Made by a program: the position numbers and the translations under genes. Source: a virus. From it: 57,180 nt of DNA. The notes beneath the pieces were generated by a model, which was not told the origin of the DNA, ran no database searches, and saw nothing but the letters and a program-made list of their open reading frames with translations. This document shows, piece by piece, positions 1 through 57,180 of the stretch (positions are counted from its first letter, which is position 1; each line of letters begins with the position of its first letter). The DNA lies in IMG/VR virus record IMGVR_UViG_3300034198_017991, positions 1 through 57,180 of that record; one strand, given 5' to 3'.

Positions 1-79
1 ACTTGGCATGATTCTTGCGCAAAAATAAATTGGTTTTTGTCTTGAATGGCGGACTATCTACGAGACTATCTCCGACGTT

Positions 80-325
80 ATGAGCAAGCTAAATATCAGA
101 GCTTTTAGGGCGGTCGACAGAAAAAGCAAGCAGTCATTCGCTTTGCACGTTGGCTCAACCTACGTAATCGCCGCGCCACGGGACAAGAAACCGGGCGTCA
201 TTTATTGCACGGGACACGCTACGCTTTTGGCGGTTTACGCTAACGGGACGGCACGTTTCGAAAGCAACGCTAGCAAGGAGACATTCATAGTCAACCTTTC
301 GGACAACCGCGTTTTCCTTTTCTGA
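80..325 (+). CDS. Small hypothetical protein (81 aa)
   Basis: An 81-residue, mildly basic protein that I do not recognise. It has alternating hydrophobic and polar stretches (for example SFALHVGSTYVIAA and TLLAVYANGTARF) that suggest a small all-beta fold, and no cysteine pairs or membrane segment. The ATG has no convincing Shine-Dalgarno sequence, which is common in this window. It is the first gene seen and lies on the same strand as the early genes that follow. Function unknown. Confidence 0.45.
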   Translation: MSKLNIRAFRAVDRKSKQSFALHVGSTYVIAAPRDKKPGVIYCTGHATLLAVYANGTARFESNASKETFIVNLSDNRVFLF

Positions 326-340
326 TATGACCCGCCAGTT

Positions 341-436
341 ATGATCCGAGACTTGTCCAAGATAGTTTCCGCATCGCTGCTTTCGGCTTTGCTCGCCTAT
401 GCCGTTGCACGGGTCTGCTTTGCCTTGCTAGGGTAA
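341..436 (+). CDS. Possible 31-residue membrane peptide
   Basis: Very short ORF, ATG to TAA, 15 bases after the previous gene. The peptide starts MIRDLSKI and then has a single uncharged stretch (SASLLSALLAYAVA) long enough for one membrane span. Such mini-proteins occur in phage early regions, but nothing proves that this one is translated. It ends directly before a run of ten C residues. Confidence 0.25.
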   Translation: MIRDLSKIVSASLLSALLAYAVARVCFALLG

Positions 437-440
437 CCCG

Positions 441-450
441 CCCCCCCCCC
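441..450. repeat. Homopolymeric C10 tract
   Basis: Ten consecutive C residues in a gap between genes. The 340-680 stretch otherwise holds the possible mini-ORF at 341-436, the direct repeat at 542-607 and the promoter at 646-674. The tract could vary in length by slippage or be a sequencing weak spot; no reading frame crosses it convincingly. Confidence 0.7.
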
Positions 451-541
451 TCAAAGGAAACCCCGCGCCGGACTGGCCAGACCGTGGAGGGGCTCGGCGG
501 CCGGAATTGCCAGCAGGGCCGGAGACCATTGCGATTGCGCC

Positions 542-607
542 CATACTGACACAGCCCACTTTTCCTGAGCCCTGGTAAACCACATACTGACACAACCCGA
601 TTTTTCC
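542..607 (+). repeat. Direct repeat pair upstream of the early repressor gene
   Basis: Two near-identical copies of about 24 bases begin at 542 and 583, each starting CATACTGACACA, then a purine, CCC, two variable bases and a T-run followed by CC. They are 41 bp apart, about four helical turns, so a protein could bind both on one face of the DNA. They lie 75-140 bp upstream of the HTH gene, which makes operator or iteron sites the natural guess. Confidence 0.5.
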
Positions 608-645
608 CAAGCAACCCCAAAATACTCCACCAAATCTAACAGTTC

Positions 646-674
646 TTGACGTGTATACTCCCGAGTAGTATACG
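646..674 (+). promoter_or_regulatory. Sigma70-like promoter with overlapping palindromic operator
   Basis: TTGACG (646-651), a 17-base spacer and TATACG (669-674) form a good sigma70-type promoter. The inverted repeat GTATACT (653-659) / AGTATAC (667-673), with a 7-base spacer, lies across the spacer and the -10 box. It is well placed as an operator for the HTH protein encoded just downstream. Transcription would be expected to begin about at 681, which is the A of the next ATG, so the mRNA may be leaderless. Confidence 0.65.
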
Positions 675-680
675 ACCGGC

Positions 681-866
681 ATGTTCAAAACAAAGCTGAA
701 ATCCAGGCGCGAGTCGCTGGGCCTGACCCAGCGCCAGCTCGCCATGCGATGCAAGGTCCTGCCCTGCGTCATCTCGTTCTACGAAACCGGCCGCCGTGTC
801 CCCAAGACCGCGACTCTCCGCAAACTCGCGAAGGCTCTTCGCTGTGGGATGGAGGAACTGCTGTGA
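681..866 (+). CDS. XRE-family helix-turn-helix regulator (61 aa)
   Basis: A minimal Cro/C1-type DNA-binding protein. The sequence KSRRESLGLTQRQLAMRC, then ISFYETGRR and LRKLAKALRCGMEELL, is the standard five-helix XRE domain, with the HTH at about residues 14-35, and there is little else. The ATG lies at the predicted transcription start of the promoter at 646-674, whose palindrome is a likely autoregulatory site. The stop overlaps the GTG of the next gene. Likely role: transcriptional control of the early region. Confidence 0.85.
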   Translation: MFKTKLKSRRESLGLTQRQLAMRCKVLPCVISFYETGRRVPKTATLRKLAKALRCGMEELL

Positions 867-1078
867 ATGTCAACGATGTCGTTGCTCAAATCCAGGACCC
901 CCGGGTGCGTGATGCCTGTGGTCTTGCCGTCCGTGAAGTCGGTGACGTTGTGGTCTCTGACCGGGATCTCGCAGTGTTGGCCTACGTAGTCATGGCAGAC
1001 CAGGGTAAGATCACCACCAGCCCGCTTCTTGAGCTGGCCATCCAGTGTCGTGTGTGGGGTGCCAATCTGAAGCTCTGA
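863..1078 (+). CDS. Hypothetical protein, GTG start (71 aa)
   Basis: Starts at GTG 863, overlapping the TGA of the HTH gene (GTGA), and is preceded at about 850-856 by GGAGGA, one of the few strong ribosome binding sites in the window, so translational coupling is likely. The protein begins VNVNDVVAQIQDPRVRDACGL and is acidic, with a helical look. An upstream extension in the same frame lies inside the HTH gene and is unlikely to be used. Function unknown; co-expression with the regulator is the only clue. Confidence 0.6.
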   Translation: MNVNDVVAQIQDPRVRDACGLAVREVGDVVVSDRDLAVLAYVVMADQGKITTSPLLELAIQCRVWGANLKL

Positions 1079-1079
1079 C

Positions 1080-1223
1080 ATGGCCAGGAAATGTAACATC
1101 CGAGGCGGCACCAAAGAGGAGGCGATCAAGGCCATCTTCGAAGTCGGTTGTGGTGGCTGGTGCTGTTACGAGTGCTGGTGTGGTCAATGGCACATCATCG
1201 GAATGCCGAAAGAAATTAAGTGA
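1080..1223 (+). CDS. Small Cys-rich zinc-ribbon-like protein (47 aa)
   Basis: A 47-residue protein with CNIRGG near the start and a C-terminal cluster GCGGWCCYECWCGQWHI. The pattern C-x-W-C-G-x-W-H near a tyrosine resembles the small phage zinc proteins that end in YxCxxCGxWH. It begins two bases after the previous stop and ends overlapping the next GTG/ATG region. The likely role is metal binding in a small nucleic-acid or host-protein binding peptide; this is inferred from the cysteine spacing only. Confidence 0.55.
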   Translation: MARKCNIRGGTKEEAIKAIFEVGCGGWCCYECWCGQWHIIGMPKEIK

Positions 1224-1231
1224 TTGTGGTT

Positions 1232-1576
1232 ATGAAGAAAGCGAAGAAGGTCGGAGTGTTCAAGCTGGGTCCCGAGAATGTGGAGCTGTGGGTCGATCCG
1301 GCTATTAGCGGCGGCACGTTCAATCTGTGCCCCAGGTCCGGCGGTATGGCTGAGATACGGATCGGCGTGAACGAGCAGATCGAAGTCCTGATCCACGAGC
1401 TGTTCGAGTTCTGCGCTGCCCGTCTCCAGCTCCGCTTCATCGCGGCCCCGTCATTCACCAGGTCCCATGCGGACTACCTCTTCGTCATGACCCACGAGCA
1501 GTTCACCGAAGTCGCAGCCCGTGTGGGCTGCTTCATGTCCGACGCCATCCCTAAACTGAAATTGAAATTGAAATAA
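1232..1576 (+). CDS. Hypothetical protein with HELFEF motif (114 aa)
   Basis: The protein contains IEVLIHELFEFCAARLQL (HELFEF at residues 55-60), a helix that recalls metalloprotease HExxH segments, but the second histidine is absent, so enzymatic activity is doubtful. The C-terminus is a Lys-Leu repeat (KLKLKLK) encoded by a short tandem repeat. An in-frame GTG at 1220, overlapping the preceding stop as GTGA, is an alternative start that adds four residues. No family recognised with confidence. Confidence 0.6.
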   Translation: MKKAKKVGVFKLGPENVELWVDPAISGGTFNLCPRSGGMAEIRIGVNEQIEVLIHELFEFCAARLQLRFIAAPSFTRSHADYLFVMTHEQFTEVAARVGCFMSDAIPKLKLKLK

Positions 1577-1578
1577 AC

Positions 1579-2319
1579 ATGCAATTCGAAATTAACAAGA
1601 AATACAAACACGAGAGCGGCATTGTCGCTACCGTCAAAGCCATCACGGAAAAGAACGTCTACCTCGAAGATGAGACCGGGCTTCATGCCTATTGTGTCCC
1701 GAAGAGAAATCCAAAGTATCCCGAGGCCTGGACCGAGGTCGACGAGGTCCTGGAAGCAGCCGTCGGCGACAGGGAGTATTACCGGGGTGGAAGGAGGTGT
1801 GCTGTGAGCGAGGAGTATGGCATCAAATTCAAAGATCAGGCAGAAGCCATCGACGCGCTGTGCCGTAAAGTGTTCGGCGCAAGGCCGGTGTATTACGATG
1901 CAGCCCCGGCCCCGAGCGCGACGCCGAGCAAAGTTCTGCTCTCAGATCGTGTGCGACCCGACAGCGAGGCAGCACCGTGGGTGTGTGATGCGATCAAGAA
2001 ACTCGAACGCGAACTCGAACGCGAACTCGCTCAAGCCACCGAAGCCCTTGAAACCGAGCGCATGCGTCTCGCGGCGGTCGGCGTAGTGGCCACGGCAGAC
2101 ACCCGGGAGACCAGAGACCGTGCGCGGGACATGTTGCCCGAATACCGCAGCGGGTCTCTGTCGGATGTGGAGCGCCGGGTTGACGAGTGCATTGACCTTC
2201 GGGAGAAGTGCGACGCCCTCATCGCAGCCTGCCAATGGGCTCAGGTGGAGCTAGGCAAACACACGCGCCCGTCCCCGATTGACACGGCTCTGGCCATGGT
2301 GGAGAGGAGGGAGGCATGA
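1579..2319 (+). CDS. Hypothetical early protein with coiled coil (246 aa)
   Basis: The N-terminal 75 residues (FEINKKYKHESGIVATVKAI, then VYLEDETG) look like a small beta-barrel. After a Pro/Ala-rich linker at about residues 110-120 comes a charged helix with heptads (KKLERELERELAQATEALETE) and a further helical region. The start ATG follows two bases after the previous stop and has an A-rich leader. The stop TGA overlaps the next ATG (ATGA). Function unknown. Confidence 0.65.
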   Translation: MQFEINKKYKHESGIVATVKAITEKNVYLEDETGLHAYCVPKRNPKYPEAWTEVDEVLEAAVGDREYYRGGRRCAVSEEYGIKFKDQAEAIDALCRKVFGARPVYYDAAPAPSATPSKVLLSDRVRPDSEAAPWVCDAIKKLERELERELAQATEALETERMRLAAVGVVATADTRETRDRARDMLPEYRSGSLSDVERRVDECIDLREKCDALIAACQWAQVELGKHTRPSPIDTALAMVERREA

Positions 2320-3302
2320 TTCCGACGCCGAGGACGGATGCCTACAAGGGCACGCATGAAACGCACCGCAACAACGGAAAGACCATCTACGGTCACGCCG
2401 AGGAACTTGAACGCGAACTCGCCGAGGCGCGGGAATCCATCAAAGAGCACGATGCGTGCGCAGACGCATGGTGCGCGAAAGCACGCAAATTGAATGAGGG
2501 GCTCGCCGAGGCCATCCGCGAGCGGGACAACGCGGAATCCGACAAGCGGCAGGCCGACGTTGACACCCTCCGGGCGCTGCATGAGCGGAACGAGGCGCGG
2601 GCGCAGCGGGACCGGCTGGCGGATGCGCTGCGAGGATTGCGGGAAGTTATCCATGACACTCGCGGTCCTGACGCGTTTCATGCAGTAAAGAACGCCGATC
2701 AGGTTCTTGCCGCCAACGCGAAAGAACTTTCCACACTGCCCACCGAAAAAGGCTCTCCAGTAGGGGACGAAACGAGTGAGCCCGAAACACACCAGCCGGA
2801 AATGGCCGTTGATCTCTCAGGCGTCCCGGGCAGTGTGGGAAACATCCTCATCCGGAAGTCGCCGACAGCAGACACGCGCACCTGCGACTTCGCCAATGTC
2901 AGCAAAGGGACACTGCTTCAGTCGAGCCATCAACACATCAATGATGTGAGGAACGGCCTCCTCTTCTTCACGGCTTACATGGAGAACGCCGCAAGGAATC
3001 ACGACTGGGACAAGATTGCATTCATTGACGACTTCCATGCTGATTTTGTTACTGGGTTCGACAAGGCCAGTTGGTGGTTCAACCATCGTCACATCAGCCG
3101 CCATCACCTCGCGCACGAAGATGGCATCCCCAAGGACGTGAACCTTCTGGATGTTCTGGAATACATCGTCGATTGCGTCATGGCCGGAATGGCCCGCAGT
3201 GGAGATGTCTACGAACTGAAGATGTCTCCTGAGCTGATGAAGGTAGCGTTCAACAACACCATCAATCTCCTGAAATCAAAAGTAGAAGTTATTGAGGAAT
3301 GA
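2316..3302 (+). CDS. Hypothetical protein: coiled coil plus C-terminal HD-like/DUF5662-like domain (328 aa)
   Basis: Residues 25-110 are a strongly charged helical region (EELERELAEARES and similar). From about residue 195 to the end there is a compact domain with TSSH-like SSHQHINDVRN, NHDWDKIAF, WWFNHRHISRHHL and LDVLEYIVDCVMAGMARSG. The conserved His and Asp spacing (HDWDK ... HRHISRHH) is typical of phage HD-like or DUF5662-type proteins that bind a metal. Translationally coupled to its neighbours by ATGA overlaps on both sides. The catalytic role is unknown. Confidence 0.65.
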   Translation: MIPTPRTDAYKGTHETHRNNGKTIYGHAEELERELAEARESIKEHDACADAWCAKARKLNEGLAEAIRERDNAESDKRQADVDTLRALHERNEARAQRDRLADALRGLREVIHDTRGPDAFHAVKNADQVLAANAKELSTLPTEKGSPVGDETSEPETHQPEMAVDLSGVPGSVGNILIRKSPTADTRTCDFANVSKGTLLQSSHQHINDVRNGLLFFTAYMENAARNHDWDKIAFIDDFHADFVTGFDKASWWFNHRHISRHHLAHEDGIPKDVNLLDVLEYIVDCVMAGMARSGDVYELKMSPELMKVAFNNTINLLKSKVEVIEE

Positions 3303-3466
3303 GCGAGCAAGAGCAGATCAAAGCGTTCGTGACGGACATCCAGCGCGTGGTTGACCGCTACCGCTCGGAATTTAACTTGACCCTCGCCAGCGCAATCGGA
3401 TCACTTGAGATCGTGAAACTTGAACTTTGGAAAGAACATGCTGATGACGCTGAAAGAGAAAATTGA
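3299..3466 (+). CDS. Small acidic conserved phage protein (55 aa)
   Basis: Starts at the ATG overlapping the stop of the previous gene (ATGA). The product starts MSEQEQIKAFVTDIQRVVDRY, continues FNLTLASAIGSLEIVKLEL and ends ERENstop. This matches a common layout of small phage proteins: an N-terminal helix with a basic-aromatic DRYRSEF motif and a conserved glycine helix. Its 3' part overlaps the start of the next gene by about 20 bases in another frame. Function unknown. Confidence 0.65.
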   Translation: MSEQEQIKAFVTDIQRVVDRYRSEFNLTLASAIGSLEIVKLELWKEHADDAEREN

Positions 3467-3605
3467 AAAGCTGATCAACCAAAAGAGCTTGGAGAACGGT
3501 AGTAACACGCCGGACTTCGTTCTCGCACAGTATCTGTTAGACTGTCTCGAAGCGTTCGACAACGCAGTCAACGCGAGGCAAAGCTTCCACAACCATAAAA
3601 GATGA
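3444..3605 (+). CDS. Small conserved phage protein, ENGSNTPDF type (53 aa)
   Basis: MTLKEKIEKLINQKSLENGS followed by NTPDFVLAQYLLDCLEAFDNAV. The motif ENGS(N/D)TPDF(I/V)LA and a helical end recur in many phage genomes as a short protein of unknown role. GGAAAG at 3429-3434 is a plausible ribosome binding site for ATG 3444 (spacing 9) and could also serve ATG 3438, which would add ML. The stop overlaps the next ATG. One copy of the octamer CTGTTAGA lies inside, at 3534. Confidence 0.65.
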   Translation: MTLKEKIEKLINQKSLENGSNTPDFVLAQYLLDCLEAFDNAVNARQSFHNHKR

Positions 3606-4042
3606 AACTAACCGACGACCCCATCAGCCCGGGACACTACCGGGGCCACCCATCTGGAATCGAGTGCATCGAAGTCACCGAGCGGATGAACTTCAACTTG
3701 GGCAATGCCTTCAAGTATCTGTTCCGCTGTGGTCACAAAGGAGACCCGGTCCAGGACCTGCGAAAAGCCTACTGGTATCTGGACAGGGAACTTTGCAGGC
3801 GTGCGTGCAGGCCTTGGTGGTATCGTCTGTGGGCGGAGGACGAGGTCTATGACTCAGGCATCGAAGGCTCTGCTGACATCCAGACTATCCTCACCTTCGA
3901 GCACCGGTATAGCGGCCACATGCGGTCAGCGATGGAGCGAATCTACGCTGCCCACATACTCGGACGTTCGACCAAGACGCTGGAGAGCGCGATGTCTTCC
4001 GTCTCTTCCATGATCAAGATCGCATCCAACCGATACCCATGA
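3602..4042 (+). CDS. DUF3310-like protein (146 aa), possible nucleotide kinase relative
   Basis: The N-terminus has the DUF3310 signature: DPISPGHYRGHPSGIECIEV, then MNFNLGNAFKYLFRCGHKGD and DLRKAYWYLDRE. Phage proteins of this kind include relatives of T7 gp1.7, a nucleotide kinase, so a part in nucleotide metabolism is possible but unproven. The C-terminal 70 residues are less conserved and helical. Coupled by ATGA overlaps to both neighbours. Confidence 0.75.
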   Translation: MKLTDDPISPGHYRGHPSGIECIEVTERMNFNLGNAFKYLFRCGHKGDPVQDLRKAYWYLDRELCRRACRPWWYRLWAEDEVYDSGIEGSADIQTILTFEHRYSGHMRSAMERIYAAHILGRSTKTLESAMSSVSSMIKIASNRYP

Positions 4043-4398
4043 AGATCGGACTCGTCGGGGCCATGGCCGCCCTCAAGGCCTACGCGGACGCTCGCGGGGG
4101 AGACGTCGTCTCCCCTGAGGAGCTGCGCGACAGGACTGCGGTCTGCCGGTCGTGTCCGAAGCGCAAGTTGTCCTCCGGAATCTTGACCAAGGTGTCGGAG
4201 AAGCTCGGCATCCTGGCCAACGCCCACAGAGTCCCGAAGGACGTGAGTGCCTACTCCTGCGGAGTGTGTGGTTGCTCGCTCATGCTACTGCTACCGGCCA
4301 GGGGCGTGGCCCTGCATAAGGACACCCCTGAAGAGGCGCGTGAGCGCCCGGACTCCTGCTGGATCAAAAAGGTTGACGCTGGCTCCGGGAAAGGGTAG
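4039..4398 (+). CDS. Cys-rich zinc-binding protein, early or tail cluster (119 aa)
   Basis: Contains two cysteine pairs, CRSCPKRK at about residue 36 and YSCGVCGCSLMLLLPA at about residue 73, plus a late cysteine in RPDSCWIKK. This arrangement (CxxC ... CxxCxC ... C) is a common phage zinc-binding protein found beside tail and structural genes. It overlaps the DUF3310-like gene by four bases and sits directly upstream of the tail-fibre cluster. Exact role unknown. Confidence 0.65.
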   Translation: MKIGLVGAMAALKAYADARGGDVVSPEELRDRTAVCRSCPKRKLSSGILTKVSEKLGILANAHRVPKDVSAYSCGVCGCSLMLLLPARGVALHKDTPEEARERPDSCWIKKVDAGSGKG

Positions 4399-4411
4399 AG
4401 GTTCCCGCGTT

Positions 4412-4792
4412 ATGAGTGCCAACAATGCGTTATACCGCGTGATTAAGCGCGTGAAGGGTCGGATCATCCCGACAACCATAAACTCCACCTCCAACCGGAC
4501 CATCTCGAAGGATGAGGCTCTTTACGGAGTCGTCGTCTCAAATGCCGGTGCCTCCGGAGAGGTGGTCATCACCCCTCCGGCTGCGGTTCCCGGGATGCGC
4601 CTGACGCTCTGCGTCGCCGCTGCCCAGAACCTCAAGCTCGACCTGCCCACCGGGAACACCATCCGTGGCCTCGCCACCTCCGGGCAGACGTTCAGCGCCG
4701 ATGCTGTCGGTGAGACCTTGCAGCTCGTCTGTGTGGTCCCCAACGTCTGGGAATCCGTCGGGGCTGCTGACGGCACTTGGACCGCCGCCTAA
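4412..4792 (+). CDS. Probable small virion or tail-associated protein (126 aa)
   Basis: Starts at ATG 4412 (MSANNALYRVIKRVKG); a longer in-frame reading lies inside the previous gene and is rejected. The protein is a run of short beta-strand-like segments with many Thr/Ser/Gly/Val, such as ALYGVVVSNAG and SGEVVITPPAAVPGMRLTLC. Low charge and beta-rich content, with a position just before tail-fibre genes, suggest a decoration or fibre-associated protein. No enzyme motif. Confidence 0.6.
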   Translation: MSANNALYRVIKRVKGRIIPTTINSTSNRTISKDEALYGVVVSNAGASGEVVITPPAAVPGMRLTLCVAAAQNLKLDLPTGNTIRGLATSGQTFSADAVGETLQLVCVVPNVWESVGAADGTWTAA

Positions 4793-4805
4793 CACCCGTT
4801 GAACC

Positions 4806-5219
4806 ATGCTTGAGATTGTGAGAGGTCGGACATGGGCCGTCGTCCACTCGTTCTTTGATGACGAGCCGGACGGTATCCCATCCGACCTCTCGCATATCCG
4901 GAAGGCCCGTTGCCAGATCCGGTCGAAGTCCGCCACCAGGGGTGAAGACGGACACTTCTATCATCCGATCATCGCCGAGCCGGATGTGAATATCGAAGCG
5001 AACCTGGTGACTCTTTCGTTGCCACGGGATTCCACCAACCTCCTCTACATCGGTGATTACGTGATTGACGCCGTCGGCACCGACGCCAACGGAAACGACG
5101 AAGCACTCCTCGACCCGGAGCCCGTGCGTGTGGTCAATCGCCCGACCCTTCCCACAGGAAGCGTCCCTCCCACCATCCCGGACTTTGTCCAGACTTTCGA
5201 AACCGCTATCGAAGACTGA
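4806..5219 (+). CDS. Beta-rich tail-associated protein (137 aa)
   Basis: Begins MLEIVRGRTWAVVHSFF, followed by IRKARCQIRSKSATRGEDG and NLVTLSLPRDSTNLLYIGDYVIDAV. This is the layout of the small immunoglobulin-like proteins often found beside phage fibre genes (a strand, a linker stating limits, an evaluated final strand). It ends two bases before the tailspike ATG. Assignment as a tail or fibre accessory protein rests on fold impression and context. Confidence 0.55.
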   Translation: MLEIVRGRTWAVVHSFFDDEPDGIPSDLSHIRKARCQIRSKSATRGEDGHFYHPIIAEPDVNIEANLVTLSLPRDSTNLLYIGDYVIDAVGTDANGNDEALLDPEPVRVVNRPTLPTGSVPPTIPDFVQTFETAIED

Positions 5220-5220
5220 T

Positions 5221-7665
5221 ATGCCAACCACTATCGAACAACTCATTGTCGCCACCGACGCTCTCGCCAAAGCTTTCGGCGACGAGATCCAGCTTCGCGG
5301 GTTCAAGCCGGGCGGTGTTCCTGGCCAGGTCCCTGTCAAAGGTGAAGGCGAGTTCCAGTGGGAGTGGGGCGGTCTCTCGGCGACATGGGGTTCCGTCGGC
5401 GGTTCGATTCTCGATCAGGTGGATTTGCAGACCGCTCTTGCCAACCGCGTCCCGATCACCCGCACGATCAACGGCCAGTCTCTCTCCTCCAACATCACGC
5501 TCGTCACCGATCTGTCCTCCGGTCCCGTGACCTCCACCGGCGGCGTCTCCGCCATCGCGGACGGCGCTCTGACCATTGGTATGGTCAATGGCCTCTCGGG
5601 AGCGTTGGCCGGTAAGCAGGCGACCCTGGTGAGCGGGACGAACATCAAGACGGTCAACGGGACAAGCCTGCTCGGGTCGGGGGATATTTCCGTGACCGGA
5701 TCGTCCGGCGTCATTGACATCACCGCATCCCCATACTCGGCGGTCGGCGACGGTCGCCGCGTGGACGATGCTGCGATCAGTTCGGGCGGAACCACGTTGA
5801 CATCCGCAACCGCAAATTTCCAAACCAGCCATGTCGGCAAGTTTATCCGCGTCGTCGGCGCTGGCGCGGCTGGAGCGGATCTGGTGACAACTATCGCGTC
5901 TCGCACGAACACCACGACCGTCGTCTTGACGGCTTCCGCATCGACCATGGTGTCTGGTGCTACGGCGTTCTGGGGAACCAATTCGACCGCCGCTATCCAG
6001 GCCGCCATCGACGCAGCGGCTACTTCTGCGACAACGCGCACGGTGCTCATCCCGCCCGGGGTGTTCCTCTGTAACGTCCTGCTCAAGCCTGGTATCATCA
6101 TCGAAGGCGTGAACCCGCGCCTCAACCAGAGCGACCTCCCGAGCGGAAGCTCCATCGCTTCCAGTTACAGCGGCGTTTCGATCCTCATGCCAGCACTGAG
6201 GACGGCACCCGTCATCGACGCCACGGGCTCCAACGATGCCACCTCTTGCGGCGGCTGTGTCCTCCGCCGCTTCGCCGTCTTCGGGTCTCCCGCGAAGACT
6301 GGCCACGGCATCCGCCTTGGATTGGATGACGGGTCGGTTTCGTTTTTCGCCGGTCAGTGCATCAAAGTGGAGCAGGTGTGGGTCTCAGGGTTCAAATACT
6401 GTTTCGCCGGGAGCCGCCTCGCGGACATCCACTTCGAACTGTGCCAAGCATCCAGCGGGGTCTACGGCTGGAACATGGCCGAGATCGACAGCATTGAAAC
6501 GCTTCGCTACACCGACGGGATCACGATTACGTCCTGCACCTCAGTCGGCGTTGAGACTGTGTTCCGTTTCCAGGGATCGAAGAATGTCGTGATCAACTGC
6601 GGAGACTACAACTCATCTGGTGGCACCAATAACATGCTGCGTCTGGTGGACATGAAGAACTCCAACGTCTGCATCACTTCGGCAAACGCGGAAGCAACCG
6701 GCAGCGACGTGATTCGTAAGACCGATGGAAGACTGGTCATCAGCTCGATCAAGGTTCTCAACGGGCTCAAGGGCCTTGTCGCTGAGATTGGGACATCGGC
6801 CAACACCGCCATCCATTCAGCAGAGGTCAACGGCGAGACTTGGGGCGCAGCATCAGCCACAGGCATTATCTGGAAGGGTATTGCCGGTAACCCATCACCA
6901 CTGATGCTGCCCAAGGGTTACGCGATGACGTGGTATTCCGACAACACGCTGGCTACCCTGCAAGACGCGGAGCTTACCTCGCTCCGATACGGCCGTCAGC
7001 TCGACATCATGAACACGCAGGACTTTTTCCTGCGCAACGCCACGTCGGCTCCGTATGGGTCCATCGGCTGGTCGTCGACAAACATCTCCGGGACTTTCCT
7101 TGGTCGTGTGGACAGCGCGTCCGCTACGTTTGAGTGGTATTCGTCAGGAGGTCCGACGGCAAATCTTGCCGGGCGTCTCTCTTTCGAGCGGGAGGTCATC
7201 GCGCTGAACGAGAACTTTGAAATCAGGTTTGTTTTGGCCGACGCGAACGCCGCATCCGGCGCGTCGATCTGTCGATACGGCGTCTATTCTCACGACGCCT
7301 CAATCACACCACTGGATGGTGTCGGCTTCCGTGTGGACCGTTCGGCAAGCACGAACATCTTCTTTGAGGTCATCAACAACGGGTCGATCACCAGTGTTGA
7401 CATGGGGGTGGCAGCGTCCACAACCATGAACAGCCTCCGTGAGTTTATCATCCGAAGGACACCGCAAGGCATTTACGGCGTCATCCGAAACAACCCGTCT
7501 TCCGGTTCCGGCATCACCGCAGCCATCCAACGCAACTCCGGAACCCTCCGCGCAGAATATGCCGCTCCTGCCTTCTACTGGGGAACCACGGCTACCGCTG
7601 GCTACGTGACTGCCCGTATTCGCGAGTTCTCTTTCCGCCGCTTCGTTACCAACTCCTTCCTTTGA
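5221..7665 (+). CDS. Tailspike with pectate-lyase-type beta-helix (814 aa)
   Basis: The true start is ATG 5221 (MPTTIEQLIVATDALAKAFG); the in-frame upstream extension overlaps the preceding gene. The first 160 residues carry fibre-type elements (LQTALANRVPITRTINGQSL, LSGALAGKQATLVSG). From about residue 163 the phrase SAVGDGRRVDDAA, then NSTAAIQAAIDAA and VLIPPGVFLCNVLLKPGIII, is the classic opening of a pectate-lyase-3 right-handed beta-helix, followed by helix rungs and a C-terminal beta-rich domain. Likely binds and perhaps cleaves a host surface polysaccharide. The first of two such proteins in the window. Confidence 0.85.
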   Translation: MPTTIEQLIVATDALAKAFGDEIQLRGFKPGGVPGQVPVKGEGEFQWEWGGLSATWGSVGGSILDQVDLQTALANRVPITRTINGQSLSSNITLVTDLSSGPVTSTGGVSAIADGALTIGMVNGLSGALAGKQATLVSGTNIKTVNGTSLLGSGDISVTGSSGVIDITASPYSAVGDGRRVDDAAISSGGTTLTSATANFQTSHVGKFIRVVGAGAAGADLVTTIASRTNTTTVVLTASASTMVSGATAFWGTNSTAAIQAAIDAAATSATTRTVLIPPGVFLCNVLLKPGIIIEGVNPRLNQSDLPSGSSIASSYSGVSILMPALRTAPVIDATGSNDATSCGGCVLRRFAVFGSPAKTGHGIRLGLDDGSVSFFAGQCIKVEQVWVSGFKYCFAGSRLADIHFELCQASSGVYGWNMAEIDSIETLRYTDGITITSCTSVGVETVFRFQGSKNVVINCGDYNSSGGTNNMLRLVDMKNSNVCITSANAEATGSDVIRKTDGRLVISSIKVLNGLKGLVAEIGTSANTAIHSAEVNGETWGAASATGIIWKGIAGNPSPLMLPKGYAMTWYSDNTLATLQDAELTSLRYGRQLDIMNTQDFFLRNATSAPYGSIGWSSTNISGTFLGRVDSASATFEWYSSGGPTANLAGRLSFEREVIALNENFEIRFVLADANAASGASICRYGVYSHDASITPLDGVGFRVDRSASTNIFFEVINNGSITSVDMGVAASTTMNSLREFIIRRTPQGIYGVIRNNPSSGSGITAAIQRNSGTLRAEYAAPAFYWGTTATAGYVTARIREFSFRRFVTNSFL

Positions 7666-7668
7666 GCC

Positions 7669-8439
7669 ATGATCAACATCACCTTCGAAGATACTATTAC
7701 TGAAGACGGCGTATACGTCTTCCCTCCGCGCCACCCGGGACTCGCCATTCTGTTAGAGATCTCCGGCACCTTCGGAGGCGGTGCCGTCGAGGTCGGTTAC
7801 CTGGACGCTTCTGGTAACGTCACCTCCTACGGAATCTCCAAAGCGGCGGCCGGTTCCTCTGTGGTCCGCATCCCGGCAACCGGGAGGCTGGCCGTGGCGG
7901 TCTCCGGATCGACAACGCCGGTCATCCGCTTCCGAGCTACTCCCACCCGGTCTGTGGGCGATGAGATCCAGCCGTCGAAGTTCTTGGCCGATCCTCCCAC
8001 AATCGCCACCAGGGCTACTTCCGAAATCGGCGTCGATACCGGACTTTGGTCCGACGGCGATACGCTCACCATTGGGAACGTCACCTACACCAAGTCCGAC
8101 GCTCTCGACTCTGTCTTGAATGAGTTCAGCACCATCGCCGAACTTTCGACCCTGATCAATGGAGGGCATCCCACGGTGTTCTCCGGAGGCTACGGCGTGT
8201 CCAGTATCAGTGTCTCCAGCTACGGATACGGCGACGTCCAAAACGCCATCGCTCTGAACAGCTCCAACACCGACGCATTCCTTCTCGCTGATTCCCACCT
8301 GACCGGCGGGACCGACGGAACCCCTGGACACGTCGGACAAATCGCCTTCGTCGGAGCGCCTGCTTCCGCGCCCGGCGGCGGTGGCGGGTGGATCTGCGGT
8401 CACGCCGCCGGATACTGGCTCCAACTCTGGTCTGACTGA
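7669..8439 (+). CDS. Tail-fibre-associated protein (256 aa)
   Basis: Low-charge, Ser/Thr/Gly/Val-rich protein. The first 100 residues (FEDTITEDGVYVFPPRHPGL, EVGYLDASGNVTSYG, AVSGSTTPVIRFRATPT) look like a beta-sandwich. The middle (ATSEIGVDTGLWSDGDTLTI, VTYTKSDAL, STIAELSTLING, HLTGGTDG) resembles the beta-rich region of fibre-tip proteins. It ends GGGGGWICGHAAGYWLQLWSD, a Gly run and an aromatic tail. It starts three bases after the tailspike gene and is probably co-translated. Likely a receptor-binding accessory. Confidence 0.6.
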   Translation: MINITFEDTITEDGVYVFPPRHPGLAILLEISGTFGGGAVEVGYLDASGNVTSYGISKAAAGSSVVRIPATGRLAVAVSGSTTPVIRFRATPTRSVGDEIQPSKFLADPPTIATRATSEIGVDTGLWSDGDTLTIGNVTYTKSDALDSVLNEFSTIAELSTLINGGHPTVFSGGYGVSSISVSSYGYGDVQNAIALNSSNTDAFLLADSHLTGGTDGTPGHVGQIAFVGAPASAPGGGGGWICGHAAGYWLQLWSD

Positions 8440-8447
8440 TTTTCGCC

Positions 8448-9596
8448 ATGAACGACAACAACATCAACCGCGTGGTGGTTCGCCACCGAGGACCACAAGG
8501 ACGGGGCATCCCAGCCGGGGGAACCGATGGCCAGGCCCTGATCAAGTCCGGCTCCGAGCCCTACCGCATGGAGTGGCGGACAGTCGCCTTCGGTATGACC
8601 GTCGCTGGTCCAGTCTCGTCTGTGAACGGGAACCTGGCGGTGTTCGATGGCGTCACCGGCAAAAAGATCAAGGACTCCGGCATCACGTTGTCCGGTCTCG
8701 CGACTGTCGCTCAGCTCGCTGCGAAGGTCACCGCTGTCGAAGGGAAAGGCCTCTCCTCTAATGACTTCACGGACGCCCACAAGGCGAAGCTCGATTCTCT
8801 CCAGGAGACCTCCGGGTATCGCGGGACCTTCGACGATCTAACAGCTCTCGAAGCTCACACGTTCGAACCGGCTCCCGGCCGTGGTGACTACGTCCTCATC
8901 GGAATCGAAGGTGTCCCGCTTCAGCAGGCGTTCTGGGACGAGGCCAACCTGGAGTGGACCGTCATCCAAGATTCCGTTGCCATGACCGGAGAGGAGATCG
9001 CCGTCGAACTTTTCAATGAACTGGACACTGATCCAGATCTTGGCACCGGCTGGTCCAAGGATCAGTGCCGGGTCTTTACATCCGCCGAGAAGGCGATGCT
9101 CGCCGCGCACGACGCGCTGATCAACTCCATCCCCGGGGTAACCGTGTCCGGGACCTACGGCTCAATCGAATACTTCTCTCTCGCGGGACATGCGGTCGCC
9201 ATAGCTTCTGCATCTGACGGTTCCACGAACCTTGTGAAGATCAGCCCTTCGTCGACTCTGACCAGCCTCTCGGTTCTCTTCACCAACGGAGGGACCAATG
9301 ACGGCACGCTGAAGTATGTTGGTAATGTCGCAAAGACGTTCCACGTTACCGCCAAGGTATCCACCAGCGGAGCCAGCAGCGACGTCTTGGTTCTGGGCAT
9401 TGCTCGGAACGGCACGCTGGTCACTTCCTCCAGGCTCTTGACTTCACAGAAGTCCACCGGCGGGCACGAAGCTTCGACACTGACTGCGTTGATTCAACTT
9501 TCCACGAACGACGAGTTGACCGCAGTAGTCGGCAACACCACGGACACATCCGGTGTGACGATCCACACTCTCACTATTGAGGCCGCTCCTGTTTAA
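8448..9596 (+). CDS. Tail fibre protein with short collagen-like start (382 aa)
   Basis: The N-terminus NRVVVRHRGPQGRGIPAGGT followed by DGQALIKSGSEPYRMEW is a fibre opening with one collagen-like GPQGRG and the common GQ(A/V)L.K.S....W element. Then come VNGNLAVFDGVTGKKIKDSG and FTDAHKAKLDSLQ, also typical of phage fibres. The C-terminal 150 residues form a beta-rich TNF-like or lectin-like tip (TVSGTYGSIEYF to the end). Likely function: adsorption to the host. The octamer TCTAACAG lies at 8837. Confidence 0.75.
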   Translation: MNDNNINRVVVRHRGPQGRGIPAGGTDGQALIKSGSEPYRMEWRTVAFGMTVAGPVSSVNGNLAVFDGVTGKKIKDSGITLSGLATVAQLAAKVTAVEGKGLSSNDFTDAHKAKLDSLQETSGYRGTFDDLTALEAHTFEPAPGRGDYVLIGIEGVPLQQAFWDEANLEWTVIQDSVAMTGEEIAVELFNELDTDPDLGTGWSKDQCRVFTSAEKAMLAAHDALINSIPGVTVSGTYGSIEYFSLAGHAVAIASASDGSTNLVKISPSSTLTSLSVLFTNGGTNDGTLKYVGNVAKTFHVTAKVSTSGASSDVLVLGIARNGTLVTSSRLLTSQKSTGGHEASTLTALIQLSTNDELTAVVGNTTDTSGVTIHTLTIEAAPV

Positions 9597-9641
9597 TTTT
9601 TCTGTTGACATGGTTGGGTGTGTCATTCACATTGCCGCCGT

Positions 9642-9656
9642 CCGCCGCTTTCTGCG
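9642..9656 (+). other. Small hairpin in the leader of the next gene
   Basis: GCCGC, a five-base loop and GCGGC form a stem-loop between the fibre gene stop and ATG 9689. A TTGACA hexamer at 9605-9610 lies upstream but lacks a convincing -10 box at the right distance. The hairpin might be an mRNA end or a processing site; the evidence is weak. Confidence 0.3.
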
Positions 9657-9688
9657 GCTTCAGAAAAACAAACAGTAGAACAAACAAA

Positions 9689-9916
9689 ATGGCCAAAACC
9701 AACAAGCCCGCCGTCAAGTCCAAAGTCGTCGCCTCTCAAACCGTCGAAGCCCCCAAGGCTTCCAAAGGCCGTCGCAAGGTCCTCGTCGAACTGACCCCGT
9801 CCCGTCTCCGTGACCTGATCGGCGAAGACACTCCCATCGGCGTCTCCTCCAAGCACCTCGAAACCCTGGTGCTCGACAAGAGCCGCAAGGAGATCCTCGC
9901 CAGCGCCGGTCTGTGA
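9689..9916 (+). CDS. Small basic protein (75 aa)
   Basis: ATG 9689 is preceded by an A-rich leader (AACAAACAAA) without Shine-Dalgarno. The first 32 residues are Lys/Ala/Pro-rich and disordered (MAKTNKPAVKSKVVAS and so on). The rest, KVLVELTPSRLRDLIGEDTP then VSSKHLETLVLDKSRKEIL, is a small folded part. The gene is monocistronic, with a strong terminator right behind. Basic tail plus compact core suggests a virion or DNA-associated protein, but there is no family match. Confidence 0.6.
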   Translation: MAKTNKPAVKSKVVASQTVEAPKASKGRRKVLVELTPSRLRDLIGEDTPIGVSSKHLETLVLDKSRKEILASAGL

Positions 9917-9950
9917 TCGACCTCTCGTAGTTCCATAGTGCAAGTGAGTA

Positions 9951-9984
9951 AAGGGCCGTCAGTGGAAACGCTGGCGGCCCTTTT
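9951..9984 (+). terminator. Rho-independent terminator
   Basis: The arms starting GGGCCG at 9953 and ending CGGCCC at 9980 pair over about 12 bp with a small interruption around a GAAA loop, and the stem is followed by TTTT (9981-9984). This ends the tail-fibre and small basic protein transcription unit ahead of the DUF1353-like gene. Confidence 0.85.
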
Positions 9985-10023
9985 GCGTTGACCGGTCAGC
10001 CGGTTCATTGTAAAGACCGATCA

Positions 10024-10503
10024 GTGAAGGCCCTTTCCAACTTCTGCTACGAGTCCGCCGATGAGGCCAGGGGCGTCCTCCTGGCTGACCTTGTGGTCGA
10101 CCTTCAGAAAGGATACCGTGGGTTCCATCAGTTCTCGTCTCTGGAGAGCGGTGTCTTTGCGGAACTCGAAAACGACATCTTCACCATCTACGACGGGTTC
10201 AAATCTGACCTATGCTCTCCGGCGTTTCGTGTTTTCGGGAAGTGGGTCGGCACCTGGAGCACTGAGCGGGAAGCTTTCGGATCGTTCATCCACGATGCCG
10301 CCAGGCGCGTTCGCCGCCTTCCCTGCTGCCCGTTCAATCGGAAAGATACCGATGATTTTTTCTTCGACGCCTTGGCTTTGAAAGGCAGTTTGGTAACCAA
10401 GCCCTACCACTACGCCGTTTCTTCTTTCATCGGGACAGCCTTCATCAAACTAACAGAAAAACGTAGCATTGACTGCTACTGCAAAACACATCAACCGAAA
10501 TGA
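10024..10503 (+). CDS. DUF1353-like phage protein (159 aa)
   Basis: Starts at GTG 10024 or possibly TTG 9988; neither has a clear ribosome binding site. The central part (FTIYDGFKSDLCSPAFRVFG, then REAFGSFIHDAARR) matches the DUF1353 pattern of a Gly-Phe-x-x-Asp strand followed by a helix with a conserved HD pair (HDAARR). Family members lie near tail or lysis genes of many phages. Overlaps the endolysin start by ATGA, supporting a shared lysis or morphogenesis unit. Confidence 0.55.
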   Translation: MKALSNFCYESADEARGVLLADLVVDLQKGYRGFHQFSSLESGVFAELENDIFTIYDGFKSDLCSPAFRVFGKWVGTWSTEREAFGSFIHDAARRVRRLPCCPFNRKDTDDFFFDALALKGSLVTKPYHYAVSSFIGTAFIKLTEKRSIDCYCKTHQPK

Positions 10504-11000
10504 TCAGTATCGCAGAAGCGGTTGCGCAAGCCGCAGAATCCAAGATTGGCGTCCGCGAGTCCGGAGGTCCGAACAAAGGTAAGGCCCTTCAGCCATTCTT
10601 CGAGGCCGACTGGTATGACCCCAACGGATCGAAGCCGGGAGACGACGGTTACCCGTGGTGCGCGGCCTTCGTCTGCTGGTGCGTCCAGATGGCAGTCGCC
10701 GGTCGGCCCATCACCTTCGAGCGCCCAAGGACTCCGAGCGCCTGGGGCCTGGAAGCTTGGTCCCTCGCTCAGGACGAGTCCACATGGACACTCAAGCCGC
10801 CCGGCCGCGACATCAAGCGGGGCGACATTGTGGTCTTCAACTTTTCGCACACCGCCATCGCGGTCTCCGCGCCCGACGGGAACGGATACTTCACGACCGT
10901 TGAAGGGAACACCAACAAGGCGGGCTCTCGCGAAGGGGACGGCGTTTATCGGAAGGCACGTCACATCAGCCAAATTCGGTCCCGCATCCGTTTTCGCTGA
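10500..11000 (+). CDS. Endolysin, CHAP-type amidase/peptidase (166 aa)
   Basis: Contains GYPWCAAFVCWCVQ with the catalytic Cys at residue 54, then RGDIVVFNFSHTAIAVS with the catalytic His at about residue 116, and TVEGNTNKAG with the third polar residue at about residue 133. This is the full CHAP (NlpC/P60-like) cysteine peptidase triad, so it should cleave peptidoglycan peptide bonds or the amide link. No signal peptide, so a holin would be needed; the only nearby membrane candidate is at 20390. Translationally coupled to the preceding gene. Confidence 0.85.
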   Translation: MISIAEAVAQAAESKIGVRESGGPNKGKALQPFFEADWYDPNGSKPGDDGYPWCAAFVCWCVQMAVAGRPITFERPRTPSAWGLEAWSLAQDESTWTLKPPGRDIKRGDIVVFNFSHTAIAVSAPDGNGYFTTVEGNTNKAGSREGDGVYRKARHISQIRSRIRFR

Positions 11001-11038
11001 TCTTGACAGCCGCCCCCGGCCGTGACAGCTTGGACCAG

Positions 11039-11123
11039 CCCTGGAAGGCTCCGAGTTGCATTCCCTGCGAACAAGCTGGGTGGGATTAGTTTTGTTCCTT
11101 CTTAATTTGTAGGACTTTCCAGG
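11039..11123 (+). other. Spaced inverted repeat in intergenic region
   Basis: CCCTGGAA at 11039-11046 and TTCCAGGG at 11116-11123 are perfect complements about 70 bases apart, in the 145-base gap between the endolysin and packaging genes. They could pair at the base of a larger RNA structure or mark a protein binding site. A TTGACA at 11003-11008 lies just upstream but has no good -10 box. Confidence 0.35.
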
Positions 11124-11145
11124 GCGTATCTCAATAGTAAAACAA

Positions 11146-11601
11146 ATGAACATCAATACCAAAAAACTGTCGGACCTTCGGAAGTATTTTCTGGACGGTG
11201 GATCTAACGAAGCTGAGGACATTGCCGCGCAGCTCAACACGGACGAAGTGGAAGTGGTCAATGCCTATCTTTCCGCCTTGCGTGAGAAATACCCGAACGA
11301 GTTCGGCGACAGCCCGGACGACTCGGATGATGCGGACGACTCGGATGACGGGGAAGAAGAGCCTGCCAAGGCGCTGTTCCTCATCAGCGCGGACAAGACC
11401 CTCGTCGAGCTGGAAGTGGCCAAGGAGAAGGCCGACCGCGTCATTCTCCGCATCAAGGAGCCGAAGGACCTGGTCACCCTCACCCTCGCCGGTAAGCAAG
11501 TCCAGGTCGACCTGATCCAACTGGCCAAGCACCCGGACGACAGCCCACACGGCATCCCGAACTCGAAGCTCATCGAGCTGGCCAATCTTGCGAGGGCGTG
11601 A
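11146..11601 (+). CDS. Possible small terminase subunit (151 aa)
   Basis: Directly upstream of the large terminase and overlapping it (GTGA). The N-terminal 45 residues (KLSDLRKYFLDGGSNEAEDI, then LNTDEVEVVNAYLSALREK) look like a winged or plain HTH, as in small terminase subunits that recognise the packaging site. An acidic Asp-rich linker follows (residues 54-73), then a small beta domain. Length and position fit TerS, but there is no specific sequence signature. A-rich leader without Shine-Dalgarno. Confidence 0.5.
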   Translation: MNINTKKLSDLRKYFLDGGSNEAEDIAAQLNTDEVEVVNAYLSALREKYPNEFGDSPDDSDDADDSDDGEEEPAKALFLISADKTLVELEVAKEKADRVILRIKEPKDLVTLTLAGKQVQVDLIQLAKHPDDSPHGIPNSKLIELANLARA

Positions 11602-13604
11602 GCGATCAGCGTCGAGATCCCTTTGAAGGGGTGGTCCTGAACCACGACCGAATCGACTGGTCTGATCCGACCCTCGACGCTGACTCCATTTCTCTCCAGC
11701 TCATTGGAAGCGATCCCTGGGAATACTGGGACTTGCCCGAATACGAGGGCATGACCCACATGGAAATCGAGAAGAGCATTCTGCTGGAAATCGGACGACC
11801 GAGCTGGCGGAAGACCAGCAGGCACGGGAAGCCTGCTTATCAGCACATGCTGACTCTGATCAAGCTCATGTTCCCGGACACAGACATCACCCCGTCCCTT
11901 GCGGATGCGGTGATGTTTTTCTGCATCGGGATCGGCGGCGGGATGAAGAAGATCCTGAACCTGATCGGCTCCGCTAACTCCGGGAAATCGGCCAGCGGCT
12001 GCCGGATCGCATTCGCCCTGATGTATCTCGATCCCGAATACACTGTGGTCTACGTCGCGAACCCGTTCGACTCCGCGTCCGACTCTACCGTGTGGGGCGA
12101 CATCGAGGAACTGTGGGACCAGCTCGTCGAGCACTACCCGAACGACACCGGCACCGGTTACAGTGATGCCTCCAGTCTTTTCCCGTGGGGCAAGAAGTAT
12201 GCTAATCGGTGTCTGGAGTTCATACCTAACATCCCAAAGGCAGCTCGCATTGAGCTGCGTAATACTAAGCACGTAGGTAAATACAAAGGGTCGAAAACTC
12301 GCGGTAAAGATGTTGATCGCGGCGTTATGTTGGTTGTCGTTGACGAGGTCAATGAGATCGAAAACATGGCTTTCTTGACTACGCTGGCAAACATCAGTCA
12401 GCAGGACGCTTTCTTCAGCATCACGTCCCAGAACTTCAAGAATGAGGAGGACATGGGCGGACGTCTTGCTGAGCCGAAGGGGATCTACGGCGGACCTGAC
12501 TCCTACGAGGCCCTGGACATCGAGCAGCACGTCTGGTGGCACAGTGCAACGTCGTCGATCACCCTGCGCTTCGACGGCCACAAGTCTCCGAACATTCTCT
12601 CCGGCAGGACCATCTACAAGAAGCTCTTCAAGAAGGAAAACCTCCAGCAGATGCTGGACGATTATGGAGAAGCTTCTCCGGACTACTTTTCGCAGGTCCG
12701 CTCATTCCCAGCCCGGTCCGACGAGACGAACTCAGTCCTGTCGAGGGCCAAGATTTCCGCCAGCCGGTGCAAGGACACGTTCTACTCGATCACCCGGATC
12801 AACCGTCTCGTGTCATTCTGCGACCCGGCATTCGGCGGCCGGGACAAGGCCATGTGGGGCTACGGACAGCTCGTCACCGCGCTGGTCACCGACGGCGAAG
12901 GCAGTCAGAAAGTTGAAGAGCTGATTGTCTTCCCTGACTTCTTCCACTCTTTGAAGCTGGTTAAAGACGCTGTCTATAACGACTACTGGTTTGACAGGTT
13001 AAAAGCTGCAAACGTGTCTCTAAAAGATTTCACTCTAGGAGGAGCTGTCTCTTACGAAGATCAGATTGCTATCCAGTGTCACGAATACAACCAGAAGGTA
13101 GGAGTCCGGCCTGAAGACTTCGGATACGACTTCTCGATGAGGCCGGACATTGTATCTTCAATGAACAAAGTCATCGGGTTCTCGTGCCATGCCTTTGATT
13201 ACAATCAAGCTCCTGAAGGAGTGTTCCTCCAGAACATAAAGAAAAACTCAGAAGACTGCTGCAAGAATAGATGCACTGAACTCGCTTTCTTGGCGGCTGA
13301 CTTTTTCCTGACCAAGCAGGTGCGCGGAGGGTCGTTTATCGACACGGCGATCACCCAGCTTTCTCGAACCGTCTACGTAACGGTGAATCGGAAATACGCG
13401 GCGGAAGGGAAGAAGGAATACAAAGCCCGGTGGCAGCAGGTGTCTCCGGACAACCGCGACGTTCTCCTGGGCATCTGCGGGATGGCCGCTCGGAAGGGCT
13501 TCCGGCAAAACAACGTCTCAACCGGTGTCAAGGGCAAGTCTGTGTTCGAAACAATTAGTGCTGGAAAAAGCTTCAAGGCTAGGGTAGGAAAGCGCCTGAG
13601 ATGA
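11598..13604 (+). CDS. terL: Terminase large subunit (668 aa)
   Basis: The packaging motor ATPase and nuclease that translocates DNA into the prohead and cuts concatemers. Walker A is GSANSGKS at residues 124-131 and Walker B is VMLVVVDEVNE at about residues 242-250. The C-terminal nuclease half opens with LVSFCDPAFGGRDKAMWGYG, carrying the first metal-binding Asp, and shows further acidic residues toward the end (YDFSMRPD). GTG start, overlapping the previous stop. Length and order (before the portal) are as expected. Near the end it overlaps the next small gene. Confidence 0.9.
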   Translation: MSDQRRDPFEGVVLNHDRIDWSDPTLDADSISLQLIGSDPWEYWDLPEYEGMTHMEIEKSILLEIGRPSWRKTSRHGKPAYQHMLTLIKLMFPDTDITPSLADAVMFFCIGIGGGMKKILNLIGSANSGKSASGCRIAFALMYLDPEYTVVYVANPFDSASDSTVWGDIEELWDQLVEHYPNDTGTGYSDASSLFPWGKKYANRCLEFIPNIPKAARIELRNTKHVGKYKGSKTRGKDVDRGVMLVVVDEVNEIENMAFLTTLANISQQDAFFSITSQNFKNEEDMGGRLAEPKGIYGGPDSYEALDIEQHVWWHSATSSITLRFDGHKSPNILSGRTIYKKLFKKENLQQMLDDYGEASPDYFSQVRSFPARSDETNSVLSRAKISASRCKDTFYSITRINRLVSFCDPAFGGRDKAMWGYGQLVTALVTDGEGSQKVEELIVFPDFFHSLKLVKDAVYNDYWFDRLKAANVSLKDFTLGGAVSYEDQIAIQCHEYNQKVGVRPEDFGYDFSMRPDIVSSMNKVIGFSCHAFDYNQAPEGVFLQNIKKNSEDCCKNRCTELAFLAADFFLTKQVRGGSFIDTAITQLSRTVYVTVNRKYAAEGKKEYKARWQQVSPDNRDVLLGICGMAARKGFRQNNVSTGVKGKSVFETISAGKSFKARVGKRLR

Positions 13605-13987
13605 GCTGCTCGAACTGTTCAGAGGTTGTCATCGAGCCGGGGAAACACGGCTTGCAGTATACCCTCGTGCCCGGAACGGAAGGGTTCACGGCGAGCACCG
13701 GCGAGTTCTACGTCATCCGCCGCTGCATGATCCCGTCACCGAAGAAGCCGATTGGTGGATGGAATGTGGTCATCTACATCCAGGGTCAGAAGATCTCCAT
13801 CAGCGGCCGGACCCCTGTCAGCGTGTTCACCAAAGTTCGCGATCTTTTCGCGACCAACGATGTCGAGCACAGCGAAGAAGACATCTGGTTTAATCTAAAT
13901 ATCCAGTGGGTATCTAATGCTGTTCCAAAGTATCAGATCATCAAGCTTCAAGATTTACTCAACAAAGCAATCGTCAATTATGTCTAA
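13601..13987 (+). CDS. Small protein between terminase and portal (128 aa)
   Basis: Starts MSCSNCSEVVIEPGKHG, with one CxxC pair, then VIRRCMIPSPKKPIGGWNVV and FTKVRDLFATNDVEHSEEDI. Of unknown function; similar genes of about this size are often found between terL and the portal in podoviruses. Coupled to terL by ATGA, and it overlaps the portal start by eight bases. Confidence 0.55.
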   Translation: MSCSNCSEVVIEPGKHGLQYTLVPGTEGFTASTGEFYVIRRCMIPSPKKPIGGWNVVIYIQGQKISISGRTPVSVFTKVRDLFATNDVEHSEEDIWFNLNIQWVSNAVPKYQIIKLQDLLNKAIVNYV

Positions 13988-16247
13988 GTTCGAATCCCAG
14001 TATTTCGATAACGCTACCGAACTCGTCCAAGCAAAGGACGATTGCTGGAAGGGAGTCGAGGACCGCGTAAAGACCCTGGAAACTGTCCGGGCGTTTACCA
14101 ACATGATGGCCACGTTGACCCCTGAAGAAGCCGAGGAACTTGGCCGGACGGAGATCACCAACCACGGCCTGATCTATCGCGACATGATCCAGCAGGAGAC
14201 CCAGTATACCAGCATGGTGTCTGGAACAAACTCTCTGGTCGAGATCATCGTGGATACCGACAGTCCCGAGCAGGACCTGGTGACCGGTGCCCGCTTGTCC
14301 GAGGCGATCAACCGATTCTGCATCCACCACAAAGGCAAGTTCCTGAACTTCTGGAGGAAGGTCGCCGGTGAGATCGTCATCGCCGGTGGCGCGAAGGTCA
14401 CCTTCGGATCTCGCTACGGCTGGCTCCCGACGCTCAGCACGAACATGTTTTTCCCGAAGGAGGCAGAGCTGGACCCGGACAAGATCCCGTATGCCTTCGA
14501 GCCTGTCGAGCTTACCAAGGACGACCTCCTCAAGTTCAAGAAGCAGTTTGAAGGTTCAGGGGACTCCTCGTATCTCGATGCTGAGAACATCGAATCTCTC
14601 ATCGAAAAACTCGATGAGCAGATCGCTGATCGGACGAAGGACCAGGGCTCCAGCATCTCTGACGAAACCCAGGAGGCCGTCCGCAAAAACTCCGGCGAGA
14701 AGTCCCATACGATCTCTGCGTGGTGGTATTACGAGGTGAAGTATGACAAATCCGGTGACACCTACGTCTCGAAGACGCTTTGCACCAACGGCATCACCGG
14801 CGCGAACATCAAGGGCAGTGAAGACTCGGAAGCTGCGAAGATCGTCGCCCACATCGACAAGGCTTACTCGTCCGCCGAAGAGTGGCTACATCTCGTCTTC
14901 GTGGATTCGGAGATCGGCGGCATCAAGAACATCGACACGCTGAAGGGTGTGGCTGAGATGACCTACCCGAGCGCCCTGGAGACCGAAGAGCTGCTCAACC
15001 TCATGCTTGAAGGTGACAAGATCCGGGCCAGGCCCAAGATTCGTCTAACCGATCAGGCAGATCCGGACGAGGTCAAAAAGTGGGATGTGGTTTCCGATCT
15101 GTTCGCGCCTCGCGGAGTCGAAGAGATGGAGTTCAAGGGGACTTCCAGGAGCCTCATGACTCCGATGTCGATGCTGTCTCAGAACACCGCCGGTCTGACC
15201 ACGTCGTCTGTCGCCAACGGCCCCGATGGAGGCGAGCTTCGCCAGCAGGCCTTGGAACGGCAGCGTAACTCCAGTCGCCTGGAGATCAACCGAATCACGG
15301 AAGCCACCAACCACCTCGACTCGATCCTCGACACTATCGTCTGGAGAATCCTCGATGCTGACGTGAAGCCCGGAACGGCCGACTACCGCGACATCATGGC
15401 TGCCCGGAAGCGGATCGACAGCTACGGACTTGACCGTAAGGAACTGTCCCGTCGCGAGTTCGGCCGGTTCGTCAACATCCGGGTCCGTGCCAAGCGCACC
15501 GTGGCCAACGGCGACCGGACACAGCAGCTCGAAACTGCCAAGTGGCTGATGGACAACCTCCAGAACTATCCTCCTGCGGTGCGCCCGCGAATCATCCACA
15601 AAGCGACTGTCCTCCAGACTCAGGACCCGGACGAAGCCGATTCGTTGGTGTCCGTCCCTAAGTCGATCATCAACGCTCAGAAGATCACGGCCGAGAACGA
15701 ATACGACACGATCCGCCGACGCGCTGCTCTTGGTCAGGTTCTCCCCATGGGCGAGGACGACGTTCACCAGGACCACATCCCGGTCCACCTTCTCGACATG
15801 CAGGCCCACGTCGCATCTCACGCGATCCGACCCTGGGACAAGCTGGACCTCGTGGCCTTCGCGGGCATGACGCAGCACGTCGCCCTGCACATCCAGACTC
15901 TCATGGAGAACCCGGTCACCAACGGCGAAGGGAAGACCTTCATGAAGGATTTCCAGAACATCGTCCAAGCGGCTCAAGCGGTGGTCCAGGAAGTTGAGGA
16001 AGCCACACAAAGCGATCAGGCCCAACTGACTCCCAAGGAGCAGGCCGAGCTGCAACTCAAGTGGGCGCAGCTCGAACTTGAAGGCCGCAAGTTCGGTATG
16101 AAGATGGAAGACGTCCAGCGTTTGTGGTCCTCTCGCGAGGCTCGTGAGAAGCTGGCATACCGAAACCAATACACTCGCGAGATCAACGAGGATCGCCGCT
16201 TGAGGCTTGACGCCGCTCGCATGTCGAGCGAAGGTAACGCCCAGTAA
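13980..16247 (+). CDS. Portal protein (755 aa)
   Basis: The head-tail connector ring through which DNA enters and leaves. The start is ATG 13980 (MSKFESQYFDNATELVQAK); an upstream in-frame extension overlaps the previous gene. The size (755 aa), the position right after the terminase, the long helical C-terminal region rich in charged residues (KWAQLELEGRKFGMKMEDVQ, then SSREAREKLAYRNQY) and the mixed alpha/beta middle fit large portals of podoviruses. No single motif proves it; context is strong. Confidence 0.8.
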   Translation: MSKFESQYFDNATELVQAKDDCWKGVEDRVKTLETVRAFTNMMATLTPEEAEELGRTEITNHGLIYRDMIQQETQYTSMVSGTNSLVEIIVDTDSPEQDLVTGARLSEAINRFCIHHKGKFLNFWRKVAGEIVIAGGAKVTFGSRYGWLPTLSTNMFFPKEAELDPDKIPYAFEPVELTKDDLLKFKKQFEGSGDSSYLDAENIESLIEKLDEQIADRTKDQGSSISDETQEAVRKNSGEKSHTISAWWYYEVKYDKSGDTYVSKTLCTNGITGANIKGSEDSEAAKIVAHIDKAYSSAEEWLHLVFVDSEIGGIKNIDTLKGVAEMTYPSALETEELLNLMLEGDKIRARPKIRLTDQADPDEVKKWDVVSDLFAPRGVEEMEFKGTSRSLMTPMSMLSQNTAGLTTSSVANGPDGGELRQQALERQRNSSRLEINRITEATNHLDSILDTIVWRILDADVKPGTADYRDIMAARKRIDSYGLDRKELSRREFGRFVNIRVRAKRTVANGDRTQQLETAKWLMDNLQNYPPAVRPRIIHKATVLQTQDPDEADSLVSVPKSIINAQKITAENEYDTIRRRAALGQVLPMGEDDVHQDHIPVHLLDMQAHVASHAIRPWDKLDLVAFAGMTQHVALHIQTLMENPVTNGEGKTFMKDFQNIVQAAQAVVQEVEEATQSDQAQLTPKEQAELQLKWAQLELEGRKFGMKMEDVQRLWSSREAREKLAYRNQYTREINEDRRLRLDAARMSSEGNAQ

Positions 16248-16255
16248 ACCAAAAC

Positions 16256-16504
16256 ATGCCTGCCAAGCCATCTATCGACCTCACAGTCCATCTGGAGTTC
16301 CTCCTGTCGGACGACGCCCTTTGTAAAAGGATCGCTGTTACCCATCCCGACATCGACAAGATTTTTACGGAGGTCCAAAGGGCAGCCTGTAACGAGTCTA
16401 ACAGGGACAATGTCGGACCAACTATCCTGGCGCTCAAACAAATCTCCGATGTCCTTCTTCTGTTCAAAGCAAAAGGAGATGTTCTCAACTCTAGTAAGAA
16501 ATAA
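16256..16504 (+). CDS. Small hypothetical protein in capsid operon (82 aa)
   Basis: Helical acidic/basic protein: IDLTVHLEFLLSDDALCKRI, then IDKIFTEVQRAACNESNRDN and LALKQISDVLLLFKAK. The ATG follows AAACCAAAAC, one of several A-rich leaders without Shine-Dalgarno. Lies between portal and scaffold, so a role in assembly is likely. The octamer TCTAACAG is at 16397. No family recognised. Confidence 0.55.
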   Translation: MPAKPSIDLTVHLEFLLSDDALCKRIAVTHPDIDKIFTEVQRAACNESNRDNVGPTILALKQISDVLLLFKAKGDVLNSSKK

Positions 16505-16512
16505 AACAAAAC

Positions 16513-17868
16513 ATGGACCCTGAAAACACACAGACGCCGAAAGATTCGCCTGACGCTTCTGAAGAGCTTATGGATAAGCTTTTCGGAGCCGCCGTCGACG
16601 ATGATTCCGAAGACATCAAGCTGGATGACGATGACGTCACCGTAGACGACAACAAGCCTGACGACAAGCCTGACGGCACCGATGACGTCAAAGACGACGC
16701 CGATGACATCAAGGACGATGTCGATGACGACGAGGAGTTTGACTGGGACAAGGACGAGCCGGTCAACAAGAAGGAAGAAGATCCTGAAGAAGACCCCAAG
16801 GACGAAACCATGGCCCGGAGAATGGCCAAGGAGAACGGTCGGAAGGTCAAGGAACTGTCTGCTTCGCTCACGGAGAAGGAACTTGAAGTCGAGCGTATCC
16901 GCAAAGAGCGGGATGAGCTGGAAGCTCGCGTTCAGGAGATCGAGTCCACCCGCATCAAGCCGGAAGAGCATCCGGAATTTGTGGATCTCCGCCAGTCCAT
17001 CGTCGCAAACGTGACCGGCGCGGCTGACCTGCTTTCCATTCCGGAGCCCACGCTCGTCCCCAGGAACATCGGCCTGTTTGTCGACAAATACAACGACATG
17101 GTTAGCAAGGATGGAGCCGAGCGCATCGCGGCCCGTGACGAGCTGAAGGCTATTGTGGTCGAAAAGCTCAAGCTCTCCGAGACGTCTTACGGCGAGATGG
17201 AGGACTTCGAGAAGAAGGACCTGGAGCCTGTGATCACCGACGTCTTGCGCATCGTCCAGCAGAACACCGGCAAGGTCCGCGAGCTTCAGGAACTCCACAC
17301 CAAACTTTCCGAGAAAGCCAAGGTCGGCCAACTCGCCACCGGCGTCCGCGCCTACGAGGCCGCTGTCGCCGAGTTCTCTCCCGTCCTGGACTCCGTGGGT
17401 CAACTCGCTGACGATGTTATCGAATCCGACCCACACTCACCGGCGGCCGTTGTGGCTCGCATGATCCGTGACATCCCCGAAGGAGCGAAGCGCCTGGAGG
17501 TTGCCAAGCGCGACGTGCTCGAAGCCCTTGTGGGACCCCGCGCACTGACCCAGGCTGAGATCGACAAACTCGAAGCTCAGGGCACCAACCTGAAGACGTT
17601 CATGGCCGAGCGCCAGAAGGCTCACCGGGCAAAGCAAAGGAAGCTTGCCGCGATGTTTGTCCAGGGGCTCATGATCCGGCCTGTCCTCAAGCAGGCTCTC
17701 GCTGAGGCGGCTGCCCTCAAGGGTAAGAAGGCTCGTGAAGACGCGGAGCTGGATCTTCTGGACGGCCTCGGCAAGAAGAAGGTCGCTGACGCCGGTCCCA
17801 AGAAGTCCGACAAGAAGAAGGACCCTCTCAGCAAGCTCTTCCCGGGCGGCTGGGATGATGACGAGTGA
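16513..17868 (+). CDS. Scaffolding-like acidic protein (451 aa)
   Basis: The first 110 residues are strikingly acidic (DDDSEDIKLDDDDVTVDDNK, then GTDDVKDDADDIKDDVDDDE), followed by long charged helices with coiled-coil character (KVKELSASLTEKELEVERIR) and a basic C-terminus (KKSDKKKDPLSKLF). This matches capsid scaffolds, which sit directly before the major capsid gene and are removed after assembly. An A-rich leader precedes the ATG. No protease gene is visible in the neighbourhood. Confidence 0.7.
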   Translation: MDPENTQTPKDSPDASEELMDKLFGAAVDDDSEDIKLDDDDVTVDDNKPDDKPDGTDDVKDDADDIKDDVDDDEEFDWDKDEPVNKKEEDPEEDPKDETMARRMAKENGRKVKELSASLTEKELEVERIRKERDELEARVQEIESTRIKPEEHPEFVDLRQSIVANVTGAADLLSIPEPTLVPRNIGLFVDKYNDMVSKDGAERIAARDELKAIVVEKLKLSETSYGEMEDFEKKDLEPVITDVLRIVQQNTGKVRELQELHTKLSEKAKVGQLATGVRAYEAAVAEFSPVLDSVGQLADDVIESDPHSPAAVVARMIRDIPEGAKRLEVAKRDVLEALVGPRALTQAEIDKLEAQGTNLKTFMAERQKAHRAKQRKLAAMFVQGLMIRPVLKQALAEAAALKGKKAREDAELDLLDGLGKKKVADAGPKKSDKKKDPLSKLFPGGWDDDE

Positions 17869-17896
17869 TTTCACCGGTAACTGCTGCTGCGCCCAG

Positions 17897-17933
17897 AGTC
17901 CCGCCTTTCCGAGTTGAAGGGCGGGACTTTTTT
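17897..17933 (+). terminator. Rho-independent terminator
   Basis: Arms AGTCCCGCC (17897-17905) and GGCGGGACT (17920-17928) form a 9-bp GC-rich stem with a 14-base loop, followed by a run of T (17928-17933). It lies after the scaffold gene, so the capsid gene next to it must have its own transcription start or rely on readthrough. Confidence 0.85.
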
Positions 17934-17978
17934 GTTTGACTGAAGGCCGGAAATATGGTTCAGCTTTCTCAGCCTAGC

Positions 17979-18041
17979 ACGCTCCCCAGCGTGCGGCCCA
18001 CGATCTCGGTATAGCTGACCGGCGGACTTAGCGTCCCGCCT
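17979..18041 (+). other. Structured 5' leader before the major capsid gene
   Basis: Two hairpins lie in the 190-base gap between terminator and capsid ATG. The first is GCACGC (17979-17984) pairing with GCGTGC at 17991-17996. The second is GGCGGAC pairing with GTCCCGCC around 18022-18041, with one bulge. Leaders of strongly expressed capsid genes often have stable stems that protect the mRNA; a ribosome-control or processing element is also possible. No clean promoter is seen here. Confidence 0.5.
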
Positions 18042-18123
18042 ACTGACGTTCTAAGGGTGACTGATGGTGGCTCGTCTGTTGTGAGGGAAAACAAACCGCA
18101 TCAACATACAACCATCCATTACC

Positions 18124-19923
18124 ATGTCTTGTTCACCTGACAAAATCATCGCTGCTCTTCACGAGCAAACCGAAATCATCACCGACATCGTCCGCGAAGA
18201 AATCGCTGACACCCCGTCGATTGCCCTCCGCCTCGTTGCCGACGGCGGGACCGTTCGCCGCTCCGCCAACAACAGCTCCGTGATCTACGGAGAGGCCAAG
18301 CAGGCACCTGTCGCCTACAACAGCGCCGACCACGCCGCCCGCGACCTTGTCGCCGGTGGACAGTTCAAGGGCCGGACGCTCCACGGCACGAACGGCATCT
18401 TCAACAACCTCCAGAACGACATCGACGACAACGCCTGCCACGGCCAGTTCACGATTGACTTCTCGCAGGGCTTCCGCATCCGCGAGTTCGAAGACTATGA
18501 ACTCTCCGTGGACACCCCGGTCAAGTGCGCTCGCGATCTCGACCGTCTCGGCGAAGCCCACATTCGCGGATACTTCCGTGGCATGAAGAATCAGTTCAGC
18601 CGCTGGGGTATGCAGAACTTCAGCGACAACCTCCTGAACCTGATCATCCGCCACGGCGAAGCGAACGCCAGCGTTCTCGGTGCCGACACGTTCAACGTGA
18701 CCGCCGGTGGCTGGGAAGCTCCTCCGGCCTACCGCATCTCGATCTTCTTCCTTCAGGAGTATCGTGACCACATCGTCGCCGAGATGAAGGGTAAGGGCTT
18801 CCGTGTTTCGGAAGACTACATGCTCACCGTCGAGATGCCGCGTCAGGACTGGATCGACGCCGTCATCAAGGACAAGGAGCAGCGTGACATCACCGGCACC
18901 CAGTATGTCAACGAGCAGTTCAAGGACACCGAAGGTCCCCTGAAGGGCCGCTCCTACGGGGTCTACGGCGGCATCAAGTGCTACTTCAACGAAGAGCCCA
19001 TCCGTGGCTACTTCAAGCGGGTCGGCACCAGCTCCTACAACTTCGTCCGCGTCTACCCCTACCTCAACACCATGGGTGAAAACGGAGGTATCATCAGTGG
19101 TCCGAACCACGACTACCGCCGTGACACCATCATCGTCGATGGCGTCTCCTACGACATGGTGACCCTGATCCCGCACGTCGACCCCCGCTCCTTCAAGCGT
19201 TACGGCCTCGTCAAGCCGATCAAGCCTGTGGGTGGCGACAACGCCGGTGTGAACTACGAAGTCCGCGTCATCGACGGTCCTTCCCTGGGCTGCAACGACT
19301 ACAACGACAAGTTCAAGCTGGCTGCCCGCCACGAGTTCCGCTTCAAGGCCATGTATCCGGAGTTCTCCGGCTTCATCGCCTACCGCTCCTCGCAGCGCAG
19401 CGGCTACGTCCTCGAAGTCAGCTCCCGCGCCCGTTCGCTCTCGGCCGCTACTGCAACCGCCAACCCGGAAGCGTTCCGCACCACCGGCGTCGACGACTGC
19501 ATGGCTCAAGAGTGCGCCCAGTGCGGCCAGACCTCCGAGAACGACGGCACCTGCATCGACCCGGATGACGCCACCGCCGACACCCTGGGCCTTCAGCCCT
19601 CCGGCGCTGTCACTGCGGTCTTCGAAGGCTCGGCCTACACCCTGCGCCTCGCGGTCACCCGCGAAGGAACTGGCGGCCAAGCGGTCAGCGTCAGCTACGC
19701 CACGGCCGACGTTGCCGGTGGCGACAGCAGCGATGCCATCACCTCCACCTCCGGCACTCTCACTTGGGAAGCCGGTGACATGGAGCCGAAGTTCATCGAG
19801 ATCCCGGTCCTCTCGACCGCCGACGACAACGACGACTTCACGGTCACGCTGTCCTCGCCGAGCGGTGCGACCCTCCGTGCTGGCGCGAACGTCGCCACGG
19901 TGACGATCAACGACATCCGATAA
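18124..19923 (+). CDS. Major capsid protein with C-terminal Calx-beta domain (599 aa)
   Basis: Residues 1-475 form the likely capsid shell protein. The protein is highly expressed in appearance: a structured leader upstream, strong codon bias and a hairpin downstream. Position after the scaffold supports the call. After a Cys-containing linker (CMAQECAQCGQT, GTCIDPDD) residues of about 495-599 are a recognisable Calx-beta domain (AVFEGSAYTLRLAVTREG, then SGTLTWEAGDMEPKFIEIPV, DFTVTLSSP and VATVTINDIR). Calx-beta domains bind calcium or mediate adhesion, and here would project from the capsid surface. A long antisense ORF over this gene is an artefact. Confidence 0.85.
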   Translation: MSCSPDKIIAALHEQTEIITDIVREEIADTPSIALRLVADGGTVRRSANNSSVIYGEAKQAPVAYNSADHAARDLVAGGQFKGRTLHGTNGIFNNLQNDIDDNACHGQFTIDFSQGFRIREFEDYELSVDTPVKCARDLDRLGEAHIRGYFRGMKNQFSRWGMQNFSDNLLNLIIRHGEANASVLGADTFNVTAGGWEAPPAYRISIFFLQEYRDHIVAEMKGKGFRVSEDYMLTVEMPRQDWIDAVIKDKEQRDITGTQYVNEQFKDTEGPLKGRSYGVYGGIKCYFNEEPIRGYFKRVGTSSYNFVRVYPYLNTMGENGGIISGPNHDYRRDTIIVDGVSYDMVTLIPHVDPRSFKRYGLVKPIKPVGGDNAGVNYEVRVIDGPSLGCNDYNDKFKLAARHEFRFKAMYPEFSGFIAYRSSQRSGYVLEVSSRARSLSAATATANPEAFRTTGVDDCMAQECAQCGQTSENDGTCIDPDDATADTLGLQPSGAVTAVFEGSAYTLRLAVTREGTGGQAVSVSYATADVAGGDSSDAITSTSGTLTWEAGDMEPKFIEIPVLSTADDNDDFTVTLSSPSGATLRAGANVATVTINDIR

Positions 19924-19934
19924 TCGGATCAACT

Positions 19935-19964
19935 GGGGGTGTCCGTCTCACGGCGGGCACCCCC
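19935..19964 (+). other. Hairpin behind the major capsid gene
   Basis: GGGGGTG (19935-19941) pairs with CACCCCC (19958-19964), with a further inner CCG/CGG pair. There is no T-run behind it, so it may act as an mRNA 3' stabiliser or an attenuator rather than a full terminator. TCTAACAG follows at 19977, just before the next ATG. Confidence 0.5.
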
Positions 19965-19986
19965 TAACTCTGCCAATCTAACAGAC

Positions 19987-20388
19987 ATGAAAATTCTCGT
20001 CAAAGTTGTAGCAGGCGCTCTCTACCAAGGCGGAACCGGCCCGGCCGCTCAAGCCGGTGACCAGGTGAAACTCTTCCTGGACACGGAAGCGAATACCGAT
20101 TTCCCGGAGTTCATCCTCGGCGTCATCCAGCACCCCATCTCCACGGTCGACTGTGGATCGTCCACTTCCTACCGGATCGAGTATGACGAAGCCGACCTCG
20201 AAGGTGCCGCCACGCTGATCCATTCCGACGACGTCATTGACGTCCAAGCAACTTCCGCAGCGGACATCATCAACGAGCGAATCGCTCAGTATCCGAACCT
20301 CTTCATCCCGCCGACCACCGACCCTGAAATTGCCGGTGCCGTGTGGAATGACGGCGGTTCCCTTGCGATCTCCAGCGGCCCGGCCTAA
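19987..20388 (+). CDS. Head or tail completion protein candidate (133 aa)
   Basis: ATG 19987 (MKILVKVVAGALYQGGTGP) follows nine bases after the start of TCTAACAG; the longer in-frame ORF begins inside the gap. The sequence shows an N-terminal Gly/Ala strand, an acidic strand set (DQVKLFLDTEANTDFPEFIL, VIQHPISTVDCG, YRIEYDEADLE) and a long final helix (VIDVQATSAADIINERIAQY). Position after the capsid gene suggests a neck or decoration role; no family is recognised. Confidence 0.6.
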   Translation: MKILVKVVAGALYQGGTGPAAQAGDQVKLFLDTEANTDFPEFILGVIQHPISTVDCGSSTSYRIEYDEADLEGAATLIHSDDVIDVQATSAADIINERIAQYPNLFIPPTTDPEIAGAVWNDGGSLAISSGPA

Positions 20389-20389
20389 C

Positions 20390-20818
20390 ATGAACCACAC
20401 CTTCATCGCTCACGTCTTCGAGGGTGCCGTTCTGTCGGCGTTTGCAGCCTACCAGGGCTCCAGGGCCTACATGGCTGAGATCAGCGACAAAGACTGGGAC
20501 CGCATGACCGGCCCGCACGCTCTGGCGTTTGCGGCCGTCACCGCAGTCCTTGTCCTGTGGGCCACCCTGGTAGGTTACATATACCGGTCTGCCAAAGAGC
20601 AGAAAAAGCAGAAGATTCTTGATGACGCTGCTACGGACAAAAGGCATCAGGATCAACTCGAACAACAGCGTGAAGCTTTTGAAGCACTTACTGACATCCA
20701 CACAAAGACAGTCGAAGGGCTCATCAAGTCGAACCACGCTATCGAAAAGCTCGCAAAGAACATTGAGTATCTCACTGTCGCTGTGATCGACCAGAAGGAA
20801 AAGAAAGAGGAGGAATAA
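20390..20818 (+). CDS. Membrane protein with coiled-coil tail (142 aa)
   Basis: Starts at ATG 20390. A strong hydrophobic span lies at about residues 43-66 (ALAFAAVTAVLVLWATLVGY), with a weaker one near the N-terminus, followed by a basic turn (SAKEQKKQKI) and a long charged helix (KRHQDQLEQQREAFEALTDI). This layout fits a holin-like or spanin-like membrane protein, or a virion protein inserted in the membrane. The endolysin is 9 kb away, so lysis function is only a guess. Confidence 0.5.
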   Translation: MNHTFIAHVFEGAVLSAFAAYQGSRAYMAEISDKDWDRMTGPHALAFAAVTAVLVLWATLVGYIYRSAKEQKKQKILDDAATDKRHQDQLEQQREAFEALTDIHTKTVEGLIKSNHAIEKLAKNIEYLTVAVIDQKEKKEEE

Positions 20819-20821
20819 ACC

Positions 20822-23440
20822 ATGCCCTGCAACTGCACCAATCCAACACCGTCATCTCCTTCTGGAGAACAGCTTCCCGAAATCTACGAAGCCGCGACAA
20901 CTCCCGGCTGCTCCGAATGCGCCAGCAGTTCGTGCGAGCCTTCGTGCGCCGGCGGCGGAGCCAGCGTTCCGACCAACCTGCTCGATGCGGGATGCTACTC
21001 TGAAAACGTGACCCTGCTCGGGCGGGTCGGTCTTCAGATGGCTCGCTTGAAGGGCAGCGGATTCATCCGCCTGATCAACGGCAAAGCCTCTGTGGTCAAG
21101 TCCGTCCCGCTGGTCGCCAGGACTCTCTGGCACCGCTGGTGGAAGCAGGAAGGCAGTGTCACCCCGATCCTGGGTGAGCCGCTTCCGTATCCCCATCTTG
21201 TGGTCGCGGACTCCTCCGGCAACATCCACTCGATCAAGGGCTCGGACGAGTTCGACTCAGTGCCCTTCTGGGACGCATCCGCGAAAGAGTTCCGCAACGA
21301 GCCCCTGGCAGACATCCCGTGGGAAGTCCCCGATGGCTCGATTACCACTGCCAAGCTTGCCAACGGAGCAGTCACGACTCCCAAGCTTGCGGACTCGGCA
21401 GTCACCACCAACAAGATCGCCAACGGAGCCGTGACGCTCGCGAAGCTCGCTTCCGGCGTGGCCAACAGCCTGCCGGTCACATCCACAGGCTCGACTGTGG
21501 CCCGGACCCTTTCCGAGCGGTTCTCCGACGTCGTGAACATTCTCGATTTCGGAGCTTCGCCGGATGCTGATCCTGAGGACAACTCAACGGCCATCCAAGC
21601 TGCCTTGGACTACGCCGCCGGTAAGGCCAGGGTATTCATTCCGGCCGGTGAGTTCTTGGTTGACGCCACGCTCATCGTCCCTTCCGACAGTTACATCTTC
21701 GGATTCAACTCCTACTCTTCTGTCATCAAGATGGCCTCGTCTGTTGGTCGTGATACCACGGTCATCAGGACTGGAACTCGCGGCAGCCAGAAGCGGAACA
21801 TTGTCATCGAGGACATCACTGTCGATTTCAACCGCGACAGATGGACTGTCACCGGCGGCGAACGGGAACTGGACGGCGCTACTCCGCTCGACACGAACCA
21901 GATCGCTCTCTGCATCTCGAACTCGGAGTATGTCGTTGTCCGTGGTGTCCGCGCCATCGACGGTTACAAGCACTGTCTCGATGTCCAGGCTCCGCTCTAC
22001 GTGGAGTCCGAACTCCCCCACACCTACGATTCCGAGCCCTCGCGTTACGTCTGGATCGAGGATTGCTACTTCAGCGGCGGTGGTGACGACAACCTGACGA
22101 CTCACTTCAGCTCCGACATCTGGATCTCCCGGTGCGTTTCTGAAAATCCATCCGGAGTGCGCGTCCCCAACAACTCGAACTGCTACGAGATCGACGACGG
22201 TTCCCGCAACGTCTACGTCAACGAGTGCGTTGCCATCGGCGGTATCTGCGGTATCCAAGTGAAAGGTCACCACTACGCGCCCGCGCCATACAACGTGGTC
22301 GTCGACGGGTTCCGTGCGATCAACTGCACCATTGGTGTCGAGATGCGCCACACCCAGTTCTACGGTGATGATACCGACGAAGATGGCTCGACTGAAGTCG
22401 AGGATGAAGACGGCAACGAGATCATCTATTCCGGCGCTTCTGCTACCGCTCGCAATGTCAGCCTCAGCAACATAGAAGTCATCGCTCCGAGAAGCAAGGT
22501 CAACGACGGCCAGACCTACGAAGCGAAATACGGAATCCGCATCCGCTCCTACGAAAACGTCAGCATGGTCAACGTGCGGGTTTCCGATGGAAGCCTCGAC
22601 CTCGCCGGTGATTACGCCGACTCCACCGAACTGACCGGCTCCGGCGGCGACCCGCTCGCCGATCCTCCGGTGGAACCGGTTGTCGCTGTGGTTCGCCTCT
22701 ACGGCGGATGCCAGCGCATCCAGATCCAGAACCTCGTCATTAACGGATTCTCCACTATCGAAAGCGGTCTTCGGACCACCAGTTCGTTCGGCGGAGACAT
22801 TGTGGTGGACGGCTTCATCTGCGTCAATGGACCGCTCTATCCGATCCGCATGTCCAACTCTGACGCGACCTACAAAGGCCGCATCAACAGCTTCACCATC
22901 TCTGGCGATCAGGAGACCGGAATCGGTGTCTACGTCACGTCACCGAACGTGTCGGTGGGTCCCGGCTCCGTTACCGGCTACGCTGTCAGCGTTTCGGGAA
23001 CCATTGGCGAGGACGGCTTACCGCTCAGTGGATGGGAGATCCGCCGCCGCGCCCGCTCGGTCGCAGGCGACACCATCGTCCCGCAGGAGGCCGCTTCCTT
23101 CGTGTGGGTCGAATACGGGCAGGACCTCCAGGCCGGGGAAGGCTTGGCGCTCACATGGAAATGCCGCTTGGAAGGCGACTCCGCTGACCGCCTCGTCGGG
23201 TTCGTCGCTTTCGAGAAGGCCAACGGGACGGATACGAGCAGCACGGCAAACTTCGCTGTGTGGATCTCCGCCGATGGTGGGACCACGTTCCCGGTCAGGT
23301 GCGCCATCGTAAAGCCTGGCGGGATCATCAACCTGCCGCTGACTCCGACTTACGCCAACGACTCTGCTGCGGGTTCCGGTGGCCTGGTCGCCGGTGACGT
23401 CTACAAAACGTCCTCAGGAGAACTCCGGATCAAGCTCTGA
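20822..23440 (+). CDS. Second tailspike, beta-helix type (872 aa)
   Basis: Overall layout: a Cys-rich N-terminus (CNCTNPTPS, CSECASSSCEPSC) and a virion-binding region; then a spaced repeat GSITTAKLANGAVTTPKLAD, SAVTTNKIANGAVTLAKLAS, the familiar fibre pentad-like stem; then from about residue 240 VNILDFGASPDADPEDNSTA, IQAALDYAAGKARVFIPAGE, the opening of a pectate-lyase-type beta-helix. The C-terminal 150 residues form a beta-sandwich tip. Starts with a Shine-Dalgarno-like AGGAGG inherited from the preceding coding sequence. Likely a depolymerase or receptor-binding spike. Confidence 0.85.
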   Translation: MPCNCTNPTPSSPSGEQLPEIYEAATTPGCSECASSSCEPSCAGGGASVPTNLLDAGCYSENVTLLGRVGLQMARLKGSGFIRLINGKASVVKSVPLVARTLWHRWWKQEGSVTPILGEPLPYPHLVVADSSGNIHSIKGSDEFDSVPFWDASAKEFRNEPLADIPWEVPDGSITTAKLANGAVTTPKLADSAVTTNKIANGAVTLAKLASGVANSLPVTSTGSTVARTLSERFSDVVNILDFGASPDADPEDNSTAIQAALDYAAGKARVFIPAGEFLVDATLIVPSDSYIFGFNSYSSVIKMASSVGRDTTVIRTGTRGSQKRNIVIEDITVDFNRDRWTVTGGERELDGATPLDTNQIALCISNSEYVVVRGVRAIDGYKHCLDVQAPLYVESELPHTYDSEPSRYVWIEDCYFSGGGDDNLTTHFSSDIWISRCVSENPSGVRVPNNSNCYEIDDGSRNVYVNECVAIGGICGIQVKGHHYAPAPYNVVVDGFRAINCTIGVEMRHTQFYGDDTDEDGSTEVEDEDGNEIIYSGASATARNVSLSNIEVIAPRSKVNDGQTYEAKYGIRIRSYENVSMVNVRVSDGSLDLAGDYADSTELTGSGGDPLADPPVEPVVAVVRLYGGCQRIQIQNLVINGFSTIESGLRTTSSFGGDIVVDGFICVNGPLYPIRMSNSDATYKGRINSFTISGDQETGIGVYVTSPNVSVGPGSVTGYAVSVSGTIGEDGLPLSGWEIRRRARSVAGDTIVPQEAASFVWVEYGQDLQAGEGLALTWKCRLEGDSADRLVGFVAFEKANGTDTSSTANFAVWISADGGTTFPVRCAIVKPGGIINLPLTPTYANDSAAGSGGLVAGDVYKTSSGELRIKL

Positions 23441-23928
23441 TGCCTCGTATCAACATCCTCCAGCTCGGGACACGGGGTGTGGACATGAAGTCCAACCCTT
23501 TGCTCCTGGGCAACAAGAAACTCCATGCTGCCACGAACATGGTTTTCGAGGAGGGTGTTCTGCGGACCCGTCCCGGGTTTCGATACTCCGCAACCGGCGC
23601 AACCGGCCAATTCCAGGGAGCTTCGGAATACCGGCCGTCCAAAGGGATCTCGGCCGGTCGCTTCTCCAGCGCCGACGACTCCGTGGCCATCGCGGCTGGC
23701 GGCGTCCTGTTTGTCGACGGGACGCCGGTCGCGGCCAACCTGGCGGCCGGTGCCTCCTACCACATCTATCAGGCTGAGAACTACCTCATCGCCCAGTGTG
23801 AGTCTGCCAGGACGTTGTGGTGGGACGGTTCAAAGATCACTGAAAGTCCCGGTATGTCTGAACAGGACTGGAATGATCCTGAGCCGCCTTTGTTCGTGGA
23901 TGATTACGCTCCCCCAGAATTGACATGA
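23440..23928 (+). CDS. N-terminal part of a tail-tube/stabilisation-type protein (162 aa)
   Basis: The opening INILQLGTRGVDMKSNPLLL, then KLHAATNMVFEEGVLRTRPG, is the typical start of tail tubular protein B / DNA-stabilisation-type beta-propeller proteins (G...T..NP..L......A.N....EG.LR.RPG). Here the ORF stops after 162 residues and the next gene takes over with a 4-base overlap (ATGA). The two genes together would make a full-length protein, so this is a natural split or coupled pair. Starts by overlapping the tailspike stop (TGATG). Confidence 0.55.
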   Translation: MPRINILQLGTRGVDMKSNPLLLGNKKLHAATNMVFEEGVLRTRPGFRYSATGATGQFQGASEYRPSKGISAGRFSSADDSVAIAAGGVLFVDGTPVAANLAAGASYHIYQAENYLIAQCESARTLWWDGSKITESPGMSEQDWNDPEPPLFVDDYAPPELT

Positions 23929-25322
23929 TCGACGTGAAACCAGATGGCGGTATCGAGGCTCTCTACACGCACGAGAGCAGTCATGATACCTTCGACGCTT
24001 CCAAGCATGTGAACTGGCTCCTCAACGGTGCCGGTATCGGCTGCTACGCGCACGGCAGGGTCCATCAGCAATACGGTCACACGATCTACGTCGGCGACTT
24101 GGTCCACAAGCGGGGCCACCTCATGACCGACGATCTGCTCCTCATGGAAGAGCAGGCCCTGTTTTCGATGGGCGATCCGCTCACCGCCCCTTCGCGCCTG
24201 GGCGACCTCATGGCCATGGCAATGCTCCCGACCATGAGCACGGCCAACGGTGAAGGTAGCCTGATTGCCTACTATCGCCACGGAGTCGTTGCATTCGACA
24301 CCTTCGAAGCGCCACGCGAAACCCGGGTCGATGGCGACGGGCAAGTCATCCAGCAGGGGTGGTCTACCAAGAAGCTGGTCAATCACCTCCTAAACACGGT
24401 GAGTGCTGTCGGCAGATATGCGGTGGCCACTCTCACTCGCGATCACCTGTTCAGATCTGTTAGAGGACTGCACTTCCTGAAGACGGTCCTTGGTGAGGGA
24501 ACATTCAACAGCGAGAACATCAACCGGATCTCGATTGATGTCGACCCGATCCTGGAGCAGGACGTCGACCTCGACGGTGCTTCGGTCGGCTTCTGGCTAT
24601 ACGGTGATCGCATGTTCGCGACCACCGGCATGGTTTACGAAAGCAGCTTCTCGACCACATCGTTCGGCCGGGGGTTCGTGTCATGGAACCAGGCTTCGAC
24701 GTTCACGGAAGACAGAACGCCGATCCCACTTTGGGAAGGCTTGTGGGTCGTCGACTATGGGATTGTCGGTATCCACCGCTTCGTGTCTTTTGGCGACAGG
24801 GACTTTGGATTCATCTGCTCTGATAGAGACGGCTCTATCCTGGAAGCCCGTATTGACAAAGATCTCGATCACGACGTTCGGGATGGCGCAGACGTTTGCA
24901 TCGAGTGGTCATTCGAAACGGGCCGCTTCACCGGCGGACTCGGGTCGGACATGGCGGTCAGTGATTGCGTCATCGAGCTTCTGGCGAACAACCGCTGCCA
25001 GTGCGTTCGCGTTTACGCCAGGACAGATCGCAGCGGCAGTTGGTCGCTGTGGAAGGAGTTCTCACCAGCGGACAAGCTCACCGGCGACAACGAACGCATT
25101 CTACTGACCGAGTCTCTTAGCAAGCCTCCCGCATCCTGCCGCGAGTCGACATGGATTCAGCTCCGGGTCGAAGGCGTTGGTCCCGTGGAGGTCCGCCTGA
25201 TCGACCTTGACTTCTCCCCGACCACAGTCAAAGCTGGAAGGCAGAAAAGCTACGTGACCAGCTTTTCCGAGAAAGACTTTTTCGAGATCAACAACGCACC
25301 CGCCGAAACACGATGGCCATAG
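23925..25322 (+). CDS. Tail-associated structural protein, second half of the split pair (465 aa)
   Basis: Starts at the ATG overlapping the preceding TGA. It is rich in beta-strand segments separated by turns (YHIYQAEN-like elements before it, then IYVGDLVHKRGHLMTDDLLL and ASVGFWLYGDRMFATTGMVY), with a C-terminal jelly-roll-like stretch that ends SFSEKDFFEINNAP. Fits the continuation of a tail-tube/propeller protein from the preceding gene. No enzyme motif. The octamer CTGTTAGA lies at 24457. Confidence 0.6.
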   Translation: MIDVKPDGGIEALYTHESSHDTFDASKHVNWLLNGAGIGCYAHGRVHQQYGHTIYVGDLVHKRGHLMTDDLLLMEEQALFSMGDPLTAPSRLGDLMAMAMLPTMSTANGEGSLIAYYRHGVVAFDTFEAPRETRVDGDGQVIQQGWSTKKLVNHLLNTVSAVGRYAVATLTRDHLFRSVRGLHFLKTVLGEGTFNSENINRISIDVDPILEQDVDLDGASVGFWLYGDRMFATTGMVYESSFSTTSFGRGFVSWNQASTFTEDRTPIPLWEGLWVVDYGIVGIHRFVSFGDRDFGFICSDRDGSILEARIDKDLDHDVRDGADVCIEWSFETGRFTGGLGSDMAVSDCVIELLANNRCQCVRVYARTDRSGSWSLWKEFSPADKLTGDNERILLTESLSKPPASCRESTWIQLRVEGVGPVEVRLIDLDFSPTTVKAGRQKSYVTSFSEKDFFEINNAPAETRWP

Positions 25323-26281
25323 GCATTGACCCAACCTCTGTCGCAGTGGCCGGACCCATGATGGCCCGGTCAATGGGACTTTCTTGGTCTACTGACCGAT
25401 CTGAAGTTGTGTCTTACATCAACAGATACCGGCTGCTTTTATACACGGAGTATTCGAAATACAAGTTGTTCGATAACGTGTATCACAAGATCGCGGTCCA
25501 AAACTACGGCGAGTATTACGGTGTCCCGGTGCCGCCGGACGTCGACGGCGTCGAAGCTGTGTGGTCGTGCGGTGACCCGCTCCTCATCCGCTCCCGCTGG
25601 CGCGAGGCTCACTTCGGTCTCGGCGTCCACTCACTGGGTCGCGTCGAAGTGATCTCCGCTGCTCAGCAGTTCCCCACCGAGCGGGATCTGGGAAAGGCGT
25701 CCAAGATCAAAATCTTCACTGAGCATGAAGATGACGCGGGCAAGGTCGTGAAGCTCGAAGTCCTCGATCAGAATTGCCGGTCGAAGTGCATCGCTCTCAC
25801 GCTCATCGGCGACGGGTTCGCTGTCTCGCCCTACAAAATCAGCCAGATCATCAGTGTGTCTCTGCCCGCCGAGCGCAAGGGGGCTCTAGTCCTGGCGCAA
25901 GACGATGGCAGGGTCCTCAGCGAGTATGCGCCGTGGGAAACCGTCCCAGCTTACCGCAGGCTAAAGATCAATGATAGAAAGTGTGCGAGCACCGTTGTTG
26001 TTCAGGCCAGCCAGAAATACATCCCGGTCCACTTCGATCAGGACGTTGTCGAGGTCGGCAATCAACTCATCATCGAAGCTGCTGCCAGATTTTTCAAATA
26101 CGGCGAAACCACAACCGAGTCCAAGGAAATCACCCGCGCCGAATACGACCGCGCTGAAATGGACCGCCTCCTGAAAAGCGCCATCGCTCGCCAGAGGGGC
26201 CGGGCTGTTCAAGACGGCAGCCCATTCCGTGGGAAGCGCGTGACCGCCCACACTGACCTTTACCGACCGAAGAGACGATGA
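25313..26281 (+). CDS. Structural protein, tail tube/adaptor region (322 aa)
   Basis: MAIGIDPTSVAVAGPMMARS, then a tyrosine-rich section (YINRYRLLLYTEYSKYKLFD) and VHSLGRVEVISAAQQFPTE. The order in the cluster (before the GNAT-like virion protein and internal proteins) is that of tail tube or adaptor proteins in T7-like phages. The C-terminus is basic (HTDLYRPKRR). Overlaps the previous gene by ten bases. No further motif recognised. Confidence 0.55.
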   Translation: MAIGIDPTSVAVAGPMMARSMGLSWSTDRSEVVSYINRYRLLLYTEYSKYKLFDNVYHKIAVQNYGEYYGVPVPPDVDGVEAVWSCGDPLLIRSRWREAHFGLGVHSLGRVEVISAAQQFPTERDLGKASKIKIFTEHEDDAGKVVKLEVLDQNCRSKCIALTLIGDGFAVSPYKISQIISVSLPAERKGALVLAQDDGRVLSEYAPWETVPAYRRLKINDRKCASTVVVQASQKYIPVHFDQDVVEVGNQLIIEAAARFFKYGETTTESKEITRAEYDRAEMDRLLKSAIARQRGRAVQDGSPFRGKRVTAHTDLYRPKRR

Positions 26282-26733
26282 GGCTACTACCTGTTAGAAA
26301 AGAGCAGTTCCAGATCCTGGCTCCGCTCATGCAGCACCGGATTGAGGAAGCCAATCTTGTGGGGAAGACCACGGTCGAGCACTGCCTGGCAAAGCTCGAA
26401 GAGGGCTACAACGCCAGGTCCATGGGCGCTTATGTCGATTCTTTGGAGAGTCCATCCTGCTGCTTGATCATGGCGCACTTTCCGGGAGTCGTGATGATGG
26501 GGACGTCGGCGTTCATCCTGTTCGCCTACGCCTCGCCAGAGAAGCGCGGAACTCCAGGCCTGTTTGAGAGCATTGTCTCGACTGCCGAGAACTACGCGAA
26601 GCTCAACGGGGCATCTTCTGTTTTTGGTTCCTCGTGGCTGTATAAAGGCTGCCGTGGGATCGACAGCTTGTGGAAGGCTTCTGGGTATGAGATCCAGGAG
26701 TCGGTATATGTCAAACACCTAGACGATAAATAA
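26278..26733 (+). CDS. GNAT-like virion protein (T7 gp13-like, 151 aa)
   Basis: Length and layout match a GNAT fold: a beta/alpha start (VRKEQFQILAPLMQHRIEE), a central hydrophobic strand (VVMMGTSAFILFAYASPEKR) and a C-terminal part with SSWLYKGCRGIDSLWKASGY, the usual WLYKG..GI..L....GY closing of the phage GNAT-like virion proteins. T7 gp13 holds this position between tail tube and internal core proteins. It may be structural rather than catalytic. Overlaps the preceding stop (ATGA). Confidence 0.65.
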   Translation: MRLLPVRKEQFQILAPLMQHRIEEANLVGKTTVEHCLAKLEEGYNARSMGAYVDSLESPSCCLIMAHFPGVVMMGTSAFILFAYASPEKRGTPGLFESIVSTAENYAKLNGASSVFGSSWLYKGCRGIDSLWKASGYEIQESVYVKHLDDK

Positions 26734-26734
26734 G

Positions 26735-27802
26735 ATGTCATCTGGCTACGGAGAAGCTATTGCCGCAGGTATCTACGCTGCATCGAACGTGTTTTCCTGG
26801 ACCCAGGCTTTGCTGGTCCCGGGTGTCCAAGCTGCGGCCACGATCAAGATCCTCAACAAGCAGAAGGACGACTACGACGAAATCACCAAGAAGCAACGTG
26901 ACATCTTCAATGCTGCTATCACGCAGTATATGAATGAGATCAACGATCTCTTGGACTCGAACGAGTTTGAGTCTGCTTATCCGGATGTCCCGCAGGCTGC
27001 CGAATACGTCCCTGTCGATGCCGGTGCGGAGTTGGAGGCTACAATCCAGCAAAACATGGAGAACACTGGCGCAGCCAGGGACTACGTCGCTTTCGTCAAT
27101 CGCATCCACGAGCAGAATGACCTACGGCACGTCCTGTCGATGGACCCAAGGTTCCTCGTGAATCTCGACATCCAGTCGAAGTCCGTGCAGGACATGATGC
27201 GCGGCAACCTATCTGTGGGGGATGTGGTCGAGGTCATGACCGATGCTGCGGAACAGGCGTCGCTGACCGGTAGGATCGGCGGCGTCCAGAAGACCACAGC
27301 CCGCGATCTCGGCGTTGCGAAGATGCGCGTCCAGGCCGCCGGTCGGCGCGAGTTCCGTGAGTCGGTCGCGTGGATGAACTCAGCGGTGTCTCCCCTGTCT
27401 CGCCAGGGCGACGTGCGTTCGATGTCCGCGTCTCCCCAGGAGCGCATCCAGCTCGCGCTCACGCAGTCGCAGCTCATCCAGAACAGCCTTCAGAACGTCT
27501 ACAACACAGCGGCTCAAAAGGACCCCTATCGCATGGCAAAGCTTCAGACGAAGATCCAGCGGATCATCACGCGGCTCCAAGCCAAGTCTTCCGAAGCTCT
27601 CCTCAGCCCGGGCTATGTTCCGAACTACGGAGCGGCTGTGGCTCCTGTGCTCTCCTCGGAGAAGACGGAAACAGCTATCAAGGAAGTCCAGAAGGATGTG
27701 ACCCAGGCCGTTCGCTCGTGGTTCTTTGGACCGCCCTCGTCTTCTCAGGATGGTTACCAAGGCGGTAACAGGAAGAGCCCGGAAACCACCGCATCTAAAT
27801 GA
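26735..27802 (+). CDS. Internal virion protein (355 aa)
   Basis: Residues 1-40 hold a hydrophobic Ala/Gly-rich stretch (AIAAGIYAASNVFSWTQALL) followed by long helices. Charged helical segments dominate (DDYDEITKKQRDIFNAAITQ, then QSQLIQNSLQNVYNTA and KLQTKIQRIITRLQAK), typical of internal core proteins that form a DNA-ejection conduit. Position between the gp13-like gene and other internal proteins supports this. No enzyme motif. Confidence 0.65.
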   Translation: MSSGYGEAIAAGIYAASNVFSWTQALLVPGVQAAATIKILNKQKDDYDEITKKQRDIFNAAITQYMNEINDLLDSNEFESAYPDVPQAAEYVPVDAGAELEATIQQNMENTGAARDYVAFVNRIHEQNDLRHVLSMDPRFLVNLDIQSKSVQDMMRGNLSVGDVVEVMTDAAEQASLTGRIGGVQKTTARDLGVAKMRVQAAGRREFRESVAWMNSAVSPLSRQGDVRSMSASPQERIQLALTQSQLIQNSLQNVYNTAAQKDPYRMAKLQTKIQRIITRLQAKSSEALLSPGYVPNYGAAVAPVLSSEKTETAIKEVQKDVTQAVRSWFFGPPSSSQDGYQGGNRKSPETTASK

Positions 27803-28470
27803 TTTCTCCAGCGGACATCTTCAAAGCAGATCCGGGACACATCTTCGATTTCTCGGCCAGCAGGCCCGCCGACATTTTCAATCAGGCGGTCCTACCGGCC
27901 GTCAACGCACTCGAAGCCAAGTCGCTGCTCGACGACCAGGCAGCGGCGGTTAGCGAGTTCGCCATGACCCCTTACCGTCCGCCTTCCATGGTGAGCACTG
28001 GCCCAGCCCCGTCTGACGAGGCGAGCTACGACGAGCCTGTGGATCTTCCAGACGCTCAGCCGAATACTAAGGCTGAAAGTATCAAGCTGGCCAACTACGG
28101 TTACGATAGCGATACCACTCCAGACTATAATTCAAACGTCAAGAAGATAGGTCACGCCAACAACCCGCTGGTTGACGGATACTCAGCAGCTCTAACAAAA
28201 TCACTGGCCAAGCGTTACGGCTTAAGGACCGGCGATGAGTTCGAGATCGTTACCGCTGATGGCAAGCGTATGGTCCGTCGTTACGACGACACTGTCCCCA
28301 CAACCTATCGCGGGAAGAAGCTGCCGGAAACTGTCGACCTTTACGAGACGAAGGGGAGTAACTCTTTCGGCGGCAAGGTCGTCGGCATCCGCCCCGTCAA
28401 AAAGACCACAGAGCCTGATCTTCCGGCTGGCGCAAGTGACGCAACTGATTTACTACTACCTCCTCGATAA
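27799..28470 (+). CDS. Virion protein with 3D/double-psi beta-barrel domain (223 aa)
   Basis: The first 95 residues are a Pro/Ala/Ser-rich linker. The C-terminal half holds LANYGYDSDTTPDYNSNVKK, HANNPLVDGYSAALTKSLAK, RYGLRTGDEFEIVTADGKRM, then DDTVPTTYRGKKLPETVDLY and SFGGKVVGIRPV. The order of Y.YD.D.TPDYNS, G..NN.LV.G.SAAL, GD and DDTVP resembles 3D/double-psi beta-barrel domains, which act on peptidoglycan as lytic transglycosylase or endopeptidase-like enzymes. Packed in the virion it could help local wall penetration at ejection. Enzyme activity is inferred only. Confidence 0.55.
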   Translation: MISPADIFKADPGHIFDFSASRPADIFNQAVLPAVNALEAKSLLDDQAAAVSEFAMTPYRPPSMVSTGPAPSDEASYDEPVDLPDAQPNTKAESIKLANYGYDSDTTPDYNSNVKKIGHANNPLVDGYSAALTKSLAKRYGLRTGDEFEIVTADGKRMVRRYDDTVPTTYRGKKLPETVDLYETKGSNSFGGKVVGIRPVKKTTEPDLPAGASDATDLLLPPR

Positions 28471-28473
28471 GCC

Positions 28474-29499
28474 ATGGCCATCGCACCTATCCAACTGTTC
28501 CAACCGGACAACTCCATCGCCTCCCTCCTTCAGGGCGGGTCAGCCACTCTTGGCAGCCTCATGGACAGGGCGATTCAGAGCGGTCGTTCGGTAGCTGACA
28601 GAGCGACCCAGCAGGAGCGCGATTTTCAGGCTGCCCGGCAGGTGGAAGAGGGCTTGGCCCAGCGCCGTGCCGAGCTTCGCGACCTCAGCGCATCGCGCCT
28701 GTTTTCGCAGGGCATGGACACTGCGAGGCTCGGTCTGTCGGCTGCGGAAAACGCCCGACAGGAGCGGAAGATGCGTTTCGACGAGCAGCGCCTTTCCGCC
28801 GCTGACTTGTTCCGCTCGGAGGCCGCCAAGAGCGAAGCCGAGCGCAACAAGCTGTTCGGTCAGATCGCCGGATTGCCGCCTGGCACTGAGCGTAGTCCAC
28901 AGGACAAGCAGGCCTTCGACCTGTTCATGGGTAGCGAGGCGTCACCGGCGGAGAAGTCCAGCGCCCGCGAAGCGTTTTACGGGACCCCTTCGCCAGGCGG
29001 CAGGCCCCAAGATCCGCTGATCCAGCAAGGCCGCGAGCTGACAGTCGACAAGGCCCGCTACGACAAGTTCAAACGCGACTCTGAAGCACTCTTCGCTGTC
29101 CCCGGCGCGTTCGTCGCCCCCCGTGTGTGGATGGGCGAGAAATACGGGCTCGATGAGAACCGGAAGATCAAGACCGGCGAGAAGGGCGCGACCCCTCAGC
29201 AGCTCGATGAAGCTGCCCGCTACGACAAAGACCCCCTCATGGGAGAGATCGGCTACATGCAGCAGTATGCGACTGCGGACGAGTATGCGAAGGCCAAAAT
29301 CAAGAGCATCACTCCGGAGCAGTATGCAACTGCGGATGAGTATGAGAAGGCCAAAAGCAAGAATCTCACCCCGGAGCAGTATAATGCCCGCAAGAAGCTG
29401 TGGGAGGCATGGAACAGCTCGATGAACTCTACTGAGACGCCTGGTGGTGCTGGAGTCACTCCCCTGAGCGATATACTTCCTGGATTGACTACGCCGTGA
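28474..29499 (+). CDS. Internal virion protein with tandem repeat (341 aa)
   Basis: Long charged helices from residue 30 to 150 (FQAARQVEEGLAQRRAELRD, then FRSEAAKSEAERNKLFGQIA) and a tandem repeat near the C-terminus: a 19-residue unit QYATADEYAKAKIKSITPE at residues 264-282 is followed by QYATADEYEKAKSKNLTPE at 283-301, then a partial QYNARKK. The DNA repeat unit is 57 bp (29263-29319, 29320-29376). The helical nature and position suit an internal core or DNA-delivery protein. Function unknown. Confidence 0.6.
   Translation: MAIAPIQLFQPDNSIASLLQGGSATLGSLMDRAIQSGRSVADRATQQERDFQAARQVEEGLAQRRAELRDLSASRLFSQGMDTARLGLSAAENARQERKMRFDEQRLSAADLFRSEAAKSEAERNKLFGQIAGLPPGTERSPQDKQAFDLFMGSEASPAEKSSAREAFYGTPSPGGRPQDPLIQQGRELTVDKARYDKFKRDSEALFAVPGAFVAPRVWMGEKYGLDENRKIKTGEKGATPQQLDEAARYDKDPLMGEIGYMQQYATADEYAKAKIKSITPEQYATADEYEKAKSKNLTPEQYNARKKLWEAWNSSMNSTETPGGAGVTPLSDILPGLTTP
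29263..29376 (+). repeat. 57-bp tandem repeat, two full units plus a partial one
   Basis: Two in-frame units of 57 bp, differing at about nine positions, encode QYATADEY-K-AK-K-TPE twice. They lie in the internal virion protein gene. Length variation by recombination between the units is possible. Confidence 0.85.
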
Positions 29500-29527
29500 A
29501 TTGTCCGTAGCGTCAAGGCATCCCGCC

Positions 29528-32500
29528 ATGGCTCTACCTCCATTCAAAGACATCCTCGCGCATCCGGAATACCAGTCGGCCGACATCGCTCGGAAGCGAG
29601 TGATCAGTGACACCTACTGGAACAACTACGACGTTGAAAAGCCCGGCGACGAATGGGCTCAGCAGCAGCGCACTCTGACCAACTCGATTCTCGACACGAA
29701 GGAAGCCATGCAGGACGCGGCTCCTGTGGCTCAGCGATTCCTCCAAGGGAAACTCAATAGCCTCAGCCGTGAGTTCCAGCTCAGTAGTGCCGATGGCTAC
29801 GGACTTATCAAAGATCCTACTGAAAGAGAAGCTGCCGTAAAAAGCCTTCAAGAGCAGACTGCCGCTGAGCAGGAGAAGCTCATGAAGACATCTTCCCTTT
29901 TTGACAAAGAAGTATCTAAGCAGATGGAACCTGCTTGGAAGGCCCTTCAAGACTCAGCACTCAACAGCGGATACTTTGGCGACCAAACTTTGCGTGGACC
30001 TGAAGGAGAACTTCTGAATGCCAGCGGAGTCGAGAAGAGCCGTGCCAATTACATCCGCTATCGCGATCAACTTGCCGGTGACTTCAACCTTGAGCCGGAA
30101 GAAGTCGACGATCTGGTGAAGCATCGCCTCGGCCTTCAGAAGGAGGCTGTCAGCCGCGACGCCTTCGGAGCGATCCACGTCAAAGATGAAGTCCTGTCCG
30201 GCGGCATCGACAAGCTCCAACGTGCCATTGTGGACTCGAATCTTCCGACTTCGGTCAAGAACACCCTGGCTGAAGAAGTCCCGCAGCGGCTCTCGGTCTT
30301 CCAGGAGCGGATCGTGAACAACGTCCGCGATAATCATCCGGAACTCGCCAGCGAGATCAAGTGGACCGGCAAAGTGGATGAGGACTACAAGGCGGTCACG
30401 GACAAGCTGAACACGGACTGGAAGCAGCAGTTCGGCGGTGGTGTGGCTGCTTCGTATCTCGATAGAGCAGCAAGTCTCGCTGGTCGTCAGTTCACAGAGC
30501 CGGGAGAGCTTCCTCCTGGAGACCCGATAGATCCGACCACACTCAAGGCGGGCCAGCGGGAGCTTGCCAACCGCCAGCAATCTATCAACCAGCTCTCGGA
30601 CTACATCAACTCCGAGAAGACCCGCATCCTTGGCGGCGTCGATGCTGCCGTTGTCGGTGCCGGTGCATTCAGCGTCGCGGAGAGTGCCCTGATCGGTGCT
30701 GCTACCGGCGGCCTCGGCAACGCCCTTGTCCCCGCAAGCCGGATCGCCGCTGCCGGTCCTGTGGGCAAGGCTGCTCTCAAGTTCGCCCAGGGCGCTGCCA
30801 ACGTCGCTCCTGTGGCGGCCTACGGTGCTGCCGGTCAGTCCATCGACACCTACGAGTCCGCCAGGAAGGCGGGTAAATCTGAAAGTGAATCATTGGCGCT
30901 TGCCGCAATCGGAGGCGCTTCCGAATTTTTCATCACGTCGCTGTCCAGCGGTCTCGGTTTCGGTGGTGTGGAAGATTTCACCAGCCGCCTCGGAACGGAA
31001 GCTGCCCGCAAGTCCCTCGCCGGATCGCTCGCCCGCGCCAGCATGGCTTTCGGAGTCAACGTCGCCGGCGAAAGTGCCGAAGAAGTGTCCATCGCGGCTC
31101 TCAATGGCTTGCTTGTGGAGTCCAAGCTGAATCCCAAAATGACTCAGGAAGACTTCAAGAAGTCCCTGATGGATACCCTCAAAACCACAGCCCTGGTGTC
31201 AGCTCCCTTCGGCGCTGTTGAAGCTGCCGACAAATTCTCATTCAAGCCCACAGACCAACAAACCGATGATGAACTCCACGAACGAGCCGACGAACTCTAC
31301 AAGGCTGCCGCCCAAGAAAGCGTTCCTGCGCCAGAAGCTGCGGGAAGGACTTTCCCGGAAGCAGGCCCTGTCACAGTGGCTCAGCTTGAGCAAGAGCGGG
31401 CCGTCCAGGCAGATCTGATCGAGGACCCGGAAGAGAAAGCCGCGCTGTTGGAAGCCAGCCCACAGGATCTGGCGAAAGAGTGGGGCGTGGATCTTGTTGT
31501 GGATGAACCGGCCCAAAATGCAGAACAAAGCGCGTTGTCTGACACAGGTGTGCAAGAAGCTCCTGCTGCTCCTGCGGCTTCCGGTAAGGCGCAGGACTCC
31601 GCATTCACGAAGCTCCGAAAAGCCATCGGGGCAAATACCAAGCTCCAGGGCGATGTGTTCGGAGATAAGATCGGCTTCTCTACCAAAGAGACTGGAGAAG
31701 AAGCTGGGGTTGAGATGACTCTTGTCCCCGATGAAGATGACCCTAACAGGGCTACTCTTGATGCCATCATAACGCCTCAAGCTGAGCGTCGTAAAGGAGC
31801 AGCAACCAAGGCACTCCAGAAGCTCACCAGCGAGGCAGACTCGCTGGCGATTACTCTGGACCTGGACGTTCGCCCAGATCAAGTCGTGCCCAAGGGCGAG
31901 GCCGCCCCGATGACAGCGGATCAGCTCAAGGACTGGTATCGCCGATTCGGATTTCGATTTGAGGAAGGCTCAAACCGTGGCGTTAGGTTTTCCGAACCTG
32001 ACCTTCAGAAGGCGTGGGGAGAGACCCTACCTCCCTACACTGGAGATCTGAACTCTCTTCCTGAAGATAGGAATTTCTCCGACAACCAGACTATCCGGGA
32101 TATGTTTGAAGAGGACCCGTCCCGCTTCGAGGAAGGTCAAACTTATTTCGCCGAGTCAGTGTTCACCGTGCAGGGCGGTAAGCTCAAACGTCACCGTGGT
32201 GTTGCGGCTGATTACAGCTACAATACCAAGAAATTCAGCCTGAGGAAGGTGGAAGACTTGGTTCCGGAACCTCCGTCAAAGGTGTATCACGCGGGACCTG
32301 CAAAGCTTTCCGCCGACAGTGTTCAGTTCGATAAAGGGGCCATCGGATTCCACACAGGAAATCGCGATCAGGCTGACTATGTGGCGTCTGGCAAGACTGG
32401 TAAGAAAAACGGCGTTGTGTCCGAACTCTCGTTGCAGGACAGATCCGATGGTGGACAGCTACAAACGGAGTCTGTCACTACCGACATGCCGTGGGAGCAG

Positions 32501-35500
32501 CCGGACGCTTTGCTGGCAGAGCTGGTGCATCAGGGACTTATCAATCAAGATGAGGCTATCACCATGGTTGGAATGTGGGACATCTCTGATGACCACAAGA
32601 ATGCTGCGATGGAAGCTATTGAGAAGGCAGCTCGTATGTCCGGTAACCCGGATTTTGCGACAGTTGATGAGACCATCGGAGAGTTCTACACTAACCCAGA
32701 CACCTACCGCAATCGCGAGAAGCTTAGTCAAGTCCGCGAGCTTCTAGTTGAAAGCGGTATCGGGGCCATCCGCTATCCAAACGATGTCGAAGGGACTGAG
32801 CCCGGCGAATCTACTGCCGTTCTCGATAAGAGAATGTTCTCCAGAATACAACCCCAACAAACCAATGAAAACCAAGTCCAAGAAACAAGTCGGCCTGCTC
32901 CTGTCAAAGGTCAGCCCGCTCAGCCAGCAACAGCAAGCAAAGCTCCGGAGGGAGCTGCACAGCGGCAAGGTCAAGGTGAGGAAGACCGCGTCTCCGAAGC
33001 GGAAAAGCTGATCCTCGATCTGTTAGGTATCCAGGCGGTGGAGCCCGGTAAAACCGCTCCCATCGTCGAGCCTAACGGTCAGATGAGGTTGTTTCAGCGC
33101 GGTGCCAGGGCTGCCGACACCGCTCGCTTCATCGAACTCACTGAAGACCTGTATCGGGACAGCGACGAAGCCACCGCAGAACAGATCGCCGCATGGCGCG
33201 AGGCCAACCCCGGCAAGTGGGAGGAGCTGTCGGCGATGCGGGAGAAGGCGTTGCGGGAGGCGGGGTATGGGGTAGGCCCGGTGTTCCATGGGACAAAAGG
33301 TAAACGAAGAGAAGCGTTCCCGTTCGTGGTATTTGATACAGAAAGGCGTGGAAAGAACACGCTTGAATCCAATCACCCCGCTGGAAGCTATTTTGCAGAG
33401 GATCGTAGATACGCGGAAGGTGCGGCATACTCTCAAACCAATATGGGCCGAAACGGTAAGCCCGTTGTTGGTGTGTTCTTTCTACGAAATGACGTTCAGA
33501 GAACTCCGGGTGTTGAATCCGCTGTCGAGTATGTCGCCTTCGACCCCGCCCAGATCAAATCCGCCGACCCGATCTCACCGGGACCGCGTATCCTTCCCGA
33601 CGAGTGGGCGGACGCTGGCTCTCCCAGTATCCTCTACCAAGACATCAAAGGCTCCTTCCAAGCAGCTCGCGACTTGTCCAAAGCGACAGTCTCCTATTTC
33701 GAATCTGCGGATGCGAGCACTGCTGTCCACGAACTCGGAGGGCACCTTGCCAGATACTTCCTCCTCAACAAAGACATCCCGCAGGAGAACCGTGCTGGGA
33801 TCACTGATGAGGACATTGCCACTGTCACGGAATGGGCCACCGGCGGAACCAGCCGTTGGGACAAGGACGCTGAAGAGAAGTGGGCACGCGGATTCGAAAG
33901 GTTCATCCTGGAAGGAGTGACCACCGGTGTTGAGGCTGTGGACCGTGCCATCCAAAAGCTCGCCAACTGGCTCATGGACGTCTACAAGTCCATCACCGCT
34001 TCTGACATCAACATTGAGATCACTCCCGAAGTCCGCGCTGTCATGCAGAAGCTCGTGACCCGGGGTGAGAGACTCCGTGCCGCCGGTCAACAAGCCACAC
34101 CGGTCGCCGTCGAAGTCCGCCGTAAGGAACCGGCCAAGCCTGCTGCCAAGAAGCCAATCCCGAAAAGGCGGCCGACCGCCAACCCAACTGACTTCGGTCT
34201 TCGGAAGGTCATCAACGACGCGATCCGCAGGGAATACGGGATGCCGAAGTCCGGGCTGAAGATCAAGGTCACCGACCAAGAAGCATGGGACGAAGCCCTC
34301 CTCCGTGTGGCAAACAACGCCGCCTTTGAGAAGCTCGATCCCGATCAGCGCAGAGCCGCTCCCAAACCCCCTCTTGTGGGAGCTGCCTTGGTCAAGGACC
34401 TGATCGACAACCCACGGCAGATGGACAAATACGAAGCTGCCCTGCTGGCCCACGAAGGCCTGGTGCGGGAGAGGGCCATCGAGAATGCCAGGATCGACGC
34501 TGAGAAGCTTCCTGACACCGCCACGGCCGTTGACCGCATCGCGGCGGCTGACGCCGCTGACAAGGCCACAGCCGCGTTCGCCGAGCTGCTCGATGTGGTC
34601 CGTCGCCAGGGATCTCTCGCCGGTCTGGCCCTTCAGGCCATGAAGCTCGTGGCCAGCCGGTCGTTCACCCTCTCCAAGATGATGGCTGACGCCTACATCG
34701 CCAGGAACGCCGGTCTCGATGAGAAGCGCCCTCTCAACGAGAAAGAGAAGAAGCTTGTTGAAGATCTTAACGCAGAGATCCAGAAGAATACTGATCTGGT
34801 AGCTAAGCTCGAAGCTGAGCTTGAAGAGAACCGTGTCCTTTACGAAGAGAAAGCTCTGCTGGAAAGGATCATCGCAGACCTTGAGAAGTCCAAGGCCGCT
34901 GCTCCGAAGCCCCGCGCCAAGCGTGAGGTCTCTCGTGAACGTGTGCAGATGGCTCGTGCGGTGCTGGATCGCTTCCGGACGTTGGCTCAGATGGGTCGGA
35001 AAGTAGATAAATCAAAGCAGCCTGAAGTCACCATTTCGGTAGGTGGCGGATCTCCGGTAAAAGTCTTCCTGTCTAAGAACACGATACCGGGAGAGAAGCC
35101 ATACAGAGCTACGTGGTTCAAGGATAACGGAGACCCTGCCGGTCATACTGACCTGTCTCAGGGAGAATACACACGCGCTCTTAGGGGAGATACTGTAAGT
35201 GTTGCAGATGGTGCATTCTCAGCCACCATAAAGACAAGCGACAGTAGAAACCCACTGGAGGACCACCCGGATCTCGGACCTTCAATCGGCTCCGGAATCA
35301 GGGACGGGTCGCTAGAGAGTCGTGTCCTGCACCACTCTCAGATGATGCAGCGTCGCTACCCTGAAATCTACGCAACTATCCAAACTTCGCTACCCAAGAA
35401 CTTGAAGCCTATCTCCAAGTATTCTACGGGTATTAGGACTTCTGTGTATGAACACATCGGGGATCTTGCACATAGGGCTGGATCGTCCGAAGTAATGGTG

Positions 35501-38500
35501 ATGGAAAATAAAATTAGAAGCCATGCTTTAAGATATGGTAATGCCTTAAACAGCAGACTCGAAGAAGAGTTAGATGGTCAAGCCGGTAGTATCGCGGCTT
35601 TCCATGTTTCATTGCGAAACAGAAAAATCGAAGATAGCTATGATACCCGTAAAGCTGTAAACAGCGATGAATACCAAGAAGAGTATCGCAAAGCAAAAAA
35701 ATACAATAAGCTACTCGATGCAACTTACGCTGCCATTTATTCTAGGCTGCAATCCTTTACCCCTCTCCAGGCGGCTGGTCGTAATATGGCTATCGCTTTT
35801 GGTATGCAGAGATATGCTTTATACCACAACCTCGCCGATAAGGTCATCGAGTTCTTCAAAGCTGCTGAAAAAGCTGGTATTAAGTCCGAGGACCTATACA
35901 AAATGGATTTTGATTTGGACGGCGTCAACAATCTTTCTCGGACCAACAACGAACTCAGCCAACAGTGGGAAACAAACAAAAAGCTGATCGAGTCCCACCT
36001 GTCTAACGAAGCGTTGTCCACCCTGCCTGAACGGGCGCAGGACCAACTCCGCGATCAAATCCCACACTCCGACCTTGCGGCCCCTATCGCGATGTTGGAT
36101 GCGTTAATCGCGCAGATTAAGGGCGAGTCTCCCAGTATCCTCTACCAAACCGAAAGCCTTAGCCCACAGGAGCTGGACGCATTCGCTGTGGTCGGTTCCG
36201 AATACATCGCCAACGGTGCCACCACATTGGAAGAGTTCACGGACGCGCTGGTGAAGGAGTTCCCTGGCGCTGCTCCCTACGCGCAGCAGATCTACAACGC
36301 AGCCCAGAAGACCGGTAAGACGCGCTCGCCAGCGGAGATCGTCCGCATGTTGGAGCCGGGTCAGCCGCTCAACAACAGGGCTGTTTACAACATGGTCCGT
36401 GGATACCTCGCTCTCGGGGTCAAGCCTGAAGACGTCATCGACCGCGTCACTGAAGAACTCCAAGACAAGTTCCCGGGCATTACTCGGGATGAAGTTGTGG
36501 TCGAGTTCACCGGCTACGGTAAAGTAAAATACCCTTCCCAGGAAGAGCTGGCCAAAGCTGTTAGAGAGCTGCGTGACACGGAGCGCATCCAGGCCCAGAT
36601 CAAAGACGCCCAGGCCGGTCGCCCGCCGAAGAAGACAGGTCTTCAGCGCGATCAGCCCACGCTGAAGATTCGAAACCTGACGAGAAATCTCGGTGACGCC
36701 CTCCGCAAATCGGGCATCAAGCACACGCGAAAAAGGGACCAGATGCGCGGGTCGCTAGACGCAATCGAAACACGACTCAATAATGAGATCGAGGAGCTGG
36801 ATGAAGCAATTAAGAAAAAGAAAAGAATCTCCCGTGTTAGAAATAAGACGGAATATACCCCAGAGATTCTAGCACTCATCGAAAAGCGTAATGAGCTGAA
36901 GGACAAGTATAACGCTATCTTCGGCATCGACAAGCGCACTCTAACAGAAGAGCAGCGTGTCAAAGCAGCTATCTCTTCACTGGATCGGATGATTCGTGAG
37001 GAAGAGGACATGCTCAAAAAAGGCATTCTCGAAAAGCAGAAGGCCAAGATCAAACTCCCCTACTCGAAAGAGATCGAGGCTCGTCAGAAGCGCCTGGCTG
37101 AACTCCGCGCCAACCGGCTCAAGGCACGCGAGGCCCTGTATCCGAAGAAGACTGCTGAGGAGCGATCCATCGAACGTCTCAAGCAGTCCACGCAGAAGTC
37201 CATCGACCGGATGGAATACTTCATCAAAAACGGTAAGTTCCCGCCACAGCCCGATGGCACCGTCTACCCGCGAGAGCTGTTCCCGGTCGAGCTTCTGAAG
37301 CTCAAGGCCGACATGGCTGTGGCTGTGGACTTCTTGAAGAAGGACTTCGCTCCACGCGCCCCGCTGGAAGAGCGCAAACACAAGGCCGCCATCGCTCAAC
37401 TGGAATCCACGATGAAGGATCTCCAGCGTCGTATCGACTCGAAGGACTTCTCGCCGAAAGAGACGGCTTCGACTCAGAACGCCCGTGTCGACGGCATGCG
37501 CGAGACAGTCAAGATCATGCGCCAGGTCCTCTCGAAGCTGGAGATCGAGGTCGCCGGTTACGACGTGAAACGTGTGGACGCCCTCGTCAAGGCCAGCGAA
37601 AAGCGCAGGGCGGAATACGAGCGTCGCATCCGCGAGGGTGACTTTGTGGACCCTCCCAAGCCGGACCCGATCACCCACGCACGCCTGGAACGTGCCCAGT
37701 TCGAAGAGGCCAAGGCCAAACTCAAGTTCCAGAAGCTTCGTGCTCAGTGGCGTGTCGAGAACCTTCAGGGATGGGACTGGCTCAAGCACCGCATCAAGCA
37801 GGCCCTCTACTTCCGCAACCAATACGCCCTGCTCGGTGACGCCGGTGCGATCCTTCGTGCGAACGGCATCTTCACCATGAACAGTCTCTTGGACTGGTCG
37901 CCCACACTCAAAGGCCAGCGGGCGCTTGCCAGGGTGTTTTGGAGGGCCGTGACTGCGCTGAATGAAGAGAATGAGTTTGCCGCATACAAAAAGATCGTCG
38001 AAAGGCCTTACGCTATATACGACAGCGTTAAGATCAAAGATAGGAAGATCGAGATGAAGTATCTCGCTCCGGACGAGGAAGGGTTCAAGAACAACGAAGA
38101 CATGCTGGACCCTGAGCTACTCAACAAACTTGCTGAAGTGAAGTTCGGTAAGGGCCTGGTAGCTCTACCAGCAAAGCTGCTCCTTAAAGTGGAACGGTTC
38201 AACCGAGTGTTCTCCAACCTCGCCCGCGCTGAAATGCTGGACAACCTCATTGACGCGAACGGAGGCTCAGCCACACCAGATCAGGCCGCCTTGTTCATCA
38301 ACGCTGCTATGATGATGGGCGGTCGCGGATTCTCGACGAATCAGAAGAGAGATGCCTTATTTGCCGGTGCCAACCAGATACTCATCTCGTCCCGTTGGTA
38401 TTACAGCCGAATCGCAGTTGCCGTCGGGCAGCCGGTTCTAACAACCCGGGCAAACTACAAAGGCACTTTCAAAGCCAGGGCCATTGTTCTCTATCAGCTA

Positions 38501-39070
38501 TACGGTAAAAGCCTTCAGCGATCCATTACTCTGGCTGCTCTTGCAACCGCTATGGGTATGAAGCGCGACGGCGAAGATGAAGAAGGTCTCGAACTTGATC
38601 CGACTGCTGAAGACTGGATGAAGTTCTATTTCAGGGTATCTAACGGGACCATGTTCACGTTGGACTTCAGTGGAGGCATGTCACCGTTTGTCAACTTCAT
38701 AGCGAGAGCCTACTACAAAAAGAAGAAAGTCAACGGACGTGTGATCGACATGGCTTCTAACAAGTTCGGAGTCAGCTCCTCACGAGACGATTTCTGGAAG
38801 CTCGTCGACAACCGACTGAAGGCCAACGCCGTCTACGTCCTGTCGATCATAGACGGTCAGTTCTTCGGAGGTAAGCCAGTGACACCGACGACTGCCGTGA
38901 CCGAGCTGTTCACCAACGCAACTGTGGGCGAAATGAACAAGATCGCTGAAGGAACCGTCGAATCGCCGGTCGACCGTGCGGTCCTGTCCGCCCTGAGCTA
39001 CGTGGGAGCTGGTGTCAAGCCGGTCCCCAAGAAGGTCGAGAAAAGTGACAACCAGGTGAAGGGGTTCTAA
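29528..39070 (+). CDS. Giant polyvalent internal virion protein (3180 aa): GNAT, two ART-like, zincin, coiled coils, C-terminal LPD-type domain
   Basis: Starts at ATG 29528 (MALPPFKDILAHPEYQ); the TTG upstream is unlikely. Order of parts: helical N-terminus; an Ala/Gly-rich hydrophobic stretch at about residues 370-440, possibly membrane-active; a GNAT-like region at about 690-820 (QAERRKGAATKALQKL, WYRRFGFRFE); an ADP-ribosyltransferase-like domain from about residue 919 (VYHAGPAKL); a second from about 1252 (VFHGTKGK, then AGSYFAEDRRYAEGAA); a zincin metallopeptidase with HELGGH at 1401-1406 and a likely third ligand in EKWARGFERF; coiled coils near 1740-1790 and 2400-2570; and a C-terminal domain of the large-polyvalent (LPD) type. 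Such polyvalent proteins are thought to be injected and to disarm the host. Confidence 0.8.
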   Translation: MALPPFKDILAHPEYQSADIARKRVISDTYWNNYDVEKPGDEWAQQQRTLTNSILDTKEAMQDAAPVAQRFLQGKLNSLSREFQLSSADGYGLIKDPTEREAAVKSLQEQTAAEQEKLMKTSSLFDKEVSKQMEPAWKALQDSALNSGYFGDQTLRGPEGELLNASGVEKSRANYIRYRDQLAGDFNLEPEEVDDLVKHRLGLQKEAVSRDAFGAIHVKDEVLSGGIDKLQRAIVDSNLPTSVKNTLAEEVPQRLSVFQERIVNNVRDNHPELASEIKWTGKVDEDYKAVTDKLNTDWKQQFGGGVAASYLDRAASLAGRQFTEPGELPPGDPIDPTTLKAGQRELANRQQSINQLSDYINSEKTRILGGVDAAVVGAGAFSVAESALIGAATGGLGNALVPASRIAAAGPVGKAALKFAQGAANVAPVAAYGAAGQSIDTYESARKAGKSESESLALAAIGGASEFFITSLSSGLGFGGVEDFTSRLGTEAARKSLAGSLARASMAFGVNVAGESAEEVSIAALNGLLVESKLNPKMTQEDFKKSLMDTLKTTALVSAPFGAVEAADKFSFKPTDQQTDDELHERADELYKAAAQESVPAPEAAGRTFPEAGPVTVAQLEQERAVQADLIEDPEEKAALLEASPQDLAKEWGVDLVVDEPAQNAEQSALSDTGVQEAPAAPAASGKAQDSAFTKLRKAIGANTKLQGDVFGDKIGFSTKETGEEAGVEMTLVPDEDDPNRATLDAIITPQAERRKGAATKALQKLTSEADSLAITLDLDVRPDQVVPKGEAAPMTADQLKDWYRRFGFRFEEGSNRGVRFSEPDLQKAWGETLPPYTGDLNSLPEDRNFSDNQTIRDMFEEDPSRFEEGQTYFAESVFTVQGGKLKRHRGVAADYSYNTKKFSLRKVEDLVPEPPSKVYHAGPAKLSADSVQFDKGAIGFHTGNRDQADYVASGKTGKKNGVVSELSLQDRSDGGQLQTESVTTDMPWEQPDALLAELVHQGLINQDEAITMVGMWDISDDHKNAAMEAIEKAARMSGNPDFATVDETIGEFYTNPDTYRNREKLSQVRELLVESGIGAIRYPNDVEGTEPGESTAVLDKRMFSRIQPQQTNENQVQETSRPAPVKGQPAQPATASKAPEGAAQRQGQGEEDRVSEAEKLILDLLGIQAVEPGKTAPIVEPNGQMRLFQRGARAADTARFIELTEDLYRDSDEATAEQIAAWREANPGKWEELSAMREKALREAGYGVGPVFHGTKGKRREAFPFVVFDTERRGKNTLESNHPAGSYFAEDRRYAEGAAYSQTNMGRNGKPVVGVFFLRNDVQRTPGVESAVEYVAFDPAQIKSADPISPGPRILPDEWADAGSPSILYQDIKGSFQAARDLSKATVSYFESADASTAVHELGGHLARYFLLNKDIPQENRAGITDEDIATVTEWATGGTSRWDKDAEEKWARGFERFILEGVTTGVEAVDRAIQKLANWLMDVYKSITASDINIEITPEVRAVMQKLVTRGERLRAAGQQATPVAVEVRRKEPAKPAAKKPIPKRRPTANPTDFGLRKVINDAIRREYGMPKSGLKIKVTDQEAWDEALLRVANNAAFEKLDPDQRRAAPKPPLVGAALVKDLIDNPRQMDKYEAALLAHEGLVRERAIENARIDAEKLPDTATAVDRIAAADAADKATAAFAELLDVVRRQGSLAGLALQAMKLVASRSFTLSKMMADAYIARNAGLDEKRPLNEKEKKLVEDLNAEIQKNTDLVAKLEAELEENRVLYEEKALLERIIADLEKSKAAAPKPRAKREVSRERVQMARAVLDRFRTLAQMGRKVDKSKQPEVTISVGGGSPVKVFLSKNTIPGEKPYRATWFKDNGDPAGHTDLSQGEYTRALRGDTVSVADGAFSATIKTSDSRNPLEDHPDLGPSIGSGIRDGSLESRVLHHSQMMQRRYPEIYATIQTSLPKNLKPISKYSTGIRTSVYEHIGDLAHRAGSSEVMVMENKIRSHALRYGNALNSRLEEELDGQAGSIAAFHVSLRNRKIEDSYDTRKAVNSDEYQEEYRKAKKYNKLLDATYAAIYSRLQSFTPLQAAGRNMAIAFGMQRYALYHNLADKVIEFFKAAEKAGIKSEDLYKMDFDLDGVNNLSRTNNELSQQWETNKKLIESHLSNEALSTLPERAQDQLRDQIPHSDLAAPIAMLDALIAQIKGESPSILYQTESLSPQELDAFAVVGSEYIANGATTLEEFTDALVKEFPGAAPYAQQIYNAAQKTGKTRSPAEIVRMLEPGQPLNNRAVYNMVRGYLALGVKPEDVIDRVTEELQDKFPGITRDEVVVEFTGYGKVKYPSQEELAKAVRELRDTERIQAQIKDAQAGRPPKKTGLQRDQPTLKIRNLTRNLGDALRKSGIKHTRKRDQMRGSLDAIETRLNNEIEELDEAIKKKKRISRVRNKTEYTPEILALIEKRNELKDKYNAIFGIDKRTLTEEQRVKAAISSLDRMIREEEDMLKKGILEKQKAKIKLPYSKEIEARQKRLAELRANRLKAREALYPKKTAEERSIERLKQSTQKSIDRMEYFIKNGKFPPQPDGTVYPRELFPVELLKLKADMAVAVDFLKKDFAPRAPLEERKHKAAIAQLESTMKDLQRRIDSKDFSPKETASTQNARVDGMRETVKIMRQVLSKLEIEVAGYDVKRVDALVKASEKRRAEYERRIREGDFVDPPKPDPITHARLERAQFEEAKAKLKFQKLRAQWRVENLQGWDWLKHRIKQALYFRNQYALLGDAGAILRANGIFTMNSLLDWSPTLKGQRALARVFWRAVTALNEENEFAAYKKIVERPYAIYDSVKIKDRKIEMKYLAPDEEGFKNNEDMLDPELLNKLAEVKFGKGLVALPAKLLLKVERFNRVFSNLARAEMLDNLIDANGGSATPDQAALFINAAMMMGGRGFSTNQKRDALFAGANQILISSRWYYSRIAVAVGQPVLTTRANYKGTFKARAIVLYQLYGKSLQRSITLAALATAMGMKRDGEDEEGLELDPTAEDWMKFYFRVSNGTMFTLDFSGGMSPFVNFIARAYYKKKKVNGRVIDMASNKFGVSSSRDDFWKLVDNRLKANAVYVLSIIDGQFFGGKPVTPTTAVTELFTNATVGEMNKIAEGTVESPVDRAVLSALSYVGAGVKPVPKKVEKSDNQVKGF

Positions 39071-39081
39071 CAGAACCTGAG

Positions 39082-39291
39082 TTAGCTGCTCGGATCTGCC
39101 AGAACCCTCCAAACAAACGGGTGCTCGCGTATGACATCCAAGTCGATTGGGTCGGCGTGAGCGAGTATCTCTTTCGCATTTGCAACCGCTTGCAGCATGT
39201 CCTTTGCCTCCGTTTCTGCGCCGTGAGTGCGGAGCAGTTCAGCGACGCCCCATACTGCGCCAGCGATCCATCCTTTTGCGTGTGCTTTCAT
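39082..39291 (-). CDS. Small hypothetical protein (69 aa)
   Basis: Last gene of the minus-strand operon, convergent with the giant gene at a gap of 11 bases. ATG 39291 (MKAHAKGWIAGAVWGVAELL) follows the stop of the preceding gene; an upstream in-frame TTG start would overlap it and is less likely. Basic, helical N-terminus, then LQAVANAKEILAHADPIDLD and a closing helix (VIREHPFVWRVL). This layout is common for short phage proteins in replication operons. The octamer variant TCTAACAA occurs at 39295. Confidence 0.6.
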   Translation of the reverse strand: MKAHAKGWIAGAVWGVAELLRTHGAETEAKDMLQAVANAKEILAHADPIDLDVIREHPFVWRVLADPSS

Positions 39292-39295
39292 AAAT

Positions 39296-39532
39296 CTAAC
39301 AAGCGTTTCCGAACCCAAGCTCTTCCCAGGAGTAGATCCTGACTTCTTCTTGGGAGGAGCATTCGATATGGCGTGTGTTGATGAGAAGAGTGCATTTGAC
39401 AACGCACGACTCAGTCAAGTTCACGTCCTTTCGAAACCTCATCAAGGCAGCCAACGATATTGCTTTCATGCAGGCCACGCACACTCTGACCTGACGCTTC
39501 TCTTGAAAAGACTCTGCATATCCGTATCCCAT
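39296..39532 (-). CDS. Small Cys-containing protein coupled to DNA polymerase (78 aa)
   Basis: The ATG shares its A with the polymerase stop (TAATG), so it is probably translated by coupling. MGYGYAESFQEKRQVRVCVA, then CMKAISLAALMRFRKDVNLT, ESCVVKCTLLINTRHIECSS and YSWEELGFGNAC. Four or more cysteines (CVAC, CVVKC, EC, AC) hint at a small zinc-binding protein. No family recognised. Confidence 0.55.
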   Translation of the reverse strand: MGYGYAESFQEKRQVRVCVACMKAISLAALMRFRKDVNLTESCVVKCTLLINTRHIECSSQEEVRIYSWEELGFGNAC

Positions 39533-41538
39533 TATCGTAGCGGGTAAAGTTCTGACCAGTTGGGACCCCACTCACCCTCCACTTTGATGGGCACTCTGAA
39601 CTTGATGGCGGTCTCCATGATTCGCTGCATTTCGGTGAAAGCCTCTTCGTCCCAGTCGGGAGCCACGGACCAGTCTTTCTCGTCGTGGACCACAAGTCGA
39701 GGAAATCCGATCCGGTCGTAGATGCCCTGCTTGTGGCACTGGACCATGGCCGACTTCATCAGGTCGGCGGCAGATCCCTGGATGCGGTAGTTCAAGGCCT
39801 TGTGGAGGTATGCCCTCCGGATGTTCGGCCCATAGGCCCGGACAGCGGCGTCGAACTTCAGAGCCATCGGCCGGTCCTGTCCGCGTGGCTGGTAGATTGG
39901 CTCCCACCGGTTGAACAGGGACCGCCTGTTGAGAATCGTCCGGATCTCGCCGGTCTCACCGGCGACAGTGCTGTAATACTCCATGGTCTCGCGGACGTAG
40001 GGAAGACCGTCATGGTAGGTGTTGAACAGGTCTTCAGCCTCAGCCTTTCCGATTCCGAGACGCCTGGCCAGGGCATTGACCATCATGCCATACAAGATAC
40101 CGAAGTTGATAGTCTTAACGGGCTTGCGCCACTTCTTCATGCCGTCTTCTGTGGTGATGTCCCAGCCCGCATACGGGGCCACCATCTTCAAGCAGAAGTT
40201 ATGGTAATCGGTGTCAGGATTATCACGGTATTCTTTGCGCAGGGCTTTCGCTCCGGCACCTCGCGCATCATGCGCAAGGATACGCGACTCAATACTTGAG
40301 TAATCATATTTGCGCCAGTGGTCGTGGCCTTCGTCCGGGATGAAAATCGAGCGAATCTTCTTGGCCAGGTCGTTTCTCGAAGGGATCTGCTGGAGGTTCG
40401 GGTCAGACGCGCTCATGCGGCCGGTGACGGCTCGGAGCGGGTTGAACTGGCCGTGGACCCGGCCGTTCACATGCGAGCCTAGGATCGCGTTCTCGACAAA
40501 CGTCGAGCGGTATTTCTTGATCTCCTCCAGGTCCACAATGAGCTGGCCCAACGGGTGGTCGAGCGCCTTGAGCAGCTCGCCCTTGAGGGACATCTTGCCG
40601 TTGGCTGTCCTGACGATGGGGATCTTCAGCGACTGGAAGACCTTCTCCATCTCCACCGGCGATCCAGTGTTGACCGGCCGACCGGCAATCTCGTCGATCT
40701 GAGCCTGGAGGTCATCCGCTGAATGGATCAGGGCCTCACGCGCCTGCTCTGCGGCGTCGAGGTCCACAGACACGCCCAGGAGGCGCATCTGGACCAACAC
40801 GGGAATCAGGTCACACTCCAACCGGTAGACGTCCCACAGACCGTCGGCTTCGAGCATCTCGAAGATGGGAGCGGCGAGCTGGATGGGGAGCCGGACGTCC
40901 GACTCGGCGTAGTATCCGATCAGCTCCGGCGGACACCGATAAAAGTTCGACGCGGCAACCTCCCTCAGCTCCTTGGCCGACTTCGGCTTGGCACCATGTC
41001 CCCAATACCTCCAGCACCAGTCGTAGAGCATCTCCGAGGTCTTGCCTTCGCCAAGGATTCGCTGGCCCAGGCTTTCGAGAGACGCCTCGTCCTCATGGGA
41101 CAGGAGCTTCGACGCAGTGAAGGTGTCGTGGATCTCTCCGCGCACCCTGACGCCTTCGTGCTCCAGCCAGCCGAGGTCGTAGAGGATGTTGTGGCCGATC
41201 TTTGGCTGCTCCGGCCTGCCGAGCTGCTCGCGGCACCAGTCAAGGACGTCGTGAGGATTGTGGTTCTGGTAGCCGTCATGCCGCATGGGATAATACTGCT
41301 CGAACCCGTCATCGGTCGCCACGGCGACTCCGATCAGGTGGCCCACACCGCGTCCCCAGCCCGGCCCATGCAGCTTGATGTGCGGGTCGTATGTCTCGAC
41401 GTCGAATGAGATGGCACCGGCACCGGAGAGGTCCGGGAACCGGTTGCGCATCTTCCACCCCGTTTTCGGAATGGGCGGCTTCGGGTTCGGCCGAAACTTC
41501 TTCCCCTTCTTCGCGTCCTCTGGCCAGAAAAGTCCCAT
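39532..41538 (-). CDS. polA: Family A DNA polymerase with 3'-5' exonuclease (668 aa)
   Basis: Replicative polymerase of T7 type. The exonuclease domain has Exo I FDVETYD (D46, E48), Exo II GHNILYD (N117, D121) and Exo III YAESD (Y210, D214), all intact, so proofreading is expected. The polymerase domain has motif A YDYSSIESRILAH (D412), motif B RKPVKTINFGILYG (K475, F479, Y483) and motif C VVHDEKD (H618, D619). The residue equivalent to E. coli Pol I position 762 is phenylalanine (F479). No 5'-3' exonuclease domain. In the same operon as the clamp, helicase and nucleases. Confidence 0.95.
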   Translation of the reverse strand: MGLFWPEDAKKGKKFRPNPKPPIPKTGWKMRNRFPDLSGAGAISFDVETYDPHIKLHGPGWGRGVGHLIGVAVATDDGFEQYYPMRHDGYQNHNPHDVLDWCREQLGRPEQPKIGHNILYDLGWLEHEGVRVRGEIHDTFTASKLLSHEDEASLESLGQRILGEGKTSEMLYDWCWRYWGHGAKPKSAKELREVAASNFYRCPPELIGYYAESDVRLPIQLAAPIFEMLEADGLWDVYRLECDLIPVLVQMRLLGVSVDLDAAEQAREALIHSADDLQAQIDEIAGRPVNTGSPVEMEKVFQSLKIPIVRTANGKMSLKGELLKALDHPLGQLIVDLEEIKKYRSTFVENAILGSHVNGRVHGQFNPLRAVTGRMSASDPNLQQIPSRNDLAKKIRSIFIPDEGHDHWRKYDYSSIESRILAHDARGAGAKALRKEYRDNPDTDYHNFCLKMVAPYAGWDITTEDGMKKWRKPVKTINFGILYGMMVNALARRLGIGKAEAEDLFNTYHDGLPYVRETMEYYSTVAGETGEIRTILNRRSLFNRWEPIYQPRGQDRPMALKFDAAVRAYGPNIRRAYLHKALNYRIQGSAADLMKSAMVQCHKQGIYDRIGFPRLVVHDEKDWSVAPDWDEEAFTEMQRIMETAIKFRVPIKVEGEWGPNWSELYPLR

Positions 41539-41544
41539 GATGTA

Positions 41545-42471
41545 TCAGCTTTTGTAAGCAAGCGTCGGACAGATAGCTCGGCAGGTATCATGAATCGCCA
41601 TGAGCCTGAAGCCGTCCTCGCTGACGTGGATGTCCGTAGACACTTTCAGCAGAGGGTCAAGTGATTTCTTGTAAGCTGATACTGATACCTGCTTTGAACA
41701 CACGCCTTCGATCTCTCCGAAAAGGCTCTCCTGTTTGTATCTTACAGTTCCTTTGTCGAACGTGACGGTATCGCATGCGACAGTCAGGAGATCTTCCTTG
41801 AGTTTCAACGCAACCCACTCTCCGTCAAAGAATTGTGACGTATCAGGCATCTGCCCGTCGATGCTCAGCGAACAGAGCGACGAGCCGTCCTCGAAGCAGA
41901 ATTTGACAGCCCGGCCGTCGCAGATCACGCTGACCATCTTCGACTTGAAGGCCATCAGGGCGCGGACTGCGTCGACCGGAAGGTTGAACTCCAGGTCGTC
42001 GTCGAGGTTCGAGATCGCGGAAATGACGACGGCGTTGTTGGTAGCCTCCATCATTCCGTATCTGAACGAGACCCCCTGAGCCCAGATCCTGGAGTTGGCC
42101 GGATTGATCACGTCGTGGAGACTCCGGAGGTGTGTGGTGTCCAGCTCTCCGCGCACGGCCTTCCCGAGGACGTCCAGGGTCACCATCTCTTCCGGCGGCA
42201 AGCACGGCACCGACAGCTTCTCCTTGCCCTCCTGAAGCACGAGCTTCTTTTTCTGGATCGTGTAGGCGACTGCCTCCCGCTTCTTGCGGAAAAAGGTCGA
42301 GACGGCGCTGGGGTTGAAGCAGCAGCCGAGTTCGATGCCGACCGGCACGGAGATGCAGAAGGTTCCGCCGAACGCCTGCATGAGCCCGTTGTCAATGCGG
42401 ACCATCGTGGCGGTCGGTGAAGGGGCCATCGGGTTGAGGGCCAGGGAGACGAGCTTGAGTTGCGCGAGCAT
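41545..42471 (-). CDS. DNA polymerase sliding clamp, beta/DnaN-like (308 aa)
   Basis: Three-part beta-clamp-like sequence: VRIDNGLMQAFGGTFCISVP at the start, VVISAISNLDDDLEFNLPVD in the middle, and the end HVSEDGFRLMAIHDTCRAIC PTLAYKS, the typical beta-strand closing of bacterial and phage clamps (s..g.rl.a.d......). The length is about 60 residues less than bacterial DnaN, as in phage versions. Encircles DNA to raise processivity of the polymerase next to it. Moderate confidence because the family is divergent. Confidence 0.65.
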   Translation of the reverse strand: MLAQLKLVSLALNPMAPSPTATMVRIDNGLMQAFGGTFCISVPVGIELGCCFNPSAVSTFFRKKREAVAYTIQKKKLVLQEGKEKLSVPCLPPEEMVTLDVLGKAVRGELDTTHLRSLHDVINPANSRIWAQGVSFRYGMMEATNNAVVISAISNLDDDLEFNLPVDAVRALMAFKSKMVSVICDGRAVKFCFEDGSSLCSLSIDGQMPDTSQFFDGEWVALKLKEDLLTVACDTVTFDKGTVRYKQESLFGEIEGVCSKQVSVSAYKKSLDPLLKVSTDIHVSEDGFRLMAIHDTCRAICPTLAYKS

Positions 42472-42713
42472 CAGCGGAATCTGTTTTTGTTGATCACTTC
42501 TTTACCCACCTCAGCACGAGCAAAGGCAAGTTCGCGGGCCTTGCGGTAGATCCAGATCTTACCAAGGCTGCGGACCAGGATGTAGTCCGTTCCCTTGACG
42601 TCTTGCAAGGCTTTTCTGAAAATTTCTTCATCAATATCCGGACTGTATCCGTCGGAATTGATCGTCGCATAGCCGTTCTTAGCGGCCCATTTTTCACTGT
42701 ATACTTTAGCCAT
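42471..42713 (-). CDS. Small basic protein (80 aa)
   Basis: MAKVYSEKWAAKNGYATINS, then EEIFRKALQDVKGTDYILVR and SLGKIWIYRKARELAFARAE, ending VGKEVINKNRFR. Basic, with a beta-strand/helix mixture that could bind nucleic acid. The stop overlaps the clamp start (TGATG), so they are co-translated. Separated from the helicase by 12 bases. Function unknown. Confidence 0.55.
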   Translation of the reverse strand: MAKVYSEKWAAKNGYATINSDGYSPDIDEEIFRKALQDVKGTDYILVRSLGKIWIYRKARELAFARAEVGKEVINKNRFR

Positions 42714-42725
42714 GGTTAGTGTTGG

Positions 42726-45278
42726 TTAGAAAGGTTCGTCTTCACTGTCGTCATTGTAATCGCACCCAAGGACCTGCGGATACTTCCCGCCGAACTCCAC
42801 ACGCACGATGTCCGGGGTCCTCAGCTCGTTGGGTGCCCGGAGAAGGGCATCCTCCACAGTCTCAGGGATGGGCTCCTGGCCGCCACGGAACTCCCACCAG
42901 CGAGCTGTGTCGCGTTTCGCTATCGGGTTGGAGCTTCCGAAGAACTGGAACTCGTGGAACGACTTCGTCCCGGCGAAGTAGGTGATGCGGAGGTAGGCAT
43001 TCCCCTTCTTCGACATGCCCTTCTTGTAGGTGATCCCGAGCACGCCGATCTCCTTGGTGACCTTCGGGACGTCGCCGCCTTTCATGATCTCGTCCTCAGC
43101 CGCTGTCTTCTTGATCGTCTGCGGGGGAGGGAACTGGTAGCCGCAGTCAGGGCAGACCATGGTCCTCGTGTGGATGTAGGAGTGGCACTCGGGACATTCC
43201 TTCACCGGAGCTTCACCCTTCTCCTTGTCGCCCTTCCTTCTCGGCTGCGGGATGATCGGCGCGTTGACTGCGCCCAGTCGCCGCGTGTTCCCGGCGAAAT
43301 CGAGAATCAGGCAGTTGTGAACGAGCAGACCTTCGCAAGTAAAACAATGTCGGGGTCCGCAGTTGAGAATGTCCCATACTTCCCTTTCGGTTTGTATGAT
43401 GGCTGGTAAAATCGCTCTACTACCTGCTCTTCCGAAAACCCTCTTCCAAACAGATTGCGTAGAGTGCTGTCTGCGTATCGTATCTCCGGATACTTTTCTC
43501 GGAATAGGTTGGATTTTATGTTCAACGGCTGGTGTCGTGTGTGAGACACCTGCTGACTTGCGGTAGAGTAGCGAATGTTTCCAGGTTCGTAATGGCCGTT
43601 GTTGTCTATCCTGTCTATCTGCAAATCTTTCCGAAGCCCCAAGTTCTCTTGAATCCAGTCCGCCATTTTCAACGGACTTTCGAATAAGAACTTTATACCC
43701 CTTGCACCATAGTTGTAGTAGGATCTGTCGTGCTCTCTCGTGCAGCGAGACATGGCGGAATAGCATCTTCCGTATAACCATTGGGGATGAGTCCTCTGCC
43801 TGAACTGCTTTCTTCCGCATTTTCGGCAACCGGCTGATCCAGCCAGTAAGCTTGTAAAGTCGTGCAAGTATGTCCTCTCGCACAACACGCATTGAGTGTG
43901 AGCAAAAGCCCTCCCCTGCGGCCCTTTTGGACGCTCTAGTATTTCTGAAGTAATTATCAATTTCCCGTATAGGCGACCCATCTGCTTCTGTGACACATAT
44001 CGGAGCCTGTTCGACGAGAGACTGCCAGAGGGTCTTCCACCCTTCCTTCGTTTTGACCCTGTGGTCTGGTGTTGCTGTGAGTCCGGTATAGGTAATTGTG
44101 CGCTTGATTCCCCGGCATACTGCTCCTGAGTGGCTGACAAAGTCAAGCCCGTCCCAAACTTTCATTTCTCGGGTAACCTGCTCGATTGGTATCAACCCAA
44201 CATCCGTTAGAACCCTCTGTCCCCTCGCGATGCAGTCGTCCTTACCAGGGAATGTCCGCGTGCCGCGAACGCAGCCTTGAATCCACAGGCTTGTGGACTG
44301 GGTGGCCCTCGCCCATGCGATCATGTCCAGCGCCGGAAAGTTCCATCCCCGGCCATAGAGTCCGTTGTTGATCAGCAGCCGGTATTTACCGGCCCGGAAC
44401 TCCGCTTCTTTCTCCTCGCGAAAAGCCATGCTGTCTTTACCGGTCAGCATGATCGCCGGAATACCGCGTGCATTGAAAAGCTTCTCAAGCTTGTATCCGT
44501 GCTTGATACCTGAAGAGAACAGCAGCCAGTGCTTTCTATCAGCCCCGTATCGGATACACTCATCGACAACGGCTCTGTTGAGTTCGTCAGTATCCGCAAT
44601 CTCTTGGAGCGAGTGCTCGTCGAAGTCGCCGCCCTTCATGGCGACCTGGGTGATGTCGATCTCCAGGCATGCTCTCTTGTTGACCAAACGGGACAGGTAT
44701 CCGTGCTCGACAAACCAGTTGAATCTTTCCGTAGCCGTCAGGTCGATGCAGATGTCATCCCACATCTTGGCTTCAGTTAGAAGCCCGGTCCCCAGACGAT
44801 ACGGCGTTGCCGTAAATCCGACCACACGGATTCCTGGGTTGACTACGCGCAGGTCGTTGATGAATTTCTGATAGAGGGTCTCTTCCCGTGGTGACACCAG
44901 GTCGCACTCGTCAATGATCACCACATCGACAGACCCGAAGTCGGCCGCTCTTTTCGCGCACGATTGGATACCGGCGAAGATGATGGGGAGGTGGGTGTCC
45001 CGCTTTCGAAGACCGGCGGAGTAGATCCCACACGGAGCTGTGGGCCAGTAGCGGAGCAGCTCTTCGCTGTTCTGGTCGAGAAGCTTTGCGTCCTGGGCAA
45101 GCTGGAGGACCTTCGTCCCGGGGATGTAGCTCACCATCCATTTGATCAGCCTGGCCATGACGTATGACTTCCCTGTCCCTCCAGGGGATACCGCCACTGG
45201 ATTACCGTCATTGTTCATGAGGTAGTCCTTCACCGCATTCTCCAGCTCTTCCTGATAGGCTCTGTCTTGGTGTGTCAT
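42726..45278 (-). CDS. SF2 replicative helicase with intein insertion (850 aa precursor; 543 aa after splicing)
   Basis: Extein parts: Walker A SPGGTGKS (residues 31-38), DECD box (123-126), TATP (156-159) and motif VI with QGCVRGTR shortly before residue 349. A zinc ribbon (CPECHSYI, VCPDCGYQFPPP) and an acidic C-terminus follow. Residues 349-655 are an intein: Cys349 opens block A (CIARGQRVLTDVGLIPIEQV), block B has TATPDH, and the end is DILNCGPRHCFTCEGLLVHN, with the penultimate His and final Asn before Cys656. The insertion interrupts motif VI, a typical intein site, and must be spliced for activity. The intein interval overlaps an HNH gene in another frame. Confidence 0.9.
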   Translation of the reverse strand: MTHQDRAYQEELENAVKDYLMNNDGNPVAVSPGGTGKSYVMARLIKWMVSYIPGTKVLQLAQDAKLLDQNSEELLRYWPTAPCGIYSAGLRKRDTHLPIIFAGIQSCAKRAADFGSVDVVIIDECDLVSPREETLYQKFINDLRVVNPGIRVVGFTATPYRLGTGLLTEAKMWDDICIDLTATERFNWFVEHGYLSRLVNKRACLEIDITQVAMKGGDFDEHSLQEIADTDELNRAVVDECIRYGADRKHWLLFSSGIKHGYKLEKLFNARGIPAIMLTGKDSMAFREEKEAEFRAGKYRLLINNGLYGRGWNFPALDMIAWARATQSTSLWIQGCVRGTRTFPGKDDCIARGQRVLTDVGLIPIEQVTREMKVWDGLDFVSHSGAVCRGIKRTITYTGLTATPDHRVKTKEGWKTLWQSLVEQAPICVTEADGSPIREIDNYFRNTRASKRAAGEGFCSHSMRVVREDILARLYKLTGWISRLPKMRKKAVQAEDSSPMVIRKMLFRHVSLHERARQILLQLWCKGYKVLIRKSVENGGLDSRELGASERFADRQDRQQRPLRTWKHSLLYRKSAGVSHTTPAVEHKIQPIPRKVSGDTIRRQHSTQSVWKRVFGRAGSRAILPAIIQTEREVWDILNCGPRHCFTCEGLLVHNCLILDFAGNTRRLGAVNAPIIPQPRRKGDKEKGEAPVKECPECHSYIHTRTMVCPDCGYQFPPPQTIKKTAAEDEIMKGGDVPKVTKEIGVLGITYKKGMSKKGNAYLRITYFAGTKSFHEFQFFGSSNPIAKRDTARWWEFRGGQEPIPETVEDALLRAPNELRTPDIVRVEFGGKYPQVLGCDYNDDSEDEPF
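43307..43981 (-). CDS. HNH homing endonuclease nested out of frame in the helicase intein (224 aa)
   Basis: The start ATG 43981 begins MGRLYGKLIITSEILERPKG, the usual opening of phage HNH endonucleases; a longer ORF extends to 44146. A zinc-binding set (CVLCER ... CRKCGRK) precedes YSAMSRCTREHDRSYYNYGA RGI, and the HNH core is IDRIDNNGHYEPGNIRYSTA. It stops at 43307, seven bases past the intein end (43314). It reads in the +1 frame relative to the helicase and sits inside the intein interval (43314-44234), so one stretch of DNA encodes both intein filler and the endonuclease. Likely cleaves intein-less alleles. Confidence 0.85.
   Translation of the reverse strand: MGRLYGKLIITSEILERPKGPQGRAFAHTQCVLCERTYLHDFTSLLAGSAGCRKCGRKQFRQRTHPQWLYGRCYSAMSRCTREHDRSYYNYGARGIKFLFESPLKMADWIQENLGLRKDLQIDRIDNNGHYEPGNIRYSTASQQVSHTRHQPLNIKSNLFREKYPEIRYADSTLRNLFGRGFSEEQVVERFYQPSYKPKGKYGTFSTADPDIVLLAKVCSFTTA
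43314..44234 (-). mobile_element. Intein coding interval (307 aa)
   Basis: The boundaries are set by Cys349 (codon at 44234-44232) and Asn655 before Cys656 (codon at 43313-43311), giving 921 bases, exactly 307 codons. The N-terminal Hint block and the C-terminal block are conserved, while the central 170-190 residues in this frame have no intein-like motifs. That part overlaps the HNH gene in another frame. Homing by the HNH enzyme would copy the whole interval. Confidence 0.85.
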
Positions 45279-45285
45279 GCGCGTG

Positions 45286-45477
45286 TCAGTCAGCAGCTTT
45301 CAGGAAACATGGAGGGCACCGGCCATCGACCCATCCCGCGTCCTCAAACGCTTCGTGGGCTTCGACCTCGATGTCAAACTCATCGCAAGGCTCATCGTAT
45401 GCGACGGTCACGCTACTGGACTCGCCGCAGTCGCGGCAGGAGCAGTTGAAGGTGATGCTTTCTATTCTTGGTTGCAT
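45286..45477 (-). CDS. Small zinc-binding acidic protein (63 aa)
   Basis: Starts at ATG 45477 (MQPRIESITFNCSCRDCGES). Two cysteine pairs, CSCRDC near the start and CPPC near the end, bracket an acidic core (SVTVAYDEPCDEFDIEVEAH). It fits a small treble-clef or ribbon protein in the replication operon. Longer in-frame extension overlaps the next gene. Function unknown. Confidence 0.6.
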   Translation of the reverse strand: MQPRIESITFNCSCRDCGESSSVTVAYDEPCDEFDIEVEAHEAFEDAGWVDGRCPPCFLKAAD

Positions 45478-45478
45478 T

Positions 45479-46333
45479 TTATGCTTTTGTGATGTCTGAG
45501 TAATCGTTGCAAACGGTCCCGAAGTCGTGACCCTTCTCGCAGGACCAGGCTGCGTTCTCGGCCGGTCTTCCATGGACGCATGAGCGGCAGCTTTTCACCG
45601 CCGGTGTGCGGTCGATGCAGATCTCGCGGAAGTCGCAATACTTGCAGATGTAGTTACCGTTACCGGCAAGAGGTATCTTGTCTGGCGGCTCGGTGACTGT
45701 TAGAATAGTCTCCGCCTTATCGACGATGGACTCAAAAGCGATCTTTGAGAACTCGACCCACTCGAAGTAAAGGTTGTCGTCGTCCTTGTTTACGGCGCAG
45801 AACAAGCAGCCTTTGAGATCGTTGTATCCCATGTAGGCCTGGCACTGCGTCCAATACTTCGGATCGGACTTGCGAACCTTCTCTTTACGGAGCTTGTTGA
45901 ACCTGCTGTCCTTGTAAGTCTTGAACTCTAACAGGAACGGCTGAGGCTGCTTGCCCTTCTTCCAGAACTTCTTCGGAGCTTCGCCGACTCCGTCCATTGA
46001 GCCTGAGAAGTGCCCTTCGAAGTCGGTCGCCTTGAACTGCTTCCCGTTCTCGTCCTTCTCCCACACCGTAAAGCCGATGCCTCGAAGCAGGTAGATGAAC
46101 TGATACTCCTGGATGTCGCCCCGTCGGAACAGACGCAGTAGCCTGGCCGGGAACTGCTTCTTGGCGACCTTCCGGAAGTCATACCACACTGCCCGCAGGC
46201 ACTCGCCGCCGATGGCTGACATACCGAGGTAGAACCGCTCCTTCTGAGCCGGGACCCGGACGTCGAACTCCATGGCCTCCTGCTTGAGGCAGAAGGCGTC
46301 GATGGCTTCGTGAATTTTGTCGATGTCGAGCAT
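45479..46333 (-). CDS. RecB/Cas4-like PD-(D/E)XK exonuclease (284 aa)
   Basis: Catalytic residues are MDGVG (D114) and LLEFKTY (E136, K138). The conserved GECLRAVWYD near the N-terminus (C45) plus the C-terminal CKYCDFREIC suggest the four cysteines of an iron-sulfur cluster, as in Cas4 and AddB/RecB-type nucleases. Extra C-terminal cysteines (CRSCVHG) follow. It would resect DNA ends during recombination with the Sak4-like and SSB-like proteins in the same operon, or degrade host DNA. Start ATG 46333; a longer ORF overlaps the gene before it. Confidence 0.8.
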   Translation of the reverse strand: MLDIDKIHEAIDAFCLKQEAMEFDVRVPAQKERFYLGMSAIGGECLRAVWYDFRKVAKKQFPARLLRLFRRGDIQEYQFIYLLRGIGFTVWEKDENGKQFKATDFEGHFSGSMDGVGEAPKKFWKKGKQPQPFLLEFKTYKDSRFNKLRKEKVRKSDPKYWTQCQAYMGYNDLKGCLFCAVNKDDDNLYFEWVEFSKIAFESIVDKAETILTVTEPPDKIPLAGNGNYICKYCDFREICIDRTPAVKSCRSCVHGRPAENAAWSCEKGHDFGTVCNDYSDITKA

Positions 46334-46533
46334 CAGGCGCAGCGCAAGTGTTGTGGGATGTGGGAGAGGTCCTGGAGCGGATTGCCGGTGTAGTAGAGCG
46401 GCTTGTTCTCGCGCATCCAGGCATGCTGAGCCGGAGTTAGCGGTGCGGGCTGAGTGATGCCAGCTAGCGGGTGACCTTTGCACTGGAAAGGCCCTTCGTG
46501 GTTGGCAGCGTGAGTCGGTAGTTTGACTTTCAT
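46333..46533 (-). CDS. Small hypothetical protein (66 aa)
   Basis: MKVKLPTHAANHEGPFQCKG, then PLTPAQHAWMRENKPLYYTG and NPLQDLSHIPQHLRCA. Pro/His-rich. The TGA overlaps the exonuclease ATG (TGATG), which supports translation. It follows the 57-residue gene by 19 bases that contain the octamer variant CTGTTAGG. Function unknown. Confidence 0.55.
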   Translation of the reverse strand: MKVKLPTHAANHEGPFQCKGHPLAGITQPAPLTPAQHAWMRENKPLYYTGNPLQDLSHIPQHLRCA

Positions 46534-46552
46534 TGTGTTTTTCTGTTAGGTG

Positions 46553-46726
46553 TTAATCGCTCCAAGAGTCAAATTCATCCTGGACCGCATCGAACGGCGA
46601 ATACGTAGTGTCCCCGGAAAGGTTTTCAAGGGCAGAGCCTGCGTAATCCCACGAGACGCGGAACGGGCAGTCGGTGCGGTAGTAGAACATCGCAGCAAAC
46701 TTCAGCTTCCAGATGAATGCTTTCAT
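46553..46726 (-). CDS. Small hypothetical protein (57 aa)
   Basis: Reads MKAFIWKLKFAAMFYYRTDC, then PFRVSWDYAGSALENLSGDT and TYSPFDAVQDEFDSWSD. Basic aromatic start and acidic end; similar short proteins with an F.A.D.E.D.W end are common in phage operons. Follows the MazG gene by 12 bases that hold an octamer copy (46736). Not in the usual longer ORF range but the frame is clean with ATG and TAA. Function unknown. Confidence 0.6.
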   Translation of the reverse strand: MKAFIWKLKFAAMFYYRTDCPFRVSWDYAGSALENLSGDTTYSPFDAVQDEFDSWSD

Positions 46727-46738
46727 TGTGATTCTCTG

Positions 46739-47155
46739 TTAGAACTTCTTCCCACCTTCAGCGGCACGATTCTCGGGACGATGGTCTTCACGAGTCGCGT
46801 TGTATGCGAGCTTCTCGGCAAATGCTCCGCCGAGATCCAGGCCGAGTGCACCTCCGAGGTCAAGAATGCGGATCATGGCGTCCGCCAGCTCAACCTCGAC
46901 CATTGGCCGATTCGGGAGATGATCATCCATAACTCCTTTCCGCTCCCCTTCAAGAGCTTCCGAAACTTCGGAATGGATCAGAGCGAGTTTTCCTGCGACA
47001 AGGTGCGGTGCCCACCGGCCAGCAGCTTCAAGTAGTGGCAGGCCGGTCTCCCGATCAGTCCACCAGCCGGACTCTTTGGCCAGATTGTGGCAAAGGTCTC
47101 TGAGGATATTGACGCGCTCAGCGGTGATTTTCTGGAATGGATCAGTATGGATCAT
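46739..47155 (-). CDS. MazG-like nucleotide pyrophosphohydrolase (138 aa)
   Basis: Contains the MazG helices: LALIHSEVSEALEGERKG (ExxE metal-binding helix), then PMVEVELADAMIRILDLGG (ELADAM, second metal-binding ExxD helix). Such enzymes hydrolyse NTPs or alarmone nucleotides; in phages they are thought to reset nucleotide pools or (p)ppGpp levels. Start ATG 47155 overlaps the VRR-NUC stop (ATGA). The stop TAA lies inside an octamer (CTGTTAGA on the plus strand at 46736). Confidence 0.75.
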   Translation of the reverse strand: MIHTDPFQKITAERVNILRDLCHNLAKESGWWTDRETGLPLLEAAGRWAPHLVAGKLALIHSEVSEALEGERKGVMDDHLPNRPMVEVELADAMIRILDLGGALGLDLGGAFAEKLAYNATREDHRPENRAAEGGKKF

Positions 47156-47553
47156 TGTTCTTCGATGTAGTATGTTAATGTATTGCAAAAGGTTTCAAAG
47201 TCATTGATGACCACACATAGGTATCCCTGCTTGGAGAGAGCTGTCATCATCTTTTTCTGATCTTCCGACGGGGAGTTACCAGCCTTCTTCAGCTCGCAGT
47301 AGAACCCGTGATACTCGGCTTTTGGCAGGGCCAGGGTGATGTCGGGTATTCCGGCGCGGAATCCCATGAGCTTCAGTTTCGCCCTGTATTGCGGCTTCCT
47401 GATACCTTCCGACGGCGTGTGCCAGAACAGCTCCTGATCGAGGTTGTTCTTCTTGAGAAGCTTTTTGAGGAACTCGGCGCAGTCCTTCTGAAGGCTGTCT
47501 TCGCTATCCTGCCAAGCTTCCTTGGCTGGCTTCCTGAGGTCGTGATAGTTCAT
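47152..47553 (-). CDS. VRR-NUC domain nuclease (133 aa)
   Basis: A small PD-(D/E)XK nuclease: GFRAGIPDITL (D71), then GFYCELKK (E87 and K89), then SEDQKKMMTALSKQGYLCVV, the typical Q.....L...G y/v.v closing. VRR-NUC domains act as structure-specific or junction-resolving nucleases in phage recombination and genome processing. About 130 residues is the usual stand-alone size. The last gene before the tmRNA gap in transcription order from the right. Confidence 0.85.
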   Translation of the reverse strand: MNYHDLRKPAKEAWQDSEDSLQKDCAEFLKKLLKKNNLDQELFWHTPSEGIRKPQYRAKLKLMGFRAGIPDITLALPKAEYHGFYCELKKAGNSPSEDQKKMMTALSKQGYLCVVINDFETFCNTLTYYIEEQ

Positions 47554-47702
47554 GAGGAAAAGGTAGCCGCACCTCCCCAGTTGTCACGCCCGGATGCGGT
47601 CGAGCGTCAGAAAGGCTTCCCATTGGCGACACTGTGGGTTGGTCGTTGGTCCTCCGGGCGAACTGTGTTTCCGGGGCTTCCCGGTGATGCGAGAGAAAAC
47701 TA

Positions 47703-48057
47703 TGGACCTGGGGGGAGTCGAACCCCCGTCCTGGACCAGCGCGTCGTCAGTATTTACAAGCATATCCCGTTGCGAACGGGCAACCAGGGCGAACCGGAGT
47801 TCGCCTCCACCACCTGCATTTGATGGATGCAGGAAACCCTTTGCTCCGATTGTTTCCCGCAGGGTGACGGAGCGTTCCTGCGGGCGTGGATGCTTCAGGC
47901 AACAAGCGCCAGGTCGCTTTGGGCGACGGAGCGGCGGTTGCGGAAGCTGACGGTGTTATCGCCATTTGAATGCGTGATCGGCTTTTTACCGGGCCAACCG
48001 ATCAACCCGTGCTTGACTCTGACGGGTTGCTGATCCAGTCGAAACCAGAACAGGCCC
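47703..48057 (-). ncRNA. ssrA: tmRNA (ssrA), phage-encoded
   Basis: The 5' end GGGCCTG (from 48057) pairs with the 3' end CAGGTCC before A at 47703, giving a 7-bp acceptor stem with a G-U wobble at the third pair, the AlaRS identity element. The 5' part has TGTTCTGGTTTCGACTGGATC, the tmRNA D-loop-like hallmark, and the 3' part has GGGGGTTCGACTCCCCC, a classic T-arm. Total 355 nt, usual for tmRNA. CCA is not encoded. The tag frame runs to TGA at 47897-47895; read back it begins NGDNTVSFRN if the resume codon is 47966-47964 and ends SDLALVA, 23 codons. Releases stalled ribosomes and tags peptides. The resume codon is inferred. Confidence 0.9.
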
Positions 48058-48176
48058 TATGTAGTCCGGTGACTGATCCGGTGTCCGCTCTAACGAGGCG
48101 GCAGTTCCATTCGCGCGGTTCGGGCAGCGGCATCTCACCGCTAGTCTACCAGATGGTGTTTCCGGTATGAGGGCGA

Positions 48177-48182
48177 ATTATA
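48177..48182 (-). promoter_or_regulatory. -10 box (TATAAT) of a tmRNA promoter
   Basis: On the minus strand the sequence reads TATAAT, a perfect -10 box. The -35 at a 17-base spacing is only TAGTGT. Start would fall about at 48170, leaving a leader of about 113 bases that RNase P or another nuclease must remove to give the mature 5' end at 48057. Confidence 0.5.
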
Positions 48183-48199
48183 CTAACCCGTTTTGAACC

Positions 48200-48352
48200 A
48201 CACTACCCAGCACGAACGCTGGCCAGTCTCTGCATGATCCCGTATGGGTGCCCGTGCTGGGGAGTGTAGTCTCGGTCTTTCCCGAGTGTCATGTGATCTA
48301 GGCGCGGTCACGGTCGCTTATCCTCAGTTTGAACCAGACCCTACAACTGAGA
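48200..48352. other. Chain of stable hairpins in the intergenic region next to tmRNA
   Basis: 48058-48470 holds no gene but several stems. ACACTACCCAGCACG (48200-48214) pairs with CGTGCTGGGGAGTGT (48253-48267) with one mismatch in 15. Inside it CCC/GGG pairs form a smaller stem. Then CTCGG/CCGAG (48271-48286), CTCAGTT/AACTGAG (about 48325-48351), and GCCCCG/CGGGGC near 48440-48460 follow. It looks like a structured RNA or a regulatory DNA site; no family recognised. Confidence 0.5.
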
Positions 48353-48470
48353 CTTCTTGTCATCACAATCTGCACCTGTTTTGTCAGGAGGTAGTCAGCT
48401 TCTCCCACAGGCTCACTGCGGAGGCTGGAGTGTAGTGCCCCGTATCGCCGGGGCCACGCGGTTGTTTTAC

Positions 48471-49043
48471 TTACTTCTTGCCCCAGGGCTTCTTACCGGC
48501 GGGCTTGGCTGGAGCGGGCGGAGGAGTGTCCTCCTCTTCGGCTTCCTCCTCTTCCTCCTCTTCGACTTCCTCCTCTTCGGAGCCGTCATCGTCGTCCTCT
48601 TCCTCGCCGTCATCGTCGTCGCCGTCGGCGTCGTCGGCGGGCTCGATGGTGGAGATGTTGACGTGCTTCTTCGAGGGGTCCTTCTTATCGGGACGCTCGA
48701 CGGCGGTGATCGTGACGGCGTTGTCGATCAGGTTCTTCAGCGTGGTCGGGGACACTTCCTTGTCCTCGCTCAGGCCTGCGGCGGTCCAGAGGGTGCCAAG
48801 CTCCTTACAGGCGATCTCGCGGCGGACGTCGTTGGGCGACATGACCGAGAAGTAGATCTTGCAGGAGTAATCGCTACCGACTTCCGTGAGGCCGGCGACG
48901 ACCTGCTTTTCGAGCCCGCGAGGATCGCTCTTCACAGGCTCCATGGCGGCCGACGTGATGGCATAGGTGTGGGTGCCGACCTTCAGGCGACGTCCGCCAT
49001 CATTGATGGAGCCGACTTTCTTGGGGATGAATTTGAATGACAT
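48471..49043 (-). CDS. Single-stranded DNA-binding-like protein with acidic tail (DUF669-like, 190 aa)
   Basis: The N-terminal 130 residues are an OB-like domain: FIPKKVGSINDGGRRLKVGT, CKIYFSVMSPNDVRREIACK. After residue 137 a long acidic tail (DDADGDDDDGEEEDDDD and more Glu) leads to a basic-aromatic end (KKPWGKK). An acidic tail behind an OB fold is the hallmark of phage SSB proteins, which cover single-stranded DNA and recruit partners. Sits beside the Sak4-like gene. The acidic tail is encoded by repetitive GAG/GAT codons. Confidence 0.7.
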   Translation of the reverse strand: MSFKFIPKKVGSINDGGRRLKVGTHTYAITSAAMEPVKSDPRGLEKQVVAGLTEVGSDYSCKIYFSVMSPNDVRREIACKELGTLWTAAGLSEDKEVSPTTLKNLIDNAVTITAVERPDKKDPSKKHVNISTIEPADDADGDDDDGEEEDDDDGSEEEEVEEEEEEEAEEEDTPPPAPAKPAGKKPWGKK

Positions 49044-49075
49044 GGTGTTATTCTACTGGTTTGCTTTGTTGGTGT

Positions 49076-49318
49076 TTACTGGAGATTGAAGCGATACTTG
49101 AAAGCGTAGTGCTTGGCGTGGTGTCCGGAGACGCGAAGGCCCTTTCTGGGCCTGAGATTGTTTGCGTTCGGCTGGGTATTGCGGCTGGCTGTCGCGAACT
49201 TGGCGCACGTATAGCGTCGCGTCCATTGCCGGAAGCAGTGCAGATAACTGAGCAGCTTTCCGATGGACTTCCAGCGCACCTTGGACACGCGCTTGTTAGT
49301 ATTAACGAATCTGGACAT
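49076..49318 (-). CDS. Small basic protein (80 aa)
   Basis: MSRFVNTNKRVSKVRWKSIG, then LLSYLHCFRQWTRRYTCAKF and LRPRKGLRVSGHHAKHYAFK. Strongly basic and aromatic throughout, so nucleic-acid binding is likely. The ATG at 49318 lies just behind the Sak4 stop (TGA, two bases, ATG), supporting co-translation. No family recognised. Confidence 0.6.
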   Translation of the reverse strand: MSRFVNTNKRVSKVRWKSIGKLLSYLHCFRQWTRRYTCAKFATASRNTQPNANNLRPRKGLRVSGHHAKHYAFKYRFNLQ

Positions 49319-49320
49319 AA

Positions 49321-50127
49321 TCAACGAGGTTTCTTTTTCTTGAGAGGTTTGTCTTCCGAGAGTTCAACCACAGCGGATTGAAACTCGGACCAATCGAGCG
49401 GGAGGGTGTCGGGAAGGCGGCCGTAGACTCCGCGACCGCCGCCGGGGTGGGCCGGGGTCTTCTGCGTGTGGAGGACACGGGCACCGACTTCGAGCTGGGT
49501 GGCCTTGACCTTGGTCTTGTTGAAGCCGACCTTCTCCTCGGCCAGGTCAATCGCGATGTTGGCGAAGCCGATGAAGTCTGCCCAGCGGTAAAGCGCAGCC
49601 GCGACTTTCTCGTTCACGTCGAACTGATACTGGTCGTAGCTTGGCCGCTCCGGGTCGTCGAAGCGTTTCACCTTGACGTGGCCGATGAGGACGGAGGCCA
49701 TGTCCTTGATGGAGCGCAACTCGTCCAGGGCGTTCATGAGATCCTGCCACTTGTAGAGCGACTCCAGGTAGCCCTTACCGTAGCCTCCGCCGACCTGCTC
49801 GATAGAGCGGACGCCGTGCTCGCGGCAGACGCATTCCCAGATCAGTGGCTCGACGGCAGACGCGGAGTCGATGACGACGGTCTCGAACTCGTGATCCTCA
49901 TTCTTGAGGACCTCGATGGCCTCCATGAGTTCCTCGAAGGTCTGGACCGCCGGGAACTTGGGAACGTCGATTGAGTCGACACCTTCCTCCAGCTTGACCG
50001 GGATGAAGATCGGTGAACCGGCACCGGCGGCGAAGGTGGACTTTCCGACCTTCTCGACGCCGAGGACGACCATGCGCGGTGGCCTGAGGACCGGTGCGCG
50101 TGTGATGGATTTGAGTGTGATAGCCAT
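49321..50127 (-). CDS. Sak4-like RecA-family ATPase / single-strand annealing protein (268 aa)
   Basis: Walker A GVEKVGKST (residues 23-31), Walker B FETVVIDSASA (D87), and GYGKGYLESLYKWQDLMNAL, the shape of Sak4-type phage recombinases. Length about 270 is typical. It would pair homologous single strands with help from the SSB-like protein downstream and the exonuclease further along. Basic C-terminus (KKKKPR). Confidence 0.8.
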   Translation of the reverse strand: MAITLKSITRAPVLRPPRMVVLGVEKVGKSTFAAGAGSPIFIPVKLEEGVDSIDVPKFPAVQTFEELMEAIEVLKNEDHEFETVVIDSASAVEPLIWECVCREHGVRSIEQVGGGYGKGYLESLYKWQDLMNALDELRSIKDMASVLIGHVKVKRFDDPERPSYDQYQFDVNEKVAAALYRWADFIGFANIAIDLAEEKVGFNKTKVKATQLEVGARVLHTQKTPAHPGGGRGVYGRLPDTLPLDWSEFQSAVVELSEDKPLKKKKPR

Positions 50128-50297
50128 GTGCTTGTGTGTGTGGTTGAATGAGAGGCGGGAATCGGTAGATGTTTTTGGTTGGCGGGTTACTATCCCGTTG
50201 CTAAAGGCTCAAGCTTCTCTGTCCGTCACTACGCTTGGTTGTCCCTTCAGCCATTTCACCCCATCTGTGCGGAGATGTTACCGACCCCCATTAAAAA

Positions 50298-50663
50298 TCA
50301 GTCCTTGAACTCGACGACCGGAGGGCCGGGGCGGACGGTGATGTAGTTGTCGACGATGTCGGAGTGCTTCTTGTAGCCGGAGACTTTGATCTCCGGACGC
50401 CACGAGAGGACCTCGTCGGACAGATCGCCCTGTTCCTTGGCGAGGCGCTCGGCCTCGTCGCGGGTGATGCTGTAATTGACGACCCGCTTGATGTTGACTT
50501 TCTGCGAACCAATCGTGACGGTCTTCGAACCGGAATCTTCCGGGAAGAGTTCGTTAGCGATGTATTCGCGAATAGCAAGCTCTTCTTCGCGAAGAGCTTC
50601 TTGTTTCTTCTTGCACTTGCTGAGTGCCTTTCTGGCTTCGATGAGTTGTTGTTCAGTGATCAT
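50298..50663 (-). CDS. Hypothetical protein, first gene of the minus operon (121 aa)
   Basis: Start ATG 50663 (MITEQQLIEARKALSKCKKK). An N-terminal helical hairpin (QQLIEARKALSKCKKKQEAL, REEELAIREYIANELF) is followed by a beta-rich part (SKTVTIGSQKVNIKRVVNYS and VRPGPPVVEF). Proteins of this layout are common early phage genes near recombination functions. A promoter upstream (50689-50717) is predicted. The 170-base gap between it and Sak4 (50128-50297) holds only a small CGGG...CCCG hairpin. Confidence 0.6.
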   Translation of the reverse strand: MITEQQLIEARKALSKCKKKQEALREEELAIREYIANELFPEDSGSKTVTIGSQKVNIKRVVNYSITRDEAERLAKEQGDLSDEVLSWRPEIKVSGYKKHSDIVDNYITVRPGPPVVEFKD

Positions 50664-50688
50664 TGCTTTATTGCTGCTGACGGTTTGA

Positions 50689-50717
50689 GTGATAAACGAG
50701 CCCCTAAGGTGCGTCAA
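50689..50717 (-). promoter_or_regulatory. Promoter of the minus-strand replication operon
   Basis: On the minus strand, TTGACG (50717-50712), a 17-base spacer and TATCAC (50694-50689) form a moderate sigma70 promoter pointing toward the 121-aa gene. The divergent region around it is AT-rich, with two AAAAATCG copies near 50720-50740 and an A/T tract, which would suit an operator for the HTH protein on the other strand. Confidence 0.5.
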
Positions 50718-50792
50718 CAGCAAAAATCGAAAAATCGAAAATTTTTTTCGTATTGCAAAAACGGCCTTGTGCCAGTAGGGCTGAGCCCAGAA

Positions 50793-51014
50793 ATGCAGAC
50801 CGACCAACTATTCACCCTCCTGCGGGAGTCCATCGAGGAAAGGGGGATGCCGCTTGCCGAACTTGCCCGGCGGACCCAGATACCCTACAACCGGATTTAC
50901 AACTTCCAGGTCAACGCAAAGCCGTTGCGCATGGAAGACGCGGAAGCACTCCACGTCTTTCTAACAGGTAAAAACTTCATCCAGCTTCCAGATGTCACCG
51001 ACCAGTCTCTCTAA
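50793..51014 (+). CDS. Helix-turn-helix regulator (73 aa)
   Basis: MQTDQLFTLLRESIEERGMP, then LAELARRTQIPYNRIYNFQV and LRMEDAEALHVFLTG. The HTH at residues 20-41 fits XRE/Cro proteins, and the pattern LAxxxxIPYxxIYxF is a phage variant. Divergent from the minus operon and directly before the primase-helicase gene, with which it overlaps by 22 bases, so it may control both. The A/T-rich gap before it probably holds its operator. An in-frame upstream extension is antisense to the neighbour gene and is rejected. Confidence 0.75.
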   Translation: MQTDQLFTLLRESIEERGMPLAELARRTQIPYNRIYNFQVNAKPLRMEDAEALHVFLTGKNFIQLPDVTDQSL

Positions 51015-53298
51015 CATACCCGACGAACTCAAGCTGCTTCCTCAATGGGTGTGTTTCGATCTAACAGAAGACGGTCGCAAGATCGCTTACACACCGGGGA
51101 CTGACAACAAGGCAGCATCTAACAGACCTCGTGAATGGAGGTCCTTCAATGCTGCGCTGAAGGATGTTGAGTCCGGAAAGCGACAGCACCTGGGATTCTG
51201 TTTTTCATCCAGCGATCCCTACGTGTTCATCGACCTGGACGATCCACAGGACAGCGAGCAGGCTGAAGTGTTCGAGCGCATCGTGAGCTACGCACAGCGC
51301 AGCGTCGGCGGCTCCGGTGCCCACATCATCTATCGCGGCACCTTCGCTGGAAACGGTCGTCACCCGGCATTTCCGAAAGCGGGCATCTTCAAGGATCGCC
51401 GCTTCTGCCTCATGACCGGCGACGTGATCGACGGTCGCTCCAAAATCCTGCGCGTCGATGACGACCTGAGCCAGGCTGTCCACACATGGCTTGGGACCGC
51501 GTCCTCCGGATACGGCGAGGCCGAGCTGGAAGAAACAGTTCCGACGATTCCCGACCTTGCCGTTGTGGAAGACGGCGAATCCAGGTTCGCCAAGTTCGAG
51601 GCCCTCTGCTGCGGACGCTGGCAACAGTTTGAAGAGTATCGCGGTGACCACAGCACGGCGGATCACGCCTTCCTCGCGATGCTCTGTGATCTAACAGACT
51701 GCAACGAACAGGTCCGCAGGATCTTCTACTACTCCGGGATGTGGACTGCGGATCGCGAGGAGAAGAAGTCAGGCCACGGGTTCCGTGGGTATGTCGACCG
51801 CACGATTCGGAAGATCCGTGGGAAGCAGGCTCACTTCCGGGAGATCATCGGAAGGTTCCGCTTCGATCCGGTGGACGACGAGGACGCGGACGATGCCCCC
51901 ATCGAAGTGTCGGAACCTGTCAAGAAGGAATCTAACAGGTCTGACATCAGCCTGATTTCAAGCCTGCCTCCAGGACTTGTTAGAGAGATCGCCGAGTATT
52001 CACTGAGGACCTCGTTCTACCCGCTTCAGGAAGCGTCGCTCCTGGTCGGCCTGACGCTCGTGTCCGGGATCGCTGGCAGGGCCTACCTGACTCCAACGAT
52101 GTCCGGCCTGAATTTGTGGTCCATCCTCGTGGGCGGGACCTCGTGCGGAAAAGACGAGTTCCAGGCCGGTATGGGCCGCCTCTTCTCCGCCCTCGAAAAG
52201 CGCGGGCTCCGCTCGGTCACCAAGCTCTACGGTGGCGAGCTGGTCTCGGGGCCTGCCGTCGAGCAGGTCTTCCTCGACCGCCGCCGCTACATCTCCTACA
52301 TGCCCGAGTTCGGCGACGCTTTCAAGTCTCTGGCCAACCCGCTGGCACCGGAGCACACCAGGACTCTGAACCGCGCCCTGCTGAACAGCTACAAGGCCTC
52401 AGACGCTCATGGAGCCATCCGTGCCCGCCGCAAGGCCCAGGGCGTCGATGGCGTGGAATCCATCCCCAGGCCCTGCCTTGTCCTCGCCGGGGAAGCGACC
52501 CCGGAATCCCTCTACGGGGCCATGGGGACGCGGGAGCTGGCCACCGGCTTCCTTCAGCGTTTCCTGCTGGTCGACGTGCCTACCACAAGCTGGAGCCTCG
52601 ATGAGAACCCAGAGGCCTCCAAAGCGCCGGGAAGCCGCCTGCTGGACAAACTGGAGCAGCTTGTGGTGTTCTGCGACTCGCTGGAAGTGGAGAGCCGCAA
52701 AGGCCCGGACCACATCTGCCTTGACGGTGACCCGAAGGCCCTGGAGCTGCTTCAGGAATACCGGCGCTCGCGGCGGCGTGAGATCATGAACTGCCCGGAC
52801 GGCCTCGTCCGCAAGGAAGCGATCAACCGCGCCGGTCTGAAAGCTGTCCGTATCGCGGGCATCCTGGCCGTGGCAGCCGACATCCATGCCCCCAGGATCA
52901 CGGTCGAGCACGCCGAGTGGGCCACGCGCTTTGTGGATCGCACGGACGACGCCCTCCTTGGCCGGTTTGCCTCCGGTGAGATCGGCAGCGGCCAGACCAA
53001 GCAGGAAGCCGAGATCCGCAAGGCAGCTCACGACATCCGTGCCATGGCGACGGCTGCCAGGAAGCGCCTCGGAATGACTCCGGCAGTTGCGCGGGACTCG
53101 GCCATGCTCCCGCTGTCAGTCCTCAAGGCCAGGGTTGTCCATAGCGCAACCTTCTCGACCGATAGGGCCGGTGCTGTCACCGCTTTCGACCGGTGCATTG
53201 ATAGCATGGTGAAGTCGGGGACCTTCAGTAAAGTGCAGGATGACTATGCCAAGTCAATGGGCCATGTGTCCGGTGTTCTACTCTGCATCCTCGACTGA
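50992..53298 (+). CDS. Primase-helicase (AEP-type primase plus DUF3987-like helicase, 768 aa)
   Basis: The N-terminus is a primase-polymerase-like domain: PQWVCFDLTE, GFCFSSSDPYVFIDLDD with catalytic acids (DLDD, residues 81-84), then SVGGSGAHIIYRG with the AEP motif S-G-A-H (108-111). Behind a linker, SLLVGLTLVSGIAGRAYLT, Walker A-like VGGTSCGKDEF (GGTSCGKD, 381-388) and later AGEATPESLYGAMG belong to a DUF3987-type SF3/AAA helicase. It would prime and unwind DNA at replication forks. Encoded on the plus strand inside a minus-strand region. Five octamers lie at its 5' end. Confidence 0.8.
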   Translation: MSPTSLSNIPDELKLLPQWVCFDLTEDGRKIAYTPGTDNKAASNRPREWRSFNAALKDVESGKRQHLGFCFSSSDPYVFIDLDDPQDSEQAEVFERIVSYAQRSVGGSGAHIIYRGTFAGNGRHPAFPKAGIFKDRRFCLMTGDVIDGRSKILRVDDDLSQAVHTWLGTASSGYGEAELEETVPTIPDLAVVEDGESRFAKFEALCCGRWQQFEEYRGDHSTADHAFLAMLCDLTDCNEQVRRIFYYSGMWTADREEKKSGHGFRGYVDRTIRKIRGKQAHFREIIGRFRFDPVDDEDADDAPIEVSEPVKKESNRSDISLISSLPPGLVREIAEYSLRTSFYPLQEASLLVGLTLVSGIAGRAYLTPTMSGLNLWSILVGGTSCGKDEFQAGMGRLFSALEKRGLRSVTKLYGGELVSGPAVEQVFLDRRRYISYMPEFGDAFKSLANPLAPEHTRTLNRALLNSYKASDAHGAIRARRKAQGVDGVESIPRPCLVLAGEATPESLYGAMGTRELATGFLQRFLLVDVPTTSWSLDENPEASKAPGSRLLDKLEQLVVFCDSLEVESRKGPDHICLDGDPKALELLQEYRRSRRREIMNCPDGLVRKEAINRAGLKAVRIAGILAVAADIHAPRITVEHAEWATRFVDRTDDALLGRFASGEIGSGQTKQEAEIRKAAHDIRAMATAARKRLGMTPAVARDSAMLPLSVLKARVVHSATFSTDRAGAVTAFDRCIDSMVKSGTFSKVQDDYAKSMGHVSGVLLCILD

Positions 53299-53310
53299 TC
53301 AGGGCACTAA

Positions 53311-53336
53311 AAAGCCCCTCCGTCTGGAGGGGCTTT
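53311..53336. terminator. Bidirectional Rho-independent terminator
   Basis: AAAGCCCCTCC (53311-53321) pairs perfectly with GGAGGGGCTTT (53326-53336) around a four-base GTCT loop, with A-run before and T-run after. It separates the primase-helicase from the convergent minus-strand genes and works in both directions. Confidence 0.9.
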
Positions 53337-53370
53337 ACTGAAGTGTTATTTGCCTGAGCGGTGGGTATAA

Positions 53371-53832
53371 TTAACTGTTGGGCCAAAGATTCCGCGCCGC
53401 TTCGAAGGGATATTCGTGCGGCTTTTCCGTGGCGTTGATGTCCGCGCACCATGCTTGGGCGTTTTCCAGTGAGCCGAACACCCGCGCATTGTTCACGAGG
53501 TCGAGAACCTGCTTTTTGGCGTCCTCGTCTGTGGCACCCTCCCAGCAGTCGCAGCCGGAGCATGATCCATAGTAGTCGGTCATCACTACCACGCGGCCAT
53601 CAGTCAGCTTGTGAGCGATTGCGATTGTCCCTTGGTAGTTGTTCTCAGACCACCACGCGATCACCTCGGAGCCAGCCCCGAAGATTGAGCGCATCACTTC
53701 CTCATGCCCTCCGGCGTAGCGAGGGGCGGCAAGGACGGTTTGCCAGTCGATGATTTCAGTCAGGCCGCAAGAAAGGCCCAACAAGGCGGTGGACTCAACA
53801 GAGTCCCGGTCGGTGTTTTGTTGTGTATTCAT
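53371..53832 (-). CDS. Hypothetical protein with GSCSGCDCWEG motif (153 aa)
   Basis: Start ATG 53832 (MNTQQNTDRDSVESTALLGL). Contains VVVMTDYYGSCSGCDCWEGA, then DAKKQVLDLVNNARVFGSLE and a Cys in ENAQAWCAD. The CSGCDCWEG element (three cysteines in eight residues) recurs in short phage proteins and hints at metal binding. Last gene of the minus-strand right-hand operon, facing the terminator at 53311-53336. Function unknown. Confidence 0.65.
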   Translation of the reverse strand: MNTQQNTDRDSVESTALLGLSCGLTEIIDWQTVLAAPRYAGGHEEVMRSIFGAGSEVIAWWSENNYQGTIAIAHKLTDGRVVVMTDYYGSCSGCDCWEGATDEDAKKQVLDLVNNARVFGSLENAQAWCADINATEKPHEYPFEAARNLWPNS

Positions 53833-53836
53833 AGAT

Positions 53837-54211
53837 TTATTTTCCGGGACTCTGTGAGTCACCTTTTGCGTTGTGCTGATAAATTGATGACCATCGGAGG
53901 CACGCTTTGAACGCCGTTGATCCTAACTCAAGATCGCTGTTTTGGTCTCGTTGATCTTCCAGGATCATATGGACGTGTTTTAGAGCCTCCCTTGCGCGAC
54001 ATAGCTCAGTCCTGAAGTGTCCCTTGCGCGTCTTCCTTGACCCGCACTTCCAGAAAGTTCCGCCTGTAACCGCCATGTGCATCGCGGAACCGCAAGCACA
54101 ACAAGCCGCCGCAGAACGACGGGCTTCAGGCTTCTCAGTTTCGGGCGGACGTCGGCATTTCAGGGAGCCTACGCACCAGGCGGGCGTCAAACAGTTGGTG
54201 CATCGCTTCAT
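53837..54211 (-). CDS. Cys-rich hypothetical protein (124 aa)
   Basis: MKRCTNCLTPAWCVGSLKCR, then ACCACGSAMHMAVTGGTFWK, CGSRKTRKGHFRTELCRARE. Many cysteines in CxxC and CxC pairs point to one or two zinc ribbons, and the protein is basic. ATG 54211 overlaps the next stop (ATGA). Function unknown, probably nucleic-acid or protein binding. Confidence 0.6.
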   Translation of the reverse strand: MKRCTNCLTPAWCVGSLKCRRPPETEKPEARRSAAACCACGSAMHMAVTGGTFWKCGSRKTRKGHFRTELCRAREALKHVHMILEDQRDQNSDLELGSTAFKACLRWSSIYQHNAKGDSQSPGK

Positions 54212-54489
54212 GGTTTCGTTCCTTTCTCGCCCGCGTCTGGGCAGTTGGCGTTCGGCAAAGATGGCCGCAATTCGAGCAGCTTATCCAGAGTCGAGCTTCC
54301 ATCGGATTCGGTCACTGGCAGTCCGGTCATTTCTGACATGGCGGACCAGTAGGCGATTGCTTCATCACATTCCTCCTGGGTTTCAGGTGGAGCGGGATGG
54401 CGGCGTGGGAATGTTGGTAGTGCCATATTGTTTTTGGTGTTCCTTTTGGCCTGGTCTACTACGAAATTGCGGGATTCGTGGATGCTCAT
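54208..54489 (-). CDS. Small hypothetical protein (93 aa)
   Basis: ATG 54489 (MSIHESRNFVVDQAKRNTKN). Middle PTFPRRHPAPPETQEECDEA is Pro-rich, followed by IAYWSAMSEMTGLPVTESDG and LDKLLELRPSLPNANCPDAG. The start overlaps the upstream gene stop (ATGA). No family recognised. Confidence 0.55.
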   Translation of the reverse strand: MSIHESRNFVVDQAKRNTKNNMALPTFPRRHPAPPETQEECDEAIAYWSAMSEMTGLPVTESDGSSTLDKLLELRPSLPNANCPDAGEKGTKP

Positions 54490-54824
54490 TCTTTCCACAG
54501 GTTAAGTGTTCTCAGATATGCTTCGGCGCGTTGACGAGCGGTGGCAAAAACGGCGACAGACCAGTGCTCCTGTTCGCAACAAGACCATTGCTGTTTTGCA
54601 ATCAAATCCTCCATGAGCCAGGTGGCAGCGCTAAACCGCTGCTCATCTGTCAACGTCATCTCCGCTTCGTGCATCGCGTTGAGGTCGGAGGTGTATCTCG
54701 GAATGGGATTACCGTCTTCTATCTTGTAATCTCTGCCGTCACAAGTCCAGAAGTTACCCCATATCCCGGATCGCTTCCACCCCAACGACTCAGCAATAGC
54801 GTTCTCAATGTCTCGATCTGTCAT
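54486..54824 (-). CDS. Phage ABA-sandwich-like protein (112 aa)
   Basis: Start ATG 54824 (MTDRDIENAIAESLGWKRSG). The pattern IAESLGW ... YKIEDGNPIPRYTSDLNAMH EAE ... ATARQRAEAYLR matches phage ABA-sandwich type proteins (DLNAMHEAE is diagnostic). Their function is unknown; they are short early proteins. Coupled to the preceding gene by a short overlap. The DLNAMHEAE match is from memory of the family pattern. Confidence 0.7.
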   Translation of the reverse strand: MTDRDIENAIAESLGWKRSGIWGNFWTCDGRDYKIEDGNPIPRYTSDLNAMHEAEMTLTDEQRFSAATWLMEDLIAKQQWSCCEQEHWSVAVFATARQRAEAYLRTLNLWKE

Positions 54825-54825
54825 A

Positions 54826-55017
54826 TCAATGCAGGAAGTGAGAGCAGTGGAAGCCACGGCAGGGATTGCCGAGGGAGCGGATGACCTTGCGCCGTGAGGT
54901 GTCCTCAGCGGGAAGCTTGGTCCGAGACCGGACCTCCAGGGGCTTGGCCCCCAGAGATCCGCCGGAGAGCCGCGCAGCGGCGGCTTTGACTTTTTCCATG
55001 TCGATGCGCGGGCTCAT
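54826..55017 (-). CDS. Small basic protein (63 aa)
   Basis: MSPRIDMEKVKAAAARLSGG, then LEVRSRTKLPAEDTSRRKVI and RGFHCSHFLH. Basic with a short N-terminal helix. Its stop is followed one base later by the next ATG. Five bases separate it from the 96-aa gene upstream. Function unknown. Confidence 0.5.
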   Translation of the reverse strand: MSPRIDMEKVKAAAARLSGGSLGAKPLEVRSRTKLPAEDTSRRKVIRSLGNPCRGFHCSHFLH

Positions 55018-55022
55018 GGTAA

Positions 55023-55313
55023 TTACAGTGTGGGTCCGACGACGACGAACTCGCCATTGAATTGATCACCGGCACGCCATCCGGCCTCGTAGTTGGCACC
55101 GGCGGTGAACGCCAGGGCTTCATCGCGAGTCAGGCAGCGCAGACCGCCCTTGTCGTCGAATGCGGTGTAGTGGACATGCCCGTCTTCGATGAGCGTTCCG
55201 TCCGGCTGGATCTCACAGCCCTGGACGTAATGCTTTTCTGCGGGATTGTCGTTGGTGTTATAGCGGCCTTCGAGAGGACCGGTTTTCTGGATGTAGATGC
55301 GTTTGTTTTTCAT
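55023..55313 (-). CDS. Hypothetical protein (96 aa)
   Basis: MKNKRIYIQKTGPLEGRYNT, then HYVQGCEIQPDGTLIEDGHV and LRCLTRDEALAFTAGANYEA. A small beta-rich protein with a helix near the C-terminus. The ATG follows ATGATGC, without a ribosome binding site. The gap upstream (55314-55520) holds a hairpin that may be the terminator of the preceding gene. Function unknown. Confidence 0.55.
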   Translation of the reverse strand: MKNKRIYIQKTGPLEGRYNTNDNPAEKHYVQGCEIQPDGTLIEDGHVHYTAFDDKGGLRCLTRDEALAFTAGANYEAGWRAGDQFNGEFVVVGPTL

Positions 55314-55461
55314 GATGCAAGTGAGTTAATATTGAGTGCCGGTCAGCCCCGGCTTTCTCACCACTTTCCGGTAGGTGACACCGATGCCTAAGTTCGTTAA
55401 GTCCTGACGGATCGCAGCCCGAATGCTATGAGGTCACTTCATGCGATTGATCTTTGCACCC

Positions 55462-55492
55462 GAAAGCCCGAGGCCCCTTGCGGAGCCTCAGG
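55462..55492 (-). terminator. Possible Rho-independent terminator
   Basis: On the minus strand CCTGAGGC (55492-55485) pairs with GCCTCGGG (55474-55467), eight bp with one G-U, around a nine-base loop, and is followed by CTTT. It lies just downstream of the 74-aa gene (stop 55521). The T-run is short, so it may be only partly efficient. Nothing else is seen in the 207-base gap. Confidence 0.45.
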
Positions 55493-55520
55493 CGATTCAT
55501 TGCCGGTCTTCAGTTTGCCG

Positions 55521-55745
55521 TTAGGCGAAGCAAGCTTCGACTTGGGACTTCACGAAGCCAGCGCCTTTGTCACGGACGCGGGCGATGAAGCCCTTGGCGT
55601 CCTCGCCTTCCAGGTTCTTGGTGGTGTTGCCCTTGCGGAGCAGGACGCCGCCGTGACGGAGGACGATGAACGAAGCTTTACTGGAAGCTTCAGCGGTGGC
55701 TTTGCGGTTGGCGTTTTGTTTGCGAGTTTCGGTGACGTGATACAT
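55521..55745 (-). CDS. Small basic protein (74 aa)
   Basis: True start ATG 55745 (MYHVTETRKQNANRKATAEA); a much longer in-frame ORF is rejected because it crosses the next gene. Sequence then SSKASFIVLRHGGVLLRKGN and NTTKNLEGEDAKGFIARVRD. Basic N-terminus and a small beta-rich core. Function unknown. Confidence 0.6.
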   Translation of the reverse strand: MYHVTETRKQNANRKATAEASSKASFIVLRHGGVLLRKGNTTKNLEGEDAKGFIARVRDKGAGFVKSQVEACFA

Positions 55746-55795
55746 GGTTGTCAGTATTGGTGTTGTTGGTTCAGTAGATACGGAAGGAGAGTAAC

Positions 55796-56206
55796 TTACT
55801 CGCCGGGGTTGGCAAGGGATTTCTCGTGAATTTCGAGCTGGAAGCGGAGAAGGTCGATGTGGATCTCGGCCGGTGTCCTGGTCAGGGCGATTCCAGTGGA
55901 AGCTGAAGGGTGCCTGAGGTGATGCGCAGCCAGCCCACGGTCCACCGAGACCACAGTTCCATCGGCGAACACGATCTGGTCCGAGCGTTTCATCCGGGCA
56001 CCGCACTTGCGGAGGGCCTGGAGCAGGTTGGAGTCGACTTCGATTCGTTGGAGGTGCTTCTGGAACATTTTCTTGGCTTCGGTTCTGGAGTTGTTAGGTG
56101 CCGGTGTGAACACTGTTAGATTTCCATACTTCCAGAATGTGCCCGGCTTTTCGTTGGGGTGGAGGCGGGTTCCGTGACCGGCCCACTCGATGGATTGCTT
56201 TTTCAC
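55796..56206 (-). CDS. Hypothetical protein (136 aa)
   Basis: MKKQSIEWAGHGTRLHPNEK, then TFWKYGNLTVFTPAPNNSRT and EAKKMFQKHLQRIEVDSNLL. Mixed alpha/beta; FADGTVVSVDRGLAAHHLRH contains a His pair near the middle. Overlaps the next gene start by ATGA. The octamer CTGTTAGA is at 56113. Function unknown. Confidence 0.6.
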   Translation of the reverse strand: MKKQSIEWAGHGTRLHPNEKPGTFWKYGNLTVFTPAPNNSRTEAKKMFQKHLQRIEVDSNLLQALRKCGARMKRSDQIVFADGTVVSVDRGLAAHHLRHPSASTGIALTRTPAEIHIDLLRFQLEIHEKSLANPGE

Positions 56207-56454
56207 AGGCGGGAGTAGTGGTAGGCGAATTTGACGGTTTCGCGGATCTGTTCGACAAGCGGGGTCTTGCGGACATACTCGCTGTTAGAGCGGGCGGTCT
56301 TCCACTGCCGCTTCCAACAGGGGATGAACTCCTTGATCCATCCGTAGCGGAGGTGCCGGGCGCGTTTCTTGATCGCCTGCTTGCGGCAGGCTTCGAGGAT
56401 CTGGAGAGTCAGCAGGCTGTTCCTGCCAATGGTAATGCGGTCAATCTCTTTCAT
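56203..56454 (-). CDS. Small basic protein (83 aa)
   Basis: MKEIDRITIGRNSLLTLQIL, then EACRKQAIKKRARHLRYGWI and KQWKTARSNSEYVRKTPLVE. Strongly basic and helical, so nucleic-acid or protein binding is likely. Overlaps its neighbour by four bases; the octamer lies at 56282. Function unknown. Confidence 0.6.
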   Translation of the reverse strand: MKEIDRITIGRNSLLTLQILEACRKQAIKKRARHLRYGWIKEFIPCWKRQWKTARSNSEYVRKTPLVEQIRETVKFAYHYSRL

Positions 56455-56647
56455 ATGTCTCAGTGGTTTTGTTTGTCTGGATTGTGGCTTTGGTGGAATT
56501 GGCTAGGATGTGCTTGGCTACCTGGCGGCGTGTGCGGGCAGTGCCGGTGAGAGCTTGCCCATTCACCGCCTCAATGGTCAGACCTTTTCTTTCGAGCGAC
56601 CTTAGGTAGTCCGAGATCCGGGCCAGTCTTGGCTTTGTCTTGTGCAT
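56441..56647 (-). CDS. Small basic protein (68 aa)
   Basis: MHKTKPRLARISDYLRSLER, then KGLTIEAVNGQALTGTARTR and RQVAKHILANSTKATIQTNK. Basic, with a short alpha-beta core; overlaps both neighbours. The start overlaps the end of the 147-aa gene in another frame. Function unknown. Confidence 0.5.
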   Translation of the reverse strand: MHKTKPRLARISDYLRSLERKGLTIEAVNGQALTGTARTRRQVAKHILANSTKATIQTNKTTETYERD

Positions 56648-57014
56648 TTTGTTTGTTGATGGCTTCTGTTAGAAGGATGGTTCCGATTTCAACTGCGGTT
56701 TGTCCCCGGGTGAGGTTCGCCCTGGTGACCGGGCCGTTGGAGACTCCGAAGCGGCCGGTGGGTTCGAGCCACACCGAGACCGTGCCGATTTCGCATAACA
56801 GCGTGGCCCCGGTGGGCTTGCGTTTGTGGATGCTGTCGAGAATCTGCCGGACCTCGGCCTCGGTCTTTTTGAACAGGACCTCATGGTGGCCGAACTGCCT
56901 GCCCCCGGCTTCCAGCGCCCTGATCAGCGCAAGCTCCCGGATCTCCCCTTCGCGCAGGGCGAAGGCTTTGATCGGGACCGAATGTCCGGATTTTCCTCGC
57001 GGGGTGATTTTCAT
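56571..57014 (-). CDS. Hypothetical protein (147 aa)
   Basis: The true start is ATG 57014 (MKITPRGKSGHSVPIKAFAL), overlapping the stop of the partial gene to the right (ATGA); the longer in-frame reading is rejected. Middle FGHHEVLFKKTEAEVRQILD, GATLLCEIGTVSVWLEPTGR and a basic end (KVARKKRSDH). No motif recognised. Last complete gene of the minus operon. Confidence 0.6.
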   Translation of the reverse strand: MKITPRGKSGHSVPIKAFALREGEIRELALIRALEAGGRQFGHHEVLFKKTEAEVRQILDSIHKRKPTGATLLCEIGTVSVWLEPTGRFGVSNGPVTRANLTRGQTAVEIGTILLTEAINKQNAQDKAKTGPDLGLPKVARKKRSDH

Positions 57015-57180
57015 GGTGCAAATGTTGGTTTGGTGTTCTTGCGGAGATAGTCCGCTTGCGTCGCACGGGTGGCGGTATGGGTGGCTTTCTGGGCGGCCCA
57101 TGCGGCGGCCCGTGCGGCGTCCGATGCGTCCCGTGCGGCGTCCGATGCGGCCCGTGCTGCGGCCCGTGCGGCGTCCGATG
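57011..57180 (-). CDS. Partial Ala/Arg-rich repeat protein, runs off the right edge
   Basis: Read on the minus strand from the window edge in the frame TCG GAC GCC: the C-terminus begins SDAARAAARAASDAARDA and continues with more Ala/Arg/Asp/Ser repeats (WAAQKATHTATRATQADY), ending in KPTFAP and TGA at 57013-57011, overlapping the next ATG. Such Ala-rich repeats (AARAASDAARDA) are known in phage early proteins of unknown role. The start lies outside the window. The DNA repeats with a period near 21 bases. Confidence 0.7.
   Translation of the reverse strand, partial: SDAARAAARAASDAARDASDAARAAAWAAQKATHTATRATQADYLRKNTKPTFAP

Follow-up and report, generated by a model that had tools for sequence, protein, structure and literature searches.

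A Hint intein in a phage helicase gene with a predicted HNH homing endonuclease gene nested in the +1 frame

The helicase gene of the virus studied here is interrupted by an insertion which is very probably a dual-coding mobile intein, with a splicing Hint domain in the helicase frame, a separate HNH homing enzyme produced from the +1 frame by internal initiation, and homing into empty helicase genes. In the helicase frame, the two Hint halves would fold around a floppy linker of 190 residues, excise and rejoin the helicase. Read one base further on, the same DNA appears to encode a homing endonuclease of HNH type that is complete from its zinc knuckle through the DRID...N core to the C-terminal helices and would be made as a separate protein from an internal start at or near ATG 43981. 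The enzyme is predicted to cut the intein-less helicase gene at the junction of GKxx and CLxLDF, and repair would then copy the intein and the enzyme gene together. The in-frame linker would have no role beyond staying open.

The helicase gene and its two overlapping products

The window, i.e. the whole stretch of 57,180 nucleotides that was analysed, carries the following features of the interrupted gene (all on the minus strand):

42726..45278, minus: SF2 helicase precursor ORF (ResIII/RadD-like), intein included; 850 aa, ATG start
44235..45278, minus: N-extein, 348 aa, C-terminal end ...RGTRTFPGKDD directly past helicase motif VI
43980..44234, minus: Hint N-terminal half, intein residues 1-85, with Cys1, block A and block B TPDH; assigned by AF2 pLDDT and Foldseek matches to PDB inteins
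43404..43979, minus: in-frame central linker, intein residues 86-277; predicted disordered, amino-acid-neutral, stop-free
43314..43403, minus: Hint C-terminal half, intein residues 278-307, with blocks F/G and His-Asn, then Cys+1
42729..43313, minus: C-extein, 195 aa, N-terminal end CLILDFAGN, with zinc-ribbon
43307..43981, minus: out-of-frame (+1) gene for a predicted HNH-type endonuclease, nested in the intein; 224 aa, ATG 43981, stop 43307-43309
43817..43891, minus: predicted zinc-binding CxxC...CxxC knuckle, HNH protein residues 31-55 (C31-x2-C34, C52-x2-C55)
43562..43711, minus: predicted HNH catalytic core, HNH protein residues 91-140, YGARGI ... IDRIDNNGHYEPGNIRY; most conserved region, with PHROG match

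A preliminary description of this DNA had given the coordinates of the helicase ORF, the intein and the HNH ORF, all of which proved correct. The intein of 307 codons (43314-44234) occupies residues 349-655 of the precursor with Cys1 at 44234, and the spliced helicase would have 850 - 307 = 543 residues. The helicase ORF (42726-45278) matched Pfam ResIII (2.4e-14), Helicase_C (2.2e-6) and a PHROG DNA helicase family (2e-69). Elsewhere in the window (18124-19932), two ORFs of 599 codons each occupy nearly the same bases on opposite strands (18124-19923, plus; 18133-19932, minus).

The Hint ends had been recognised correctly from Cys1, TPDH and the His-Asn before Cys+1; none of block A (CIARGQRVLTDVGLIPIEQV), block B (TPDH) or blocks F/G (VWDILNCGPRHCFTCEGLLVHN) is damaged. 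The nucleophile Cys1, found with block A (CIARGQRVLTDVGLIPIE), was invariant in an alignment of 34 rows. In TPDH (residues 55-58), which has the TxxH form of block B, T55 and H58 were invariant and D57 nearly so, and the C-terminal end reads CEGLLVHN followed directly by Cys+1. AlphaFold, run with an alignment of 34 sequences, modelled both ends with pLDDT values of approximately 96 (residues 1-80, 94-97; residues 281-307, 95), as against 39-50 over most of residues 91-270 of the in-frame linker (about 45). The top-ranked Foldseek matches were solved inteins or Hint-like domains, the best match of the ordered part being the Ssp DnaB mini-intein (E=8.6e-4, probability 1.0); a search of the Hint profile against PDB sequences gave weak matches only. 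By its residues and predicted fold, the insertion carries the signature of a class 1 type Hint intein, and the same evidence suggests protein splicing of the helicase precursor.

The nested +1-frame HNH gene with CxxC pairs and a IDRIDNNGHYEPGNIRY core, likewise reported earlier as separate from the intein frame, is present as an ORF, and its product matched the PHROG HNH families phrog_374 (5.3e-21) and phrog_3377 (4.7e-20). The open stretch continues upstream of ATG 43981 to TTG 44146. Cys31, Cys34 and Cys52 were invariant among 29 relatives, as was Asn135 in the core, and AlphaFold modelled the product with a mean pLDDT of 85. The first His of the textbook motif is replaced by Arg (DRID) in 29 of 29 aligned relatives and also in those free-standing HNH kin for which the core was displayed; catalysis was therefore assigned by family and not by motif. 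Pfam did not find an HNH domain in the HNH-frame product, Foldseek gave no confident PDB match for its model, and a profile search listed I-HmuI (1u3e) at no better than E=0.26, with a weak overlap with the I-HmuI core. Since neither Pfam nor NCBIfam returned a useful match for the window's intein and HNH proteins, both were identified by means of PHROGs, homologues, AlphaFold and Foldseek. The translations of the intein frame and of the HNH frame retrieved the same relatives across the full intein length. From this we infer that the +1 ORF encodes an HNH-type endonuclease, for which a homing role is predicted.

Census of the intein family

A scan of IMG/VR alone yielded 314 relatives of the intein. 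Because a full-length query might select for open frames, an unbiased census was carried out with the first 62 Hint residues only, covering viral contigs and 84,980 prokaryote genomes; the first Hint-only alignment was too diverse as a search query and was split in two (A3, A4). The 320 loci obtained were collapsed at 90% DNA identity to 205 distinct inteins. A full HNH was present in the +1 frame in 158 of these, the arrangement of the window, and in the +2 frame in 17; in addition, there were 25 mini-inteins without HNH, four inteins with an HNH remnant and one ambiguous case. The canonical layout with the endonuclease in the intein frame, between blocks B and F, was found in none of the 205. 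The preliminary description had supposed the arrangement to be rare, which does not hold: 175 of the 205 inteins have it, making it the norm within this family. Homologues with a broken HNH frame and a conserved intein frame, which had been named there as a refutation, do occur in the form of the 29 mini- or remnant inteins, but they do not refute the reading, since a homing element is expected to pass through a degenerate stage of this kind, in which the HNH is lacking or reduced to a remnant.

The host genes were mostly those for DNA polymerase A (150) and SF2 helicases of two kinds (50), with a few others including apparent replicative helicases; the second helicase kind and the label as replicative helicase were partly derived from motifs judged by eye. 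Relatives found by both translations include the DNA polymerase A inteins of Gardnerella phage AB1, Streptococcus Javan phages and APSE phages. Three-frame translation located the HNH in +1 in these polymerase inteins and in +2 in a Salmonella Jerseyvirus, and showed it to be absent from some shorter inteins. No relative of the intein was found in plasmids.

Further observations concern single loci. Bacterial assemblies of Ruminococcus, Streptococcus, Centipeda, Gardnerella, Corynebacterium and spirochaetes also harbour the family, probably as prophages (loci including L260, L262, L274, L278 and L282). In most phage records examined, the HNH endonuclease is unannotated. Three loci (L148, L241, L315) show frame disruptions, i.e. 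a broken Hint frame or a frame-shifting HNH, and represent pseudogenes or sequencing errors; the apparent in-frame HNH in L241 and L315 was rejected as a feature of frameshifted copies and not of canonical inteins. The polymerase A gene of L197 (from 3501) contains two apparent tandem inteins, the first with the HNH in +2 and the second with a +1 trace and an end near codon 575.

Selection, translation and alternative explanations

For a test of chance, the HNH codons were shuffled synonymously and stops were counted in the intein frame. For the window, 10.7 stops were expected versus none seen, none of 2000 shuffles was open, and the third frame contains 11 stops. Across 63 distinct inteins, 8.0 stops per gene (504 in total) were expected and none was seen, with 708 in the third frame; these inteins had been drawn from the full-length search, which possibly favours open frames, and the Hint-N-only census, which is without this bias, gave the same picture. 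Chance is excluded as the source of either open frame. An assembly frameshift artefact was also ruled out, because the layout is repeated in many independent phages.

Substitutions follow different frames along the intein. In the Hint ends, 56-77% of the changes (65-74% in close pairs) were located at intein codon position 3; in the centre, 49-63% (63% in close pairs) were at HNH position 3, equivalent to position 1 of the intein codons. Fine mapping with 39 independent pairs in steps of 8 codons placed the change of frame in the constraint at the HNH start and its return to the intein frame some 28 codons ahead of the intein end; correspondingly, substitutions in the Hint C-terminal half (43314..43403) are back at position 3 of the intein frame (f0). 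In close pairs, dN/dS was 0.17 for the HNH frame, rising to 0.28-0.41 in distant pairs, where saturation weakens the estimate, and 1.0-1.2 for the in-frame linker, which nevertheless is never broken. Between the window and its nearest relative L011, identity was 58% in the HNH protein, 33% in the in-frame linker, 63% in Hint-N and 81% in Hint-C. The two-frame rate comparison across homologues, proposed in the preliminary description, thus found the HNH frame constrained and the linker close to 1. Because the substitution pattern follows the HNH frame, the in-frame linker is a by-product of the HNH codons that need only stay open, as had been suggested earlier and as the codon-position patterns and the predicted disorder show.

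Three other accounts of the insertion fit these data poorly. If the in-frame centre were itself a functional domain, e.g. a linker that tunes splicing, with both frames under sequence selection, its lack of stops and fairly constant length would be explained, but its amino acids change at a neutral rate (dN/dS 1.0-1.2), it is modelled with pLDDT values of 40-50 and it is freely deleted in mini-inteins, which makes this account very unlikely. Equally unlikely is that the HNH frame is the dead relic of a formerly in-frame endonuclease displaced by compensating indels. The loss of all or most of the HNH in 29 relatives would agree with decay; the low dN/dS of the HNH frame in close pairs contradicts it, and no intein of the family has the HNH in frame, whereas 175 distinct ones have it intact in another frame. 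HNH genes in other frames are common in phage introns, and the insertion could on these grounds be viewed as a group I intron with an HNH gene, removed at the RNA level, the open helicase frame being accidental. An Rfam intron match was absent even at E<=1, however, and the full Hint signature with its predicted fold, the evolution of the Hint ends as host-frame protein and the open frame in 63 of 63 inteins tested render this the least credible of the explanations considered.

The main rival concerns how the enzyme is translated: it could be a Hint-N/HNH fusion arising by +1 ribosomal frameshifting from the helicase-intein frame. In the window, the open HNH frame extends upstream past the region of homology, as far as intein codon 24, so that shifting at any of codons 24-85 would suffice. 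Frameshifting would also suit those family members with no ATG, GTG or TTG near the HNH start, and the lack of a canonical Shine-Dalgarno sequence there; the relatives showed no conserved motif at normal spacing, but a conserved GGA 1 nt from the start position. Against frameshifting, there is a strong enrichment of ATG precisely at the HNH residue where homology begins (56 of 145, with TTG in 33 more; no ATG in the neighbouring columns -1 and +2), a residue that is mostly Leu, Ile or Thr in free-standing HNH kin; the point at which the HNH frame opens upstream varies among members, and in a fusion the enzyme would remain joined to one half of a Hint domain. We consider frameshifting improbable, though by no means negligible, and prefer internal initiation, by which the HNH enzyme would be made without splicing.

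Mobility, known systems and meaning

Uninterrupted versions of the insertion site are available for comparison. Helicases of 59% identity in two viral contigs (L322/L323) have an empty site at the junction of GKDD and CLILDFAGN, with Gly at +1, and Nipunavirus helicases of 41% identity run uninterrupted across the junction, with Cys at +1. The nearest cultured-phage relatives of the helicase are those of Nipunavirus (Queuovirinae), which are intein-less; the virus of the window may be a distant Nipunavirus relative. The HNH-less mini-inteins are dispersed across the Hint tree (parsimony gives 20 changes, of which only 4 are forced by starred branches, as the 94 columns give low resolution), and their dispersal fits repeated loss of the enzyme gene. 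Mini-inteins near HNH-bearing Gardnerella or Streptococcus inteins (L009, 2501-2900; L262, 4001-4405), in which the HNH is largely or wholly deleted in frame, look like snapshots of endonuclease loss. The reverse, an intact HNH with a broken intein frame, is almost absent. All +2 HNH genes group together in a single clade with full support, comprising 17 distinct DNA polymerase A loci (L174, L177, L178, L185, L187, L189 and others), and free-standing HNH genes branch between the intein HNH groups. This fits at least one capture in +1 and at least one in +2; a frame switch within the family would be a possible alternative to two captures.

The closest precedent is the ShiLan domain or Pacc40 insertion in mycobacteriophage methylase genes, which contains an out-of-frame zinc-finger HNH (Arsenault, Gosselin, Gogarten 2025, PMC11855218). 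Its authors found no Hint splicing domain and thought the insert to be retained in the protein (PMC11855218). Both elements are insertions in phage genes, open in the host frame, that hide a zinc-finger HNH homing endonuclease in another frame, with a patchy distribution suggestive of homing. Unlike there, where the HNH is in the third frame, it lies here in +1 (+2 in one clade) and is flanked by full Hint blocks, by which the host protein could be restored through splicing. The dCTP deaminase intein of cyanophage CL131, for which self-excision was shown in E. coli, has an in-frame HNH (PMC6293099); like the present element, it combines a Hint intein with an HNH endonuclease and sits in a phage gene of nucleotide metabolism, but HNH and Hint share one frame there and have separate frames here.

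Several annotated records belong close to or within the family. In APSE-1 (NC_000935), the DNA polymerase P45 and the overlapping P46 'HNH endonuclease' are a family member with Hint in frame and HNH in +1, and the record annotates the two as separate overlapping genes; the host gene (polymerase A) and the site are different, and identity over the intein is 27.8%. The Salmonella Jerseyvirus 'intein-containing DNA polymerase' (L008) is likewise a Hint intein with a hidden out-of-frame HNH, but in +2, as in the separate well supported clade. Free-standing phage HNH proteins of the PHROG 374/3377 type share the zinc knuckle, DRIDNN core and C-terminal helices and are encoded by stand-alone genes, whereas the present gene is nested inside an intein. 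In the open-access literature, we found no paper explaining the APSE-1 P45/P46 overlap and none on Hint inteins with an out-of-frame HNH. A 2025 preprint by Gosselin et al. reportedly deals with actinobacteriophage inteins of non-canonical architecture, and an earlier description of the arrangement is possible.

In the usual description, an intein with an endonuclease is a single polypeptide, into which a nuclease domain has been grafted between the two halves that splice. A large phage family overlaps two genes instead, and the enzyme is therefore never obliged to fold within the host protein. It seems rather likely that these elements form a distinct, unnamed class of inteins in phage replication genes, which arose when a mini-intein captured a complete, previously free-standing gene for a homing endonuclease in another frame (at least one +1 and at least one +2 lineage), host, intein and enzyme being three products of one DNA in two frames, with expression of the enzyme uncoupled from splicing. 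Intein searches confined to the host frame would class such elements as endonuclease-less. The family offers a natural, replicated case of long same-strand overlapping genes with one frame strongly selected and the other neutral but stop-forbidden, and thereby a clean test case for the entry of free homing endonucleases into mini-inteins and for the translation of nested genes. With some 175 distinct inteins of phages and prophages that show it, the arrangement is no curiosity but a widespread selfish element with dual coding, whose nested enzyme probably spreads the insert to other phages.

Follow-up and report, generated by a model that had tools for sequence, protein, structure and literature searches.

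A phage-encoded one-piece tmRNA gene with a long predicted tag in an uncultivated phage contig

The tmRNA Gene and Its Surroundings

The stretch of DNA analysed here (the window) is a 57,180-base virus record, a linear metagenomic contig from an uncultivated phage. Its minus strand carries, from 48057 to 47703, a tmRNA (ssrA) gene of 355 nt, at the coordinates where the initial annotation had placed it. The Rfam tmRNA covariance model (RF00023), which had been proposed as a check, matched the gene with 105.3 bits (E 3.8e-40), well over the gathering score of 47, and covered model positions 1-374, that is, the full length. The match spans 48057-47700, and the gene proper stops at the discriminator A (47703); CCA is absent from the gene sequence, the bases after the discriminator being TAG. 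The fold was better than those of 100 out of 100 dinucleotide shuffles (z −4.0). ARAGORN called no tmRNA in the window at default settings or at moderately relaxed thresholds, and at looser thresholds it returned at least 28 calls scattered across the window, which makes a call under relaxed settings uninformative. An annotation relying on ARAGORN would therefore miss this gene. The features of the locus are collected in Table 1.

Table 1. Features of the tmRNA locus in window coordinates.
Feature	Position	Strand	Details
tmRNA (ssrA) gene	47703..48057	−	One-piece, G1 to discriminator A; RF00023 and covariation across eight phage tmRNAs
Tag reading frame	47895..47963, including stop	−	Resume codon GGC, 22 codons GDNTVSFRNRRSVAQSDLALVA, stop TGA
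Pseudoknot PK1	47975..48009	−	CGGG/CCCG and TGATCGG/CCGATCA; 100% of cells paired
Pseudoknot PK2	47843..47884	−	CCCGCAGG/CCTGCGGG and GCTCCG/CGGAGC; 93% and 81% of cells paired
Pseudoknot PK3	47806..47833	−	CCTGCA/TGCAGG and TCCATCA/TGGTGGA; 76% and 84% of cells paired (helices 9-10)
PK4 position	47766..47784	−	Short hairpin or minimal pseudoknot, unconserved; 46% and 60% paired (helices 13-14)
VRR-NUC nuclease gene, next downstream	47152..47553	−, same direction as tmRNA	PF08774
Next upstream gene, acidic tail	48471..49043	−, same direction as tmRNA	Homologue in G002, 44%
TATAAT, possible −10 hexamer	48177..48182	−	120 nt upstream of tmRNA; without good −35; weak

Along the minus strand the order is a DUF7173 gene, an AAA_24 ATPase, the acidic-tailed protein, the tmRNA, and the VRR-NUC nuclease, followed by a pyrophosphatase-like gene, a Cas4-type exonuclease, a helicase, a clamp-like protein, and DNA polymerase A. 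The tmRNA is thus placed amid the phage replication genes and in their direction. The gene immediately upstream had no match in Pfam; its position and acidic tail suggest a product resembling an ssDNA-binding protein. No convincing promoter for the tmRNA was found upstream. The gap of 413 nt preceding the gene contains an inverted repeat (48197-48270; arms of 18 nt, 89% complementary, 38 nt apart) that would fold, on the minus strand, into a stable hairpin. Also upstream of the tmRNA is an element of 29 nt that includes a short hairpin (CACTACACTCCAGCCTCCGCAGTG; 48412-48440, minus strand). It is shared (28/29) with a distant phage contig, G056 (L519 1420-1448), where it is likewise upstream of the tmRNA, and it was not found in the other loci. 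Elsewhere in the window, an open frame of 3,189 residues (29501-39070, plus strand) showed 33% identity to G002, the nearest relative, over 1,006 aa. Neither PHROGs nor Pfam gave a match for most virion proteins, and the phage group is therefore poorly described.

Structure of the tmRNA and Reading of the Tag

The structure was drawn up manually on the basis of the window sequence, and its pairs were then counted in eight aligned phage tmRNAs. Rfam called all eight tmRNA, and ARAGORN called five of the seven other than the window. Overall, 87.4% of cells were paired, against 35-43% when the partners were slid by 1-3 columns, and changes on both sides occurred in 47 of the 85 pairs, against 13-18 in the slid controls; a structure derived from the window favours itself over its slid versions in the cells paired, which does not explain the both-side changes. 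The acceptor, the T arm, helix 2, and PK1-PK3 are supported by paired changes across the eight RNAs. The tRNA-like domain is of the alanine type, with a 7-bp acceptor bearing G3-U70 and a 5-bp T arm, and 100% of its cells are paired. The alanine-identity pair G3-U70 is G-U in all eight. The initial annotation had relied on the G-U third acceptor pair, a quoted 5′ sequence, and the T arm, and all of them are present.

Before the tag, helices 2-6 (helix 2, itself 85-100% paired, and PK1) have 85-100% of cells paired and show both-side changes, which in PK1 (helices 5-6) affect 7 of 11 pairs. After the tag, PK2 and PK3 (helices 7-10) are 76-93% paired, and in PK2 (helices 7-8) all eight pairs of stem 1 changed on both sides. 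The pairing expected of four pseudoknots held for PK1-PK3, which pair and covary, and was poor at PK4. The place of the latter is occupied in G002 and G046 by a short GNRA hairpin (GTCC-GAAA-GGAC), and in G056 by almost nothing. The initial annotation had named a lack of model score or of pseudoknots as what would speak against a tmRNA; the RF00023 score and PK1-PK3 were both found. Since E. coli tmRNA stays active when its pseudoknots are replaced (PMC2481249), a weak PK4 does not exclude function.

The stretch from PK3 to helix 2 (47754-47841, minus strand) also matched a second Rfam model, RF01761, over its full length, with 35 bits (below the gathering score of 42; E 4.5e-5 for 361 nt). 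The signal was weak or absent in the relatives (23 bits in G008 and 19 bits in G056). This model, wcaG, describes a candidate cis-regulatory RNA of cyanophage and marine origin, and it may resemble tandem tmRNA pseudoknots.

The GGC at 47963 was chosen as the resume codon because it is in the frame of the tag, lies at the right distance from PK1 (11 nt, about 12 nt being expected), and has an A at −4. Its context, CAAAU-GGC, keeps this A and has a C at −5; in E. coli tmRNA the corresponding A86 is essential and the change U85C is tolerated (PMC2481249). The equivalent GGC was picked by ARAGORN in G045, G051, G053, and G054, and complete tags were read by the same program in six relatives. An open frame of 72 aa (47965-47747), which runs over the tag and the pseudoknots in another frame, was discarded as a chance one: it does not close before PK2, and in the relatives the frames close in the GGC frame. 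Of the tag first described, with up to 23 codons and ending in SDLALVA, the unusual length and the ending are supported; the present reading gives 22 codons. Calling it longer than usual was fair, the commonest length of tmRNA tags being 10 aa (PMC11915505), and long tags occur elsewhere too. Tags in the phage lineage have mostly 18-30 aa (8 or 9 in G008), and those of sampled Cyanobacteriota have 14-17 aa (ANNIV type) or 19-25 aa (other members). The idea that long tags are specific to phages was dropped, as the long cyanobacterial tags indicate that length is not a phage property.

Relatives, Gene Position, and Known Systems

The ssrA gene had been described as phage-borne, in agreement with its place amid phage genes and its recurrence in two related phages with tmRNA, G002 (the nearest) and G054 (the third member of the clade). 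The terminase-like protein, so labelled from size and position and having no Pfam or PHROGs match, is 73% identical in G002 and 65% in G054; the primase of G002 is 57-58% identical, many virion proteins are shared by the window with both phages, and the replication module is present in G002 too (41-63% identity). There the tmRNA is flanked by the DUF7173 and ATPase genes, two genes off the slot of the window, and an HNH_3 endonuclease gene begins within 50 nt after it. The tmRNA of G054 is near late genes, those of G051 and G053 are within or next to a tRNA cluster, and that of G045 is beside a tRNA-Met. The clade retains the gene, oriented like its main neighbours wherever this could be seen, but in variable slots; movement of the gene and several acquisitions are both compatible with these differences. 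In G002 (L505 12618-13097) the HNH_3 gene is followed by CGATCCTCCCCAGCTCCACCA, which resembles a second tmRNA 3′ end with CCA and might be a trace of mobility. In G046, a type-P1 twister ribozyme scoring just below threshold (61.1 bits, against a gathering score of 67.2; L207 6817-6882, minus strand) was observed at a distance of about 2.6 kb from the tmRNA.

In a rough tree built from whole tmRNAs, weak because support values were not looked at, the window grouped with G002, G008, G045, G046, G051, G054, and G056, and the sampled bacterial tmRNAs stood apart. The neighbouring DNA had no match in the phage collection, the terminase-like protein had none among named phages, and the primase gave none in viral contigs, although G002 carries a primase. 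The tags of the window and of G054 had no matches by tblastn. We considered a cyanobacterial host. The window tag is moderately like the ANNIVSF tags of cyanobacteria (ANNIVSFARKEALVAA and similar), with which it has in common NxxVSF.R and an end of the ALVA type (p 0.01), whereas the RNA body does not group with cyanobacterial tmRNAs in the weak tree. The resemblance of the tag is no proof of host, and the terminase-like protein was encoded in 0 of 292 Cyanobacteriota genomes, in a search without positive control; a cyanobacterial host is possible.

The tmRNAs of phages have long been catalogued (PMC4131195), and they were found in 402 of 18,146 phage genomes, about 2.3% (PMC9004378), so the statement that few phages carry their own is a fair one. 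Close precedents in kind are Bxz1 and the cluster C mycobacteriophages, which have a complete one-piece tmRNA and a long tag; the Bxz1-type tag, ATDTDATVTDAEIEAFFAEEAAALV, has 25 aa and does not end in LAA (annotation in PQ244016). Those are, however, mycobacterial phages of about 155 kb with large tRNA sets, their tags are unlike that of the window, and the tmRNAs can be aligned in the T-arm region only. The marine phage Melnitz also has an ssrA without integrase (PMC9004378), but its tmRNA is a permuted two-piece one with a glutamine riboswitch, unlike the one-piece RNA of the window. With bacterial one-piece tmRNAs (RF00023) the window shares domain order, G3-U70, helix 2, PK1-PK3, and the logic of the resume codon. 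It differs from them in the unconserved PK4, in C4-G69 replacing the usual G4-C69, in the longer tag, and in its low score (105 bits, against 121-231 in sampled bacteria and 106-176 in Cyanobacteriota). Phage tmRNAs were thus already known, and so were long tags not ending in LAA, in the Bxz1 relatives; the window adds a member invisible to a standard annotation tool to this small set. What is new is a lineage from uncultivated phages with long tags that are alike among themselves, and a tmRNA slot that differs in related phages; both need more sequences. A recurring tmRNA lineage in such phages is indicated.

Function and Fate of the Tagged Product

As judged from its sequence, the gene encodes a structurally complete tmRNA that probably works in ordinary trans-translation. 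Host AlaRS would charge the RNA, and during infection host SmpB would bring it to ribosomes that have stalled on broken mRNAs. The ribosome would then switch to the GGC codon, add alanine and GDNTVSFRNRRSVAQSDLALVA, and stop at TGA, and the tagged product would be degraded by host ClpXP-type proteases. No SmpB gene was found in the window record or in seven other viral records, so the host protein is probably the one used. Taking into account that the gene sits among replication genes, the benefit to the phage would probably be an extra capacity for ribosome rescue during replication. A benefit specific to the tag is possible.

The initial annotation had proposed that the LALVA ending might route tagged proteins to a different protease or to none. 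This proposal found no support. LacI tagged with AANDENYALVA had a half-life of about 13 min in E. coli, against 8 min for the ALAA tag (PMC3511798), a measurement made on an engineered E. coli tag and not on that of the window, and the sampled cyanobacterial tags end in a similar way, ALVAA or VAVA. Considering that -ALVA is degraded only slightly slower than -ALAA, ordinary trans-translation with host SmpB and ClpXP is the most likely reading.

The alternative that survives best also has the RNA rescuing ribosomes, with the long tag selected for a special fate. The tag might engage another adaptor or protease, or confer protection, and proteins of host or phage would then be handled unlike those tagged by host tmRNA. 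The tags were compared pairwise with shuffled cores, and 13 of the 91 phage pairs reached p≤0.01, where about 1 was expected; these p-values are unadjusted, the tags of G051 and G053 are near-identical, and the null model of shuffling takes no account of common descent or of the conserved ends of the tags. The window tag was closest to those of G051, G053, and G056 (p 0.001-0.002), and G046/G056, G002/G054, and Bxz1/G052 were also similar beyond shuffles. The motifs common to phage tags include GNN-IVSFR, GNNVIRG-F, and APSLxEAxxIL. The last one keeps 8 of 12 residues between G002 and G054, with 5 synonymous codon changes (p 0.016 in a simple simulation). Both results speak in favour of this alternative, and the shuffle test cannot separate common descent from selection. 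Against a special fate are also the degradation of -ALVA in E. coli and the adaptor, which was not found; we regard this alternative as rather unlikely. The broader proposal, of a phage tmRNA lineage whose extended tags are under peptide selection and do more than mark for ClpXP, and whose gene moves between slots, perhaps helped by an adjacent HNH endonuclease like the one in G002, is likewise doubtful.

It is very improbable that the gene is a relic or an attachment-site fragment which a temperate ancestor acquired from a host ssrA. Integration at ssrA is common and such a pick-up was proposed for phage Melnitz (PMC9004378), but here the gene is full length and covarying, and the phage tmRNAs group together and not with any sampled host tmRNA in the weak tree. 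An integration-site tmRNA would be expected to come with an integrase and with its end directly repeated; tyrosine integrases, the families searched, had no match in the record or in four relatives, and a second copy of the tmRNA 3′ end was not found in the window. A decoy titrating host SmpB or ribosomes, as the tRNA-like-only molecule of phage DS6A can, is hardly credible. A DS6A-like molecule does inhibit tmRNA (PMC4131195, PMC11915505), but the RNA of the window has an intact mRNA-like domain, with resume codon, tag, and stop, and the relatives preserve these parts.

The related long tags open a direct test of what phages gain from a tmRNA of their own, extra ribosome rescue or control of the fate of tagged proteins. 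As for the tags of unrelated phage contigs (L234, L049, and the Bxz1-type PQ244016), we observed a common segment like TDAxIxAF/W before an end like A-LV(A), which was clearest between L234 and Bxz1.
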